Source: Pseudofabraea citricarpa
Lineage: Eukaryota > Ascomycota > Leotiomycetes > Helotiales > Dermateaceae
Direction of reading: 5' to 3'
Length of the DNA: 64,000 bases
Assembly (NCBI GenBank): GCA_029641185.1
Contig: JAPWGK010000006.1
Span: forward strand, 248,001-312,000
A program made the translations under genes and the position numbers. This document shows, piece after piece, positions 1 to 64,000 of this stretch (position 1 is the first letter of the stretch; every line of letters begins with the position of its first letter). The notes beneath the pieces were generated by a model. It made no database searches, was not told the origin of the DNA, and saw nothing but the letters and a program-made list of their open reading frames with translations.

Positions 1-2
1 CC

Positions 3-3000
3 CCCAATGAAGTTACTCCCGAGCCGCCGGAGGATACACTCAACAGCAAGCCAACTCAAGAGGAATATTTTGAGAGCACTCACAATGCAAGCAGGCCCTT
101 ACGAGTCTTGCGCAGCGCACGAAAGCGCAAAGGCGAAGCTGCTGCAATGGAGGTCTTTAACATCATGTCCCAGGTCCAGGAGCAACTAGCATCCGCAGTA
201 AACCTAGACTCTTTCCTGAAGATCTTGGTTGGGGTAGTAAAGGAATTGACGGGGTTCCATAGAGTGATGATATACCAATTTGACGCCGCCTTTAATGGCC
301 GAGTAGTGACCGAACTCGTTGATCCCCGAGCAACGAAAGATCTTTATAAGGGTCTTAACTTTCCGGCATCTGATATCCCAAAACAAGCTCGAGATATGTA
401 CAAGGTCAACAAGGTGCGATTGTTATACGATCGAGACTTGGAGACTGCGAGACTCGTTTGCAGGACCGTTGACGACCTGGAAACACCTTTAGATCTGTCG
501 TAAGTTGAAACTCTCACTGACTTCTGTCCCCCACTCACCTTTTTCTTAGTTATTCATACCTTCGTGCTATGTCTCCTATACACATAAAGTATCTTGCCAA
601 TATGGCTGTTCGGTCTTCTATGTCAATTTCCATCACTGCCTTCGGTGAGCTGTGGGGTCTTATTGCGTGCCATTCTTATGGATCCAAAGGTATGCGTGTA
701 TCTTTCCCTATCCGAAAGATGTGCCGTCTTGTCGGTGATACAGCATCGAGGAATATTGAGAGATTATCATATGCCTCTCGACTTCAGGCTCGAAAACTCA
801 TCAATACTGTACCTACCGAGACGAACCCTGCGGGGTATATAACGGCTTCATCAGATGATCTCCTCACACTGTTTGATGCCGATTTTGGCCTTCTATCCAT
901 CCGGGGGGAAACAAAGATTCTCGGTAAATTGGAACACTCACAAGAAGCCTTGGCCATGTTAGAGTATTTGAGATTACGAAAATTGACCTCTGTCGTAACC
1001 TCCCAAGATATCAAAGCCGATTTCCCAGACATTCGCTACTCTCCTGGATTTACCGTCATTGCTGGCTTGCTTCTTGTGCCTCTCTCAGTCGGAGGAACCG
1101 ATTTCATTGTATTCTTTAGGAAAAGTCAGATCAAGGAAGTAAAGTGGGCAGGCAATCCTTACGAAAAGTTCGTCAAGGAAGGAACAGAAGGTTATCTGGA
1201 GCCCAGGAAGAGTTTCGCGACATGGAGGGAGACTGTCATTGGCAAATGCCGTGATTGGAATGAAGAGCAGATTGAGACGGCTGCAGTTCTATGTCTTGGT
1301 AAGTAGATCTGCAATATCTCTTGCTCTTCTCGGAATATCTCATATAGACTTCACATATAAACTAACAAATCACCTTAGTCTATGGGAAATTCATCGAGGT
1401 CTGGCGTCAGGTAAGAAATCATAAAATACTCGTCTACAACGATTGCTGATCCAGACACAGAAAGAAGCTGCTTTACAGAGTAGCCAACTGACAAAGTTGT
1501 TACTGGCCAATTCTGCTCACGAGGTCAGAACTCCACTAAATGCAATCATCAATTATCTTGAGATTGCTATGGAAGGTGCTTTGGACCAAGAGACCAGAGA
1601 AAATTTGTCTAAATCCCACTCTGCATCGAAGTCTCTGATTTACGTCATCAACGATTTGCTCGATCTGACCAACACAGAAGAAGGCCAGGATCTGATTAAA
1701 GATGAAATTTTCGATTTGCATTCCACGCTCCACGAAGCCACTGATCAGTTCGTAGGTGACGCAAAGCGAAAAGGTCTTGTGTATGAAGTTGTGGTAAATC
1801 CTGGCGTGCCACAATCCGTACACGGAGACCAGCGACGAGTTCGGCAAATAATCAGTAACATTACTGCAAATGCTATGCAACATACCACTAATGGCTGGGT
1901 AAAGGTTGAGCTATGGCGTGCTGATCTGGCAGGCCAAAAAGTCGTTATAGAGATCGTGGTATCGGATTCTGGCGTCGGCATGTCTAATCAGAAACTTGAT
2001 GCCCTGTTCAGAGATCTCGAACAAGTATCATCAGACTCAGCAGATATTTTCGAAAAGGAGTCGGAGCCTAACGATGGATTTTCGAAGGACAATCGCGCAC
2101 TTGGATTAGGTCTTGCTATAGTGGCGAGAATTGTGCGTAACATGGACGGCCAATTACGACTGAAATCCGAGGAGGGCAAGGGATCACGTTTTGTGATCCA
2201 ACTGCCCTTTGATCTTCCGGAAGATGGTGCAGAATCCACTTCAGATACCACATCCATGCAACAAACTGGATCTCTCAATCTACCGATGGCAACTCCACCG
2301 CCAGCGCCAGCGGAAGGGGAGGTTATGCTTGTGGATAAGGGAAGCTCTTTGAGAGCTGATGGGATCAGTCGCAAGATGAGCGCAGAAGATGTCCAAAGTA
2401 TTCAAAGTTTCAAGAGTGGTTCTAGCAATAGGAGTAACAAGAGTGCCAAGAGCGATGTAGACAGACTGATTGATGCTATATCGGGTCCCCTGACTGTTGG
2501 TGGCGACTCGGAGCCGGAGCCAAGACAACATCGGTCTAACAGTAAAGGCAGTTCGCACAGCCGCCTGAGCGTGGGTAGTCTACCAGGTGTTCAAGGGCCT
2601 TCTAAAAACACCCAGGAACGACCAAGTAGTCTTGTGCGAGCAAAGTCTTTTGGGTCTGTACCAGAACACCTTCGCTCGGCCCAGGAGGGACCACCGGGAT
2701 CGGAATATGTAACCGACAACAAAACTTCATTAAAAGCTATCAGGATGCCAGATGAATTCCAAGACAATGAAGAAACACATCAACCACCTACCGCCTCTCG
2801 TGTCTTGTTCGACCTATCAGACAAGAGAGAAGGAGAGAGAGCATTGAAGTCTCGCCACGATAACGCTGATCACCTTCAAGTGCTCGTGGCCGAAGATGAC
2901 CCAGTTAACAGCCGTATCATCAGGAAGAGGTTGGAAAAGAGCGGCCATGAGGTTTACCACACTATAAATGGAGAAGAATGTGCAAGTGCTTATGGAGAGA

Positions 3001-3653
3001 AGGCTGCGTTCTTTGATGTGGTACTTATGGATATGCAGGTAAGTCATACGGTAAAATTTCAGTATACAGGACTAAATATGCATCAGATGCCCATAGTCGA
3101 TGGTCTTACCTCGACAAAGATGATTCGATCCTTCGAAAAATCTCACCGATTCAGTAGTCTTTCCTCCCGAGCAGCGAAGAATGGCAGAGTACCTATTTTT
3201 GCGGTGTCTGCATCACTTCTTGAGCGTAATGTTCATACATACATCGATGCTGGTTTTGATGGGTGGATTCTGAAGCCGATCGATTTCAAAAGACTCAATA
3301 CACTACTAGCTGGTATAGTTGACGATGAAATACGAAACACATGTATATACCAACCAGGAAACTGGGAGGGCGGTGGCTGGTTCCAACGAAGACAGCCTAG
3401 TATCCTACGTGCATCAACTTTCCCGTCCGGCACTACACCAGTTCAAAATCCACCACAAACAGGACCAGAAACTCCACTAGAAGACGACGTGAGTGAGGAA
3501 TCGGGGACCACCGTCAAGCCAATGTCTGCGTTGGGGAAATCACCAACACAAGATACCGGGCTTGGAAGCGAGGAAGTGGAAGTAGATGCAGAACTGCCGC
3601 CCGTTGGAGAAGTGGTAGAAGAAGTCACAGAAGAGACAGAAGAGGAATCATGA
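3..3653 (+). CDS. Fungal phytochrome, hybrid histidine kinase (5' truncated by window edge)
   Basis: Red/far-red photoreceptor histidine kinase. The reading frame is already open at base 3, so the N-terminal PAS part, where fungal phytochromes carry the chromophore cysteine, lies upstream. Exons: 3-499, 550-1298, 1379-1410, 1455-3038, 3087-3653. Order of domains: GAF with the PASDIPKQAR signature, PHY region, HisKA with H-box SAHEVRTPLNAI, HATPase (N-box near ITANAMQH, G-box DSGVGMS and GLGLAIV), a low-complexity serine-rich linker, then a C-terminal receiver with the acidic pair EDD and the phosphoacceptor in LMDMQ. The last intron (3039-3086) is 48 nt and stop-free. Removing it restores MDMQMPIVDG, the usual receiver motif. 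The acidic tail after the receiver is poorly conserved in such proteins. The family is confident; the exact linker length is taken from the open frame. Confidence 0.93.
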
Positions 3654-4414
3654 CTATCACCTAGGCCAACACACTAACAGTGATTCGACTATAGGACAGC
3701 AAAACGGGGTGGAACCAAGAGACTAGATGGAGGGTTGGTCGTAGAATTCCTACGAATCTTTGATGTGTACAATGGAGAGGTTGGAGCTTTCTCCATGTTT
3801 ATGATAATATGGTAGTAGGAGTTTGAAGGCGCATAGATACGAAGGTTACTTCGGCGGATTCACTTTGGTCTGGCATTGATAGAAAGCCGAGCGCTTCAAG
3901 GCGCGGCGGCATTACAAGTCACAACATTCGTACTGTACCCCATACACAATTATGACAGCATGGTCTGTACTAGTAATTTTTATATGCGCTGTAGGAGTCA
4001 CCTAGATAGTTAGCACCAGACAGGACCCGAAGACAAAAGAGGAGAGCCTTGCTCGTTCAACGATTTCAATTCTCGTGTTTTTTTATTTTATATCTAACGT
4101 GCATGCTAGACCCAGGTAGGCTTTGGTTGATGGCCGCCACAGAGCCTTGCTTCCTCCCTTATCCATCTCTGAGAATGATGAGCCACACTGCTACTGCTTC
4201 CTCCTCCTTCTTTTCCAAGAAATTTTGTAAGTACTGCTTCGGATTCAAGAAGGTACATAAAAATTCACTTCCCTTAGAAGTCTAGGTAGGTAAGCCTCTG
4301 TGGCCTTGCCAAGTGAGCAGGATAGGTCTTGAAGCACTGCGGGCTACATGGAGATAAACCAAATGGAGGACCGCGCCATCTCAGCTGTGCCTAGGTAGTG
4401 GGTGGGTGGGTTTT

Positions 4415-4790
4415 GTTGCACGTCGGACTTCAGCAGCTCAATCGCTGTACGCGGAATAACGGATTTGAGTAGTCACGTGGGTTAACCACCAGCGAACAGT
4501 TCTGTTGCATATCGGACTTCAAGAAAATTATCGCTCCACGCGGGATAAAGGATTAGGGATTGGGGGTTGGAGTAGTCACGTGTGCTAACTAGGTAGTCAA
4601 TAGTTTCGTTGCATGTCGGACTTCAGAAGTTTTTTCGCTCTCCGTGGGATAACGAATTGGAGTAGTCACGTGTGCTGACTAGGTAGTCAATAGTTTCGTT
4701 GCATGTCGGACTTTAGAAGTTTTTTCGCTCTCTGTGGGATAACGAATTGGAGTAGTCACGTGGGTTAGCCACCAGTGAATAGTTCTGTTG
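4415..4790. repeat. Tandem repeat family A, four units of about 90 bp
   Basis: Units begin with GTTGCA followed by a TCGGACTT block at 4415, 4504, 4608 and 4698, and a fifth truncated start lies at 4787. Spacing is 89, 104, 90 and 89 bp; the longer unit has an extra run near 4550-4565. Each unit ends in AGTCACGTG, giving CACGTG palindromes at 4474, 4577, 4667 and 4757. Units three and four are nearly identical, which suggests recent duplication or gene conversion. The function is unknown. Confidence 0.85.
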
Positions 4791-5370
4791 CATGACGGCG
4801 CTGGCTCTGGTTAACTCGGGCTCGGGCCCATCTGAATGCTATAGTAGGACCATACGACTCAGCATCGCCTATACACATCCCCTATGTTTCATTGCGTTCC
4901 GCGCTTTCCAGGGCGTCGTACCTAGCAGACTGCTCGCTCCACTTATGGCCTGGTCTTTTCTAGTTGATCAGCTGGAGTTTCAAGGATGTTGGAGATTCTG
5001 GGGTACTATTATGTTACATGATGAATCAATTGCTGCACATCTTTATATCGGCGTGCCCAAGTGTCTGGGTTTTCTTGAGTTGCACTGCGACTTTTATTGC
5101 ATGCCTGATTTTTGGGATCCATCACAGAAGCTAATCTTGATATCTATTGAAGGAATTCTAATAATAAGTTGCTGTTATTATTTGAAAGGCCACTGTTGAG
5201 ATGATCCTATAGAGCTATCTACACTTCTCACTTTCATCAGAATCAAAAGCCGCTTAGTGTGTTGAACTTTTGTAGAGGTATGGAATAGCAGAGCCGTGCT
5301 GGCGAATATATAAGAGATACCCTCTTGTGAAGTGTACCTCAGAGGTGAATTGGATCCATATTGATATTTT

Positions 5371-5665
5371 GCTGCATGACGAACTTCCTGCCAAGAATAG
5401 ATCAGCGCCACTACTTGAGTGTTATTATATTCACTGTTGCCTCTTTACTTCGTTGCATGCCGGACTTCTTGCCAAGAATAGATCGGAGCCTTCAGAGTAG
5501 TTCTCCTCGAGTCTTATATTCACTGTTACCTCTTTTGTTGCATGACGGACTTCTTGCCAAGAATAGATCGATCAGCGGCACTACTTGAGCCTTATATTCA
5601 CTGTTGCCTCTATACCTACCTGGGTACCTTCGTTGCATGTCGGACTTTTCGCCAAGATATATAGA
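5371..5665. repeat. Tandem repeat family B, four units of 81-95 bp
   Basis: Units start at 5371, 5452, 5537 and 5632 with GTTGCATGnCGGACTT or a close variant, followed by TTGCCAAGAATAGATC and later by a TTATATTCACTGTT block. The 16-bp start is the same core as family A (4415-4790), but the rest of the unit differs. The shared core therefore appears about nine times in 1.3 kb. Confidence 0.8.
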
Positions 5666-6092
5666 TGCTAGGAATGACATTCTTCTGCCTTATCTATCTA
5701 TCAAGTCAGGAAATCAACATCAATTAGGTGGCAATGTTGATAGTGTAGACAGTCACGGTTATCTTCTTTCGGGGGGTCGCAAAATATACTCACATACGTG
5801 ACTCGACATATACCCTTAAACTCGTCCTTCATTATATCTGCAAATGGAATTTATTCAGTCATGTAAAGTGATAAGGGAACGTCATGTTGTAAAGTGTTGT
5901 CAGAAGAAATGTCTGGAGCCCGTCGCTTAACTTTCACCTCAATCATTGCTCGTTTAACACAGAAGTACGTTCGACAACAGAAATTCAAACATGTGTTGAG
6001 ATGAAACAAAATCGTTCTAAATTTTCCTACCTAATAAATAAGTCCAACAGTGCTATGCTATCTACGCTGTGATTCAAATTCATGCCGACTAT

Positions 6093-9000
6093 TTAGTACA
6101 CTTCAAGCACATATCTCAGTTCCTCCTTCAACTTCTCAATCTCCTTCTTAGGATCAACCTTCTTGCCCTCTGCCTTAGCATCTCTGGCAATAGCCTCCTC
6201 CAAAACCTCAGTAACATCTGGAACAGGCCAAGTAGGACCGCAGAGGTAGAAAGCACCCTCTTCCTTGATGTAGGCCTTGATGATGTCACTGATCGTCTGT
6301 CGCATACGATCTTGGATGTAGATCTTCTCGGGTTGATCACGAGAGAAAGCACGACCAAGAAGGGTGATGACGCCAGCATCTTGATATGCCTCCCACTCCT
6401 CACCATACAAGTACTCCTCGCGTTGATGACGGGATCCCATGTAGAGAAGGATGGATCCGATCTCCTTGCCTTGTGCCTTTTGCATGGCTCGGTATTGAAC
6501 GAAAGCACGGAAAGGAGCAAGACCTGTACCGAGACCCGCCATGATGAGAGGTGCAGTATCCTTGACTGGGAGCTTCATAACAGAAGGCTTGACACTAGCA
6601 GTGACCTTGGCACCAATTGGAAGTTGAGACAAATAACGGGTGGCTTGTCCGAAGCGATCACGTCCCTTAGGGTCAACCCAGCTTACAACAACGATCATGA
6701 GAGCAACAGTAGATGGGCCAACCATTTGACTGGATGCGATGGAATACTCTCTTCTCTTCATTGGGCTGACAATGCGGGCAATGTCATGAAAGCTTGGATG
6801 AGCAGACTTGAACTCAAGCAGAACGTCGGCATAAGTAATGGTGTCAACCTCGGCACGTCGCTTGAATTCGTTGGCACCTTCTGGTCCACCCAAGGTGAGG
6901 AGCTCCTTCTTCTCCTTGTCATCAGATGCGAATTCAGCAAGCGATTCGTAGAATCTCTTTGGTGGTTTGCCGAAGATGTCGATATTCTGAATAAGCGACT
7001 GGAAGACGGTTCGGGTTTCGAGAGCAGCAGGATCCTCACGAGAAGGAACTTCAACGACGTCCTCGGCATTCAGGCCATAGAAGCTCATGAACTCATTAAC
7101 TTCATCAACATTGTTTTCCGCATGAATTCCAAGAGCCTCGCCAATATTGTACTTGAGTCCAGACTCGCCAAGGTCAAATTCGATGTGGAAAATGTTTCTG
7201 TCGTAGGTGGCTGGGGTCAAACGACGGTTTTCCTGGACAGTAATCTCGAAGGTCTTGGTTGGGAGATCAGGTCGCAGAGCAGTTTGTGTGCCATATGCCT
7301 CCTTGAAAGCAAGACCCTTAGCGGCAGATTGCCAATCCCGAAGGAGAGATGGTAGCTCAACCTCCTCCTTCTCAAAGCCAGTGAAGCTGTTCGAATTGAT
7401 TGTCCGTGGCAAATCAGGGACTTCAACATCAACCTCGACTTCAGACCACGATTCAGGAATCTCTATCTCTCTGAGAGCCTTTTCAAGATCTCCTGCGGCC
7501 TCCTTCAGGCGAGCACCGTTTCCGAGAGCAGCAAGCTTGCCAAGAGCGGAGCTCAACAACTCTGGACGAGCAACCTTGAGGAATGCCAATTCAGTGATAT
7601 AGGTCTCCGCAGTAGCATCATTTTCAACAGTGGCGGAAAGGGCTGGGTCAAGAACAAACAATTGGATCTCCTTGAACTTGATATCGTTTCGGAAAGCCGC
7701 TGGTAATCTCTTTTCCAGGTCTTCATCCTTCGCACCTGGAAGCTTGACGATAAGCTTACCGCCTGTCTTGATGTTCTTAAGAATGCCAATCTCCTTGATG
7801 AGTTTCTCCTCACCAACAATTACAACATCAGCAGCCTCAATTGGGTAAGGAGCCTCCATTGACTTCTTGGAGCTGCGAATATCAGTCCGCACAGTACCGC
7901 CTTGGACCAGGTTGTCGTGGGTCTGATTTAGCAGAATGTTGCTAGCAGAATCACTTGAAAGGAGCTTGCTAATAGCTGCAGGAGCAGTGGTAGCAGCAGA
8001 GTCCTCAACATCCCAAAATGTGTATTGCTGAACCTGATCAGCAATCAACAACTGAAGGGTCTCATCCTCATCGGAAGTCTTGTGGGGGAAGATTGCGGCC
8101 ATGGAACTTGGCGTAAATGTTTGTTCCCGTGAGTATTTAATGTCAATGACTGAAGGAGCAGTTGCCCACTTTTCAGCGAACACCGTGGCGACAAGAACAT
8201 CTTCGTAGAGGCTGGAATGAATAGAAGTATCCTTGACAGCTGTCTCGTCTACAACCTGTCCGAGGACTGCAATTGATCGGACGCTGCTCGGGATGGCCTT
8301 CAAGAAAGCTTCCTCGGCAAAGGGTCGGTAGACACGAACATTGATAACACCAACCTTGGCACCATCACTGGCGAGCTTGTTCGCAACTTGAGATGCCAAA
8401 GATGCCTCCACTGTTCCGAAGACGACCAAAATGGTCTCGGGTTCATCATGACCCGAGTACTCAAAAAGTTCATAGGATGTACCCAGTTCGTTGTTGAAGG
8501 CACTCAGAAGATGGGCTAATTTATTCTCTGCAGTGGATCGCTTGCTAAGTGTGGTCAACGATTCCGACACAGTTTTGTAAGCTTCATCTAGCCCAGTCTG
8601 GTTTAGTGCATCAACGACTCGCACCGTATTGCGCCCAACATTTATGCCATCATAGATGTGGATCGTTGGTAGAACGGTTGCGAGTAAAGTCGCAAACAAG
8701 GCCATGTGCTGGGTCTCGAAAGCCGAAGAGCTGGAGACGAGTCCAAGTCCAAGCTCCTCAGCAATTGTCAAGGCCGAGGCATAGTCCGTGACGAGGCCAC
8801 TGGAGGAACCAGGCGCATAGTCAACAGCAGCAACATGAGCCACAAATGGGTTTGCGACAGAGTATAGCAAAGACAATTGGTCAAGGGCGGCACGCAGGTT
8901 GTGTAAACTAGAGGAAGATGCCAGCAGGGACTGGGGAATATGTCGCTTGGCCAGATCAAAGTCCTTGGAGAACATGTATCCAAGAGCGATGGAGCCCGCA

Positions 9001-9472
9001 CCCGTGCGGGTTTGCATTGGGGACACATTTGTGGTATAACCATTGGCATTCGATGTCTGCGCGGCAGACCAATTCTTGACAGCAATGTCCAAATCATAGG
9101 ACTCGGGCGAGTAGGAAAAGATCTTGTCGGATAGGGCATATGCGACTTGTTGAATGAGAACCTGCGCCGTCACGTAGGTGGGACCATTGATCGAGGAAAA
9201 AGGAATTGGTTGACCGAATGGCAAACTCGAGGACTTCGAGGCGAAGGGTTTTGGCGACGATGCGCCCTCTTCGATATTCCATCTACTATCCAGTACTTCA
9301 CCCCCGAATGGCTGTTGCTTTACAATTCAGTCATGGTCGCATACATGGAGGGGCATCTCCGACTTACAGTAGATTTCTTGGGCGACTCGAGGACCGACAT
9401 GGCGTCGTCTGCTTTTCTCTTGATTCCCTTGGAGACGTCGAACTCCAAGTCCAGGTCCATAGCTTCACCCAT
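6093..9472 (-). CDS. MET10: Sulfite reductase [NADPH] flavoprotein alpha subunit
   Basis: Electron-input subunit of assimilatory sulfite reductase. It passes NADPH electrons through flavin to the sirohaem subunit for reduction of sulfite to sulfide. The predicted protein is 1107 residues. An N-terminal pyruvate:ferredoxin oxidoreductase-like part (FSSINGPTYVTAQ, TRTGAGSIALGY) is followed by the flavoprotein reductase module with the FAD motif RREYSIASSQ, GLGTGLAPFRAF, and an NADPH-binding end (LYMGSRHQREEYLYGEEW, GAFYLCGPTWPVPDV). This is the normal fungal Met10 layout. Exon 1 is 9368-9472, starting MGEAMDLDLEFD. An intron at 9312-9367 (56 nt) leads into exon 2, 6093-9311. A second in-frame acceptor 6 nt upstream would add two glutamines. 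The ATG at 9472 was chosen because a stop lies between it and the exon-2 frame, so the intron is needed. It is convergent with nothing nearby. Confidence 0.93.
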
Positions 9473-9870
9473 ATTTGACCAGATCGCAGGAGCAGGAAAA
9501 ATAAACTAGAGCGGGTGGCAGAAACACAAAGCGCAGGGAAATGAAACAAGTCAAAGTTCTGAGGCTTGACTTGGGATGATCGAGACGAGATGTAAGGGAA
9601 AATGTAGGGAAGACGGCGGCGAATGAAAATGGAAGCAATACTAACCTTAAGGGTACTTAGCGGTTTGAAGGTTGGGATGGTTTCTCAGCAGATGGCAATT
9701 CCACGGATCTGGGCCATCTGGGTGCAAAGATTTGTCCAAAGGTTGATTATCTGGAGAGAAAATGTGATGTCGCCATCAAACGTGACGCTATGGCCCCGGT
9801 CCAGGTTTTTCCGCCGGGGCCTCGTCCGAGAACGGCATTGGCTAGTGGGATTTAGCCATTTAATGCGCCG

Positions 9871-9877
9871 TCACGTG
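9871..9877. promoter_or_regulatory. TCACGTG palindrome upstream of MET10
   Basis: TCACGTG lies about 400 bp upstream of the MET10 start, in the 701-bp gap between MET10 (5' end) and the AIF-like gene (3' end). Cbf1-type factors bind TCACGTG upstream of yeast MET genes. A role here is inference, and the same palindrome occurs in front of non-sulfur genes in this window. Nothing else is seen in 9473-10173. Confidence 0.35.
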
Positions 9878-10173
9878 GGTTGGCGCCATCGCGACAACAG
9901 AAAGACCGAGGCTGCAAGGGGAAAGAAGCCTCGAGACGGGGGACAATAGACTATCTTAAATTTAAACTTCTTTTCTTACAACCAACACAGCACAGCACAG
10001 CATAACACGGCATGAAAACCCTAAATAATTGCTTTGTATTTAGGTATGCCGCAATATCTCAAACTAACAAAAGAGACACAATAACAATCCCCACCTCTAT
10101 CAACGCCAATATCTCCATTTCCCTCTAAGCGACGAGTTGGTCTACAGGTAACCACATATTCAAGTCTAACCAT

Positions 10174-11582
10174 TCATGCCGTTGTTTTATTTTCATACTC
10201 AGGGTCTACGAAAGGCCTCGCTCCATTCATCGTCCAAGCCTGTTTCGAGTCGAGAGCAATCTGCTTCTTACCCGGGAACAGGAACTCATGGCCGCCGTCT
10301 TTGAAATATGTTACGCCCTCCAACTGTGAAAAAAAAAAGTATGGATTAGCTTCTCTTCAGAACAACAGACACACACTGAAAACACCCCCCAAAAGAAAAC
10401 CACACGTCTTACCAGGCCGAGAGTCAGATTGATGCCCGATTCGAAGAACGAGAACGAGCGATACTCCTTAAGCGGCTGCCTCTTGATGGCTCTCACAATA
10501 TTCTGCCCAACAACACTGGCTTGGATCCCGGCAGTTCGTCCCATCTTCACACATCCCGTCTCCGCAACATCGCCTAAAGCGAAGACGTTCGCAAAGGTTG
10601 TGTCGTCAACTTGGAGCGTCTTCTTGACGAGGACCGTTCCGCTGCTGGAGATCAAAGACGGAGACAGAGTCGCGACTATGTCAGACGCCGGTTTCTGCCC
10701 GGTGCATTTGATCTACATCGAATTAGTATGAAGCCTAAGGAGAAGAAAGATCCTTCGCGATGGGAGACTTACGAATAGATCGCACGAGATCATCTTGCCA
10801 GACTTCAGATTAATAATAGATGGAGTTTCCTTTCCCGCATCCTCGGAAACCCTCTCTCCTAGGTGAACATCTACGCCCAAGAGCTGCAATCTCTCTAAAG
10901 CATACTCATGCAGTCTAGGACCAAAAGTATTTAGCAATCTCTCTCGGGAATGGATCAAGGTGACGTTCTTCTGCGGATACTTAGACTTCGCATCTGAAGC
11001 GAGCTCGACTCCCACAGCTCCACCGCCAACGATCACCAGATCCCGGGCATCACGGATATCCTTCTGCATACGGCGGAACAGCTCTGTGCCATCTCGTTTC
11101 TCTTCTAAATTCGAACCCCATGGCGGAGCGCCTGTTGAGCCGGTCGCTAAGGCAAGGTATGCATACTCAAACTCCGTCCCATCCTGCAACGTCACTTTCT
11201 TCCCATCGATCGATAGAGCAGTTCCACGACAGAAAAGCAACGATCCGTTCGGTAGTGCTGCGAGCCCTGGGCCGTATGGGATGAAAGCCTTATGCTCGTG
11301 GTCGTCCACGACCGAGACCCGAGGAAAGATCCAGGTGAAGTTGAAATGCGATCTCTTCTCGATGAGCACGACACGGTAGCCTGTAGGTAAGCTGTTGGCT
11401 AGCTGATCCGCAAGCATCAGTCCGGCGTATGATCCACCGATCACAACAATATTCCGAGGGTTCGGGACCACCTTGTACGTGTGTCGATGAATTCGCGCTT
11501 GGATGAGGAAGACGAGTCGCCCGACGAACAGGGGAAATACATCGCCGAACATTCTCACGTACGATAGAAATCTAGAAGACAT
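10174..11582 (-). CDS. AIF-like FAD/NAD(P)-dependent oxidoreductase
   Basis: Predicted 419-residue pyridine nucleotide-disulphide oxidoreductase of the AIF/AMID (NDH-2-like) type, probably reducing a quinone or a similar acceptor. Exons on the minus strand: 10773-11582, 10413-10712, 10174-10323, with introns of 60 and 89 nt. Visible motifs: an N-terminal hydrophobic stretch, the first dinucleotide fold VVIGGSYAGLMLADQLA, the second fold VIVGGGAVGVELASD, and the FAD motif VFALGDVAETG. The C-terminus (FLFPGKKQIALD) is on the last exon. It is transcribed away from the MFS carrier at 12342, across a 759-bp shared upstream region. Substrate and partner cannot be told from sequence. Confidence 0.88.
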
Positions 11583-12341
11583 GGTGGGAAAAACACTTCT
11601 GGTAAAGAAGTATGGAGATGGTGTATCACCAGCGCGCCGTACGACTTACATATAAGTCCAACGCGTCCGGAACCCCGTCAGCCGTCCTCCGAGAGGCAGC
11701 AACATTCGTAGGTCTTTAAGACATCAGCAACTAATACAAATATCCTGGTTATGTGAACCAGACGTATGATTTGCTCTGAGTACGAGATACGAAATCATAC
11801 TTTTGAAACTCCGTGCTTCGGCAGCGGATATATACTTCACGGGGCCGAGTGCGGCCATAACTGAAGATTAAGCGACGGCCCTGAAATAATCGCCGCGCCG
11901 AAGCATTCAGGGGTCGCCAAGGCGGCTTCGGCTCTGGGGTAGCAAGCTACAAGCATACTCGGCAGGAAAGCTTTTCTACTCCTTGGATTAGAGTGGAGCA
12001 TTGGAGTTGATATGTTCTAAATGGCTCTGGTCTGCAGGGTAGATGGTATTGATTATTGATCATATCTCACCTAAAAGTGTTAGATAATCCAGCATAGTTC
12101 ACATCGCTTCGCGGCGCTCTGAGTTTGTTTTGATGGTCCGATGAGAAGCATGCTATGGAAACACGATATAAAATTGAGAGGAATGATCCTCCTGTGGCTA
12201 TTCTTTCCAACCCATTTAGATATTCGACGCAATAGAAGCATACTTCTTCTACTTCTCTCATTAAAGGGCAATTCTCTTCCGGTTTTCTCTTGCAGTTTTA
12301 TTTGTAATCTTTGAAAAAGCGAGCGATATATCAACTCCATT
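11583..12341. other. Divergent intergenic region, AIF-like gene / MFS carrier
   Basis: This 759-bp stretch separates two divergently transcribed genes and must hold both promoters. No gene, RNA or clear regulatory motif was recognised. Short open frames on the minus strand near 12080-12622 overlap the carrier exons and are not supported. Confidence 0.6.
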
Positions 12342-13954
12342 ATGTCTCTCGATACGCGCAGAAACGACATGCTCGAGAAAGACGAACCGGTTTCTGATGG
12401 ATCCATGCCAGACAAAGACATCGAGCCTGCTTTAGCCACTCGAGGTGAGGATGGCTCAAAGATTCCAGTGGAGGCCGCACCAGATGGTGGCCTAGAAGCA
12501 TGGATGGTCGTCGGCGGTGCATGGTGTACATCATTCTGCAGTTTTGGCTGGATCAACAGTACGTCTCCAAGAAGATTTTCTCTTTTTAATAAAAAGAAAG
12601 TTGATAGACAAGCTACTGACACAATACCAGGCGTGGGTATATTCGAGGAGTACTACGAATCTGACCTTCTCAAGGACTACTCATCCAGCACCATTTCGTG
12701 GATCGTCTGCTTCGAGATATTTTTCGTGCTAGCCATGGTAAGATACCTAACATCTTCCAAGCACCCCGAGTGTTTTTTTCTTTCTTTCTTCCAACCACGA
12801 CTAAGCATAAACGATAGACTCCCATAGTCGGCAAGCTCTATGACAACTATGGGCCACGATGGCTTCTGGTCGGCGGCACGTTCATGCATGTCTTCGGCTT
12901 GATGATGGCGTCCATCTCGACAGAATACTACCAGCTCTTACTTTCGCAAGGGATCTGCAGTGCCATCGGCGCGAGCGCCATGTTCTTGCCAGGTACGTCT
13001 GTCCTATTATCTCTCTCTAGCGCCACGAACTCCGAATACTGACTTTGCATCAGCATTCAACTGCGTCGCCGGCTACTTCGACAAAAACAGAGCCGCAGCC
13101 TTCGGGATTCTGGCGACGGGATCCAGCACGGGCGGCGTCATCTTCCCCATCATGGTCGGCCGCCTGATCAGAGAGGTCGGCTTTCCCTGGACCATGAGGA
13201 TTTCGGCATTCCTCATCCTGGCCCTGCTGATCGTTGCGAACCTGACGGTCCGAGCCAGGGTCGCGCCGAAGCCCAGCCCGTTCCTCCTCAAGGAGTTCGT
13301 TCATCCCTTTACGGAAGTGGCTTTCTTGCTGGCCGTGATTGGAAACTTCTTTTTCGCCTTTGGCGTCTTCGTTCCGGTTGTGTATATCGTCCTGCAGGCT
13401 ACAGCAGAAGGCATGGATAAGGGCCTATCTCAGTATCTCCTTGCGATGCTGAACGCAGCCAGGTGCGTCCATACCCATTGAGAAAGAAAAGAAAACTGGC
13501 GATGGTCGCTGATGTGATTTGTAGTCTCTTTGGTCGTCTTTCCGCCGGTATCGTGGCAGATAAGGTTGGACGATTCAACGTCTTCTTCATCGCCTGCTCC
13601 GTCACCGGTGTACTGTGTCTGGCGTTATGGATCCCCGCAACAGGAAACGCCGCCATCATTATATTTTCCATCCTCTTTGGCTTTACCTCCGGGGCGTATG
13701 CATCGCTCGGCCCTGCCCTCGTGGCACAGATCTCCCCCATTGAACAGATCGGAATCAGGACCGGTTTATTCTTCGCTGTCTCTTCCATCTCAGGCCTGAC
13801 GGGAGGCCCGATAGCTGGGGCGATCCTAGCACATATGAATGGATCCTTCGTCGGTGTAAAAGTATTCTCCGGAGTGCTTTGCTTAGGAGGTGCTTTCTTT
13901 ATCCTCTGTGCCAGAGTCTATAAGACCGGTTTTAAACTCGCGAAGAAGTTTTGA
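12342..13954 (+). CDS. MFS transporter, monocarboxylate-carrier (MCT) type
   Basis: Predicted plasma-membrane carrier of 445 residues. Exons: 12342-12558, 12631-12737, 12818-12992, 13054-13462, 13525-13954, with introns of 61-80 nt and all phases consistent. After a hydrophilic N-terminus comes APDGGLEAWMVV, the typical fungal MCT entry into helix 1, then about twelve hydrophobic segments. The DNYGPRW loop lies between helices 2 and 3, and GRLSAGIVADKVGRF between helices 7 and 8. Such proteins move small organic acids or siderophore-like compounds. The substrate is unknown. It is convergent with the Zn2Cys6 regulator at 14314 and divergent from the AIF-like gene, so co-regulation is possible but not shown. 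Confidence 0.9.
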
Positions 13955-14313
13955 ACTCATTGTAGTAGGAGGGGATACAATCAGAAGATAGTAGTAGCTT
14001 TATGGCCACATAGATAATATGATAGATTGAGTGTAGAGTAATAGACCTAATTCCCCTCCGTGTTTTGTTTTGGTGTTGGAATATATCAGTGGAAACCCTT
14101 GGAGCAATAACCGGCGCCAACGCAGCAATTCACCGTGCAATACAAGATATCTTTAAACTCCTTACTTAGCTGCTGTCAAAAATACCGATACATACCTACC
14201 TAGTACTGCCTGAAACCTGCCCAGTGCCACAACGCCAAATTCAATCCATATATTTAAATAACGAGCGACCGTTGAAATAAATGAATATTCAAAAACTGTA
14301 CAAAATAACCAGC
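13955..14313. other. Convergent intergenic region
   Basis: A 359-bp stretch between the 3' ends of the MFS carrier and the Zn2Cys6 regulator. It is AT-rich, and nothing beyond 3' flanks is seen. Confidence 0.5.
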
Positions 14314-16615
14314 TCACAAGCCTCGCATCCCCTGGTCGTCTGTGAAATTCGTCCAGTCGAAGAAATCCGTCTGTCCGGCTGCATCCCACCCTGGGAATCC
14401 GCTCGAGATCTCAGATTCTGCACTGAAATCCTGCAGCCAAGCAGACTCATCTGCATCAGTGAGGGTTAGGTCCGGTGGATTCAACAAGGCTCTCATCCGC
14501 TCGGCTTTAGCCTTCAGTTGTAGCATGAAAGACCATTTTGGCCCATGGTTGTAGCCATAGCCATAGAGCCTAAATGTGTCATCAATAGCCTTGAACGCCC
14601 GAGCGGAGTTGGGACTGTTGGGCTTGATGCACAAGTATCGCAAAACGCATGTGAATATGTAGTACTGGAAGAACGTCCGTATATACCACATGAATCCTTT
14701 CAGCATCTCGTCGGAGAAGATTTCCAAGTGGCTTTCGATAATCACGCATGCCTCGAGGAGCACCTCTTCGTCTCTGCAAGGATTCTTCCGCGTTTCGTCT
14801 GTTCCGAACATTGGCTGCTGGTGGCGTAGTAGAAAGTCCAATTTAGATAGACATCCTCGAGCCATCAGGGCTGTGATGCGTTGCACTGGGACGTTTTCGT
14901 TGCAGTGCTTTAGGTACGCGTTCTGGACGTGGTCAAAATGTGCCTTTAGAACTTCACTCCTCGAACTCTGGGTTGGCATAGTGGCAGAAGAGGGCCCAAT
15001 ACTCTGAACCACACGCGGACCAATATATGCTTGCTCCATCTGGATGCGAGATATCGTCATCTCAGTCCATTTCTCCTTGGCCACTGGTAGAGAAGTCATA
15101 TCGATCGAAAGGTCAGAATCGTCTATGTTTAGTGGCAGTTCTGTGTCAGAAGAGGAGTCGACGCTGGAGAGACTGATACCCAGATCTTCTGTTGCGCGAA
15201 CATCCATCGTATCTATGTGATGCCAAAGCCGTCGTCTCATTTCTGATTCGAAAGGAGAGAGGCCAAAATTCTTGCCATCTCGGTGAAGGCCCACGGATTT
15301 TGCAAGCCTCAGAACAAGCCCATTCAGAGCCCAAGAAGCACGGCCGACATGATGTGCTCGGAGACATGTCTGTTTGTCAGTCATAAGGATACGCTTGAGG
15401 TTATACTGACTTACAATGTATATTGTTAAAGCTTGCAATGATCTCATGCTCGGACAGTCCAAGATGTTAGATCTGGAGAGTGTTTGCTCAATGCCCCTTT
15501 TATATTTATCCAACGCTTTATCCTTGGGTTGGTTGAGCAAATTAGCGACCTCGCCTGAAGATAAACTTGTAGTAGCGGCAAAATAAATCGAGAACAACAA
15601 TGCTATCATATCTTCTGGAGCATTATTGGGATCAGTAATCGCACCGTATAGATCGACCTGAGCGAGTAGATACCCTAATGTCAGCACAGCTTATCGCAGA
15701 AATTCCAAAGAACCACTTCTCTCATTTAAAGGAGCTTGGAATAATATATGTTCCCTTGGAATTTGACCGTTTTGCTTTTGAAAAACTTAAATGCCTTTAA
15801 GATTTCTACCGGAGATCTACGTACCTGAATGGTTGGAATATGAAGAATTTTAACCATTGGGTCAACATTCCGGATGAATATTTGCCATAGCTGAGTCGCT
15901 TGCCAACGGGTAGGAAATAAGGAATGAAAATCACTGCTTGTGCTACCAAACCCAAAAACAATACCGCCATTGTCGAACGAGAGTACAGTTGGCGGGGTTT
16001 TTTCATCTGTCCGTGGGGTTCCCATCACTGATCGAAGTTCGTCTTCCTTTACATAGAACGCGGTTAGCTACGGTGAGTAACCTTTTAAGATTGCAAAAGC
16101 TTTCTCGAACTTGAGAATTCCAGCTGTAGGTGGATACGTACTTCTGTGAGGATTTTTGAAAGAAGAAGCTCGTTAAAGTAACGGCTGGTTCCACCCTCTC
16201 GAACAAGCAGCTCAGATGTTGGAGAAGATTCTTCTGTTTGAAAGTCACTCTCAGGGGCTCTATCCAGAGGTATCTGAGATGGCAAAGCAGATTCAATATC
16301 TACACCTTTTGAAGCGGTATTTTTGGAGAGTGCCGTTATGGTTCGCTCAAGGCGTGCAACCCTCGCTGCAACCTCGTTGATGGTCGTCTTGTGCTGTCGT
16401 CTCTCGTTTCGTTGTTGCACCGAAGGATAACAACACAGCACATCAACCCGGGCACAATTAGAGCACGGCGAGTTTTTGTCGCATCGAATCTTTCTTTGAT
16501 GACACATTAAACATGATCGTTCAACTTTCTTGTGCCGCGATGACGGCGATGCTGAGGAAATGGCTGGTTCATTCTGGAAACCATCATACTGAGGAGCTTG
16601 ATATTGAGTCTCCAT
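14314..16615 (-). CDS. Zn2Cys6 transcription factor with fungal-specific regulatory domain
   Basis: Predicted nuclear regulator of 664 residues. Exons on the minus strand: 16142-16615, 15825-16046, 15415-15657, 14314-15369, all joined in phase 0. The binuclear zinc cluster has cysteines at 35, 38, 45, 51, 54 and 61 (spacing 2-6-5-2-6), followed by a short coiled region (AARVARLERTITALS). The middle carries fungal transcription-factor domain landmarks: FPTRWQATQLWQIF, LLFSIYFAATTSLS, and AHHVGRASWALNGLVLRLAKS followed by MRRRLWHHIDTMD. The third intron (15370-15414) is only 45 nt and stop-free, so it could be mistaken for coding sequence. The neighbouring MFS carrier is a possible target. The target genes and inducer are unknown. 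Confidence 0.9.
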
Positions 16616-17791
16616 AATTACTTAATGAGTTTTGTAGGGGCACCAGGGGTGTGAGGAGAACTTGTTGACTTAGCTCGTCTGATTGATTTGTGAGCGAGTT
16701 CTGGTAATAACCTAGAATCTTTGACAATGCGCGGTCGGGTTATCTTATCAGATCAGATCTTTAATCACGTGGCTTACAAAACTCGGGATATTCGAAAGCC
16801 CGTCGGCTTTAGCATATTAACAGCCTTCAGTTCCTGACGTTTTCCTCTTCTTCTGTTTTCTTTTCTTCTTCTTTTCTTAATGTTTGTTTGGATAGCCTAA
16901 TCCTCTAAATATCCTGCTAGGTATCTAGGCACGGTATTGTAATAGCTTTGTACTGTTTTTGTTAGATCCTTATTCTGGGGAAATATCTACCCGGAGATAC
17001 CTGACCTTACTAGCGAGTGAAGCATCGGCATGGCTAAGTTCTTAAGGGGCTGACTACTTAGCATTCAAAACCAGGTATTAACTACATAGACTTTTTAAAG
17101 AGAAACCTATATAACGGTTAGGCTTAGTAAGTAGGATTCGAATTAAAGTTTCAAGTTGGGATTATTCTGAGGTTCAAGGGACGGCGAGAGTTCCCCTTTC
17201 AGGCATATCTTACATTATTTTTAAAAGATACTATGATAAAAAGAGAACTCCCGTCTGGATTTCTAAGTAAGATTATTAATACCTTAACAGAAAGCTTGAT
17301 ATCGCGAGGTTGATTAGTTAATCCCCTTGCTTTGAATACTAATTATATGGTGTTGAATGCCAAATAGATGAACCGCTTCCTTAATCTTGGGGTAGCGAAC
17401 AAATTTGAAAGGAATACCAACTAAGAGCAAAGAAGAAAAACTCTCCTCTTAAACCTCGGAATCAGACATGTCTTGGGATCTCCAACTAATGATAATTCTC
17501 TTAACACCGACGGATATAGAGCAATTAAACTTTCGGGGAGTGCGGCAACACGGCCGTACGGCCGTATAAGCCTCAGAATGACGTTGTCGGCCGGCACGCC
17601 ATTTTCGGCGGACCAAGAAGGAATCTCGGGATATGGGTTTCATTTTTGCTCGAGGGCTTTTTCTGTTATAAAGACAAAAGGCGCCCTTCTCTACCAATTT
17701 AGTTCATATCAAACGGCAAAAAAAACCAAGTGTACGTCAAGCAAATATATAACATCTTTTATTCAAATCAGTAAATCGCGGAACCCTCACC
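16616..17791. other. AT-rich intergenic region
   Basis: 1.18 kb between the divergently transcribed Zn2Cys6 regulator and FMP52. A CACGTG at 16766-16771 lies about 150 bp upstream of the regulator. The middle part (16.9-17.45 kb) is AT-rich with no usable open frame. No gene is seen. Confidence 0.5.
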
Positions 17792-18550
17792 ATGACTTCA
17801 ACAGCTATCGTTGGCTCAACCGGCCTTGTCGTAAGCACCTAAATTACCTCCCCCCGCATCGCAGGATGCTGTACGCCAGTAGCTAACACATAAGCCAAAT
17901 AGGGCTCGCACATCCTCTCTACACTTCTATCACTGCCCTCGATTAGCAGCATCCACGCACTCGCGCGCCGCGAGCCCAAGGAGAAAGATGCCAAGCTGAC
18001 ACCACTGGTATCGAGCGAGAGCTCGGAATGGGCCAGCAAGCTATCGGCCATCCAGCCAGCGCCAGGAGTCTTCTACAGTGCACTTGGAACGACGCGGGCA
18101 GCAGCCGGCGGGGTCGAAAACCAGCGCAAGATCGATCACGACTTGAACCTGGCGCTGGCGCAAGCGGCCAAGAATGCAGGCGTCAAGGTCTACGTGCTCA
18201 TCTCGACATCGGGGGCTTCCGCTACGTCGAATATGGCATACCCGAAGATGAAGGGCGAGTTGGAAGAGGCCGTGAAGGGATTGGGGTTTGACCATACCGT
18301 GCTCGTGAGACCTGGTTTGATCGTGGGCGATAGAGATGAATTCAGAGGGCCTGAGTTACTGGCTAGGAAAGTCGCTGGGTTCATGGGCATATTTGGATTG
18401 AAGGACGGGTGGGCTCAGGATGCGGATGTCATTGCCAAAGCTGCTGTGAGTGCTGGACTAAAGGCATTGGCAGGTGAAGCACCCAAGGGTGTTTGGGAGA
18501 TTGGTCAGCCTGAGGTGATCAAGTTGGGAAGGACTGAGTGGAAAGCTTAG
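17792..18550 (+). CDS. FMP52: FMP52-like NAD(P)-binding protein of the mitochondrial outer membrane
   Basis: Predicted 228-residue extended short-chain dehydrogenase-like protein. A small first exon (17792-17830, MTSTAIVGSTGLV) is followed by a 72-nt intron (17831-17902) and exon 2 (17903-18550, GSHILSTLL). Joining the exons gives the dinucleotide-binding GSTGLVGSHIL motif. The rest fits the fungal FMP52 family: YSALGTTRAAAGG, the conserved STSGASATS stretch, YPKMKGELEEAV, and RPGLIVGDR. The length matches the family (about 230 residues). Yeast Fmp52 was found in the mitochondrial outer membrane. No reaction is established for it. Confidence 0.9.
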
Positions 18551-18789
18551 ATCAGACTCTTTGTCATTTTGTGTACAGTTCTTTGCGAGGAGTTTATGGG
18601 ATACCTGTGTTTCTGTGTCAGCATGAAAAGAATTAGAATTAGAAGGGTTGATAAAGTGATCGATTGGACAGTCAGTACAAAGCGCAAGACCTAGTAACTA
18701 AGTCTCAACCCCAGCTCCGAAGAGGCTTCACACATGCATATGCACCCCAAACGCTATTTACAAATCACCGGTATTAACATATCCATGTC

Positions 18790-19209
18790 TCATAGCTTGC
18801 CAGATTTCGGAGGGCTTCCACCACCACTCTTCTCTCCCTGTCCCTGACCTTTCTCCTCACCACCGTGTGCCTCTTTCCCGCCTTGTTTGCTAACGTCGGG
18901 GTTGGCAGGACTGACTTCAAGCGGGTTCTGGTTGTTTCCTTCTCCAGCCTTCTTCTTCTCTGCCTTGGGGTCTGTCGTGTCGGGGTCGAAAGCTGCCTCT
19001 TGCTCATGGGCCGCAAGATCGTCGGTTCCGCTCTTGCTATACTCGGTCGCGTCCGTATTGATACTATTACGGTCCTGGCTGTCTTTCCGAGGGAATCTAA
19101 GAGAGCTTGTGTGTGAGAGAGGACGGATTGAAGAGCGGATGCTGATGTGCTGTGGATTCGGTCGCAGATATCTGATAGTACTGAGTCGGAGGAGGGTTGT
19201 TGGTGCCAT
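18790..19209 (-). CDS. Conserved small fungal protein, likely mitochondrial, unknown function
   Basis: Predicted 139-residue protein starting at the ATG at 19209. An upstream non-ATG extension of the frame is ignored. The N-terminus (MAPTTLLRLSTIRYLRPN, then SSIRPLSHTSSLRF) is basic, hydroxylated and free of acidic residues, as in mitochondrial targeting peptides. The mature part is hydrophilic and glycine/lysine-rich and contains KDSQDRNSINTDATEYSKSG and NPLEVSPANPDVSK. I recall these from unnamed proteins in many Pezizomycotina. No catalytic motif is visible. It is convergent with FMP52, whose stop is 239 bp away. Confidence 0.75.
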   Translation of the reverse strand: MAPTTLLRLSTIRYLRPNPQHISIRSSIRPLSHTSSLRFPRKDSQDRNSINTDATEYSKSGTDDLAAHEQEAAFDPDTTDPKAEKKKAGEGNNQNPLEVSPANPDVSKQGGKEAHGGEEKGQGQGEKSGGGSPPKSGKL

Positions 19210-19638
19210 ATTTTGATTTGTTAAGAATATCAACGTTTTCAGATGTAAAAGTGACAATGAAGCTGTGGCGAAGAGATATTTGTGATAGAGGCAGGAATTG
19301 AATGGTTTGACTGGCTTACGAAGTGAGGGTCAGTTTTCGATGAGCTTGATGTGAGCTTCTGGCGATGTCGTCATGCCCCTCGTTTAATCCCATGATATGC
19401 CATGTTCAGCTCGCTAACTTTGAACATTGCAGTACTATGAAGTACTCACATTTCACATCAACAGCCAAGGAAAATGATAAGTTTACATAATTTCGAGATA
19501 ATCTATGTTACTTTTGCGACAAAACTACAGAACGCCATCATATCAATCATGACTGCCCACCCATCCTCATCTAGGTCATCATTATCATAGAGCCAATTAA
19601 GCGTAAACTCCTGTATCCAAGTCTAGAAATCGATACCT

Positions 19639-22600
19639 TTACCATCTTCTGGCATAAACTGGGTCTTCCTTGGTTGTGGAAGTGCGAACAGGAGGTGTCG
19701 TTCTGCGCTCAGAACTTTCTCGGCTTGGTCCAGAATTCTCGATTACCCGCTCCTTTAAAATCCTCGGCTTTGCACCGATATCATAATTTGCGGAAGAGGG
19801 CGGGGCAGTATGTTCTGCATCACGACGGAATAGTTGTAGAATCTCTTTCATACCAAGCTTTCCAGCGTTATTCTTTGGACCGCCTTCGATTGTTTGATTG
19901 GCCAGCTCTCTCTTCTTTTCCTGAAGATCAAGGATTCGTTCCTCGACAGAATCTTTGATTGTGATCTTGTAAACAATCACGTCTATCTTCTGGGTTAGAC
20001 GATGCACACGATCAATAGCTTGCTCTTCCACAAACTATAAAATGTCAGCAGGTATTTAAAAAATCAATATGGGTTGACTTACAGGATTCCAGAATGGCTC
20101 CAATATGACGACACGAGTGGCAGCAGTAAGATTAAGCCCCAAAGATCCACACTTGAGACTGCAAAGTAGAATTCTGCAGTTGGCATCGGTTCTCAACTTG
20201 TTGAGACTTGCTTCTCTAAGGTCGTTCCTCATGCTTCCATCATACCTAGTAAACTTGAAGCCTTTCTGGCGCAGGAAAGGTTCAATTAGATCAAGCATTG
20301 AAGTGAATTGCGAGAAAACGATGAACTTGTGTTGCACAATCTCTTGGCCAAGAATTTTGAGCAAGTGATGAATCTTCGTTGAGGCGACCATGGTCGCTAA
20401 TTGTGCTTCATCCTCAGACGACGATTGAAATTCATCCTCAACTTCTGAACCAGAACCAGAATCAGAGCCAGAATCGGAATCGGATCCGGAGTCTGTCTCA
20501 GCATCAGAGTCATCAAGAATGGCTTTCTTCTTTCGAGGCTTGACATCCTGGATATCGGGGAACGTGTCGTCATCTGAACCAATCCAGTCTCCTCCCCCTT
20601 CAGCGTTCTCATCCTCAAGCCCACCGGCCTTACCCAAGGTAATGGATTCCCCTCCTTTCTTTGGTACGATCCATTCGCCTTCCTCTTCCTCGTCATCACT
20701 ATCTTGGATGATAGCGCGATTCCGAGGTTTGCGAACAACTTGCTGTTCTTCTTGAACCCGCTTCTTCTTGTGTTTCTTATCTTTGCGTGATTTGTGTTTT
20801 ATTTGAACCAAGTTCAAGTCTGCCTCGCAGTCCAAACAGCGAATGGCACCCTGGGAGACGGCTTCTTTGCCTAACTCAAGCTGGCATACTTCACACTTCT
20901 TTGAGCCAACCCCAAGGTTACCGAACATATCAGCCATGTCATCAACATCTTGAGAAGTGGTCTTGGACTTCTTTGGGACATCTGTCTCTGCAGATAGTGC
21001 ATCACTATCTTTGCCCAATTTGCCCGCAACAAGCTTTGGGTGATTGCAAGCTTGTCGAAGACGAAGCAGTAAAACCAAGGCGCTTGCATAATTGACCTTT
21101 TCTCCCCCCATCATTTGTTCCAAGCTCTTATCAGTACGTTGCTCGAGACGCTCGTAAAATTGGCGTTCTTCAGGTGAGAATTCTGCGAAAACCTTCTCAA
21201 TTTTACGCTCTGTGACTTTGAAGCCGGTCGTGCTGCCTTGTCCGGGGGCAGAAGGCTTGCCTCCTGGATTCAATGCCCCCTCCTTCTTCAAAATGTCCTT
21301 AGTGCGGCGCTTCATGAAGATCTTGAGGTAGTGACGAAGACGCTTAATTGCAACATCACCTCTACCGTTTTTCATGGGACGATCAATTTGATCTTTCCAT
21401 TCTCGTAGGTCATCGTAAGGCTTGATACGCAAGAACTTTATTAAGCTCTGGAGCTCATCCAAGTTGTTTTGCATAGGTGTTCCCGTTAAGCACCATCTAT
21501 ACTCACTTCGCAATGAGTAGCAAGCTTGGGTTGCCTTCGCATTTCGATTCTTGATTGTATGTGCTTCGTCGAGAATGACTCGGTACCAGTGAAGACCGAA
21601 GCAGCCAACCTTAATACCATTTTCTCCGTCTGAAGAACTGCCAAACTCAGAGACTAGGATTTGGTAAGTTGTGATAACAACATCATACTTCTTGAGATCG
21701 GTAAAACGCTTTGTGCGTTGGGGACCATGGTGGACGCAGACCCGAAGGGTATGAGAACTCGAAACTTTCTCCTTGATCTCAAGCTCCCATTGTCGAATTA
21801 ATGCAAGAGGAGCCACCACTAGTGTGCACTTCTCAAGACCCGAAGGCAATTTGCGGGTAACAGCTTCTGCGTCTGTCGCTGTCGGTTTAGGATTTGTGAC
21901 AATGAGAGCGATAGACTGCAGGGTCTTGCCAAGTCCCATATCATCTGCAAGAATACCGCCCTTAGGAACCTTGCCCTTCTTGCCAGTACCAAGCTCTCTA
22001 CCTCTCATCCATTCCACACCTTCGACTTGATGAGGTAGTAGTTTGACATTAATCCCCTCCACACTGCCATCGTCTTCTTCTTCCTCCTCCTCTTCTACTT
22101 CAAAGGTTTCTCCTGATTCGCGTGTTTCGGCATGGCCAACAGACAAGTCTTTGAGTTTAGCTATTAATCCTTCCGAATCAGACACCTGCTTCTTCTTGCG
22201 AGATCGTGTTCTAGGCATTTCGTCATCATCTTCGATGGCCCCCTCCAAGAGCGATTTAAGGTCCTCAGCAGCTTTGGCAGGATCGACGAACGTATATGGA
22301 TCAGCAGGCGCCATAGGATCTCGGTAGGTGTTGGTCGTGGAGTAATTATCTTTTGTAAGATCAACAAAGTTGGTTGCCTGTCCATGGTTGATAGATTGAA
22401 AACCACCAGATGTACTTCCCATAGACCCGAAGGTTTGTGGTTGCATAGGCCGCGTGGTTGTGTATGAGACGGCGCCTGGGGCTGGTGCGCGATATGCTGC
22501 TGGATTATTTGATGGAGCTCTGCGAATAATGTTAAATCTTGTTGGGAGGGCGGAGGAAGGTGTCTTACTCATATGCGCTGCTAGAATGATAATCCGCAGG

Positions 22601-23395
22601 AGCTCTAGGTTGCAAGGGGTTCAAGACTTTCTTCACAGTATCCTTCACGGCCTGGAGATGTGGGTGTTCTGCATGGCTAATTAGCTAATTATCCAAGGGA
22701 CTGAAAATCGATGATTATACTTGGCTGGTCAGAGTCTCTGTGGTGCTCAGCTCTGAACTTTGGCTGAACAAAGACATTGGATTCCTTTTGGCGGGGCAGC
22801 GGTGACTGGGGCAGCGTGGGTTGGCCAAACTGCGGCATACTTGCTTGACCTTTTGCTGGATAAACGTTGCCTACTGCGAACGCCGTCTTTTCATTGGGTT
22901 CGGCCGGATGAAGTGGTGCCTTTGCAGGCGCTCTTTCGTTAACCATGGTGTTGTGACGAGGCTTTGCCTGGGTTTGGCGCGAGGGGCTCTGAGATAGAGA
23001 TTCGTAAAGGAATACCACCGAGCTATCCGTACCCCCTCGAGACTTGCTTGAGGCAGCTGTGGATTCTGAATATGCTTCCGGCGAGTTTGAGAATAATGAA
23101 CTGCTATTTCCCAGCTCACTCAGATTTTTGGCAACCCAACCGCTTCTGAAGTCTGGTGAATCCGAGTGCCGTCGGAGGCGAGGAAGCTCTACAGAAGGGG
23201 AATCTATGGTATGCGCCTCTATGAAGCTCCGAAAATCGTGTCGTTCCTGGGGAGAATTTGGACGTCCTGCTGTATATTTGGATCGGGGTGTTTGGATTTC
23301 GTTGATCGTGTTGCGGGGTGTGAATCCGCCTCTGAAAACAAGCGTTAGATTAGATGATAGTGGACCACAAACAATACTCCAAGGACTTACTTCAT
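19639..23395 (-). CDS. SNF2-family DNA-dependent ATPase/helicase
   Basis: Predicted 1182-residue chromatin or repair ATPase. Exons on the minus strand: 23391-23395 (ATG plus two bases), 22721-23331, 22569-22668, 20083-22519, 19639-20034; introns 59, 52, 49 and 48 nt, phases consistent. Helicase lobe 1 has Walker A DDMGLGKT (about residue 431) and DEAH (about 556). Lobe 2 has FSQFTSMLDLIEPFL, YDGSMRNDLREASL and VHRLTQKIDVIVYKI. Between the lobes lies a CxxC...CxxC zinc-binding-like segment (KCEVCQLE, RCLDCE) and a long acidic, serine-rich insert. A possible ATG at 22572 falls in the 49-nt intron 22520-22568. Reading through the upstream exons adds a proline/serine-rich N-terminus of about 240 residues. 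A further upstream ATG at 23602 is in frame with exon 1, but that stretch looks like promoter or 5' leader. The nearest named relatives are the Rad5/Rad16/ULS1-like ATPases. No RING is seen. Confidence 0.88.
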
Positions 23396-23786
23396 GGGAT
23401 CAGTTGGAGGATATTGATCTTTTACGCTAGCGTATATGAAAATCAAGGCTCCGGCCAAAGAAATTTGTCGTGCTGGTGAGGAGTATTCGAACGCGTCTTG
23501 ATGCGCGCACTTTGGGAAATGCAATTTGTTGCCATGGAGATGAAATGGGACGACACGTGACCGTGTTTTTACTGTTGTCGGAATTTGACTCGATGACAAC
23601 ATCCAGCTACAAGGGCCAACAAGTAATGATGTGTTGTTAAATATGATACTTTAATTATTGTACAGCTGATACATTGGGAATCTGCTCTCCCCTATAATTA
23701 CTTCCCAAATCTGTTTGAGATTGAGCACGCTAAAAGGCAAAGTTCCGTTAACTCCACGCTATCAACCATTCCCTCTTCGACGCTCA

Positions 23787-25276
23787 TCATGCGCGAGACT
23801 TGCGTTTCTCTGCTACGCTGGTCCTTTGCAACCTTTTCTCTTTCGTTTCGAACAAACTCTTCACTCTACGCAACCTTGCCCATCGTTCTTTGTCCTTTCC
23901 CTCGCGAATGCTACGCGCATCTTCGTCATCATTTGAATCTCTATTATGAGGAGACTCGTCAGTGGTATTGGAAGGAGCCACTTGTTTCGCTGGAGGAGAC
24001 TGTGCCCCGCCTATCCTCAGCCTATAGTCATTCTTGAGGACGCGGAGCATGACTTCCCAACCTGCTAATGCTGGTGATGATGTATTGGCGGTAGCTTTCG
24101 AGCCGTTTTGAGATTCGGCATTACGCCATGGGCAATAATTTCTGTGTTCTGTGATGACATTGAGGCCAGGAACAACCGCTGCCTCAGTCTCCACACCGGC
24201 CTCGTTGACCTGCTTGCTCTTGAACAGCCATAATCCGAGTACTCTAAAACAAGCACTACATGATACAGACCCTTTTTGTGAACCTAGCCGCCCATGTGTG
24301 TGTCCCTGCCAACCGAAAAGGGCCATTATCAGAGCGACTTTATTTACGGCAACTGTAGATGATGATTCTGACGGGATAGCTGCCTGGGACATCGAAAAAA
24401 AGTCCTTGGGCAAAAAGCTGATCACTAAATCCAAGTCGAAAGTCGGTGGAGTTTGTAAATTGAAAAGGTATGGCAAGGTATCGCTTCTTGTGCACAACTC
24501 ATCGTAACGTTGGCGGAGAAGTTCTAGTGTAGTGGGAGGGTGTGTTAAGGGCAACTTGAAGATCGTATCTTTCAGATGATTAGTTAGCAGGCTATATTGA
24601 AGCTCAAAGGAGTAAACAAACCGTCACAGCCTCTCTTACGCCAAAGGCAGTTCTCGTCGTGGGAGTCAACAATAAGTTCAACATAACGATCCACCAAGGC
24701 ATCTTCTGAGGAAAAGGTCAGCGACCCGTTGATTAAATGGGCGTCCGAGGAATCCGTACCGATGTTTCTTGCAATCAATACAGGCTCCTCTTTTCCATCA
24801 ACCTCCTTCTTGTTCAGTTTGACCAAAATCTCGACATTGCAAAGACAACATCGCACCCGCTCGAACTTCTGGCAAACCCACCCACGCTTTGCCCACTCAA
24901 CTTCGTTAACCCGGTCAGGTTTGGGTGTCCAGTCCGTGAGGTTGGAGAAAGACTTCAAGCGTTTCAAGAAAGCAGCTCGATCCCATGGAGCGTATTTTGG
25001 CGGTTCTGCTGAGAGGGATGCTGTCGCGACCGAGGTTGATTTCTTGTGTACGAGAGGTTCTGCGGAGGATTTGGCACCACTTGTCCTTATTGTCGAGCTT
25101 TCTTGGGTCTGTGGAGGTGTTTGATTGCTGATGCGACGCTTCTTTGATTGTGCATCTCCGTCACTCGGGGCGACAACCTGCGATGCATTGTTTACTTCCT
25201 TGGGCGGCAAGGATGTCACTGATTTGTTGCCTATGCCATTCAACAAGGTGTTGAATTTCCGTTTGGTTGCATTCAT
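23787..25276 (-). CDS. C3HC zinc-finger protein of the Rsm1/NIPA family
   Basis: Predicted 478-residue nuclear protein. Exon 1 is 24622-25276, the intron 24569-24621 (53 nt) and exon 2 23787-24568. After a disordered basic N-terminus comes the zf-C3HC domain: WAKRGWVCQKFERVRCCLC, VDSHDENCLWRKRGCDD. The second half has the Rsm1 domain with FGWQGHT and SCSACFRVLGLWLF. Fission yeast Rsm1 acts in mRNA export; animal NIPA/ZC3HC1 is a nuclear-basket protein. The C-terminus is highly basic (KSLFETKEKRLQ). It is divergent from HAL2 with only 255 bp between the start codons, so the promoters are shared or adjacent. Confidence 0.87.
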
Positions 25277-25427
25277 AGCTGCGATTCAAGTATCATGTTC
25301 TTTCTTTGAAGGAGGGAAGTGTTGTGGGTTAATATTATACAATCACTCCGACTTCGTCAAGCAGTCTACTTCATGTAGGAACAAAAGAACTGAATGTCGG
25401 AATGGATAATCTAGGTCCGGTTATCAC

Positions 25428-25433
25428 CACGTG
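25428..25433. promoter_or_regulatory. CACGTG palindrome between Rsm1-like gene and HAL2
   Basis: CCACGTGATC lies 99 bp upstream of the first HAL2 ATG and 152 bp upstream of the divergent Rsm1-like start. It resembles Cbf1/bHLH sites. The role is inferred only. Confidence 0.35.
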
Positions 25434-25531
25434 ATCGAGATCCCACTTCGACTGCCCCACCAAAGAAAGGGCTTCAAGTCTTCTGGAATATCAACTTTCC
25501 AAGTTTGTTCGAAGAGGCATTCATCTGACTT

Positions 25532-26755
25532 ATGCTACAAATATTCCGTCGCTCGTCAAAAACATCTAAATTCTCCCTCGTTTCAATAGCAATTCTAGCC
25601 CTGGCTGTCCTAGTGAAGCTCTTGACGCGCGTTTCTGTTATTTCTCACCACCTTCATCCAGCAACAAGGCAACCTTTTGCAAGCATCAAGATGTCAACAT
25701 ATAGCAAAGAGCTTGAGGTTGCTGAGTTGGCCGTGCAACGGGCCACTCTTCTGACCAAGAAGGTCTTCCATGAAAAGGCGAAAGGGACACTCTCCAAGGA
25801 CGACAAATCCCCAGTCACCATCGGGGACTTTGGCGCTCAAGCCCTAATTATTCAAGCGATCAAGAAAAACTTCCCCAACGATGAAGTTGTGGGCGAGGAA
25901 GAAGCCAGTGATTTGCGAGGGAATGAGAAACTCCGTGATCAAATCTGGGCCTTGGTAAAAGACACCAAGCTCAGTGACTCCAACTCAGAAAAGATTCTGG
26001 GTGGTCCCATAGAGACCGTGGATTCCATGCTTGATGCAATTGATGCTGGTAACAGTGCTGGAGGTAGCAAGGGAAGGATATGGGCATTGGATCCTATTGA
26101 TGGAACAAAGGGATTCCTCAGAGGTGGTCAGTATGCTGTCTGCTTGGCTCTGATGGTTGACGGGGACGTCAAAGTTGGTGTCTTGGGTTGCCCTAATCTC
26201 CCAGTCGATGACTCGGCCCCTCTCTCAGCAGATGCAGGCGTTGATCAGACTGATTCTGAAGGAAAGGGTGTATTGTTCGCTGCCGTTGCAGGTGAAGGTG
26301 CAACCAGTCGACCTCTAACTACTGGTGGTCTTGGAAAGAGTCAACCGATCCAAATGAAGCCAGTTGACGATATTACACAAGCTACCTTCTGTGAGAGCGT
26401 AGAGGCAGGTCATTCATCTCATGGCGATCAATCTGCAATTGCACAAAAGCTTGGTATCAGCAAGGCCAGTGTTCGTATGGACTCCCAAGCCAAGTATGGG
26501 TCAATAGCTCGAGGAGCTGGAGACATCTATCTTAGATTGCCTGTGAGCGCCACTTACCAAGAAAAGATTTGGGATCATGCTGCTGGAGACCTCATCGTTC
26601 GCGAGGCCGGTGGACAAGTGACGGATGCGTTGGGTAGAAGATTAGATTTCAGCAAAGGACGAACACTTGCCGAAAACAAGGGAGTGGTTGCTGCCCCTGC
26701 GGCTATTCACAACACTGTTTTAGAGGTCGTCAAAGAAGTCCTTGGGAAGAAGTAG
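25532..26755 (+). CDS. HAL2: 3'(2'),5'-bisphosphate nucleotidase
   Basis: Hydrolyses phosphoadenosine phosphate (PAP), the by-product of PAPS reduction, and so supports sulfate assimilation and salt tolerance (yeast HAL2/MET22). It is an intron-free, Li/Na-sensitive phosphatase fold of the inositol monophosphatase superfamily. Metal-site motifs: VVGEEEASDL, WALDPIDGTKGFLRGGQYAV, and KIWDHAAGDLIVREAGG near the C-terminus. From the ATG at 25691 (MSTYSKELEVAELAVQ) the protein is 354 residues, the usual family size. An in-frame upstream ATG at 25532 adds 53 residues with a basic start and a hydrophobic segment (VSIAILALAVLVKLL), which could be a mitochondrial or membrane signal. The longer start is given because no stop intervenes. 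Its pathway partner MET10 is 16 kb upstream. Confidence 0.95.
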   Translation: MLQIFRRSSKTSKFSLVSIAILALAVLVKLLTRVSVISHHLHPATRQPFASIKMSTYSKELEVAELAVQRATLLTKKVFHEKAKGTLSKDDKSPVTIGDFGAQALIIQAIKKNFPNDEVVGEEEASDLRGNEKLRDQIWALVKDTKLSDSNSEKILGGPIETVDSMLDAIDAGNSAGGSKGRIWALDPIDGTKGFLRGGQYAVCLALMVDGDVKVGVLGCPNLPVDDSAPLSADAGVDQTDSEGKGVLFAAVAGEGATSRPLTTGGLGKSQPIQMKPVDDITQATFCESVEAGHSSHGDQSAIAQKLGISKASVRMDSQAKYGSIARGAGDIYLRLPVSATYQEKIWDHAAGDLIVREAGGQVTDALGRRLDFSKGRTLAENKGVVAAPAAIHNTVLEVVKEVLGKK

Positions 26756-26862
26756 ATGCCCAGTAGACCTAAAAGAGCCAATGCAAGCCTTAGATGCATA
26801 TCCCATCTAAACCCAATTATACACAGTGCCAGATGATACATATAATACATAGACCATGCGCT

Positions 26863-27719
26863 CTATTTGATCTTCTTCGCCTTCAGCCTGACGGTCTCTC
26901 CATTAACGAAGATGCCCTTCCCCTTATACGGCTCCGGTTTCCTCCACATTCGTATTTCCGCGGCGAATTGCATGACCGTTCTCTTTTCGCAACCTTCTAA
27001 CAAGATACGAGTTGGCTGGGGTGTGCTAGCCGTGACACCCTTTGGTACTGGCATCTCAATGGGATGAGAGTAGCCGACCTTAAGTACGACAAACTTCTGG
27101 CCCTCGAATTCTGGGGTCTTGGTGGTTGCCGTATCTTCAACAGTTGCTCGATATCCGACACCGACCAGTCGGAGAATTGCAGTATGTCCCTCTGATACAC
27201 CGAGGATATAATTCTGGAGGTACGCTCGTGTGGTTCCTGCAGCTTGTTAACTTGTGCATCCTATAAACAAACAGAGACACGCACCCCACATCTCCCGTTG
27301 CTCCTTGATCTCTCTATCCTCGATCTTCACAATCGCTCGTCGTAATGCAGTGTCATGCTCTATGGAAACGAATGTTGGGATTGTTAGGGACAGCTTTCCT
27401 GTAATCAGTTTAGATATGATTCCCCTTTCCCGGTGTTCAGTAGATACTACATACCCAATGGACCCTCAATCTCGACGATTGGACAAGGCGCGGCTGCTGT
27501 CCGTCCGGCCTTACGTGGCGTTGGCTGCACAATATTGAAGCTGACTTCGGGAGGTATTGACAGAGGCGCGCTTCCAATATGGGATGCACGAGTCGTTGAT
27601 GCTGAGAACGATCTTGAGGCTATGACTGGGAAGGCGGGTAGAAGAAAGGAGGGTATAGATATGGAGGATGCGGACGCAAAGGCCCTCTCGAGTCCTTTCG
27701 CCCTCGCAGTTGAAAGCAT
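26863..27719 (-). CDS. MRPL6: Mitochondrial large-subunit ribosomal protein uL6m
   Basis: Predicted 250-residue protein of the bacterial L6 family. Exons on the minus strand: 27455-27719, 27285-27398, 26863-27236; introns 56 and 48 nt. The N-terminus is a typical mitochondrial presequence (LSTARAKGLERAFAS, RSFSASTTRASHIG). The body carries L6 landmarks: IEGPLGKLSLTIP, RAYLQNYILGVSEGHTAILRLVGVGYRA, VVLKVGYSHPIEMPVP and the end motif KPEPYKGKGIFVNGE. The GK signature is formed only after splicing of intron 1. CACGTGA at 27837-27843 lies about 120 bp upstream. Confidence 0.93.
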
Positions 27720-28298
27720 GGCGGAATGGCTGTGATGTTCTATAGCTCCACAGCTCTAGAACTCTCAAAATTCGGATCGCGCCTCATGCTGAGGCTCAAG
27801 CCCCAGGAATTTTAGCTTCAACTTACCACGTGACCCCGTGCCTTGTGACGCGAGTTTCGCCGCGTCGTCTTATGCTTTGCACCTTCCTGACGTTGCCATA
27901 ATTGCAACAACACCAATGATTCTGTGATGTTCTGCACAAAAACAACCACCAGAGTAGGTCACAACTAAGAACGAGTGTTTCTTCATAGCCACGTTTTCTA
28001 CAAACCTCAGGTATTTCTGCACGCCTTCATAGTAACATCTGAATTGAAGTTATCCTCGACCAAGTCGATTCAATTGATCTTCTTCATTCAGCCTGGTGCT
28101 TTCCCCACTTCCTTCTCTTTCTTCTGTTGACTGGTTGTGGTTCCTTGGTTCTCAATCATTCTCTTCACGCCTCGACAAGGTATTCACCTCACAAAATCCA
28201 AATAGAGAGGGAGACTGAGCCATATCTCACCACTGGTGGTTCATCCTCATCCACCGGCATAAAACTGCTTGCCATACTCACTCTCTTTCACAACCAAT

Positions 28299-28317
28299 AT
28301 CATCATCATCATCATCA
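28299..28317. repeat. ATC microsatellite in the KAR5-like 5' flank
   Basis: About six uninterrupted ATC units lie 130 bp upstream of the KAR5-like start codon, inside the 730-bp region between the divergent MRPL6 and KAR5-like genes. No other element is recognised there. Confidence 0.6.
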
Positions 28318-28449
28318 ACTTCCCCATACGTAATCAAATTGAAACTTCTACAAGTAAGCCACCCCAACATAAAACTATTCAATATTTCTATCAACCTACC
28401 CTGCATCTAACATCCATTAAGAACGCAGCGGTTCATCTAGACTTCGACC

Positions 28450-30299
28450 ATGAAGTTAACTCAGGTTTTATTCTTGACCCAGGCAACAGCAATAGTGTGG
28501 TCTTACAATCTATTCAAAGCTGCAACGGAAACCACACGGTTGGAGGGTAAGGCTATCGTATCTTCCCCCCCTTTTTTTGAATCTTCCATACTAAATCAGT
28601 CATAGATCAATCTGTACTTCGCAAGCCATTGCCGATACCAAGATTTGATCCAGCCGAACTTCTTGATGCAAGATCGCGGAAGCCGGAGATCTATACTAAG
28701 GCTATGATTGAACTGAAACGCCTTGAGGAAGAGCCACTCTGTCACCGTCTTGCTGCTCAAATGCTCATGAACAATTGCCAAGGTCTTGAAAATTTCAACG
28801 AGAATGACTATCAATTCAACAGCGTTCAGTTTCAAAGACATCACATAGAAAGTTTTGCTGCTAGTCTGGCACTTTGCGACTTGGAACGAGGCCGTTTCAG
28901 TATTCCAGACGCGTGCACACCTTTCACTAGTACAGCACTGCTCAGAGTATCACAAGAGAATAGGGGGAGTCTCGAGGTATCTCCAGAACAAGTTGGGCAA
29001 TGTTTAGAAGCACTTGGTCAACATCACTCACATTGGAATACATGGCTCAGCTACCGAGATAAAGCCCTTCTATTCTGTCGTGCATCTCGAATTGATATCG
29101 ATAAAGGTAAGATTGAATTTCGATATTTAAGGCTGGACTAATTTTCTTCAGACCAGTCTATTCTGTTGCACAAGCAGCTCACGAAAGTGATGAAAGATTT
29201 TGCAGATGGCATGGAAAAGGATTTGGGGTCATTGAGAGAAGCTGTGGCCAAGCACACTCGTACTACCGAGTCTTACTTCCGAAGCTCCATCGTGAATGTT
29301 GAGGTCTTGAATTCCAAGATCCGGGCGACTTTCGATTCATTCTCAGAAGATATATCTGTAAGTCTATATTCTGGAAGACTATGAGGCCTTCTAATATGAT
29401 GGCACAGGGTGCAACTTCTTCTTTAAAAGCCATCTTGAGCAGCACAAGCGACGTGCAGCAAGTTCTCAAGAACATTTTCAAAACGGTTGTTCAGACCAAT
29501 ATTGAGATGGCCATGGCTCAAGAGCATGCTATGGAGGCTACCACCACCCGAACGAGATCCCGCCTAGAGGATATTGACAATGCGGTTGGTGCGACTGAGA
29601 CATCCGTAGATAATTTGCGGATCACTGTAGTAAGTCCCATTGCTTACTCTTGATCTTATGGTATCTAACTGGGTTTAGGAAATGCTTATTCCTGTGCTGG
29701 AATCTATGTTGCAGCGCCAGGAGGCCCTAGACCTTGTAAGAAATCCCATGTAACTTTTGCATCTCATATTGACATGAAAAAGGGCGCTGAAAATATTTAT
29801 GCTCGGATGGACAATATAACTGCATTGCTAGAGAACCACCAAGAAAACCTTAGAGTAGTCAGCGCGACTGCAGCAGACTTCCATGAAACTCTCGGGAAAA
29901 CAATGGCCACTGCAGAGTCCTGGGACGAAAAACTGCAACTCGGTTCAAAAACAAGCGACAGTCTCGTCATCATTGGGAGTGGGCTGTTTACCTTGCTAGC
30001 AGGGAACTATGGACTTGCACCATCACTTCCCCGTAATGCTATGCTTTTTGTGTCTGGTATGTTCCATAAATTCAGCACAAATACGAGGCTTTATTGATTT
30101 ATTGCTAGGGTTGGCGATGGGAGAATGTCTGAACTTATACCGAAGATCGCATTGGAATTTGAACAGTTCCCAGGCCACAGCTTTCACTCATCTCGCAAAA
30201 GAATGGTCAGTCGCAGCATCACCCGAAACCTCTAAATCTATTGCTACCACAACACTACCAGGAGATGGCCAAGAGGTCACTCACATTGAGATGAGCTAG
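28450..30299 (+). CDS. KAR5: KAR5/Tht1-like nuclear fusion protein
   Basis: Predicted 515-residue membrane protein of the nuclear envelope/ER needed for karyogamy in yeasts (Kar5, Tht1). Seven exons: 28450-28546, 28606-29106, 29152-29357, 29408-29629, 29679-29735, 29783-30056, 30109-30299. Six introns of 45-59 nt all keep phase. Exon 1 gives a signal peptide (LTQVLFLTQATAIVWS). The lumenal cysteine-rich domain has CHRLAAQMLMNNCQGLE, LALCDLERGRFSIPDAC and HWNTWLSYRDKALLFCRASR, typical of Tht1. A coiled-coil region follows (about residues 200-410), then C-terminal hydrophobic segments around 421-460 (SLVIIGSGLFTLLAG). Because most of it is exons shorter than 300 nt, no single open frame shows the whole gene. 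Confidence 0.85.
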
Positions 30300-32185
30300 T
30301 TTGCCTAAATGCACGACGACCTTTGTGCGACCTGATCCGAGCATACAATTTTATTTCCCGTTATTTATGGATGCCTGGAGATAGGGGCCACAGGCTGTCG
30401 CTCCGATACTTTCACAAAAACAGGCTGCAAGAAATTTTCTTTGCCTTTAAAAGCTGAGGCATTTGCCGAACATCGATATCCAAACCACACTCATTATTAT
30501 ATCCTTGCTGCGGAAGGAACAACAACGACGGCGTCTCCCGGTTTTATGATCTCACGAACAGATACCATTTACATGCTTAGAATTTGCTGAATGAATGACA
30601 ACATGGTAGGGGAGGGACAGGCTACACGGCTATTCAAATGGAATCATTTTCATTGCAAACAAACTCCCCTGTGCAATTCGTGAAGCTGCATAACAGTATC
30701 GATGCTTGATAGGATCAAAGTCTTACTCCAGGCTAAATTCATAAAACAGCTTTTCTCGCTAACATTCTGCAGGTGTTCAAACAAATCAGGGTTCAATTTG
30801 GTTGCCTTCTCTGCCTTTTCGCGACGTACAGTACTCCGTACGTTACAGCCCTTGTCTTCATCCTCAGCCGCACACTTGGAGTATTGAAATCAAGGACTTT
30901 TGTACTCTTTTGGTACAAATGGCGTCTAATCACACTGGCAATGGAAGCGCCTGCATATTGCGGAGGTCGTCACAAGGGTCGGCGGCACTCTTTCTGGAAG
31001 GTGCGCGCGTAGATCACGAACCCCTCGTTCTCGTTCTGCAGTTGCCAAACTGCGGCTGAGCAATTCTTCACACGAAGTCCACGGATGATGCAAGTGCAGC
31101 ATTTTGTCCATATGCCAGTATTACTTCGGCAAATTTGAGGGGAATCAATTTCTTACATCCGGGCCACGTTTGAGAGATCAGACTCGTGTCCTCGAACTCG
31201 AACTTGAACTTGGACTTGAACTTCAAGAAAGCACATTAGCATGACACGCAATTGCGACGATTGTACTCGTCCAAATCGAGAGGCAATCATGTCCCTGATG
31301 GCGGTGAAAGAATCAGTCACCTTTCAAGTACTTGCAATATTCCGATGACGTTTTTATGCTTTCTCCCCGCTCTTTCGACATCTTCCTGACTGCTTTATCA
31401 TACCGTTCCATGGTAAAAAGTTTCACAAGTTTCGATTGCTTCTCGTCTTTGAATGCCTATTCAAGAGTGGGCAGCCAATGTGAGGATTCCAATTTACCAG
31501 GGATCTTCAGCTGAGCTGCGTGATGCTGCGGGTACCATGCACTCGGGACGACTTCAATTCTTAGCATGTTGGATTTCGCGGCGAAGTCACCGCATATCGT
31601 ACCACATCTCATCCACAGGTGTCGCTCGAGGTCGGCGTCTGCCAAAACGAGGTTCGCATTCAAGGGATGGCTTGCGGTCACATTGCGGGCTGGTTTCACG
31701 AACTGCCTCCTTTCCTTATCTCTGGGCTGTAATACTCCTGGTGTCCCAGTTGTGGTCTCTATTGATTTTGGGTTGTGTTATATAGCCTTCAATCATATAA
31801 TATCGGAGCTTGTATAAGAGGAATGATACGCAACCGTATTAAACATATATGTATATATAATAATACATAATACGATAATAAGTACTCTCTCCGATACAAC
31901 CTCCGATACCATATGATTGAAGCTTGTTTAGACGATGTTAAAGGCTGTATAGCCTAACCCTTGATTTTGGTTCAAACATGTACAAGGCTGTGTGCATCCC
32001 CGGATCTGGGCTGTGGTGCAGGGCCGTCTTTTCTTAGAAGTCTGCGTCCGCAGTCCTACCCATCGTCGTGTTTCCAGCTTAAAGTCTCTAAGTTTCCGAC
32101 CATGAATCAGAATCCTTTTTTCAATCAGTTCTTCATTCTACATTCCTCTTTATAATTCTTTTCCCCCTCCTTACTAACCATAGAT
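30300..32185. other. Gene-poor 1.9 kb interval
   Basis: This interval lies between the KAR5-like gene and an orphan gene at 32186. It is AT-rich, notably 31.8-31.95 kb. The only coding-like signal is a decayed minus-strand frame at 31313-31699, listed separately. Nothing else is supported. Confidence 0.5.
31313..31699 (-). pseudogene. Possible decayed ORF with an in-frame stop
   Basis: One minus-strand frame stays open for about 80 codons (NLVLADADLERHLWMRCG), is broken by a single TAG at 31457-31459, then continues in the same frame for 47 codons of strongly charged sequence (SKLVKLFTMERYDKAVRK). The composition on both sides looks protein-like. No family was recognised. Splicing out the stop with the nearest GT..AG pair (about 41 nt) shifts the frame, so a simple intron does not explain it. 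It could be chance. Confidence 0.3.
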
Positions 32186-33805
32186 ATGACAGCTTATTGG
32201 GACTTTCGGCAGATACTCGATGTCTATCCCGAGGAATCTCCAAGGTTCAATTGTGTTTGTATTGCGCCTTCTAAAGGGAGAAGATGCCGCAATCCAGCAA
32301 AAGACTATCGAAAGGCAGCATTGATTCTAGATGAGATGGATATCTTGAAGAAGCCACAGTATTCATTCAAACTTCTTGAATCACTTGCATTCGCTTCCTT
32401 ATGCCAGCATTATCATAATGGGTTAGGTGCCCGAGGAACCGCATACTCTCAAGTCAATGTCATGGTTCGACAGTGGGAGCGAAGCATCGATTCGTTCTTA
32501 ACGGTGTACAATGAGACCGCATCATCGATGAAAGTCTCGACCAAGTTGGCCCAGCAGAAGCTTGCTGAAGTGGAGAGAGCAGCCAAAACAAGGCAAGCAG
32601 ATAAGCGCTCTGAAGAACTCAGCAGTTCTTCAAGCTACTTTAAAAATGTAAAGTTCTCTGCTTGCGATTTCCCGTATCATAAGTTAATCAACTCATAGGT
32701 CCAGCCGACCGTTACCGTCAAGTACGAAAAGCCCGAGAGAAAGGATGTGCCACTGTTTACCAAGACAGCTGATGATCCTTTTGTCTCCGATACTGTCAGC
32801 AGGACCTCCAATTTCACCTTGGGCATTCCTAAATATAAGCCAATCGTCAAGCTTCCTCCTCCTGTCTCCGTTGTTTCAACTGCTCCAGCGAAAGTCAAAG
32901 AAGAGAAGATATCGATCAAAGATCTGGCTACTACAGTCAGTGTGACGGAAGTACCATGTTCTCCCTTGATACCGCCCGTATCTAAACCCTCCTCCAATGA
33001 AATTTCTTCCACTTTGACTGCTTCTTCTACTTTGACGACTTCTTCGATCAACCAAAGTCAATCCACTAGAGCCCAACAACCACTACCTACTGCAACACCA
33101 CTTTTTGAAACAAGTATCACCATGCAGTTCGGATCTTCGAGTGCACCTACAACGTCTTTCAGCTTTGTAGGAGTCAGCGCCATACAAGCCACGAAAGAAG
33201 CCGAGACGAATTTGGAAAGTAACGAAAAGCCTGCACGGCAAAGCAATAACATAACACCGAAAGCTGTAAGGCGAGTACGTGCTCCCTACGAGGAATTGCG
33301 TGGACGGAGAGATTTCAACGACCAGTTGTCTACCGTGTTTGACTCCGGTAAAGCGATGGACTCAATCAAAAGCCAACATGTCAAGGAGATTGAGTCAACG
33401 CCCACCAAGGCTCCTGTTACTTCTCAGGTGTCTGAAGAGAACTTCGGCTATGCTTATGTGGCTCCACAGCCCACTCGGTATACGACTCACCTCCCTAGTA
33501 GCTCAACTCAGAGCATCGATGATCCCACCCAGGAGAAACTTGAACCTCTATCTATTGTCTCGAGTCTCATGTCTTCAGTACCAGCGCGGAAACCATTACC
33601 GGCTCTTCATGTGCAGGAACTTGTGAGTCAGCCAGCTGATCAAGTGCCTGTTCAGAAGTCTGAGGGTTCAAAGGATGAAGACGAGAAGCGGACCGGATGT
33701 CTTCATATCTTGGGTCTGAGAAGATTCAAGAATTGGATTAAAAGCAAGAGTAGTGGACCGAAGAGGAGCCGCAAACCAGCCCTGGATCACTATGGTGAGA
33801 AATGA
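32186..33805 (+). CDS. Hypothetical fungal protein with N-terminal Cys/Arg motif
   Basis: Not recognised beyond a general resemblance to orphan proteins of filamentous ascomycetes. Two exons, 32186-32647 and 32699-33805, join in phase 0 over a 51-nt intron and give 522 residues. Residues 20-45 hold CVCIAPSKGRRCRNP, a short Cys/basic motif that often opens this sort of orphan protein. This is followed by a helical part (about 50-150) and then a long serine/threonine/proline-rich, probably disordered region. A basic C-terminus (RFKNWIKSKSSGPKRSRK) could bind nucleic acid or act as a nuclear signal. The sequence just before the ATG (ACTAACCATAG) looks like a branch site plus acceptor, so an upstream exon is possible. 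Confidence 0.65.
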
Positions 33806-34179
33806 TGATTATGATAAATGATAAATGATACCCTTTTCAGGCGTTTATGTTGGCATTCTTCAGTGTTTTGGGATTTACCTTGTGTACGGATGGTTGCGAT
33901 TTGTAGTATTTCGACAGCAGATTCATTTCCTTTTATGACAGATTAAGATAGCTAATTATCTTATGATATTTTCCTTGTGTAGTTAACCTCAGAGTCTAGG
34001 ATATTTACTATTCTATTGAAGTTGTTTGTGGTTGTGCTTGTGTGTCCCTTATTAAGGATTTTGGTGATAATAGAAACAGCAAATTAACTATAAAGTCTAC
34101 TGTCTACTATCTAACTGGCTGCGGAGCATGAGTGTATAGAACATGTAAAGCCTTACAACATTTCCTGTCGACTGATCTC
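33806..34179. other. Convergent intergenic region
   Basis: 374 bp between the 3' ends of the orphan gene and the bANK gene. It is AT-rich, and only 3' flanks are expected here. Confidence 0.4.
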
Positions 34180-35065
34180 CTATAAATGGCTACCAAAATC
34201 AAGTTCATCTGCGAGGATCATAGTATCATCTCCACTATAAATATGATGCATACTAGCCACCCCTAACAACGGACTCGGCATCATAATTTTAGCATGCACA
34301 TCCGCTCCATTGTCCAGCAGAACTTTAACTGTTGCGTCTTGTCCATGCTCCACAGCCACAAAAAGCGCAGTCTGGCCCTCGTCATTCCTGATATCAACAT
34401 CTATACCACCACTTAACAAGGCCAGGCAAGCATCGGCATGACCGTACATAGCAGCCGTGTGAAGACAGGTCTCACCGCGGTCATCCTTGGTGGTGATGCT
34501 AATTCCATTCTGTAGTAGTATGTCAATGATGGTTGGAAAGCCCCGTTGTGCTGCTAGATGCAGCATTGTTGAACCGGATCCTGGAGTGACGGCCGTTGCA
34601 TCTAGACCCTAACGAGGTTTAGTATCCTGTGAATTGTCTGGACGTATATATTGCAAATCTAGACGAGAAGAAAGAGACGAGGAAGCTCTTACAAAAGAGT
34701 TGCAGTGTGACATCGACAAAAAGCCAGCGGTCAGTTCAGAAGATCCGGCTCGAGGAACGACACCTAATTATGCAATGCGTAAGGATCTTTTACAAAGACA
34801 TGACGAGGAAAGTGTGTCGGTGAGAGTACAGACTTGAACAGAAATAACTTTGTTGGTCTTCTTCGGCTTCATTTTCACCCGATTGAGATTCCTGGCTGGA
34901 GCTAGAACTCGTTTGTGGTGCAGTTGGTGATCTCAGACCGAAATCATCGCAGTCCTTCCGCTTCCGAGATTCCGTCTCTCCTAATTTCCGCTTAATGTTT
35001 TCGCGATATCTCCTCTGCGCATCGCGGTTCTGGATTTTTCTTCGTTGGACGGCGTCGGAATGCAT
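34180..35065 (-). CDS. bANK-type regulator: bZIP basic region plus ankyrin repeats (ToxE-like)
   Basis: Predicted 238-residue transcription factor. Exons on the minus strand: 34849-35065, 34693-34763, 34180-34608; introns 85 and 84 nt, phases consistent. The N-terminus has a bZIP basic region (QRRKIQNRDAQRRYREN) with no following leucine heptads. The C-terminal exon has about three ankyrin repeats: GSTMLHLAAQRGFPTIIDIL, RGETCLHTAAMYGHADACLA, EGQTALFVAVEHGQDATVKV. This combination is the bANK class, whose known member ToxE controls HC-toxin genes in Cochliobolus; relatives occur in other secondary-metabolite clusters. The ATG at 35065 is chosen because it directly precedes the basic region. 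The frame upstream to 35263 looks like 5' leader. It lies 4 kb from the peptide precursor at 39.0 kb, so it is a candidate pathway regulator. Confidence 0.82.
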
Positions 35066-35426
35066 GTCAGGGAACCTTCGAAGTGAGCGTGGCGGCGGGG
35101 CATTGAGATCTCGGGCCCTGGATCTGGAGACCTTAAAAGAGGGAACTATGGATAAATAGGTATGGATTAGAGGGAAGGCGAGACCAATTCTATTCATGTA
35201 TGGGAACAATACAAGCTTCTTATTATGCTTGATTCGAGTTCCATCGCGCAATTCGGCTCCCACCGGATGAATGACTTACATATGTATATACCTACATAAC
35301 TACTAAGGTATATGTACATGTACATATGCATGCGCTTTCGCTTAATGATGCGTGCAACCCAACACTTCAAAATTTGGAGGGGGTGGCAATCAACAGAGAT
35401 ACTATCATAGCTTGCTTGAGGTTTTG

Positions 35427-35979
35427 CTACAGTTTATGATTCATAGCTGAAAGTTCTTGCCACAAGCTCCTGATAATGTTGCGATATAAAGTAGCCAAGA
35501 TGTTGATTATCTCCTCGATCGGCAGCTCGCTGCGTCTCTGGAATCCGGTCAGTCGGTTTTCTCCAGCTCGTGCCTTTGAAATGGAAATATATCTTACTTC
35601 TATAGCCACGGATGTTGCAACTTGTATAGGTATGCCATTATAAATACCTGCTAAGTAGAAACAAAATAAAGCTGCACCTATTCTATCTTTAACCACATAG
35701 AAATAGAAACAATACTTCTACTTCAAAACATCAGTTTTCTCTAGCTAGGACTGCCAAAACAGGGCTGTTTGATAAGGGTACCGACCATTTTGGGATAACG
35801 ACGAGATACGAACTTGTGGCAATTGTCAAAGTTCCCGGCAAGACATATCTGCGCCAAGATGGAGCTATCTAGGCAAGGGAGCTTACAACAGACATAGAGA
35901 AATTCGCCACGAGAAGATCGTGACACCAAGAGATTTCTTTTACGAGATTCCACTCACCATTATATTCCCAAATCGACAT
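35427..35979 (-). CDS. Putative small four-exon gene, unknown function
   Basis: Candidate 90-residue protein starting MSIWEYN. Exons on the minus strand: 35958-35979, 35782-35868, 35598-35650, 35427-35537; introns 89, 131 and 60 nt, all GT..AG with matching phases and no internal stop. The sequence (ILAQICLAGNFDNCHKFVSR, PIEEIINILATLYRNIIRSL) is helical and vaguely ankyrin-like at the start, but no family is recognised. It lies 360 bp upstream of the bANK gene on the same strand and could be a separate small gene or a relic of a longer ankyrin protein. The exon 2 donor is weak. Confidence 0.3.
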
Positions 35980-37295
35980 GTCGTTTGTTTCTTCGCTTTT
36001 CTTTCGTGTGACAGATCGCTAGCGAGGCTCAAACCTAGCGACTAAGCATAAAATCAGTGATGGCTTTACTGCGGATGCTACGTAAAGCATTATATGCTAG
36101 ACTCTATTTATTCAAGATCGGCAATTGAAGAAAAACAAAGAATTTCTGCCTGGTTACTCTACGTGATCTGCTGGTGATCGTATCATCCCAACATGCCTAT
36201 GCAACGTAGTACCACCGTACGTTCTTAAATCGATTTCAATATGATCGACCTCCTTGAAGCAACATCTTAGGTAAATACCATGTACCATTGGAGAGGTATC
36301 CAATCAGCACATATCTTCGCCGTCAATGAGTGGCATCATACATTGGGCACAGCTTCTGGTCAGCCTCGCGGCGAGTGTGACATTCCACGGTGTAGAGGTT
36401 TTCCAAGTCTGTAACACTGAGTAAAACGCAAAACTGAACTTGTATACTTACGATCGTTACGATCGTATGCCTATCCTGCGACAATCATTCTCTGTATATC
36501 CATGATCTTCTTCAATAAGACCCTGCTGCAGCTGAATATTCCCCATTTTTGGGTGTGCGAACATCTTCCGGCCAGACTCACTTTATGTCGCTTCAGCTCT
36601 GGATCTTCCTTCCTTGGCTCTCAACTCGTCTATTTGGATCCAATCACGAGGTTGCTATGAACTTTCCCCGGTCTTTCAGCTCGACTACAAGCTTTGGACT
36701 TTCCTCTTTTGACGTACAGCCATCGTATGTCAAATCCCCTCCCCATGTCGGCAACAATATTTCCAAGTCCACGTCACGAACCACGAAGATCCAATACTCG
36801 TCCTTCTCACTTTTATCTTTTGCAGCCAGGCGAATAAAATGACGAGCATACACTGCTACTAGCCGTTTTTTATTTTCCAACGGCACTCTTCACACTGAAT
36901 GATAGCGAGTTCCGTGACTCCGTTGGTGGTACTAAGTTATCAAGAGAAGCAAAGGAAAAGGCCTCGTATTTAGCGAGAGGTTCGCTAAAACTCAACGGAA
37001 TAGGGTCTGTGAGTCGCATCTTGCTGTCAAGATCTAGGCATCGATCGGGAACTTAATGATGGTTGTGAGGGGCCACAATCTTGTGTTTTATAGGCTATTA
37101 TCTCGCTAATCTTGCCCTGCCAAAGCCTCTAAATTCATAATAGGCAGGTTACAGATATGTCGGTCCCCCCACTGTACGCCACGCGGGTAGTTGCGGGTGC
37201 CAGTGATATGAGTGATATGCGCTGCCATGTCCTGATTTGCATTTACTAGAGAAATAGCTAGTCAACCATACAATACCTCTACATGCATTCAGGCG
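35980..37295. other. Gene-poor 1.3 kb interval
   Basis: No convincing gene. A minus-strand frame at 36644-36886 (80 codons; YWIFVVRDVDLEILLPTWGG) has protein-like composition but no recognised domain and no clear partner exon, so it is not called. Confidence 0.45.
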
Positions 37296-38462
37296 TTATG
37301 CAGTGTTGTGGTATTCATCTTCCTTTACTGCTGAAAACCCCAAGGACATCTTCCAGATACGCCCAACAAGAAATCGTTCAGGATGTCTTGAGGGAGAGAT
37401 ACAATGCGGCAAGTACTGATACCAATCGCTTTCCACGTTGCGGTCAAAAAGGTGTAACACCTGCATGGACTCCATATATTCCGGGTAAAATCCACTCATT
37501 TCCCAGTCGATTATTCCAGATATCGTATACCCACCCTCAGTGTCTTGCTCTACCATGATATTCGCTGGGCGTACGTCGCCATGGGTGAAGACACACTCTA
37601 TGCTTGACGGAGGTAGAAAACTGCGTAGAAAGGCAGTGAATGTCGGACTTGGGGGTAATATATCAACAGAAAATTGAAAGTCTTCGAATGCTGATATCGT
37701 GTTAAGTTGCTGAGTGCTATGGTCGTCCATATGTAAATCTTGAACCCCCTCGCCGCTGACCCCTCCCATGTTATTACCTGGTGGCAATTTCAAGCTCCGG
37801 AGTGTGCTGAATATACTCTGTAGCCTGTTTTGGATCGATAGCTTGTTGTCGAGAGTAAGATTTGGCCAGGCTCTCTCTAGCGTTATTGATGGAATATAGG
37901 TCATGAGCATAATATAAACACCTGAAAATTTAATCAGCCCGTGAGGCTTAGGTGCTGGTATATCTGGAGCGTGCTTATCGAGGTACTGGAGAGACGTGTA
38001 CTCCGTGTAGCTGCGATTCACACGGATGATCTTTGCAGCAATCTCCTCATTGCACCTTAGGAAGGCGCCTGCCACTGGGTTCTCCCACAGCTTTGTTGAT
38101 GCTGATATCATTCTCTTAAGCGCACCCACTAGTTGGTCATTCGTGACTACCAGGCCATCGTCAATATAACCGGCTACGAGATTGGTTGCGGCATCGGATA
38201 ATGGAAATACGATTTCCGCAATCTTGGGACCGGAAACAAGCCTCTCGCAGAAACCCATTTTCTTTGGAGGAGGCTTCGACTTCTTAGCAACAGGAGGGTT
38301 AACCTCTTTGTGTATTTTACACAATGATGCAATCATATCCATTTCGGGGTCTGTCTCGAGTTCTGCTTTCAAGAGCTCCATCATTGCCTGGTTTCTCTCA
38401 GTCTTGGTGAATAATATTGTAGCGCCTGTGCGCAAAGCCCCATCGTTCTCGCCTCTAGACAT
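37296..38462 (-). CDS. APH-type phosphotransferase (protein kinase-like fold)
   Basis: Predicted 388-residue small-molecule kinase of the aminoglycoside phosphotransferase family, which is expanded in fungi and often of unknown substrate. The catalytic loop is FTHGDVRPANIMV and the metal-binding motif is GIIDWEMSGFYPEYME, both with the expected spacing. The N-lobe is recognisable only loosely (ILFTKTERNQAMMELL; IIRVNRSYTEYTSLQYL). The ATG at 38462 opens the frame. An alternative start at 38515 (MQSH) spliced by a GTAAGA..TAG intron into the same frame is also possible. It lies about 560 bp from, and on the same strand as, the RiPP-like precursor gene, so it might modify a cluster product or be unrelated. 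Confidence 0.85.
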   Translation of the reverse strand: MSRGENDGALRTGATILFTKTERNQAMMELLKAELETDPEMDMIASLCKIHKEVNPPVAKKSKPPPKKMGFCERLVSGPKIAEIVFPLSDAATNLVAGYIDDGLVVTNDQLVGALKRMISASTKLWENPVAGAFLRCNEEIAAKIIRVNRSYTEYTSLQYLDKHAPDIPAPKPHGLIKFSGVYIMLMTYIPSITLERAWPNLTLDNKLSIQNRLQSIFSTLRSLKLPPGNNMGGVSGEGVQDLHMDDHSTQQLNTISAFEDFQFSVDILPPSPTFTAFLRSFLPPSSIECVFTHGDVRPANIMVEQDTEGGYTISGIIDWEMSGFYPEYMESMQVLHLFDRNVESDWYQYLPHCISPSRHPERFLVGRIWKMSLGFSAVKEDEYHNTA

Positions 38463-39020
38463 TTATAAGCAAGCGATTGTATATCTGGGAAAGGATCTTA
38501 CGTGTGGGATTGCATCTTGTCGATTTTCTAAGAGATATTTTGCACGTTGTTTACGCTGAGATTCAACTTTACTATACCCAGCTGGAGATTGTTGGCAGAC
38601 AACGCTAAGCCTTATTAGCTGTGTCGCAAACCAACAACTTCCCGCAGTATGATGGTGAATCATTCCATGTTTTACTTGTAAGCAATAATGTATGCACTTT
38701 TCCCAGCGACGATAACACTGTTAAACATCATAAGAATAGCGGATACTAACCAACGAAGCCCCAAGTTTTGGGTATTTCTACGACATCAAGTTGAACTAAG
38801 AAGAACACCAATCAATCAGTCACACTTATTGTTGTTTTAATTTGAGATATAAAAAGAATTGCGTTTCAACTCATATACTGCTACTTGAAACGATGACGGT
38901 AGTAATATGAGAGATCCAGATCAATCGACAACATAAACTGAAACAAAAATAAATCTAGCGATCGAGAAAATGTAGAAAGTCCAATAAGTGAGAACCAATC
39001 CTACAAACTTCCAACATAGT
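38463..39020. other. Intergenic region, APH-type gene / precursor gene
   Basis: 558 bp upstream of the APH-type gene and downstream of the precursor. No gene is seen apart from the possible short 5' exon of the APH-type gene near 38504-38515. Confidence 0.4.
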
Positions 39021-39269
39021 CTAGCCAGAGAAATTCCCATAGTCTCCAAGTGGTGCGTCAGCTTCTGTGACTTTCTCAGAACGTGTCGAGTAAAACGTTC
39101 CATAATCTCCAAGTGGTGCGTCAGCTTCTGTGACTTTCTCAGCACGTGTTGAGTAAAACGTTCCATAATCTCCAAGGGCTTCGTCGGAATCAACCGCCTG
39201 CTCGGCACGTTTGCCGTAGAAAGTCCCATAATCTCCAAGAGCTTCGTCGGCATCAACAACTCTAGCGGA
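39021..39269 (-). repeat. 63-nt coding tandem repeat, four units
   Basis: Units in the precursor gene, on the minus strand: 39207-39269, 39144-39206, 39081-39143, and a shorter last one 39021-39080. Units two and three differ mainly before the core, and units three and four are almost identical over the leader part. This is consistent with recent duplication of the carboxy-terminal units. Confidence 0.85.
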
Positions 39270-39427
39270 AACTACTTCGGCCCTTTTACTGGACTCATTG
39301 ATTCCATCTACGAAAAATAAGTAAAATGTGCTGTATCAATTAAGGAATAGTAAGGATATTGTATACTAATTAATGGAAGAGACAAAGCCGCTCCAACGAG
39401 GGCTGACAGAACAAGTTGATAACGCAT
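39021..39427 (-). CDS. Secreted repeat peptide precursor, dikaritin RiPP-like
   Basis: Predicted 115-residue precursor. Exon 1 is 39367-39427 (ATG at 39427), the intron 39308-39366 (59 nt) and exon 2 39021-39307. Residues 1-18 are a signal peptide (YQLVLSALVGAALSLP). Then come four repeats at exact 21-residue spacing, with cores at about 44-51, 65-72, 86-93 and 107-114: LGDYGTFY three times and LGDYGNFS once. Each unit is led by an acidic stretch (DADEA, DSDEA, EADAP). KR dibasic Kex2-type sites occur at 28-29 and 53-54. The equivalent borders at 74-75 and 95-96 read TR. In known dikaritin pathways (ustiloxin, phomopsin, asperipin), Kex2 cuts such precursors and UstYa proteins cyclise Tyr-containing cores. 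Three UstYa-type genes lie in the next 5 kb. The core sequence is not one I recognise, and the product is not known. Confidence 0.82.
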
Positions 39428-40075
39428 TGCGGTCTGAGTGGATTTTGAATTGAAAACTCGTGGGCTTATTTGCGTCACTTAAACGTTTGTTATTGATGAA
39501 GATGAGAGTGTTGTTGATCTATTGAGCGACTGACTTCTGCTTCATATCCCTTCTTTATACCTATGAAACGCTGGGCTATCAGATTCTACGAAGTGAGCAC
39601 ATTTCCTGTACTTAGAAAGCAGTATGGTCTACGCAGGCTTTGCTATTATGCTTATAATAAGGTAAGCATCTTTCAAACTCATAAGTTGCCCAGCCTAATC
39701 ACAACATGAGGATCAAGCGACAGAAGCTTAACAGACAGAGATTACGCGATGACGGGTGCTTACGGCGAGTATTACGCGAAGGCTTACGCGACGAGGCTTA
39801 TGTCGTAATGCTCACGGGATAAACCTTACACGATTATTTCTTCTTCTGTGATCAACAGCATTGATTATTCTTGCAGAAATTTTACACTCCCTTACTTTAC
39901 TCAGCGTCCTTACTGTAATAAACTCAAGTGGACGAGACAAGGCCTGATAACCCTCCGACTGCCTGAGACCTCATTTCAAACTTTTGTTTCGACATTGGTA
40001 CTCTACGACATCTCAACAAAATTTCAAATTCTATCCATGCCACAATTTTGTTAGTGTGTATGTTATACATGAATT
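39428..40075. promoter_or_regulatory. Divergent promoter region, precursor / first UstYa-like gene
   Basis: 648 bp between two divergent start codons. TTACGCGA occurs at 39742-39749, 39772-39779 and 39784-39791, with a close variant TTACGGCGA near 39760, all within 50 bp. GTAAGCATC (39662-39670) and AAGCGAC (39715-39721) also occur in the other divergent UstYa promoter at 42.6-43.07 kb. These may be binding sites of a cluster regulator; this is inferred from repetition only. Confidence 0.4.
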
Positions 40076-41278
40076 ATGATTAATAAGTACGAAGACAGTG
40101 CAGCGGGCGGCTTCTGCTCAGAAATAAAGATGGACGAAGAAAGTTTATTAGAACATGCTGCAAGCCCTGGTTCCGATAAACGATGGAGAATTGACTGGAC
40201 CTCTATTTATGGCTTCAAGAACAATCGATGGAACTTAATACAACGCTGTGGCTCTACTTTCCAACAAAGTCTCAACCAGTTTCGAGAATCCATCACTCTA
40301 CGAGCTTTATTTTGTCACTTTCTCCTCGTTCTAGTCTATTTATCCATTCTCTCTGCAGTTTTGGTTCCCAGATTTCAATGTCAACCATCTCAGGATCGAA
40401 AAACAATAGTATATAGTGAGTTAAACCTTACCGTGCAAAAATACCGATATTTCGTACTTACACTAGTATTTATCAAGCGCCGGCCGAAGTTGCAACTGTC
40501 CAAGAAGCAAAGATCATCAGCGTCAAAATAAATGAGACGTCAAATATCTACAATGGAAAGCCATCGCCGGAGGTTGACAAGGCCTGGTCAGAACTTTTTC
40601 AATGTGAGTTGTAAATGGGTTCGTCCTTCTATGCAGATCACTTACGATCAATCAGACGCAAATATACGTGTGCCAAAGGAAGAACTTGATCGTACAGGGA
40701 GATCATCAATTAAATTGGCTGATGGTTCGGAAGATTACCTCGGTTCCCTCGGTAAGTCAAAGTCTTCGCTTTTACTTGTACCGAAGACTAATTGGTGATC
40801 AGATGTTTATCATCAGCTCCATTGCCTGGTAAGATATCGAACAGATTTGAAATAAAAATAAAAATAAACAAGCGCCACTAATAATATGAAATTAGAAGTA
40901 TATTCGCCATTACGTTCATCAAGACTATTACAATCTAGGCAAGACAAACGTCCCTAGTGTAGAGCATATCAGTAAGTTTTCACTCTTCCTGAGCAATGTA
41001 GCTGAACGCTTAAAAACTAATAAAATATTACAGACCACTGCATAGAAATGCTGCGCCAAGTTATCATGTGCAAGGCCGATACGGCACTCATGACATACGA
41101 GTGGCTTCCGGATTTTCCAGCCCCTTGGCCGAATTTTGGTATCCAACATGAGTGTGTAAATTGGGATCGCATAGATAGCTGGTCGAGGTCGCGTTCGATA
41201 GATGTATTTGACCCGAAGTACCTGCAGCATCCTAAATTTGGTATGTTTCTTGGGGGTTGGGGTGGGTGCTATAGCTAA
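40076..41278 (+). CDS. UstYa-family (DUF3328) oxidative cyclase-like protein, copy 1
   Basis: Predicted membrane-anchored protein of about 302 residues. Exons: 40076-40415, 40478-40603, 40656-40751, 40803-40828, 40896-40971, 41034-41278; introns 51-67 nt, phases consistent. One transmembrane helix at about 76-96 (LFCHFLLVLVYLSILSAVLV) is followed by the family pattern INETSNIYNGKPSPEVDKAW. The two signature motifs HQLHC (191-195, split from its flanks by introns) and HINHC (220-224, followed by IEMLRQVIMC) are both intact. UstYa proteins perform copper-dependent-like oxidative cross-linking or chlorination in fungal RiPP and other clusters. The end is uncertain: the frame reads through a possible donor at 41239 to the stop at 41276-41278. 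An ATG at 40130 is an alternative start. It is divergent from the precursor gene. Confidence 0.83.
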
Positions 41279-41892
41279 CAAGTATATGAGGGTTTTCTTA
41301 CGCACATCTTGCTGGGTTGCCGTCTTCAAACGATACTAACAAGTAGAATATTAGGAGGAGTGAGTAACGATTATATAATTTTCTGTGTATATAAGATTTA
41401 GAAGAATTTAATGTACCCATCTATCATAGCTTTGGACAATGGACGATTCAGGCTCGATGATGTAAGGCGCTGAATTGAATCCATCCAGTCCTCCCTAGAT
41501 GTCCTGGAAGATCCTGGTTCACTACTCAACAGTTGTTTTTCATGATACTTGAGATATTGCAGTCTTTTAACCCTATGCGATGATGATGTATTGACAGTAA
41601 AATGTAAACTTGGTGTTATGAAATGATTCTCTAATAAATATCATGAATGTTGCAATTGGCCCATCACAGTGTATATCTTAGGATTAACTGGAAAAGATAC
41701 TGCTTCAAACGAAAGTCTGATGACCATTACCATGGCCTCCAGTCACATGAAAAGTTCTGCTGTAGAAATTGACGCAAGACAATAAAACATTTTGCATGTT
41801 AAGGGCCAAATTTCGAAGCTGGGAGATGTTTTGAAATCGAAATTATATTAATGCTATCTTACTCATGACTAAAGACCACCGCACAAATTTCT
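41279..41892. other. Intergenic region between UstYa-like copies 1 and 2
   Basis: Convergent 3' flanks, AT-rich, no gene seen. Confidence 0.4.
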
Positions 41893-42599
41893 TCAGTGTC
41901 CATGCATGCCAGAATGACCATGTGCTTTTGGACCCTGTCCTTCCGGCCAGTGAGAAGCCAATGACTGTTCATACCAGATTGCCGGATTATTACAGTAGTG
42001 CGGAACCATCCCATCGGTCTTTGGAATCTCGCCTTTAGTATCCATGATCGTCGGCTCAATAGACCCATCTGCATAACACAGAAAAACCTAAATCGCATCA
42101 GCATGAAGGATCAAGCATAAATCTATCACTATCTTACCTGACGAAGATAATCTAAACAATGCAAAAGATGCCTCTCGTCAATATGATGCAGCACATTATC
42201 TTTCCCGTCGCTCCTACCATCCAATCTCGCATACAACTCCTGAAAGTCCTCGCGGAACATCTGCACACAGTGAAGCTGATGAAACATCGCTATCCCATAG
42301 ACCTTCGAATCAGATCGGGAATCGTCAAAGAAAAACCCTCCGTTAGGAGTTATCAGGTCCCGCCAAAGTTTGTCGGCACTCGAATCAAAAGTCTGGTAGG
42401 ATCTTTCTTCCTTGAAGATCGTGGCAGTGTTGTTGCCGGCGGGACAGCTGGATAGAGATCCTCTCATTGTCGCTAGTCCTGCACTGATCTGCTGGTTAAA
42501 GAGAATAATGAAGAAGGCACATATGGAGCCGAGGATGAGGAAGCTCCGGAGAAAGAGGTGCTTATTGTTGTTCGTGCCATGCCATTTGGGGTTCTCCAT
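41893..42599 (-). CDS. UstYa-family (DUF3328) protein, copy 2
   Basis: Predicted 218-residue protein from two exons on the minus strand: 42138-42599 and 41893-42087, with a 50-nt intron. A short cytosolic N-terminus and one membrane helix (about 15-37, FLRSFLILGSICAFFIILF) precede the lumenal domain. That domain has SADKLWRDLITPNGGFF, HQLHC (107-111, then VQMFREDFQELY) and HLLHC (144-148, then LDYLRQVFLCYAD). The tail is CNNPAIWYEQSLASHWPEG and ends histidine-rich (AHGHSGMHGH), which could bind metal. Both HxxHC motifs are intact. It is divergent from copy 3 with 467 bp between the starts. Confidence 0.9.
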
Positions 42600-43066
42600 T
42601 GTTCAAAATTATGAGTGGTATAATTATTATTTTCTCACCAGAAGAGAGATTGTGCAAAGCCCAAAACTATCTGCAAGAACTGTCTTGTTTTAATTAGTGT
42701 TTGACTTTGTATTGCTAGCAACACGTGTCGGTCGCTTATTTTGCTTATTGGTTACTGCATAGTAAGGTGACGGTGATCGTCAGATAAGCAACAGTAAGCA
42801 TCATTACTAAAGTCATTACTGTATAAGCGACAAACTCATCATAATCAAACATAGAAAGCTTACTTTAGTGATTGAAACTATGCTGGTAACCGAAATCATT
42901 TCTTCATCAAGTAAACTTTTGGTCTGGGCCTTATTTTGATGAGTAATGCCAAAATCAGAAGAGCGGAAGGATAGCATAGGCGAAACTTATAGATCTTTTC
43001 TCCTCGTCTCTGTTTGATTTAGGAATGACTTGTCTATCAATATTGAAACCGACTCCAACAAAAATT
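42600..43066. promoter_or_regulatory. Divergent promoter region, UstYa-like copies 2 and 3
   Basis: 467 bp between divergent starts. GTCGCTTAT at 42731-42739 and its inverse ATAAGCGAC at 42833-42841 form a widely spaced palindrome. GTAAGCATC at 42794-42802 also occurs in the precursor/copy 1 promoter. A CACGTG is at 42722-42727. No factor can be named. Confidence 0.35.
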
Positions 43067-44056
43067 ATGAGCGGCATATACTCCCCACTCAAGGATGAAT
43101 ACGAATCATCTGAAAGTCTTGACAGTATATCAGATACTAGCGGAGAACGTGAATATGTGTTATCCCGCGACCGGAGTTGGAAACGTTTCAAACCATTAAT
43201 TATCACATTAACTCTGTTAATAACATTCTCCGCTGCTGCTATGCTGCTATTACTCAAACTTCAGGAGAAACCACATATCATCAACTCACCAATCCCCGAA
43301 TGCATGTCTAAAATCTGTATCAAAATCCTATTATGCATTTACTGAAGATATGCAGTTCCGTTAGAAACGGTTATATTCCGAAACTACTCAGATTTCAACA
43401 ACGCGCCAACACCAGAGAACAATGCTTTATGGATGGATCTACTAGGCCGTAAACAAAAACCCACCCCAGAATTCTAGTGACCAACTTACTGAAAGCAAAC
43501 ATGCAGCTGGGATGGGATTCATCTCGATTGAAAATCCCAACAAATACGGATTACCACCGGGAGTAAGGAATCCGCACTCGCCGGCCAACACGCAGACGTT
43601 TGGGATCAGTATGTACCATCAACTCCACTGTCTAGTAAGCCCCATCTCAAGTTTTGCAATTTATAAAAAGGAAAGAAAGAAGAAGAAAAAGCTGATGGTA
43701 CGCAAGATGATGATCCGAGGCCTCTATTGGGAGGCTCTCCATGGCGAACGCAATCTACAGTTATTGGGCGATGAGAAGTTGCCCGACGATATCCATCATA
43801 CGAATCATTGCTTTGATTATCTGCGCCAGGCTATCATGTGTGCCGGCGATATGTCGATCGAAGGTCGCGCGCCCCCGGGTCATATTGTGGCAGACCATGT
43901 CAATGGGATGGATCAGAAACATGTATGTAGGAGTTGGGTATGTAATTCCTGTGTTCTGAGATCCCACAAGTATTTGACAGTTACGCTCTGGGACTGATTT
44001 ATGTGTTTTAGGAGGCCTCGAGGGCTTGGATGGATGACAATCTTCCACCGATGTAG
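43067..44056 (+). CDS. UstYa-family (DUF3328) protein, copy 3
   Basis: Predicted 238-residue protein. Exons: 43067-43301, 43356-43448, 43507-43634, 43707-43922, 44012-44056. One helix at about 43-63 is followed by PLETVIFRNYSDF, ALWMDLLGPGMGFISIENP (a UstYa hallmark formed after splicing), HQLHC (147-151) and HTNHC (183-187, then FDYLRQAIMCAGD). The end is DDNLPPM. The first intron (43302-43355, 54 nt) appears to use a GC donor (T/GCATGT); the only nearby GT alternative gives a 39-nt intron and a slightly longer exon. An in-frame ATG at 43025 is an alternative start. The three UstYa copies differ in length and intron pattern, so they are distinct family members, not recent tandem duplicates. 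Confidence 0.85.
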
Positions 44057-44209
44057 AGGCACCGTAAAGATATCTTGGGAAAGGCATGTTAAATCTGGAG
44101 ATTATTTGATAGCATCATTATTTACTGTAGAGTTGGAGATAAAAATCAATCTACACTACTTGAGATATACCATAGACTTCGTTGGGAGATGCCCAAATTG
44201 CCTTTTCAG

Positions 44210-46025
44210 CTATAGATTTAAGATGATTATGCTCGTAGAAAGCTCAGGTAAGGTTTCAACTTCCAAAGCACCATCCGTCAATATCCAAGCAACGGAGCCC
44301 CATGGCCGAGAAGAAATATCACCAAAAGTAAACGGTAGAAGAATAGAAACCTTTTCAATGGCACTGTATTCTGGATTAACAATGATCACCATCGCCTGAT
44401 TTTCCACAATCGTGTATGCAACATCCAGAAATGGAGAGCTATTAACAACGATGGGTTGAGGATTAGCACCGAGCAAGAAATCCAAGACCGGAGATACTGT
44501 GACGACTTTAGCCATTTGAGCGTGAGCAGCTGCAAGTTCATCGCTCGTTGGGTAGGTCCAGATCATGATGGATTTGGCGTTATGGTTAAATGCGAGAGCA
44601 TTCATTACCCATGCCTCTTCTGCCGTTGGATCACGCGCCCAGTAGTTTCCAGGTTCGGAGAATGATTGTGGTACTGCCCAGAGGGGCTTGGGCCATTGCC
44701 CGAGCCATTCTTGGTAAGCTGTATAATCGTCCAGGCGGTTGGAGACGTCTTGAAGCTCCCCTACACAATTATCACATCCACAGTCACCGTATGTTTCATT
44801 ACACGGTGTATTCCAAGGGATGGAATATGTAGCATTAATTCCTACCTAGAGGATGTGATGATCAGTTGGTATTACTTGTACCGAGTAGAAATGTCCTCGC
44901 TAAGCATTCGGGTGCGTGTCTGACTTACAGGATAAGCATCTTCCATGATATAATCAGCACCTCGTGTATATTCATCGAAGTAGAAATTCTGGCAGTTCAA
45001 TACGAGTCCAATAGGGTGGTATTTATCCAGCGCAGTGATGGTGTCATACGCGAGCTGTGTCGAATTGAGAGGATCCTGCCAGCCATCTGGCTCATCGGCG
45101 GTATAGTAAGCAAACAGCGAAGTATGGTCTTTCACCATCGTCACCTGCTCGGCAACCGAACTCAGATTCTGGTAGGTCCCTCGCATATCGTATTGCCAGA
45201 GCAGGTTGATCTGATCTGCATAATCAAAAATCTTGGACAGGTTTGGCGAGAAGGTTGGGATCGGATGGATGGAATTAAAACCCATGTCTGCATAAGATTG
45301 GATATTTTCCAGGCCCAAATCCAGATAGCCTCCGTAGCTAGTGTAAAATCCATACGCCAAAAGTGGTTCGAATTTGTTGTTAGTTACATTGTTTTTGAAG
45401 AGCATACCACCGTAAAGGTTGTCGATTTTCGTCACACTCCCTGTTGTTTTATCTGGGAGGTAGAATAGCTGCGTGGTCGCTGTGTACGTTTGGTTTCCAT
45501 AGTTTGTCCCCGCTTGTAGTATGATTGTATAAGCATCAAGGCTTGCTTCGAGTTGGCTGATATCAAAATCAAATAGATTGCTGGTCGTGTTCACATTGAC
45601 TTTGTCTTGGACCAGGAGTTTTGAATTGGACTCAACCGTGATGGTGAAGGCCAGCTCGCTAGAATTGACCGAACTTGTAACATTTGAATAGGGCACACCA
45701 TGAATGCTAGATAATCCAGCATCAACAACAAAACTGGCGGTGAGTTCAGTATCCACGTAAATGCTGTGTCGCGGTTCTATCCGCAGATACAGGAGCTGAC
45801 TTGGCGAAGGGCTGGGTGGTTCTAGCTGACCTCCAGGATCGTAATTGGGAGAACTTCAAGTAAAGTCAGTACTAATTGTTAAAGTTGAAGGCTTCATTTT
45901 GTTACTACATACCCGCTTTGATATGGTTTCCCACACCATCGGGGCAATTCTGTATGGGTTCCGGCTTGTGCGGCCACGGCAACAACAATTGAGCAAAGTA
46001 ACACAGCGAGGTGGGAAGTCTTCAT
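44210..46025 (-). CDS. Secreted glycoside hydrolase-like (TIM-barrel-like) protein
   Basis: Predicted 557-residue secreted protein. Exons on the minus strand: 45913-46025, 44929-45853, 44210-44845; introns 59 and 83 nt. Exon 1 encodes a signal peptide (HLAVLLCSIVVAVAAQA). The first 150 residues after it look beta-rich with many N-glycosylation sequons. The rest has a barrel-like pattern: YADMGFNSIHPIPTF, LLWQYDMRGTY, YYTADEPDGWQDP (an acidic pair typical of glycosidase-like barrels), DYIMEDAYP and FNHNAKSIMIWTYP. It also holds a Cys-rich loop, CNETYGDCGCDNC. No GH family number can be assigned by eye. It is adjacent to the UstYa genes, but membership of that locus is uncertain. Confidence 0.75.
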
Positions 46026-46540
46026 ACTGGACTTCGATCCCGAAAGACTTACCTTCACCAAAGGCAGTTGTTCCCCTCATAAGCAGACAACTCAAAGTTA
46101 CGTTGGGACCTCTGGAGGTAACGTCACATGATACCAAATCCGAATGAGGAAGGACGTGCAAGGAGATAGATCGGCAGTAGAACTAGAATCTTGCAGCCCC
46201 GCACCCGCAGTCCTTCCGCGATACGCAAATACCACCATCAGGCCAACGATACCGGCGATCAGCACGGCTACTGTATGGGACGCGACATGCCAGCAGATTC
46301 AAGAGAAGCTTGGAGACGATCTGCCGGCTACCGATCACAAGAATGGGAGCAACTTGACGATCGCTTTTCAGACAGATCCTTGGAATATTTATCACCTTTC
46401 AATGGAGCCAGTTTGAGAAGCTTAACCCGTTCAATTACAAGGATATCTATTTACAAGAAGATCAAGCTATTATCCCGTATCCCTTCTATATATATATATT
46501 TTTATGTACATCTTAACATCATAACAAGCAACTCAGTTCA
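46026..46540. other. Intergenic region with a TA run
   Basis: 515 bp between the TIM-barrel-like gene (5' end) and the BBE oxidoreductase (3' end). A short TA dinucleotide run lies near 46488-46498. No gene is seen. Confidence 0.45.
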
Positions 46541-48715
46541 TTAAACACGGCACAAGCGACCGTTTTGAGTTGGGAGGAATTCGAGCTGGCCAGTGATGTA
46601 CCAGTTCTCACTTCCGACACCTGTAGGAGCGTACAGGAGGCCTCGAGGATCGTATTTCTGCTTGATGGTATAAAGACGATCATAGTTGCTGCCATAGAAG
46701 GCCTGTTGAAAGTCGGGCTCAGAGATATCGGCCTCGGACATGTAGGCGCCTGCATTTGGAGAGACATCTCTCCATTGTTGCATAAGGTTGTTGGTCAAGT
46801 TCTCTGAAGCGGCAGCGATGGTGGCATCAGAGGCACCGTCGGCAATGAGTGGTGCAGCCAAGATGGCGTGGAGGCAGGTTTCGCGCCATGCAGGGTTGAC
46901 AGAGTTGGAAGGATATCCTGACTTTGGTGCAGCAGCGATGTTGAAAGCAAGAAGGGATCCACCTGCGTCAACGGTTGACTTGATAGCGCTGAAGGTGGCA
47001 TTGAGGGTAGCAGCGTCTTCCCAGTTGGACTTGGGGAAAAGACGAGAAGCAGTTTTGATGGTGGTGGCGCCGACCGTCTCAAGAGGGAAAACAGCCCACC
47101 ATCCATCGTAGAAGTTGTCGTAGTGGTTGGTCACGGGTGTGACATCGATACCGAGAGCAGCAAGTCTGGTGAACCATGGCTCAAGGAGAGCCTCTGTCTG
47201 GGCTACAGTCGAGTTGGGAGCCCAGAAAGGAGCCATGCTAAAGGCGTAGCTGTCAGCCCCAGTCAGGAAGATGCTGAAGTACGCATAGGTGCCTGCATCG
47301 GTGTTGTCAATGAAGTAGTCGAAATATGCGCGGACACCAGCCCAGAAGGCAGTTGAGGAGACGGAAGATCCAGTAGCGAAGGAGAAAGTCATAGTGGTGA
47401 CTGGGATAACTGGGAAGACCTTGACAACGACTGAGGTAACGATTCCGTAAGTTCCACCGCCGCCTCCTCGGAGAGCCCAGAAGAGATCAGTGTTGACAGA
47501 TTCGCTAGCAGTCACGAAACGTCCATCAGGAGTGACAACTTCGAAAGCGAGAACCTGATCAGCAGCCATGCCGTAAAGACTGGAGAGAGGAGAGTGTCCA
47601 CCACCAGCCAAGAAGCCACCAGCAACACCGACAGTTCGTCCTTCGCCTCCAACAACAGTGAAACCTCCAGCCTTAGCAGCGGCGTAGATTTCTTGAGCTT
47701 GAACACCGGCACCCATCTTGACGGCCTTGCCACTGTATGAGGCAGTCTTGTAGTTGTTAAGGACAGTGATATCCTTCAAGTGATGGGTCCAGATGGACAG
47801 GGATCCAGCACCAGCGGACTTGCCATTGAAATCGTGGCCAGTGTTCTTGACGACAAGACGAATGTTAGCGTTTCTTGCAAAGTTCACAGCAAGTTGGATG
47901 TGTGCAACATTTGAGACGTTAACAACGTAATTGGGGTATGCGCCCAAAGTGCAAGAATCAGTAGGATCATCAGTTGGCATGCAGGTACGTCCTTGGTAGA
48001 TTGGCCACATTACAGAGGTTGGGTCCTCCATACTATTGTCGGTTAGTGGTGGTTCATCATTGGAAAATTACGGTCGCTTACTGGAAAGTAGAGTTTGCCC
48101 ATTGATCATTGACATAATCACACTCTGAGGAGCTGTAATCATTCCATGAATTGTAACAACTTGATGCTGATGGGACAGTTGAGATCAAACGACCTCCGAG
48201 AACCAAGTCGAAGAGCCACCAGACAATGGGCGAAGGCCAGAAAGCGTCTCCAGGGTAGACTTTGCATGCACCAGATCGCTTCTCTACAGTGGAAGAAGCC
48301 TCGTCGTCAAATGCAAACAGGGTAGCATTATCGAGGGAGATGGCTGTCAAGTTAGAAATGACGGCATCAGTGAGCTGGATAGTCTCTGCAGCAGAGAGAG
48401 CTACACCAGCATCAGATGTGGTATCTGCTACAACAGCAGCAGCTGGTGCAAGAGTTGAAGCATTCACAGCTGTCGATCAGAGTTAGCAAGGGTTTGAGGA
48501 ATTCAACAACCAACCAAGGTCCAATTGAGCTTTCTGAACAGGCAGAAATCAAATGGTTGTGGGGCCTCAGGCTCTCGACTCTTTCACGGATTGTTTGGGA
48601 ACTTACCAACTGTAGTATCATCGACCGTGATGGTGCTGTTGGCTGTTTGAGCCAAAGCAGGTGTAAACAGAAGCAAAGAGGCTGCGAGCCACTTGCAAGG
48701 GGATGAAACAGCCAT
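46541..48715 (-). CDS. Secreted FAD-linked oxidoreductase with BBE domain
   Basis: Predicted 662-residue secreted flavoprotein of the berberine-bridge-enzyme type. Exons on the minus strand: 48607-48715, 48082-48469, 46541-48032; introns 137 and 49 nt. A signal peptide (CKWLAASLLLFTPALAQT) is on exon 1, with a KR site (VEKRSG) in exon 2. The FAD_binding_4 domain has WPIYQGRTC, VVKNTGHDFNGKSAG, GGEGRTVGVAGGFLAGGGHS and ALRGGGGGTYGIVTSVVVK. The C-terminal BBE motif is YDRLYTIKQKYDPRGLLYAPTG. These enzymes oxidise sugars or secondary-metabolite intermediates. It is in the accessory part of the window, 2.3 kb beyond the UstYa genes, and could serve that pathway or cell-wall sugar oxidation. Confidence 0.9.
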
Positions 48716-50285
48716 TATTGGTGATGTGACTAAGGGTCCAGGTACGCCAAGCGAATGAGTACGCACAAGAGAGGACGAGAAGTTGAAGCAGAGAGGTAGG
48801 AGAATGAAAAGATGATTAAGTCCTTTACTATTCTCGTAGTCGCCTGGAGAAGAAAAGAATCCAGTACGTGGTGGACCTCTGGGATTTATAGTACTCAAGG
48901 AAGGCCCTTACGCATATCTTGATAATCCTCTGGAGAAATGAAGCTGCAGACATCGGCCCAGCAAATCTCTGTGCCTCCCCTGACGATATGCTGGGCCACA
49001 TAGACTATTGGAAGGGACAAGCATTCTAGAAGGACTAGAAGGACTAGAAGAGCCCTTCGCAGGCAACAAATGGCTCGATGGCAGCCGGCTGGACGCGGAG
49101 AGGTGGACCAACACAGCGCAGTAGCTTGGTCTATCTAATCTAAGGTGGGAATTCCTCGGGCTCGTCGCTTATCTAGTCATGTTGACCATTTTGCCAGGGC
49201 CAGCGCAGGGACAGAACGTGGGCGTGGAAGACAAGCCGGCCCATGCTAATTGGTTTGACATTTCCGGGAGTGGGGTTCGCGGGTATTGCCCTCAAAGAGC
49301 AACTCTCGAGTCAACAACTCGAGTTCGGTACTCCACCTTGCTCATGACTTGGTGTCGTGGACGGGAAGTCGTGATCCTGGCTCGCATGCCTGTACCTGGT
49401 TCCGCGGCGTGCACGGCACTCGCTTACGATACTGCAAATTGGGGGACTTTCCTGCTCGGTCCCGGTACAAGTTCAGACGGCCGACGATGCTGCATGTTGC
49501 ACACTGCATGCTGCAGGGGAACACGAGGAAATTTCCCTCGAGCCATTCTGTACGGTACTCAGCAGCTCTGTGGCTGGATTCTATACGCCTTTATCGAATA
49601 TTCGAACGCCGTACGGGGGTTGTTGAGAAAGCGTGGCGACAGGGTACTTTCCCATGTCTCCAAGACTTCAAGACTCAATCGCTCTCGGGCCCCTCTATAT
49701 CTGGATAATCAGGAGACTGATCCCTTCCGGAAACAGTTAACACATCGTGAAGACATCGCGAACACCTCAGATCTTTGACCCACGGGCAATGGCAGCCAGC
49801 GAACCGAGGAGCTTCCTAGAGACACCAGGATGCGGCCCAACAGCGCCAGACCCTTATGTGAAGGATAGCCCTGTGAAGTTCTTCAAAGTTGTCTGATTCT
49901 TTGCTTGCCGAAAGTGATGTCTGAAGCACTCTCATTTAAGGTTCGGAGTTTTCAGCCAGCCGTTGGAGCTGAAAGTGACAGCTTGCGTGGTAGTGGGGAA
50001 TCACACTGGGCTACTGAACGCCATTACGCCACCTGGAAGGTTCAAACTTCTCATGGATATCAAACTGGTCTTCTCTGGTCTAACCCGGCACAGCCCAGCC
50101 CGCAACCCTGCCAGTACTGAAGTTTGTCCGCTCTCAAGGCATGGGTATATGCAACTTTTCCACATGCCCGTTGCCATGAGGGGCTGTAATCATAAGCTTC
50201 CTCATGCCATAGAAAGACATTGTTCCACCTCTCTGTACGATTAAGGTTGATCTTCTTTTCAAAGTGGGCTGAGATCAGCAATGTC
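48716..50285. other. Intergenic region, BBE oxidoreductase / rhodopsin-domain gene
   Basis: 1.57 kb between two divergent genes. A triple AAGGACTAG-like repeat is near 49030-49050. Overlapping plus-strand frames at 49179-49778 show no recognised domain and are GC-shifted noise. No gene is called. Confidence 0.5.
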
Positions 50286-51743
50286 ATGATGGTTACCTCT
50301 CCGCTTCAAGAGTTTGGTCTGTTCATCGTCATATTCTTCCCCGTTGCTGCTCTGGCATCAGTCGTCCTTCGTTTGTACAGCAGAAGTCAGACAAGACTTT
50401 TAGGCACTGGTAAGTCTCATGCTATTATCCAACAAGCGGCGGAAACTAATAAACGGTAGACGATGTCTGTGTTGTTATTGCTATGGTATGGTCTAGTGCG
50501 AAGCCACACAAACCCAACAAGTATCTAACACTTCCTAGGTCATGTCAATTGGAGAGACATACTCAACTTGGATGTGTAAGTGAGAAAGAAGGCTGCCTTT
50601 GGTACAGAATGCTAATTGATGGGATTAGACATGAAAACGAACTTTGTCGGCATCCATGCAAAAGACATTCCAGAACATGACATAGTGCCTGGACTAAAGG
50701 TTTGTCGCTATCATGAATTCGACAATATACATACTAACAGCGATACAGTATAATTATGCTGTGCAAGTACTATACAATCCAATCCTTGCGATTATCAAGG
50801 CCTCTGTTCTACTATTTCTCTTGCGCTTGACTGGGCAGAAGAAGAGTATCAAGTACTCGATATGGGCTCTATTCGTGCTCAACTTTGCGCTCATGATTGC
50901 CATCTTTGTCCTTGTTATTTTCCAATGCACACCGGTAAGCCACTCCTAAGCATCGCATAGCTTCAGAGTGGGCAGTGGCTGACTTGAACTTCACAGATCG
51001 CATACAACTGGGATTTTTCAATCGAGGGTGGCCACTGTGTTCAGCAGGGTGCCTTCTACGTTTCCACCGCAGCAATCACGATTTTCACTGATATACTGGT
51101 CTTGATCATACCATTCTGGATCGTGATGGGCTTGAAGATGGCCAGAAAGACCAAGATCGCAGTTATCAGCGTTTTCTTCCTTGGGTTCCTGTAAGATCTC
51201 ACGAGCGCATCCATCGCATCTTCTCGCGGGACTAACATATCTTCTAGTGTCACTGTTGTCGGTATTGTTCGTCTCGTTGTCATCACCAAGGCTTTCTTTG
51301 GAGCCCCAGGGCCGGATCCCACTTACTCCATCTCATTCACTACCTCGGCCATCGAGACGAATCTTGCGATCATCACAGCCAATGCGCCAGCCCTTAAGCC
51401 TTTTGTCAAGAAGCACTTCCCCAAGCTGTTCTCGTCCTACTCTCAAGGCGACCCATACTCAGGACCTTACGCTGGAGGAAGCAGTTACGCGATACGAAAG
51501 AGTATCAGGACAAACGGCGGGCCCGGGGGTCTGAGAAGTGGTCATGGAGGATTTGCTTTGAAGGACATGAAGGGACGATCCGAGATCCGAAGCACGAATC
51601 ATGGCGGTAGCGAAGAGGAGATCATGACCTTCAACGGCATCATCAAGACGACGGATGTGAGCGTTAAGTACATGGATGGAACTTCGCAGAACAGCGGGAA
51701 GGACGATTTAGGCATGAGGACGAGTGTCGATAGTACTGTATAA
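50286..51743 (+). CDS. Seven-helix membrane protein with fungal rhodopsin-type domain
   Basis: Predicted 377-residue integral membrane protein of the fungal rhodopsin/SAT4 domain family (Pth11-related). Seven exons: 50286-50409, 50460-50485, 50539-50575, 50629-50699, 50749-50934, 50997-51190, 51248-51743; introns 49-62 nt, phases consistent. The hydrophobic segments include FGLFIVIFFPVAALASVVLR, ASVLLFLLRLTG, IWALFVLNFALMIAIFVLVI and FTDILVLIIPFWIVMGL. Family signatures: DDVCVVIAM at the second helix, and NWDFSIEGGHCV in the loop before helix five. The cytosolic tail of about 115 residues is glycine/serine-rich. It probably acts in sensing or surface signalling; the ligand is unknown. Confidence 0.87.
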
Positions 51744-53879
51744 TAACTGGATTTCCTGTACATACCGTTGGGGGAAACTTATGTGACCACGCGAGCTGCC
51801 ATGACTTATTTCTAGATAATATTCATACCCCTATAGACTAACAGCCATACCTGCTTCAAAATCACTGGTGTCTGTCTTGAATATTTGATCGAGCACTGCT
51901 TATTAGGCTGTCGTCTATTCTGAGAACCCTGAAGAGAGCCTGCTTCGGCTGTTTCTTAGGCTCTCCAACACCACCGCCGCACTGTTACTTGTTTTCTCCC
52001 AACGCCCAATCACGCTCCGACATACAACATATACATGACTCTCCCAAACACAACACCGCAGCGCTTGAGACTCGACTCGACTCGACTCGGCATCAAGACA
52101 CGTCGTTAATACAAGTGTGTATGAGGATCATTAAGGTGGCAAGCACGCACGGTGGGTGTGCATTGTGCGGCAGGTTGCAGTGCAATCCTTCGGATTTTCG
52201 TGAAGCGCACCGCGAAGGAGATCTTTGCAGATCTGGGACAGTGGGAAGGATTTCAAAGGGAAGGGCACAGTCACCGTCACATTCTCCCTCTCACGGGTAT
52301 CAGAGAAACGTCGAATTTCCGAGTGTAACGTCGTCGTGGATCGCTTTCGGCCGTGCTCCCGCTGCCTGTGCCTGTGCCTGCTCCTCCTCCGTCTCCGTAC
52401 AGTACAGTACTGCTCAGTGCTCGCTTTCCGGCCTGAACTCTACTGTACCGCTCCGTTACCAGGATTTTCTCTCTTTTTGTGTCTCTCCCCCACCAGGCCG
52501 TGCGTACGTATGTGCTTTCCAGAACTCCTCTCGCCTTCGCTCGCGTTGAGGAATGTAACCTCCGCAAAAGCATACAGTAGCGGCTGAGATGTCACCTGCT
52601 TGAAGCCTTGGATCTGTTTAAGATGAAGGGGTGGAGAGTTGGGTTTTATGTCGAGCGAACAGCTGATTCTCTTCATCGCTACGGCTTCACTCCATCGGTG
52701 ATCGCTAACCCTACTCCCTACTGTACCTGAGTCGTTGAAACATTCGCTGGTTCAGTGTTCGTTCATGCTGGAGCCCTGGAGCCCTGGAGCCTGGAGGCCT
52801 GGATGCAGGACGGAGGACGGAGGACGCAAACAGCGGCGTGGTGGGCAGCGAGTGGCACAGCGATACAGTGGGGGGCCAGGGAGGTCCACTTGAGTCTTGG
52901 ATGGAGGAGGGAGACGGGGAAGCGAGCTTACGGTACACTTCTCTCACTCTGTCTCCGGAACGCTTTGGAAATTCTTTTCTATTAAAGGCCAGCCAACCTA
53001 CCCTACCCAGCTTCCTAAGACGGAAGAAAGCGACGTAGCTGTAGGCAAGCAATTTCAATTTCAGGAGCTGCTACCGTACTGTATTGTACGATATCACTCG
53101 CCTCGCATAGACGGTCCGATGTACGAGCATACAGTTATCACGGACACCTACCTACCGTACCCAGACAGCCACTACCAACAGTTGGACGGTAGCGGTACGT
53201 AGAATGTGCCGCTGTCAGATCCAATTAATCAATCAGCCGTCACATTTTTTCTTGGTCTATCTACGAGTACCGTACCGTATGTAGGTGCCGGCCATGGCCA
53301 GTTGGTTGGTTGGTGGCGTAAGCCGTACATACGCCACTGGTACTGGTACTGCATGTATCTTGGGCTACTTGTACTGTAAGGTGGTACAGGCTTCAACCTT
53401 GGGTGGACGGAAAAAGAAAAAAGAAAAAAAGAAAAAAAGAAAAAGAAAAGATAGGGGTTGGACCGTCGAGAGAATCTTGGGCTTGCGCTTGCGCTTGCGC
53501 ATGTTCTCTAACTTCTCTTCTCCTCCACCTTCCTTCCGCTCCCCGCCGTTTACCCGTGCGGGAGGCTTGTTTGCTACAAGCCTCGTCGTGCTACAGTCAG
53601 TACTACCGGTACCTGTACCTATACCTATACCTGTCTACATCACTTACTCGGATGCGGTTCCTGCGGGGTGGGAAGGGGGGTTTTTCTCACTGATAACTGT
53701 AGTGTTAAGTATCGTTTGCTGACAACCACAGGTTGCTTGCTTGCTTTTACGTGTGTAAACGAAGAACAAAAACTGACATTGATGGATATAATCACAGCTG
53801 CTTTTAACCATTCATCCCCCAGACAAGCCCGAATTTTGCATATGTACAATTCCCTCCAGGCTTCTTAGCACGGCCGTAA
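51744..53879. other. Gene-free 2.1 kb interval rich in GTAC and simple sequence
   Basis: Lies between two convergent genes. Sequence from about 52.35 kb is dense in GTAC/TACCG words. It also has short simple runs: GACTC repeats near 52074-52090, an A/G tract at 53411-53449, GCTTGC repeats near 53480-53500 and ACCTAT repeats near 53608-53632. Plus-strand open frames are made of these repeats and carry no domain. No gene is called. Confidence 0.55.
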
Positions 53880-56464
53880 TCACAACTCATCATGGCTGGC
53901 GCTGAACTGGCCACCGCTGAGATCCTCCATGCCCATGATCTTCACCACGAGACTGGTCCAGCCCGTAAAATGCTGGGTCCTCTGGCCCTTTCCGGTCTCG
54001 GGGTTGTACTGCTCCCAGGCAAAGCCAGTCTCGGCCCAGCTCTCATACACCGTCTTGACGAGGTTGAGGCGCAACTGAGTATATAGCTCAGTAGCCTTCG
54101 CTTGGTACGGACCAGGTGTCTTGGCATATTTCTATTTTGCTCGTCAGTAATAGATCGCAAGAACTTGAAGAGGAAGTGAGCTTACCAGAAGCTGAGAGAC
54201 AGCAAGATAGTTCATGTTCATCCAGACTGGGCTTCTCCAGTAGTTCTCATTTGTCCCATACAGCTCATCTTTCTTGCTCAAACTTCGGATACCGTGATCA
54301 CTCCAGAGCTCTTCCTCGTCTCCAAGGAGGTTCAAGATGTGACCGAGTTTCTTGTCCTTGGCATCCATCAGACCTAAAAGGAATGGGAAAAGAGAAACAT
54401 AACCCTTGTGGCAAACCAGAGCACCCTCCTCATAATCATCGATGGTAGAATCGCAATAGCACTTTTCCTTCTCGCTCCAATGCAAATCGTCAATGTTGCG
54501 GAGGATAGCAGTCTCAATTGTGGTCAACTCAGCAACGTCATCCTCGTACTTCAGGATGGAGGCTATGTTCTTGAGCGATTTGGTCATCATTCCCATCCAT
54601 GAAATCAGATCAACATGGAGTTCTCCTGGGTGAGGCGGCTGGGCACGGGGATAATCATCCAATCCACTGGTCAAAATGTGCACTGGAGTTCGACCACGCC
54701 ATCGGTAACCTTCCTTGGAGCTGAAAGCGTCGCGGTCATAAGTCTTGAGATCTCCAGCCTGGGTCTTGCGGAACCATTCATATTGCCTCTTCAAGAGGGG
54801 ATATAGATCCGTGAGGTACTTCATGGCTACGTCATGGTTGTCTAGATGTGTCGAGTAGAGTGATGTGTTTTCTGTAAGCTTCTCTTTAGCCAGAGGTGCT
54901 GTTCCATTTGCAGTGCCGAGCTTGGTGATGAAGTTGTCGATGACGAAGAACAGAGTTGGGGGGTTTGCGTAGTGAGGATACTGAGTTTGGAACTCTGCTG
55001 GCACTTTGCTTCGAGCTTCAGGTCCAAGGATCTGCTCTCGACCGATCCATCCATCTTCATCTATGAGATTAAACCAACTCTTGACCACCTCCAAGACCAA
55101 ATCCATGTCCCAGTCGGCAATTGGCAATAAGTGGAAACCTTCATCCCAGAGGAATCCTCTTGGGAAGAAGGGACGAGATGGGACGGTGGTGAAAAGCTCA
55201 GACGGGCCTTCCAGCTTCTCTTGTCTCTTAGCACGTGCTGCTGCGGTTTCTTCCCAAAATCCTTCATTTTCTTCATCATACTCTGGTGCATACGACCGAT
55301 CAACGACTGAATCTCCATAGAAGTATCCTAAGCCACCAATCAAGTTCGAGAACATGTTGCTGCTGAATCTCTGAAGGCTCTCAATGCTGAATGGGGCCTG
55401 GGGATCGAAGGTTCCAATAAATTTGGCCCAGAATGCCTTAGAGTTATCCCCGATATGCTTGGAGATATCCTGACTTGTAAGTTCATGTCCAGCGGAACCG
55501 CTGTTGAAAATAACGTCGAACTCGAACGAGCCCTCGAAGACTTTTTGAATCAGGTGTAGGTTACCGGTGCCAGCTTCATTTGAGACCGTGTATATCTGCT
55601 GAGGTGGTGGCGGATTCTCTTCGCCGTATGTCGCGATATACTTGTCGACCTCTTCCTTCATCTCCTTGAACAAGATGGCTTTTGTTTGCCACAAGGCTTC
55701 CGGAGGTACATCTATAGAATGAACAATTGTTCGATCAAGAGGCTTCTCTTCATAAGAAGGGTGCGAAGGAGCTGGGTGGGATCCTCTGCCCTTGGTGACA
55801 GTCAATTTGTATTCGCCAAGCCCTTCTGATTCTCCCTTCAGGTTGACTTCACCCTCATAACCTAAAGGTTCATCACCACCTTCAACCTCGAGACTTCCCA
55901 GCCCCTCTAACCCAGCGTAGAAAACAACACTGGTTTTCAGGTTCTCCGGCGCATCCTTTCTCGGTACACCTCGAACCCGTACAGCCCAACTTCCACCGTT
56001 TACTCCACCAGGGACTTTAACGAAGAAGGTTTTGATGTCAATGAAGTTTCCTTTATCATAGATGGTTTGCTTTCCACCAGTGCGGGCATCGTATTCGTCC
56101 CACCCATAACCTTCCATGCCCTCATGCTGTTCGCACGTATGTCTGAAGTCTAGAAAATCATCAGTCAGATAAATGCTGCGAGGACCAAACAGATCCATGA
56201 AGGTTTGCACATACTTTGCTGGACATTTTGGAACTCGTCCACCTTAGCCCACATCAACCCACCCACAAAGCTCTTGGGGAGTCTCGGTCGAACTCCGAAA
56301 TATACGTTGGGGCGATAAGGGCCCCAGAGCAAGCTCTGGTTGCTAGCCCGCCCGATCTCACTCAGTAAGATAGAAGAATCGTCAGCCTTCGCGAGGCCCG
56401 AGAGAAAAAGCACGCTGCACAAGGCGAGGAGCGCCATTGGCAGGCGAAATGTTAAAATCGCCAT
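53880..56464 (-). CDS. CWH41: Mannosyl-oligosaccharide glucosidase, GH63 (glucosidase I)
   Basis: ER enzyme that removes the terminal alpha-1,2-glucose from Glc3Man9GlcNAc2 during N-glycan processing. The protein is 821 residues, the usual size. Exons on the minus strand: 56215-56464, 54186-56149, 53880-54131; introns 65 and 54 nt. The N-terminal signal/anchor is LPMALLALCSVLFLSGLAKA. GH63 landmarks include SLLWGPYRPNVYFGVRPR, HEGMEGYGWDEYDARTGG, SRPFFPRGFLWDEGFH, LISWMGMMTKSL, YWRSPVWMNMNYLAV and the C-terminal FAWEQYNPETGKGQRTQHF. The last landmark lies on the separate third exon and would be lost if that exon were missed. Confidence 0.95.
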
Positions 56465-56862
56465 TTTGCAGAGGTAGGAAATGTCGTTCCAGAGCTCCAA
56501 TGGACGATGGGAGCTCGGAATTTATGAAGGATGTTTGAGAAGTCTGGGGAAAGCTTCAGAGAAGGACAACGTTGCGCTTTGGCGAGATTCGCGGCTGAAT
56601 TGCGAGGCTACGAGGCTGTGCTTTTCTGTCATTGGGTCTGTTTTTGGATGAACTCTGGGTGAAGTGAGCTATATTAAAATCGATAGAGGGGTCAATAATG
56701 ACACAGGAAGGACACATCGTCTCTTGATTGTTGATTAATTGTGATTCTATCGTTGGATGTGGCACGGCGTCCTTGCTATTCGCATTCTGCCAGGTAAGGC
56801 TGCGAGGCCGAGCTACAAACCCAAGATTTCTTTCGGGGTATCGACATTTATTTCTTCCACCA
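56465..56862. other. Intergenic region
   Basis: 398 bp between the GH63 start and the snRNP 27K-like stop, containing the GH63 promoter. No gene is seen. Confidence 0.45.
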
Positions 56863-57772
56863 CTATATTTCATCCAGAGGCCTATTGAATCCTCCTACAC
56901 GATTCATGTACTGTCTGTATTCGGTCTTCTTCTCCTTCCGAATAGCAGAAATATCATTTCCTGCAACCTTCTTCTGGTGCGTGGTTCCAAATCCTCCGAA
57001 TCCCATCATAGCTTGCATAGCAGCTAGCCCGTCGTCTTCAATAACGATTTCATCGTCATCTTCACTATCGTCTTTGACCACTCCTTTTCGCTTTGCGGCC
57101 CCCTTCTTGGTCTGCTGCTCATCCGTATCCATTCTGTCGTGATCTTGGCCTGGCTTTCCGGCACCATCCTCCTTCGTACCCTGCCCAACCTTGAAGCTTA
57201 CCGGCGGTGTCGCAGTCCTACTCTTTGTGAACTCTGGTTCCTTCTTGGTTTCGAGTTTCTCATTTCTCATTTCTTCATCGCGCTCTCGGTCTCTCCTTGG
57301 ACTTCTACTTCGTGTATTCCTGTCTCTTCTGCCATCATCCCTTGGTCTTTCGCTATCTAGTCCTCGATCTCTTTGTTTGTCTCTTGGATCTCGATCTCGT
57401 GGGTCATCTATGCCCAGTTAGTTATGATTCTTGAACTCAGGCCATATTATAGGAGTTATCGTTGAACTGACCTCGTTCATAACGCCTGTCTCCTCCTCTT
57501 CTATCATCCCTGCGATCTCTGCCATCTCTGTAGTCTCTAGGATCGTCTCGTCTAGGACCACGGTCTCTGTCTCGGCCGTTTCTTAAATCCCGCGGTGACC
57601 TGCTTCTATATCTGCGATTACGATCCCTATCATCGCGTCTATCACGGCCATCTCTGCGGTCTCGATCTCTTGGTTCATCGCGTTCGTGACTTGGTGCTGC
57701 GCGCCTGTCGCTCTCATCCCACATCTGTTTGCTATCGGGTCTTCGAGCGCGTTTATGTGGTGGTTCTGCCAT
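56863..57772 (-). CDS. U4/U6.U5 tri-snRNP 27 kDa protein homologue (SNRNP27)
   Basis: Predicted 281-residue splicing factor. Exon 1 is 57472-57772, the intron 57408-57471 (64 nt) and exon 2 56863-57407. The N-terminal 130 residues are an RD/RS-like arginine-aspartate/serine repeat region (RDRDRRDGRDRRDDRDRNRR). The middle is lysine-rich and acidic (DDSEDDDEIVIEDD). The C-terminus carries the conserved SNRNP27 domain: MQAMMGFGGFGTTHQKKVAG and YRQYMNRVGGFNRPLDEI ending at the stop. The ATG at 57772 (MAEPPHKRARR) is the first in frame. Confidence 0.92.
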
Positions 57773-58445
57773 TTCGATAGATGGTGTTCGCGACAAACCC
57801 CTGAATTGTTGGGTATGTGTAGGGTTCGTTAGGTTTGTTGTGAGGTGTACGGGTGGTGAAAACTAATTAATGCCTTAGAAGGGAAGGCTGGGATTTTCTC
57901 GAGGTATGCATATCACGTGCACCTTGCCTTATCATCAAACGTTCTCAACTCTCATCTTTATTTCTTTGTTGAAAACCCAATTGGCATTTGCTATACAATG
58001 TCAGTGCTGCGCACGCCATTGTTTCCTTGATCATCACTCGTATTATAACTTCCGGATAACCAGGAAGCTAAAGTTGCATCATGCATGCTTAGTGGCAATC
58101 TGATAGCTTCAACAAATGCCTTTCATACTTTGAAGCCGGCTCTGCAGTGCCTCTATCCAACCAATAACCAAGCATGCAATGCAAACTTCAGAGCTATGAT
58201 AGCTCAGGCCAATCTCATCAAACGCAAAATACACGACAAGCTTGTGGAATATTGCGGGGTAGTAGCACAAAGCAAGGGCATATCTATGTCATTTCCTCTT
58301 TATTCAAAATGACGTTACTACTTTAAGGCCCTTACTTCTTCTACATATATGTTCCTTATCCCTCTCCTGTCTTTCTAAACTCCAATCCAGAATTTTTCCA
58401 AATAAAACTCATCAAAAAGAAATAATTCTTGACTGCAGTAAAGTC
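57773..58445. other. Divergent intergenic region
   Basis: 673 bp between the snRNP 27K homologue and the DUF2231 gene. CACGTG at 57914-57919 lies 142 bp upstream of the former. Short frames near 57.9-58.3 kb are not supported. Confidence 0.45.
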
Positions 58446-59189
58446 ATGGTTTCAATATTCCAGAAAGCATATAGGGCTGTACTCCTCGGCGAGTTCGGCG
58501 AGAATAGGTATTTTCTCTCTATTCTTATACAACGGCACTTGAAAATTTACTAACTTGATTGTAAGTCATCCAATTCATCCAGCAACCGTGCACTTCCCAA
58601 TCGCATTCCTGGGTCTCGCCAATGTGTTGAATCTTGTCTATGGCTCGACCGCATACCTATCCGTCCCCTTCACGGCCGACAAGCAGAACCTCAGCACATT
58701 GGCCATCCTCGGCTACGCATGCAATCTTCTTGGTCTAATAGTTTCGATCCCAGCGTTTCTTACCGGGGTTGCAGAGCTTTATGCCATGGTCTCTGCTAAT
58801 GGGCTCTATGAGGTGGGCGCCAATGGGCAGAAGAAGTTGATCCCTAAGGTTAAGACTGCTGTGACTCATGTAAGTCTTGACTGTTACTCTGTTTCTCTGT
58901 TTCAATGCTATTTTATTAGTATCCGGCTTTTCCTGACTGTCAATAGGCTGGTCTAAACGATGTTGCTCTTGTATTGTCTTTGTACCATTGGTATAAGGAG
59001 AGAAATGCTCCTGATTTCAGACCAGAAGGCCATCAAATCGTTCTTTCTGCTTTTGCACTAGGAGCTAGCTTCTATGCTGCTTACCTTGGTGGAGATCTTG
59101 TCTACAAGCATAGTGTTGGTGTCCAGCGAATGGGCGAAGGAGCTGAGCTGAAGGCAAAGGGAGTTAGGAAGGCCAAGAAATCCAACTAG
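58446..59189 (+). CDS. DUF2231 membrane protein
   Basis: Predicted 202-residue integral membrane protein. Exons: 58446-58507, 58566-58869, 58947-59189; introns 58 and 77 nt. Splicing of intron 1 produces the family motif SHPIHPATVHFPIAFLGLAN. About four membrane helices follow (ILGYACNLLGLIVSIPAFLTG, IVLSAFALGASFYAAYLGGD). The C-terminus is basic (KAKGVRKAKKSN). The bacterial and fungal members have no settled function; a role near a redox or haem protein has been proposed for the fold. It is convergent with ELP5, the stop codons being 67 bp apart. Confidence 0.88.
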
Positions 59190-59256
59190 TCAATATCATT
59201 GGGATAAACCAAGTTCATAGTGCTCGCTTGACGAGAAATCTCAGAATAATATGCTC

Positions 59257-60360
59257 TCAAACCTCATCTTCTTCGTCATCAAAGTCTTCTTTGTCTTCCT
59301 CTCCCATCTCATAAAGAATTCTACCTCCGTCTCCAGGACCCGAAGCACCGCCATCCTTCTGCGCATCGAAATAAGGCAGAACCACACCTTCTCTATCTCT
59401 CTTCTGCTTCTCCGTCAATCCCATACTAAAAGTGCTCTCATCTTCAGTCTTGTCCTCTGGCTCAAAGCTGGGCGTGACAAAGACTGGATGGTCATCTAAT
59501 AATGCGACCTGTCCAGGACCAGACGCAGCAGGTGTCAGAATAAAACTCTCCAGAATACCACGTCCACTCTTCCGTCGCAGTTCCATCTCTACTACGATTC
59601 CCGATTCCTTTGGGCCTGTGGGCAGACTGAGTAAGACCCCCTCACGCTGTTCAGAAAGCCCGAATACCGGCTCCTGATGACTGCGATCTCGTGCTCGCTT
59701 GCGCTTGAGGACCTGACTGAGATTCTGCAGACGAAGCACAGTGGTTGCGAGAAAATCGAGGAGGGTAATGGGATCAGGTGCATACTCGGCGGTCTTCGGT
59801 GTAGGAATATCCTGGTGAAAGGTTGCTATGAGCGCCACAGCTGGTGATATAATGAGCGAGGAGAGAAAGGTCGCTAGATGAGCTGGCTCTTTCGCTGCGA
59901 TGGGATTCAAACTATCTATTATGATGCTACATCCTGATATCATGTTAGACTTTGTAGTTTCATGATCTTGGGATGCGCCACTTACTTTGTGAGCTGGGAA
60001 GTGATGTTATATAGTTCACGACCTGTTCCCGAAGTGTGCTTAAATGCTGCCTCTGTCCATTGATGTAGTGATCGACCTCTTGACGCTTGGATGCTGGTCT
60101 AACTCCCCCTACCGAAAGATAAATGACTTTGTACTTAGAAACCTAGAATCATGTTAGTGAGGGGATTGTAATGGCCGTAAATCACGTGAATAAAGACAAA
60201 CCTTCGCTCTTCTGATGAATTCCCTAACTACTTGCCCCGAACCTTGCTCTAATGTGTCAAAGATCAACGTAAACGGACTTGCTCCATCTCTCTGGTTAAG
60301 AAGCTTCTGAAAAAGCAACGTATTATGAGTCCTTCTATGTTGAAGGGGTGTTGGCGCCAT
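59257..60360 (-). CDS. ELP5: Elongator complex subunit 5
   Basis: Predicted 330-residue subunit of the Elp4-5-6 subcomplex, which supports wobble-uridine modification of tRNA. Exons on the minus strand: 60202-60360, 59986-60142, 59257-59933; introns 59 and 52 nt. The RecA-like fold starts with APTPLQHRRTHNTLLFQKLL and continues with FTLIFDTLEQGSG, KVIYLSVGGVRPA and CSIIIDSLNPIAAKEPAHLA. The C-terminus is acidic (EEDKEDFDDEEDEV), as in other fungal Elp5/Iki1 proteins. CACGTG is found 63 bp upstream (60423-60428) and again inside intron 1 (60183-60188). Confidence 0.9.
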
Positions 60361-60774
60361 TTTGTCGTGTGGAAAGAGAGAGGTCTTCGACAAAAAAGGG
60401 TTTTCGAAGGCCAGCGTTTGGTCACGTGTATCATCGGCAATATCAGAAAGCATGTATCAGTTTCGACGGACTGAGTACTACGAAAGCATCGGTAAGCTAA
60501 ACTATGCTCGCTTCCTGTTATTAGAATTCTGGGGACCACTAGTAAGTTAGTAAGTAAAAAAATTTGCGACTAGCCATAGGAATTATACTATGTGAGTGCT
60601 TTCACTAAATCATAAGTAGCTTTTAGCGCTTGCCCTGCACATATAAAATTTAAGCTGCGAACCCCATTTCCTAAATTCAAACATCCATTTCTTCATTACT
60701 TTCACACAGGAAACACCGGATTCAAGTCGAAAAGAAAAAAAAAACATCTGGCAAAGTCACTTCCATAGACAAAC
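60361..60774. other. Divergent intergenic region
   Basis: 414 bp with the ELP5 promoter on one side and the promoter of the repeat-rich membrane protein gene on the other. An A-rich run (10 A) lies near 60735. No gene is seen. Confidence 0.45.
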
Positions 60775-62467
60775 ATGGATGATATCAAATTCAATCCAAC
60801 CGAGATGGAGCACCTCGACGAAGTCCAACAAAGATGGTACAAGACATGCATCAAAGACTCTGAGCCACGCTCTCAAATTGGCAAGATGATTACTCTTGCA
60901 TCACATACCCTCCGGTCTAGCCTACGCCCGTTCAATTTGTTCCAGGACCCCACAGCGACCGAAGACAAATGCGTAAGTTGTATATTGAGAGCTTGAGAGG
61001 TGGAAATAACTCTAATTTTCGTAGCAAGCATATGGGATAAGAAAACGACGAATGCTAGAGTTCAAGTTAGGTACCTTTTACAGTAGCGATTATGACATGG
61101 TGGGTAAACCCATGGATACAGCTGAGCAGAAAGCTAACTGTGAAACACAGAATCGTGACGAACCTGAAGCGACAGCATCATATACTTCCTGCACTGGGTC
61201 TCAAGGGGCCAAGTTCTCTTCCCTACTCGATCAGATAAAAGCCGAGTACGCTCGGAAAGGAGTAAACGTAACATTCTACGAGTGCCAAATCAACAGCCCA
61301 ACGCACTGCAAAATCGGTGTAGCCCGCGGGCCTCTTGAGAACAACTCCCCCCCTGCAATCGATACGTTGGATATTATTTTGGGTATCCTTTTTGTTGTCT
61401 GTTTCCTAGATATGACATATTACTTCTGTACGGGTACTTTTTTCAAGCAGGGTCCAACCAAGAAGCAGGGTAAGGAACGAAAAAGAGCTTTGGAAGAAAA
61501 AGAAAAAGAACTCCGCGAAGAAGAACAAACAAGGGAAGAACAAACGAGGGAAGCAGAGAACCAAGACTGTGCCATTTCCGGGGAAAGTTTGCCCGAGCCA
61601 GACAATTGGGGCTATGTTGGATTTTGTGAGTATAAAGCGTTTTTGGAAAGCCAAGGTAAAAGCCTCGAGAGCATAATCCAAGAGAATCGGGATTTGAATA
61701 CGAAAGAAAGCACACTCCCGCAAGATACATCTCAAGAGAACTTGGATTCGAATATACAAGAAAGCACACTCTCCGGGACAGCTCAAGAGAACTTGGATTC
61801 GAATATACAAGAAAGCGCACTCTCCGAGACATGCCAAGAGAACTTGGATTGGAATAACGGAGAGAACGAATCTCGCCGAGAGATAGCCGAGGAGACTCAA
61901 AACTATGGCTACGCGCACATAGATGCAGCGTACAGACCCATTTCGCAAGCATCACAACTGACAACCGGCAGCAGTATTGATGATGTATGCTACACGCCAG
62001 AAACTTCTTCGAGCATGGAACAGGATGTTGAAGAAGAATTGAGGCTCGAATGGGCTCAGTCGGTCCCAGCATTGGAGTATGATATCGAAGCAGAAAACCA
62101 AGAAGAAGAATTGGGGTATGAATGGGCTCAGTCAATCCCAGCATTGGAGCATGATATCGAAGCAGAAAACCAAGAAGAACTGAGGTATGAATGGGCTCAG
62201 TTGGTCCCAGCATTGAAGTATGGTTTCAAAGCAGAAAACCAAGAAGAAGAACTGAGGTACGAATGGTATACGGAGCCGGAATCGGAGCTCATTTACGACG
62301 AAGATCCTGAAGAACAGATCTTTGAGGGAATGTCTGGCAACGAACAGTATTATGATGCTGATTATAACGTAGATACTTCAGAGGAGGAGAACAAAGAGGA
62401 TTCTGGGGGAGAAAGCTCTGACGAAGATTGGGCCAGTGTGAGTGAAGGTGGCATTCGATGTGAATGA
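60775..62467 (+). CDS. Orphan single-pass membrane protein with acidic tandem repeats
   Basis: Predicted 546-residue protein of unknown function. Exon 1 is 60775-60972, the intron 60973-61024 (52 nt) and exon 2 61025-62467. No signal peptide is seen. Residues 76-178 are a mixed domain with several cysteines (YTSCTG, FYECQINSPTHCKIG). A hydrophobic helix follows at about 179-199 (LDIILGILFVVCFLDMTYY). Then come a basic/acidic coiled-coil segment (about 214-245, ALEEKEKELREEEQTREEQ) and two repeat arrays. Array one (284-343) repeats QENLDSNIQES about three times. Array two (403-480) repeats a 24-residue unit built on EWAQSVPALEYDIEAENQEE. The tail is very acidic. Start context and splice borders are good, and the repeats are clearly translated rather than noise. 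Confidence 0.75.
61676..62266 (+). repeat. Two in-frame tandem repeat arrays in the orphan membrane protein gene
   Basis: Array one, about 61676-61855, has units of about 48-51 nt encoding QENLDSNIQES. Array two, about 62033-62266, has about three units of 66-72 nt encoding EWAQSVPALEYDIEAENQ. Units within each array are close to identical at DNA level. Confidence 0.75.
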
Positions 62468-63551
62468 TTTCTGTGTCCCTGGAGGATTAGATCGGTACAG
62501 GGCTGATGAATCGTATCCCGATCGTATATGATAAAAGTACTAGGAGTTGAGGATGAAGGCTGGATATTCTACTTCTCAGAACCCATCTATCACTGAGTTA
62601 AGGGAAATAACTAGGTCACTTTTGAGTTAGATTCTTGGAGTTCATGTAACTTTTATTTTATTGTTTTTGATTTTTTGAATTTCAACGGACGTTCAACAAG
62701 ACCCGCAGCTATGAATCTCTATCTTTCCATCATTCGTTCATTGTAATCAATCAACATATAGATAAATAAATAAATAGATACCTACCAATATCCATTCCTC
62801 ACAACGTCATACAGCATCCTGTAATGTTCTCGTTTTCGCTTCCCTTCTGTCATTCCTTTTTTTTTTTTAAGCGAGCTTCCCGGATTTCCTTCGATAGCTC
62901 TTCCAAAACCTTTTTACTTCCAATGAACAAAAATTACTACTTGTCGGATGAACTTTACCGGACTTACTTTTCTACTAACCCAGTTATCCTTGGTCTGATC
63001 TGTCTAAGTTGAGGAATTAATTATTCGCCAAGGATCGACAGGTACCTAATCTCTAAAGCACCTTCCTAATACGTCGTCGTTCATCTTGGCCCAATGCCAT
63101 GGACTTGGAGACCTTCCCGTACCCCACATCATGTCTGGGACGACTTTCGAGGTTTATTCTTCTCAAAAATGGGTGGGTTGAATCCTTCTTTAAAAAAGTG
63201 GTATGTTAGTGCCCGTGGAATGAATTACAGTTGCAATTGCTTATTTCTCATTCGCTTAGCAACTTGCTTTAATTTTGTAGCAACCACGATGGATGAAAGA
63301 GTCACTGCCTTATCTGTCGACCTGACTTATGCTTGGTAGCTCCTGGGCAATTCTCTATGACTTGCCCAAAAAAGCACGCCCAGAAGATAAAGACGTCAGG
63401 CGGCATGGACGGAAAGCAGGGTTAGAAAAAGTCGTTTGGAAGGATTTGTTTGCAGAGTAAGAGTCAGTAAGTATAAGTGAGAATGAGAGTCTCTAGCTAA
63501 GGACACGGGAACCAGCTCTCTTCAATTCATCCGGGGAAAAACTTGTACAAT
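62468..63551. other. Intergenic region
   Basis: 1.08 kb, AT-rich in its first third with short TAAA repeats near 62764-62777 and a T run near 62860. It contains the upstream region of the M14 peptidase gene. No gene is seen. Confidence 0.45.
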
Positions 63552-64000
63552 ATGAAGCTCTCAGGAATTGTGGCTCTTCTCGGCTTCGGATCGTTGCTGG
63601 AGGCATGTCTCCTCCCTGAAGAATCAACCCTCGAATCCGTCGGACTGGTTCGTCGTCAAGCCACCAACAACACAGGAATACCGATAGGCAAAGGCGATCG
63701 TTTCAAAGGCGGTAGAATCGCTCCGCGTGGGCTAGGTACACAAGCGCCTGGTACCGATCTTGGTTCACTTCTGAGTGTGACAGAAATCAAAAGTGCCTTC
63801 CAGGGACTTGTGAAAGAGTACGGCTTCGAAACCTTCACAACTCCGTATCAGACATATGAGAATGCAACGATTTTTGGCGGCAAGATTGGCGGGAAGTTCA
63901 ATGGCAAATGCCCCGAGTCCTTCCGCGTCTTCTTCAACGCTGCTATTCATGCACGCGAGCGTGGCTCCTCCGACAATCTTCTGTACTTTATTAGCGATTT
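63552..64000 (+). CDS. Secreted M14 zinc carboxypeptidase-like protein (3' truncated by window edge)
   Basis: The frame opens at the ATG at 63552 and is still open at the last base, so only the first 149 residues are visible. A signal peptide (LSGIVALLGFGSLLEAC) is followed by a short pro-like region with a basic RR site (LVRRQ). The domain start has EYGFETFTTPYQTYENATIF, GKCPESFRVFFNAAIHARERG and DNLLYFISD. HARE is the HxxE zinc-binding motif of M14 metallocarboxypeptidases. The catalytic glutamate and third zinc ligand lie beyond the window. No intron is seen in the visible part. Confidence 0.8.
   Translation, partial: MKLSGIVALLGFGSLLEACLLPEESTLESVGLVRRQATNNTGIPIGKGDRFKGGRIAPRGLGTQAPGTDLGSLLSVTEIKSAFQGLVKEYGFETFTTPYQTYENATIFGGKIGGKFNGKCPESFRVFFNAAIHARERGSSDNLLYFISD

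Follow-up and report, generated by a model that had tools for sequence, protein, structure and literature searches.

A probable dikaritin-type RiPP locus in Pseudofabraea citricarpa, with a repeated LGDYG core and three UstYa genes

Fungal pathways that cyclise short peptides with UstYa-family enzymes can carry several of these genes. Two UstYa homologues are reported for the ustiloxin pathway and five for the phomopsin pathway (PMC7329392). Among the ethers reported, a tyrosine oxygen is joined to the beta-carbon of Phe in asperipin-2a (PMC12186524), and a Tyr-Ile ether is found in phomopsin (PMC6514808). Copper-dependent oxidase activity has been established for CctR, in which the double HxxHC motif is reported to be a binuclear copper centre and His/Cys-to-Ala mutants to be inactive (PMC12435403). 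Such genes are also common beside repeat precursors (KEPs): Umemura 2020 counted DUF3328 neighbours for 1758 out of 7878 KEPs, with a mean of 1.7 DUF3328 genes each (PMC7329392).

Here we describe a locus of this layout in Pseudofabraea citricarpa, found in a 64,000-nt stretch of DNA (the window) from an assembly of 44 Mb in 43 contigs. We consider it likely, with good though not complete confidence, that this is a dikaritin-type RiPP locus. Its product would very probably be a cross-linked cyclic peptide, made from a repeat precursor with the help of three copper-type oxidases.

A repeat precursor and three UstYa genes within 5.0 kb

The precursor and three UstYa genes (UstYa-A, -B and -C) all lie inside 5.0 kb (39021..44056) and form two divergent gene pairs, as a sequence-only reading of this DNA had claimed. 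Exon models of all four genes were derived from sequence and homology, and gave the following features.

39021..39427, minus strand: repeat precursor gene (KEP-type), 115 aa (splice model; Diplocarpon coronariae homologue P0001, E 4.8e-8)
39427..39367, minus strand: precursor exon 1 (splice model)
39366..39308, minus strand: precursor intron, GT..AG, 59 bases (splice model)
39307..39021, minus strand: precursor exon 2 (splice model)
39216..39239, minus strand: core 1, LGDYGTFY, starting at residue 44, then GKR
39153..39176, minus strand: core 2, LGDYGTFY, starting at residue 65, then STR
39090..39113, minus strand: core 3, LGDYGTFY, starting at residue 86, then STR
39027..39050, minus strand: core 4, LGDYGNFS, degenerate, starting at residue 107, then G and stop
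39428..40075, no strand assigned: upstream region shared by the divergent precursor and UstYa-A, with three of the window's four copies of TTACGCGA, on one strand
40076..41346, plus strand: UstYa-A, seven exons, 308 aa, HQLHC at 191 and HINHC at 220 (Pfam; 68% identical to Phlyctema PVAG01_06168)
41893..42599, minus strand: UstYa-B, two exons (42599..42138 and 42087..41893), 218 aa (Pfam; 82% identical to PVAG01_06169)
43067..44056, plus strand: UstYa-C, five exons, first intron GC-AG, 243 aa (Pfam; 85% identity over 163 aa to PVAG01_06170)

As read from the DNA, the protein of the two spliced precursor exons consists of MRYQLVLSALVGAALSLPLINGINESSKR and then four repeat units at 21-residue spacing. 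The N-terminus, MRYQLVLSALVGAALSLPL, appears signal-like by eye, and the D. coronariae homologue has a similar start. The four 21-residue repeats proposed earlier were recovered by a repeat search and, independently, by TRF, both of which placed a 63-nt (21-aa) tandem repeat at 39037-39257, and by the spacing of the cores. A chance repeat was set aside: when the precursor protein was shuffled 20,000 times, no 5-mer ever occurred three times, and LGDYG actually occurs four times. When a second precursor copy was sought in the P. citricarpa genome, the single candidate was the precursor itself.

The separators are SSKR ahead of repeat 1, GKR after core 1, and STR after cores 2 and 3. The KR sites ascribed to this precursor are therefore present in two separators (SSKR and GKR), the other two being STR, and because of these STR separators the proposed release of the core by Kex2 is uncertain for cores 2 to 4. 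Core 4 ends in LGDYGNFSG-stop and so lacks the terminal Tyr8. Two separators without a dibasic site and a last core without Tyr8 count against the RiPP-locus explanation.

All three UstYa proteins were placed in PF11807 (UstYa/DUF3328) by HMM search, scoring 184 (A), 66 (B) and 116 (C) bits against a cut-off of 25; these scores come from provisional models, in which A lacked the final exon and both A and C carried some incorrect residues where exons meet. With pairwise local identities of 25-33% in the main BLASTP alignments, they are the three intact, mutually diverged DUF3328 genes that had been read here. Each contains the double motif HxxHC(x)nHxxHC, at residues 107 (HQLHC) and 144 (HLLHC) in UstYa-B and at 147 (HQLHC) and 183 (HTNHC) in UstYa-C. 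The 19-residue hydropathy maximum (2.4-2.5) starts at residue 79 in A, 15 in B and 45 in C, ahead of both motifs, and an N-terminal membrane anchor is predicted in each from hydropathy.

A model of UstYa-A ending at 41278 was replaced by one with a homology-guided seventh exon to 41346, which gives a protein end, KFG-FSYAHLAGLPSSN, resembling the Phlyctema and D. mali orthologues. For UstYa-C, the GC..AG first intron yields SPIPEFPLETVIFRNYS, and the Leptodontidium orthologue P0058 has the comparable GPVPNLPTEAIIFGNYS. Against solved structures, UstYa-C gave one chance-level match (E 0.089) and the UstYa-B profile gave none up to E 1; UstYa-B exon 1 had no match in plasmid records, a bacterial collection and hence uninformative.

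Two features of the surroundings also count against the RiPP-locus explanation. The two divergent upstream regions share some 7-mers and no 8- or 9-mer (at least three copies in total and at least one in each region), and a Pfam comparison of 26 window proteins and open frames, which short exons could escape, recognised no tyrosinase, S41 peptidase or methyltransferase. The immediate flanks of the locus hold an APH-type kinase and a BBE flavin oxidase. Farther off in the window, at about 20 kb or more, are an MFS frame and a HIM1/NAD-binding frame; the MFS frame and a Zn2Cys6 regulator are both over 20 kb away.

Conservation in relatives and related precursors in the same genome

The core is conserved at the protein level. 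Cores 1 to 3 differ pairwise at six codons synonymously and at none with an amino acid change, whereas the ten codons upstream of them show four synonymous and 19 amino-acid-changing differences over the same three pairs, which are not independent. Over all six core pairs, degenerate core 4 included, the cores have 13 synonymous and 6 changing differences and the spacers 7 and 34. The 6 of 19 differing core codons that change a residue count against the RiPP-locus explanation; every one of them falls in pairs with core 4.

A precursor protein search at E up to 1, with 889 candidates, returned one relative, B2J93_8799 of Marssonina coronariae (E 4.8e-8), and that there is only one counts against the RiPP-locus explanation. 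This protein retains the MRYQL start; its cores are two copies of LGDYGTIY and one of LGDYGKIY. Its separators are KKR and EKR, and the spacers have otherwise diverged. All seven cores from the two species share LGDYG at positions 1-5, and position 7 is occupied by F or I throughout. The core family reads LGDYG[T/N/K][F/I]Y and is present in two fungi of Helotiales type.

The UstYa genes are conserved more widely. Relatives were drawn in part from the best 120 of 348 matches, in which clusters show one name each, and in part from at most the first 75 matched proteins, and consecutive locus tags were taken as adjacency. UstYa-A has 12 matches of at least 226 bits, the next being 205 bits and lower, and we take the organisms of these 12 to be Helotiales (Phlyctema and Diplocarpon were confirmed by look-up). 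Phlyctema vagabunda has A, B and C orthologues under consecutive tags (PVAG01_06168, 06169 and 06170), and 'Diplocarpon mali' has those of A and B (JHW43_001292 and JHW43_001293). The A and C tags are 1-2 apart in Cadophora gregata, C. malorum, Cadophora M221 and DSE1049, and A and C lie on equal-sized contigs in Leptodontidium MPI-SDFR-AT-0119, Rhexocercosporidium MPI-PUGE-AT-0058 and Cadophora MPI-SDFR-AT-0126. For Leptodontidium PMI_412, Rhynchosporium and Rutstroemia, which have A matches, no B or C appeared by name among the best 120 of 348. The Cadophora A-C pairs come without a known precursor, an observation that was counted against the RiPP-locus explanation.

D. coronariae is reported to be the species behind two NCBI assemblies that carry old names, 'D. 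mali' PGHB and 'M. coronariae' NL1 (PMC11527701). We infer that the JHW43 tags belong to PGHB and the B2J93 tags to NL1; since both assemblies are then D. coronariae, one species would have the precursor together with A and B orthologues. The idea that relatives keep these genes together thus holds in part: for linkage among the UstYa genes, and for co-occurrence of an LGDYG precursor with A and B in D. coronariae. Judged by these comparisons, the relatives support the reading of a RiPP locus.

Within P. citricarpa itself, the UstYa profile has 46 matches, counted exon by exon. A scan for repeat frames covered 30 loci and the window (most C28, C34 and C42 flanks and parts of C23 and C43 lay outside it) and found at least five other repeat precursors, each some 2.5 kb or less from a UstYa match:

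C42: repeat precursor of the QAGYDQRALY type, with KTR once
C17: repeat precursor with 12 copies of HHTAKQIAAKAGKAN, in a repeat frame without KR or RR
C18: repeat precursor with EFPFPTYAG in 8 copies
C22: two repeat precursors, near UstYa matches

The LGDYG locus is therefore one of at least six in this genome. The 12-copy precursor on C17, near UstYa matches and with neither KR nor RR in its repeat frame, together with the STR separators suggests that surveys keyed to KR may undercount such peptides.

Proposed modification of the core and alternative explanations

Expression of the locus, processing of the peptide and all of its chemistry are what we infer from these genes. The precursor would enter the ER via its putative signal peptide, where the membrane-anchored, lumen-facing copper oxidases UstYa-A, -B and -C would oxidise the repeated core. 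The main modification would most likely join the phenol oxygen of Tyr4 to the beta-carbon of Phe/Ile7 in an ether macrocycle, perhaps with a second modification at Tyr8. Proteases would act on the Kex2 (KR) sites, and perhaps also on the single-Arg STR sites, with exopeptidases trimming the product. Our best guess is the Tyr4-O-Cbeta(7) ring, because Tyr4 and Phe/Ile7 are the side chains able to form the known UstY ether in every core, and both types of acceptor have been reported. More than one cross-link in the product is possible. The number of cross-links need not equal the number of UstYa genes, because three UstYa homologues of the phomopsin pathway serve desaturation as well as cyclisation (PMC10512285) and other UstYa-type enzymes hydroxylate or halogenate (PMC12435403).

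The three enzymes might instead work in two pathways, with A and C an older pair serving another peptide and B specific to LGDYG; this would be a variant of the explanation above, not exclusive of it, and we hold it to be doubtful. It would fit the seven genomes in which A and C are linked and a B orthologue is not listed among the best 120 of 348 (six by equal-sized contigs, C. gregata by consecutive tags), as well as D. coronariae, where the precursor, A and B are found and C is not among the matches listed. Speaking against it, the Phlyctema A, B and C tags are consecutive, as the genes are in P. citricarpa, and with the best 120 of 348 listed and one name per cluster an unlisted gene is not an absent one. 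It is quite unlikely, in our estimate, that the precursor, with its two KR sites, stays mostly uncut between cores before modification, so that UstYa enzymes act on three tandem LGDYG cores and the product is either a cross-linked peptide spanning several cores or a peptide freed by a different, single-Arg protease. On that reading, the 12-copy precursor on C17 would mean that Kex2-based genome surveys could miss a whole class of precursors.

We regard it as improbable that the precursor yields an unmodified linear, secreted signalling or pheromone-like peptide, the UstYa genes being chance neighbours or serving another metabolite. Repeat precursors without DUF3328 neighbours are indeed the majority reported (6120 of 7878, alpha-pheromones among them), and the acidic/Ala spacers here (DADEA, EADAP) are like the STE13-type XA/XP sites of pheromone precursors (PMC7329392). 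However, there are three UstYa genes within 5 kb, one sharing its upstream region with the precursor; the core contains Tyr; and D. coronariae has orthologues of A and B as well as its precursor. Moreover, pheromone-type precursors are, with three exceptions, reported without DUF3328 neighbours (PMC7329392), and the LGDYG core has no Cys, in contrast to the two-Cys pheromone type described in Leotiomycetes (PMC6339444). An alpha-pheromone precursor was set aside for its unlike core and the UstYa neighbours. Very improbable, finally, is a decaying locus whose precursor is losing its last core along with its Kex2 sites, and which now makes little or no product: STR replaces KR twice, the fourth core is shortened to GNFSG and the two 3'-end repeat units are 95% identical in DNA, so that the STR type may have spread by a late duplication, but the three UstYa genes are all conserved with open reading frames, the intact cores differ only synonymously, and TR/QR separators also occur in other P. 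citricarpa precursors near UstYa matches.

Comparison with known systems

The peptide core appears to be new, and systems of this kind are already known in many fungi. DYGTFY and DYGTIY were not found in the literature outside subscription papers and supplements, and within that coverage the description of the core as undescribed fits; LGDYG and GDYGT occur in papers whose titles concern vaccines, antibodies, epitopes, T cells and proteomics. YVIPID, another dikaritin core, also differs from LGDYGTFY. GDYG was not found in the main text of Umemura 2020 (PMC7329392), whose supplementary tables may list such a type. The rarity implied for the locus was not borne out, given the 1758 precursors with DUF3328 neighbours in that survey (PMC7329392), whose layout the P. 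citricarpa locus has, and the several UstYa homologues of phomopsin (PMC10512285).

Ustiloxin and phomopsin resemble this locus in their repeated Tyr-containing cores and, given its signal-like N-terminus, probably in their signal peptide, and all three have several UstYa homologues. They differ in their cores, of which YAIG (PMC6514808) is one, as against LGDYGTFY; in P. citricarpa no tyrosinase was recognised among the 26 window proteins and open frames, and two separators are STR, not KR. Asperipin-2a (aprA/aprY) is alike in its aromatic core with C-terminal Tyr, its small cluster and Phe as ether acceptor, which is a prediction for P. citricarpa, but has the core FYYTGY and one UstYa (AprY), whereas P. 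citricarpa has three, and its transporter and isoflavone reductase were not recognised beside the P. citricarpa locus. The core of the epichloecyclin precursor gigA is not known to be related to LGDYG, and its repeats have KR sites. What the epichloecyclins would share with this locus is a secreted precursor of four repeats and cyclisation on Tyr (PMC6514808).

To these systems the locus adds the core family LGDYG[T/N/K][F/I]Y, for which the predicted chemistry is well defined (Tyr4-O to Cbeta of F/I7). Because a single short core is accompanied by three diverged copper-type oxidases, it is a useful case for how UstYa enzymes divide their roles. UstYa genes adjoining a precursor are a dikaritin trait, and with three of them within 5 kb the locus is a real, well-supported addition to a known kind, with unusual separators.

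Upstream region shared by the precursor and UstYa-A

Between the LGDYGTFY repeat precursor and UstYa-A, three copies of TTACGCGA lie on the same strand at window 39700-39800, out of four in the entire window, and none was found between UstYa-B and UstYa-C. This triplet is a possible regulator site.

Other genes in the window

37296-38462, minus strand: APH-type phosphotransferase, flanking the UstYa genes
46541-48067, minus strand: BBE flavin oxidase, flanking the UstYa genes
61025-62467, plus strand: open frame, 480 aa

The phosphotransferase and the oxidase are possible cluster members. The 480-aa frame, which carries diverged internal repeats (EWAQSVPALE.., QENLDSNIQES..), is unrelated to the precursor/UstYa locus.

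Repeat frames near UstYa matches on other contigs

Local coordinates (L) refer to stretches near matches to the UstYa profile.

L020:723-1289 (contig G000:C18), plus strand: repeat precursor
L023:1370-1798 (G000:C22), minus strand: repeat precursor, unit KRQGIQGLHNYVTLKVKG x3
L026:958-1374 (G000:C22), minus strand: repeat precursor, unit VDAGLFTSLESIWNSYGYDEKKKR x3
L031:1446 onward (G000:C42), plus strand: repeat open frame, 258 aa
L015:3638-4543 (G000:C17, about 160638-161543), plus strand: repeat protein

The C18 precursor, with eight EFPFPTYAGVEKRE-type units and the look of a secreted protein, has UstYa matches on both sides, and both C22 precursors fall within one 35-kb stretch rich in such matches. 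In the C42 frame, ten variable units of the QxxYxQ...Y type (counted by eye) are separated mostly by KR, in one case by KTR; a UstYa HQLHC exon lies ~1.3 kb away. The C17 protein, ~2.3 kb from a UstYa match, comprises 12 near-identical copies of HHTAKQIAAKAGKANQRSVEEREP in a frame lacking KR and RR; a possible signal exon for it is MYTGSISQLFALGLLVTVPLTNAYA, a frame lying upstream.
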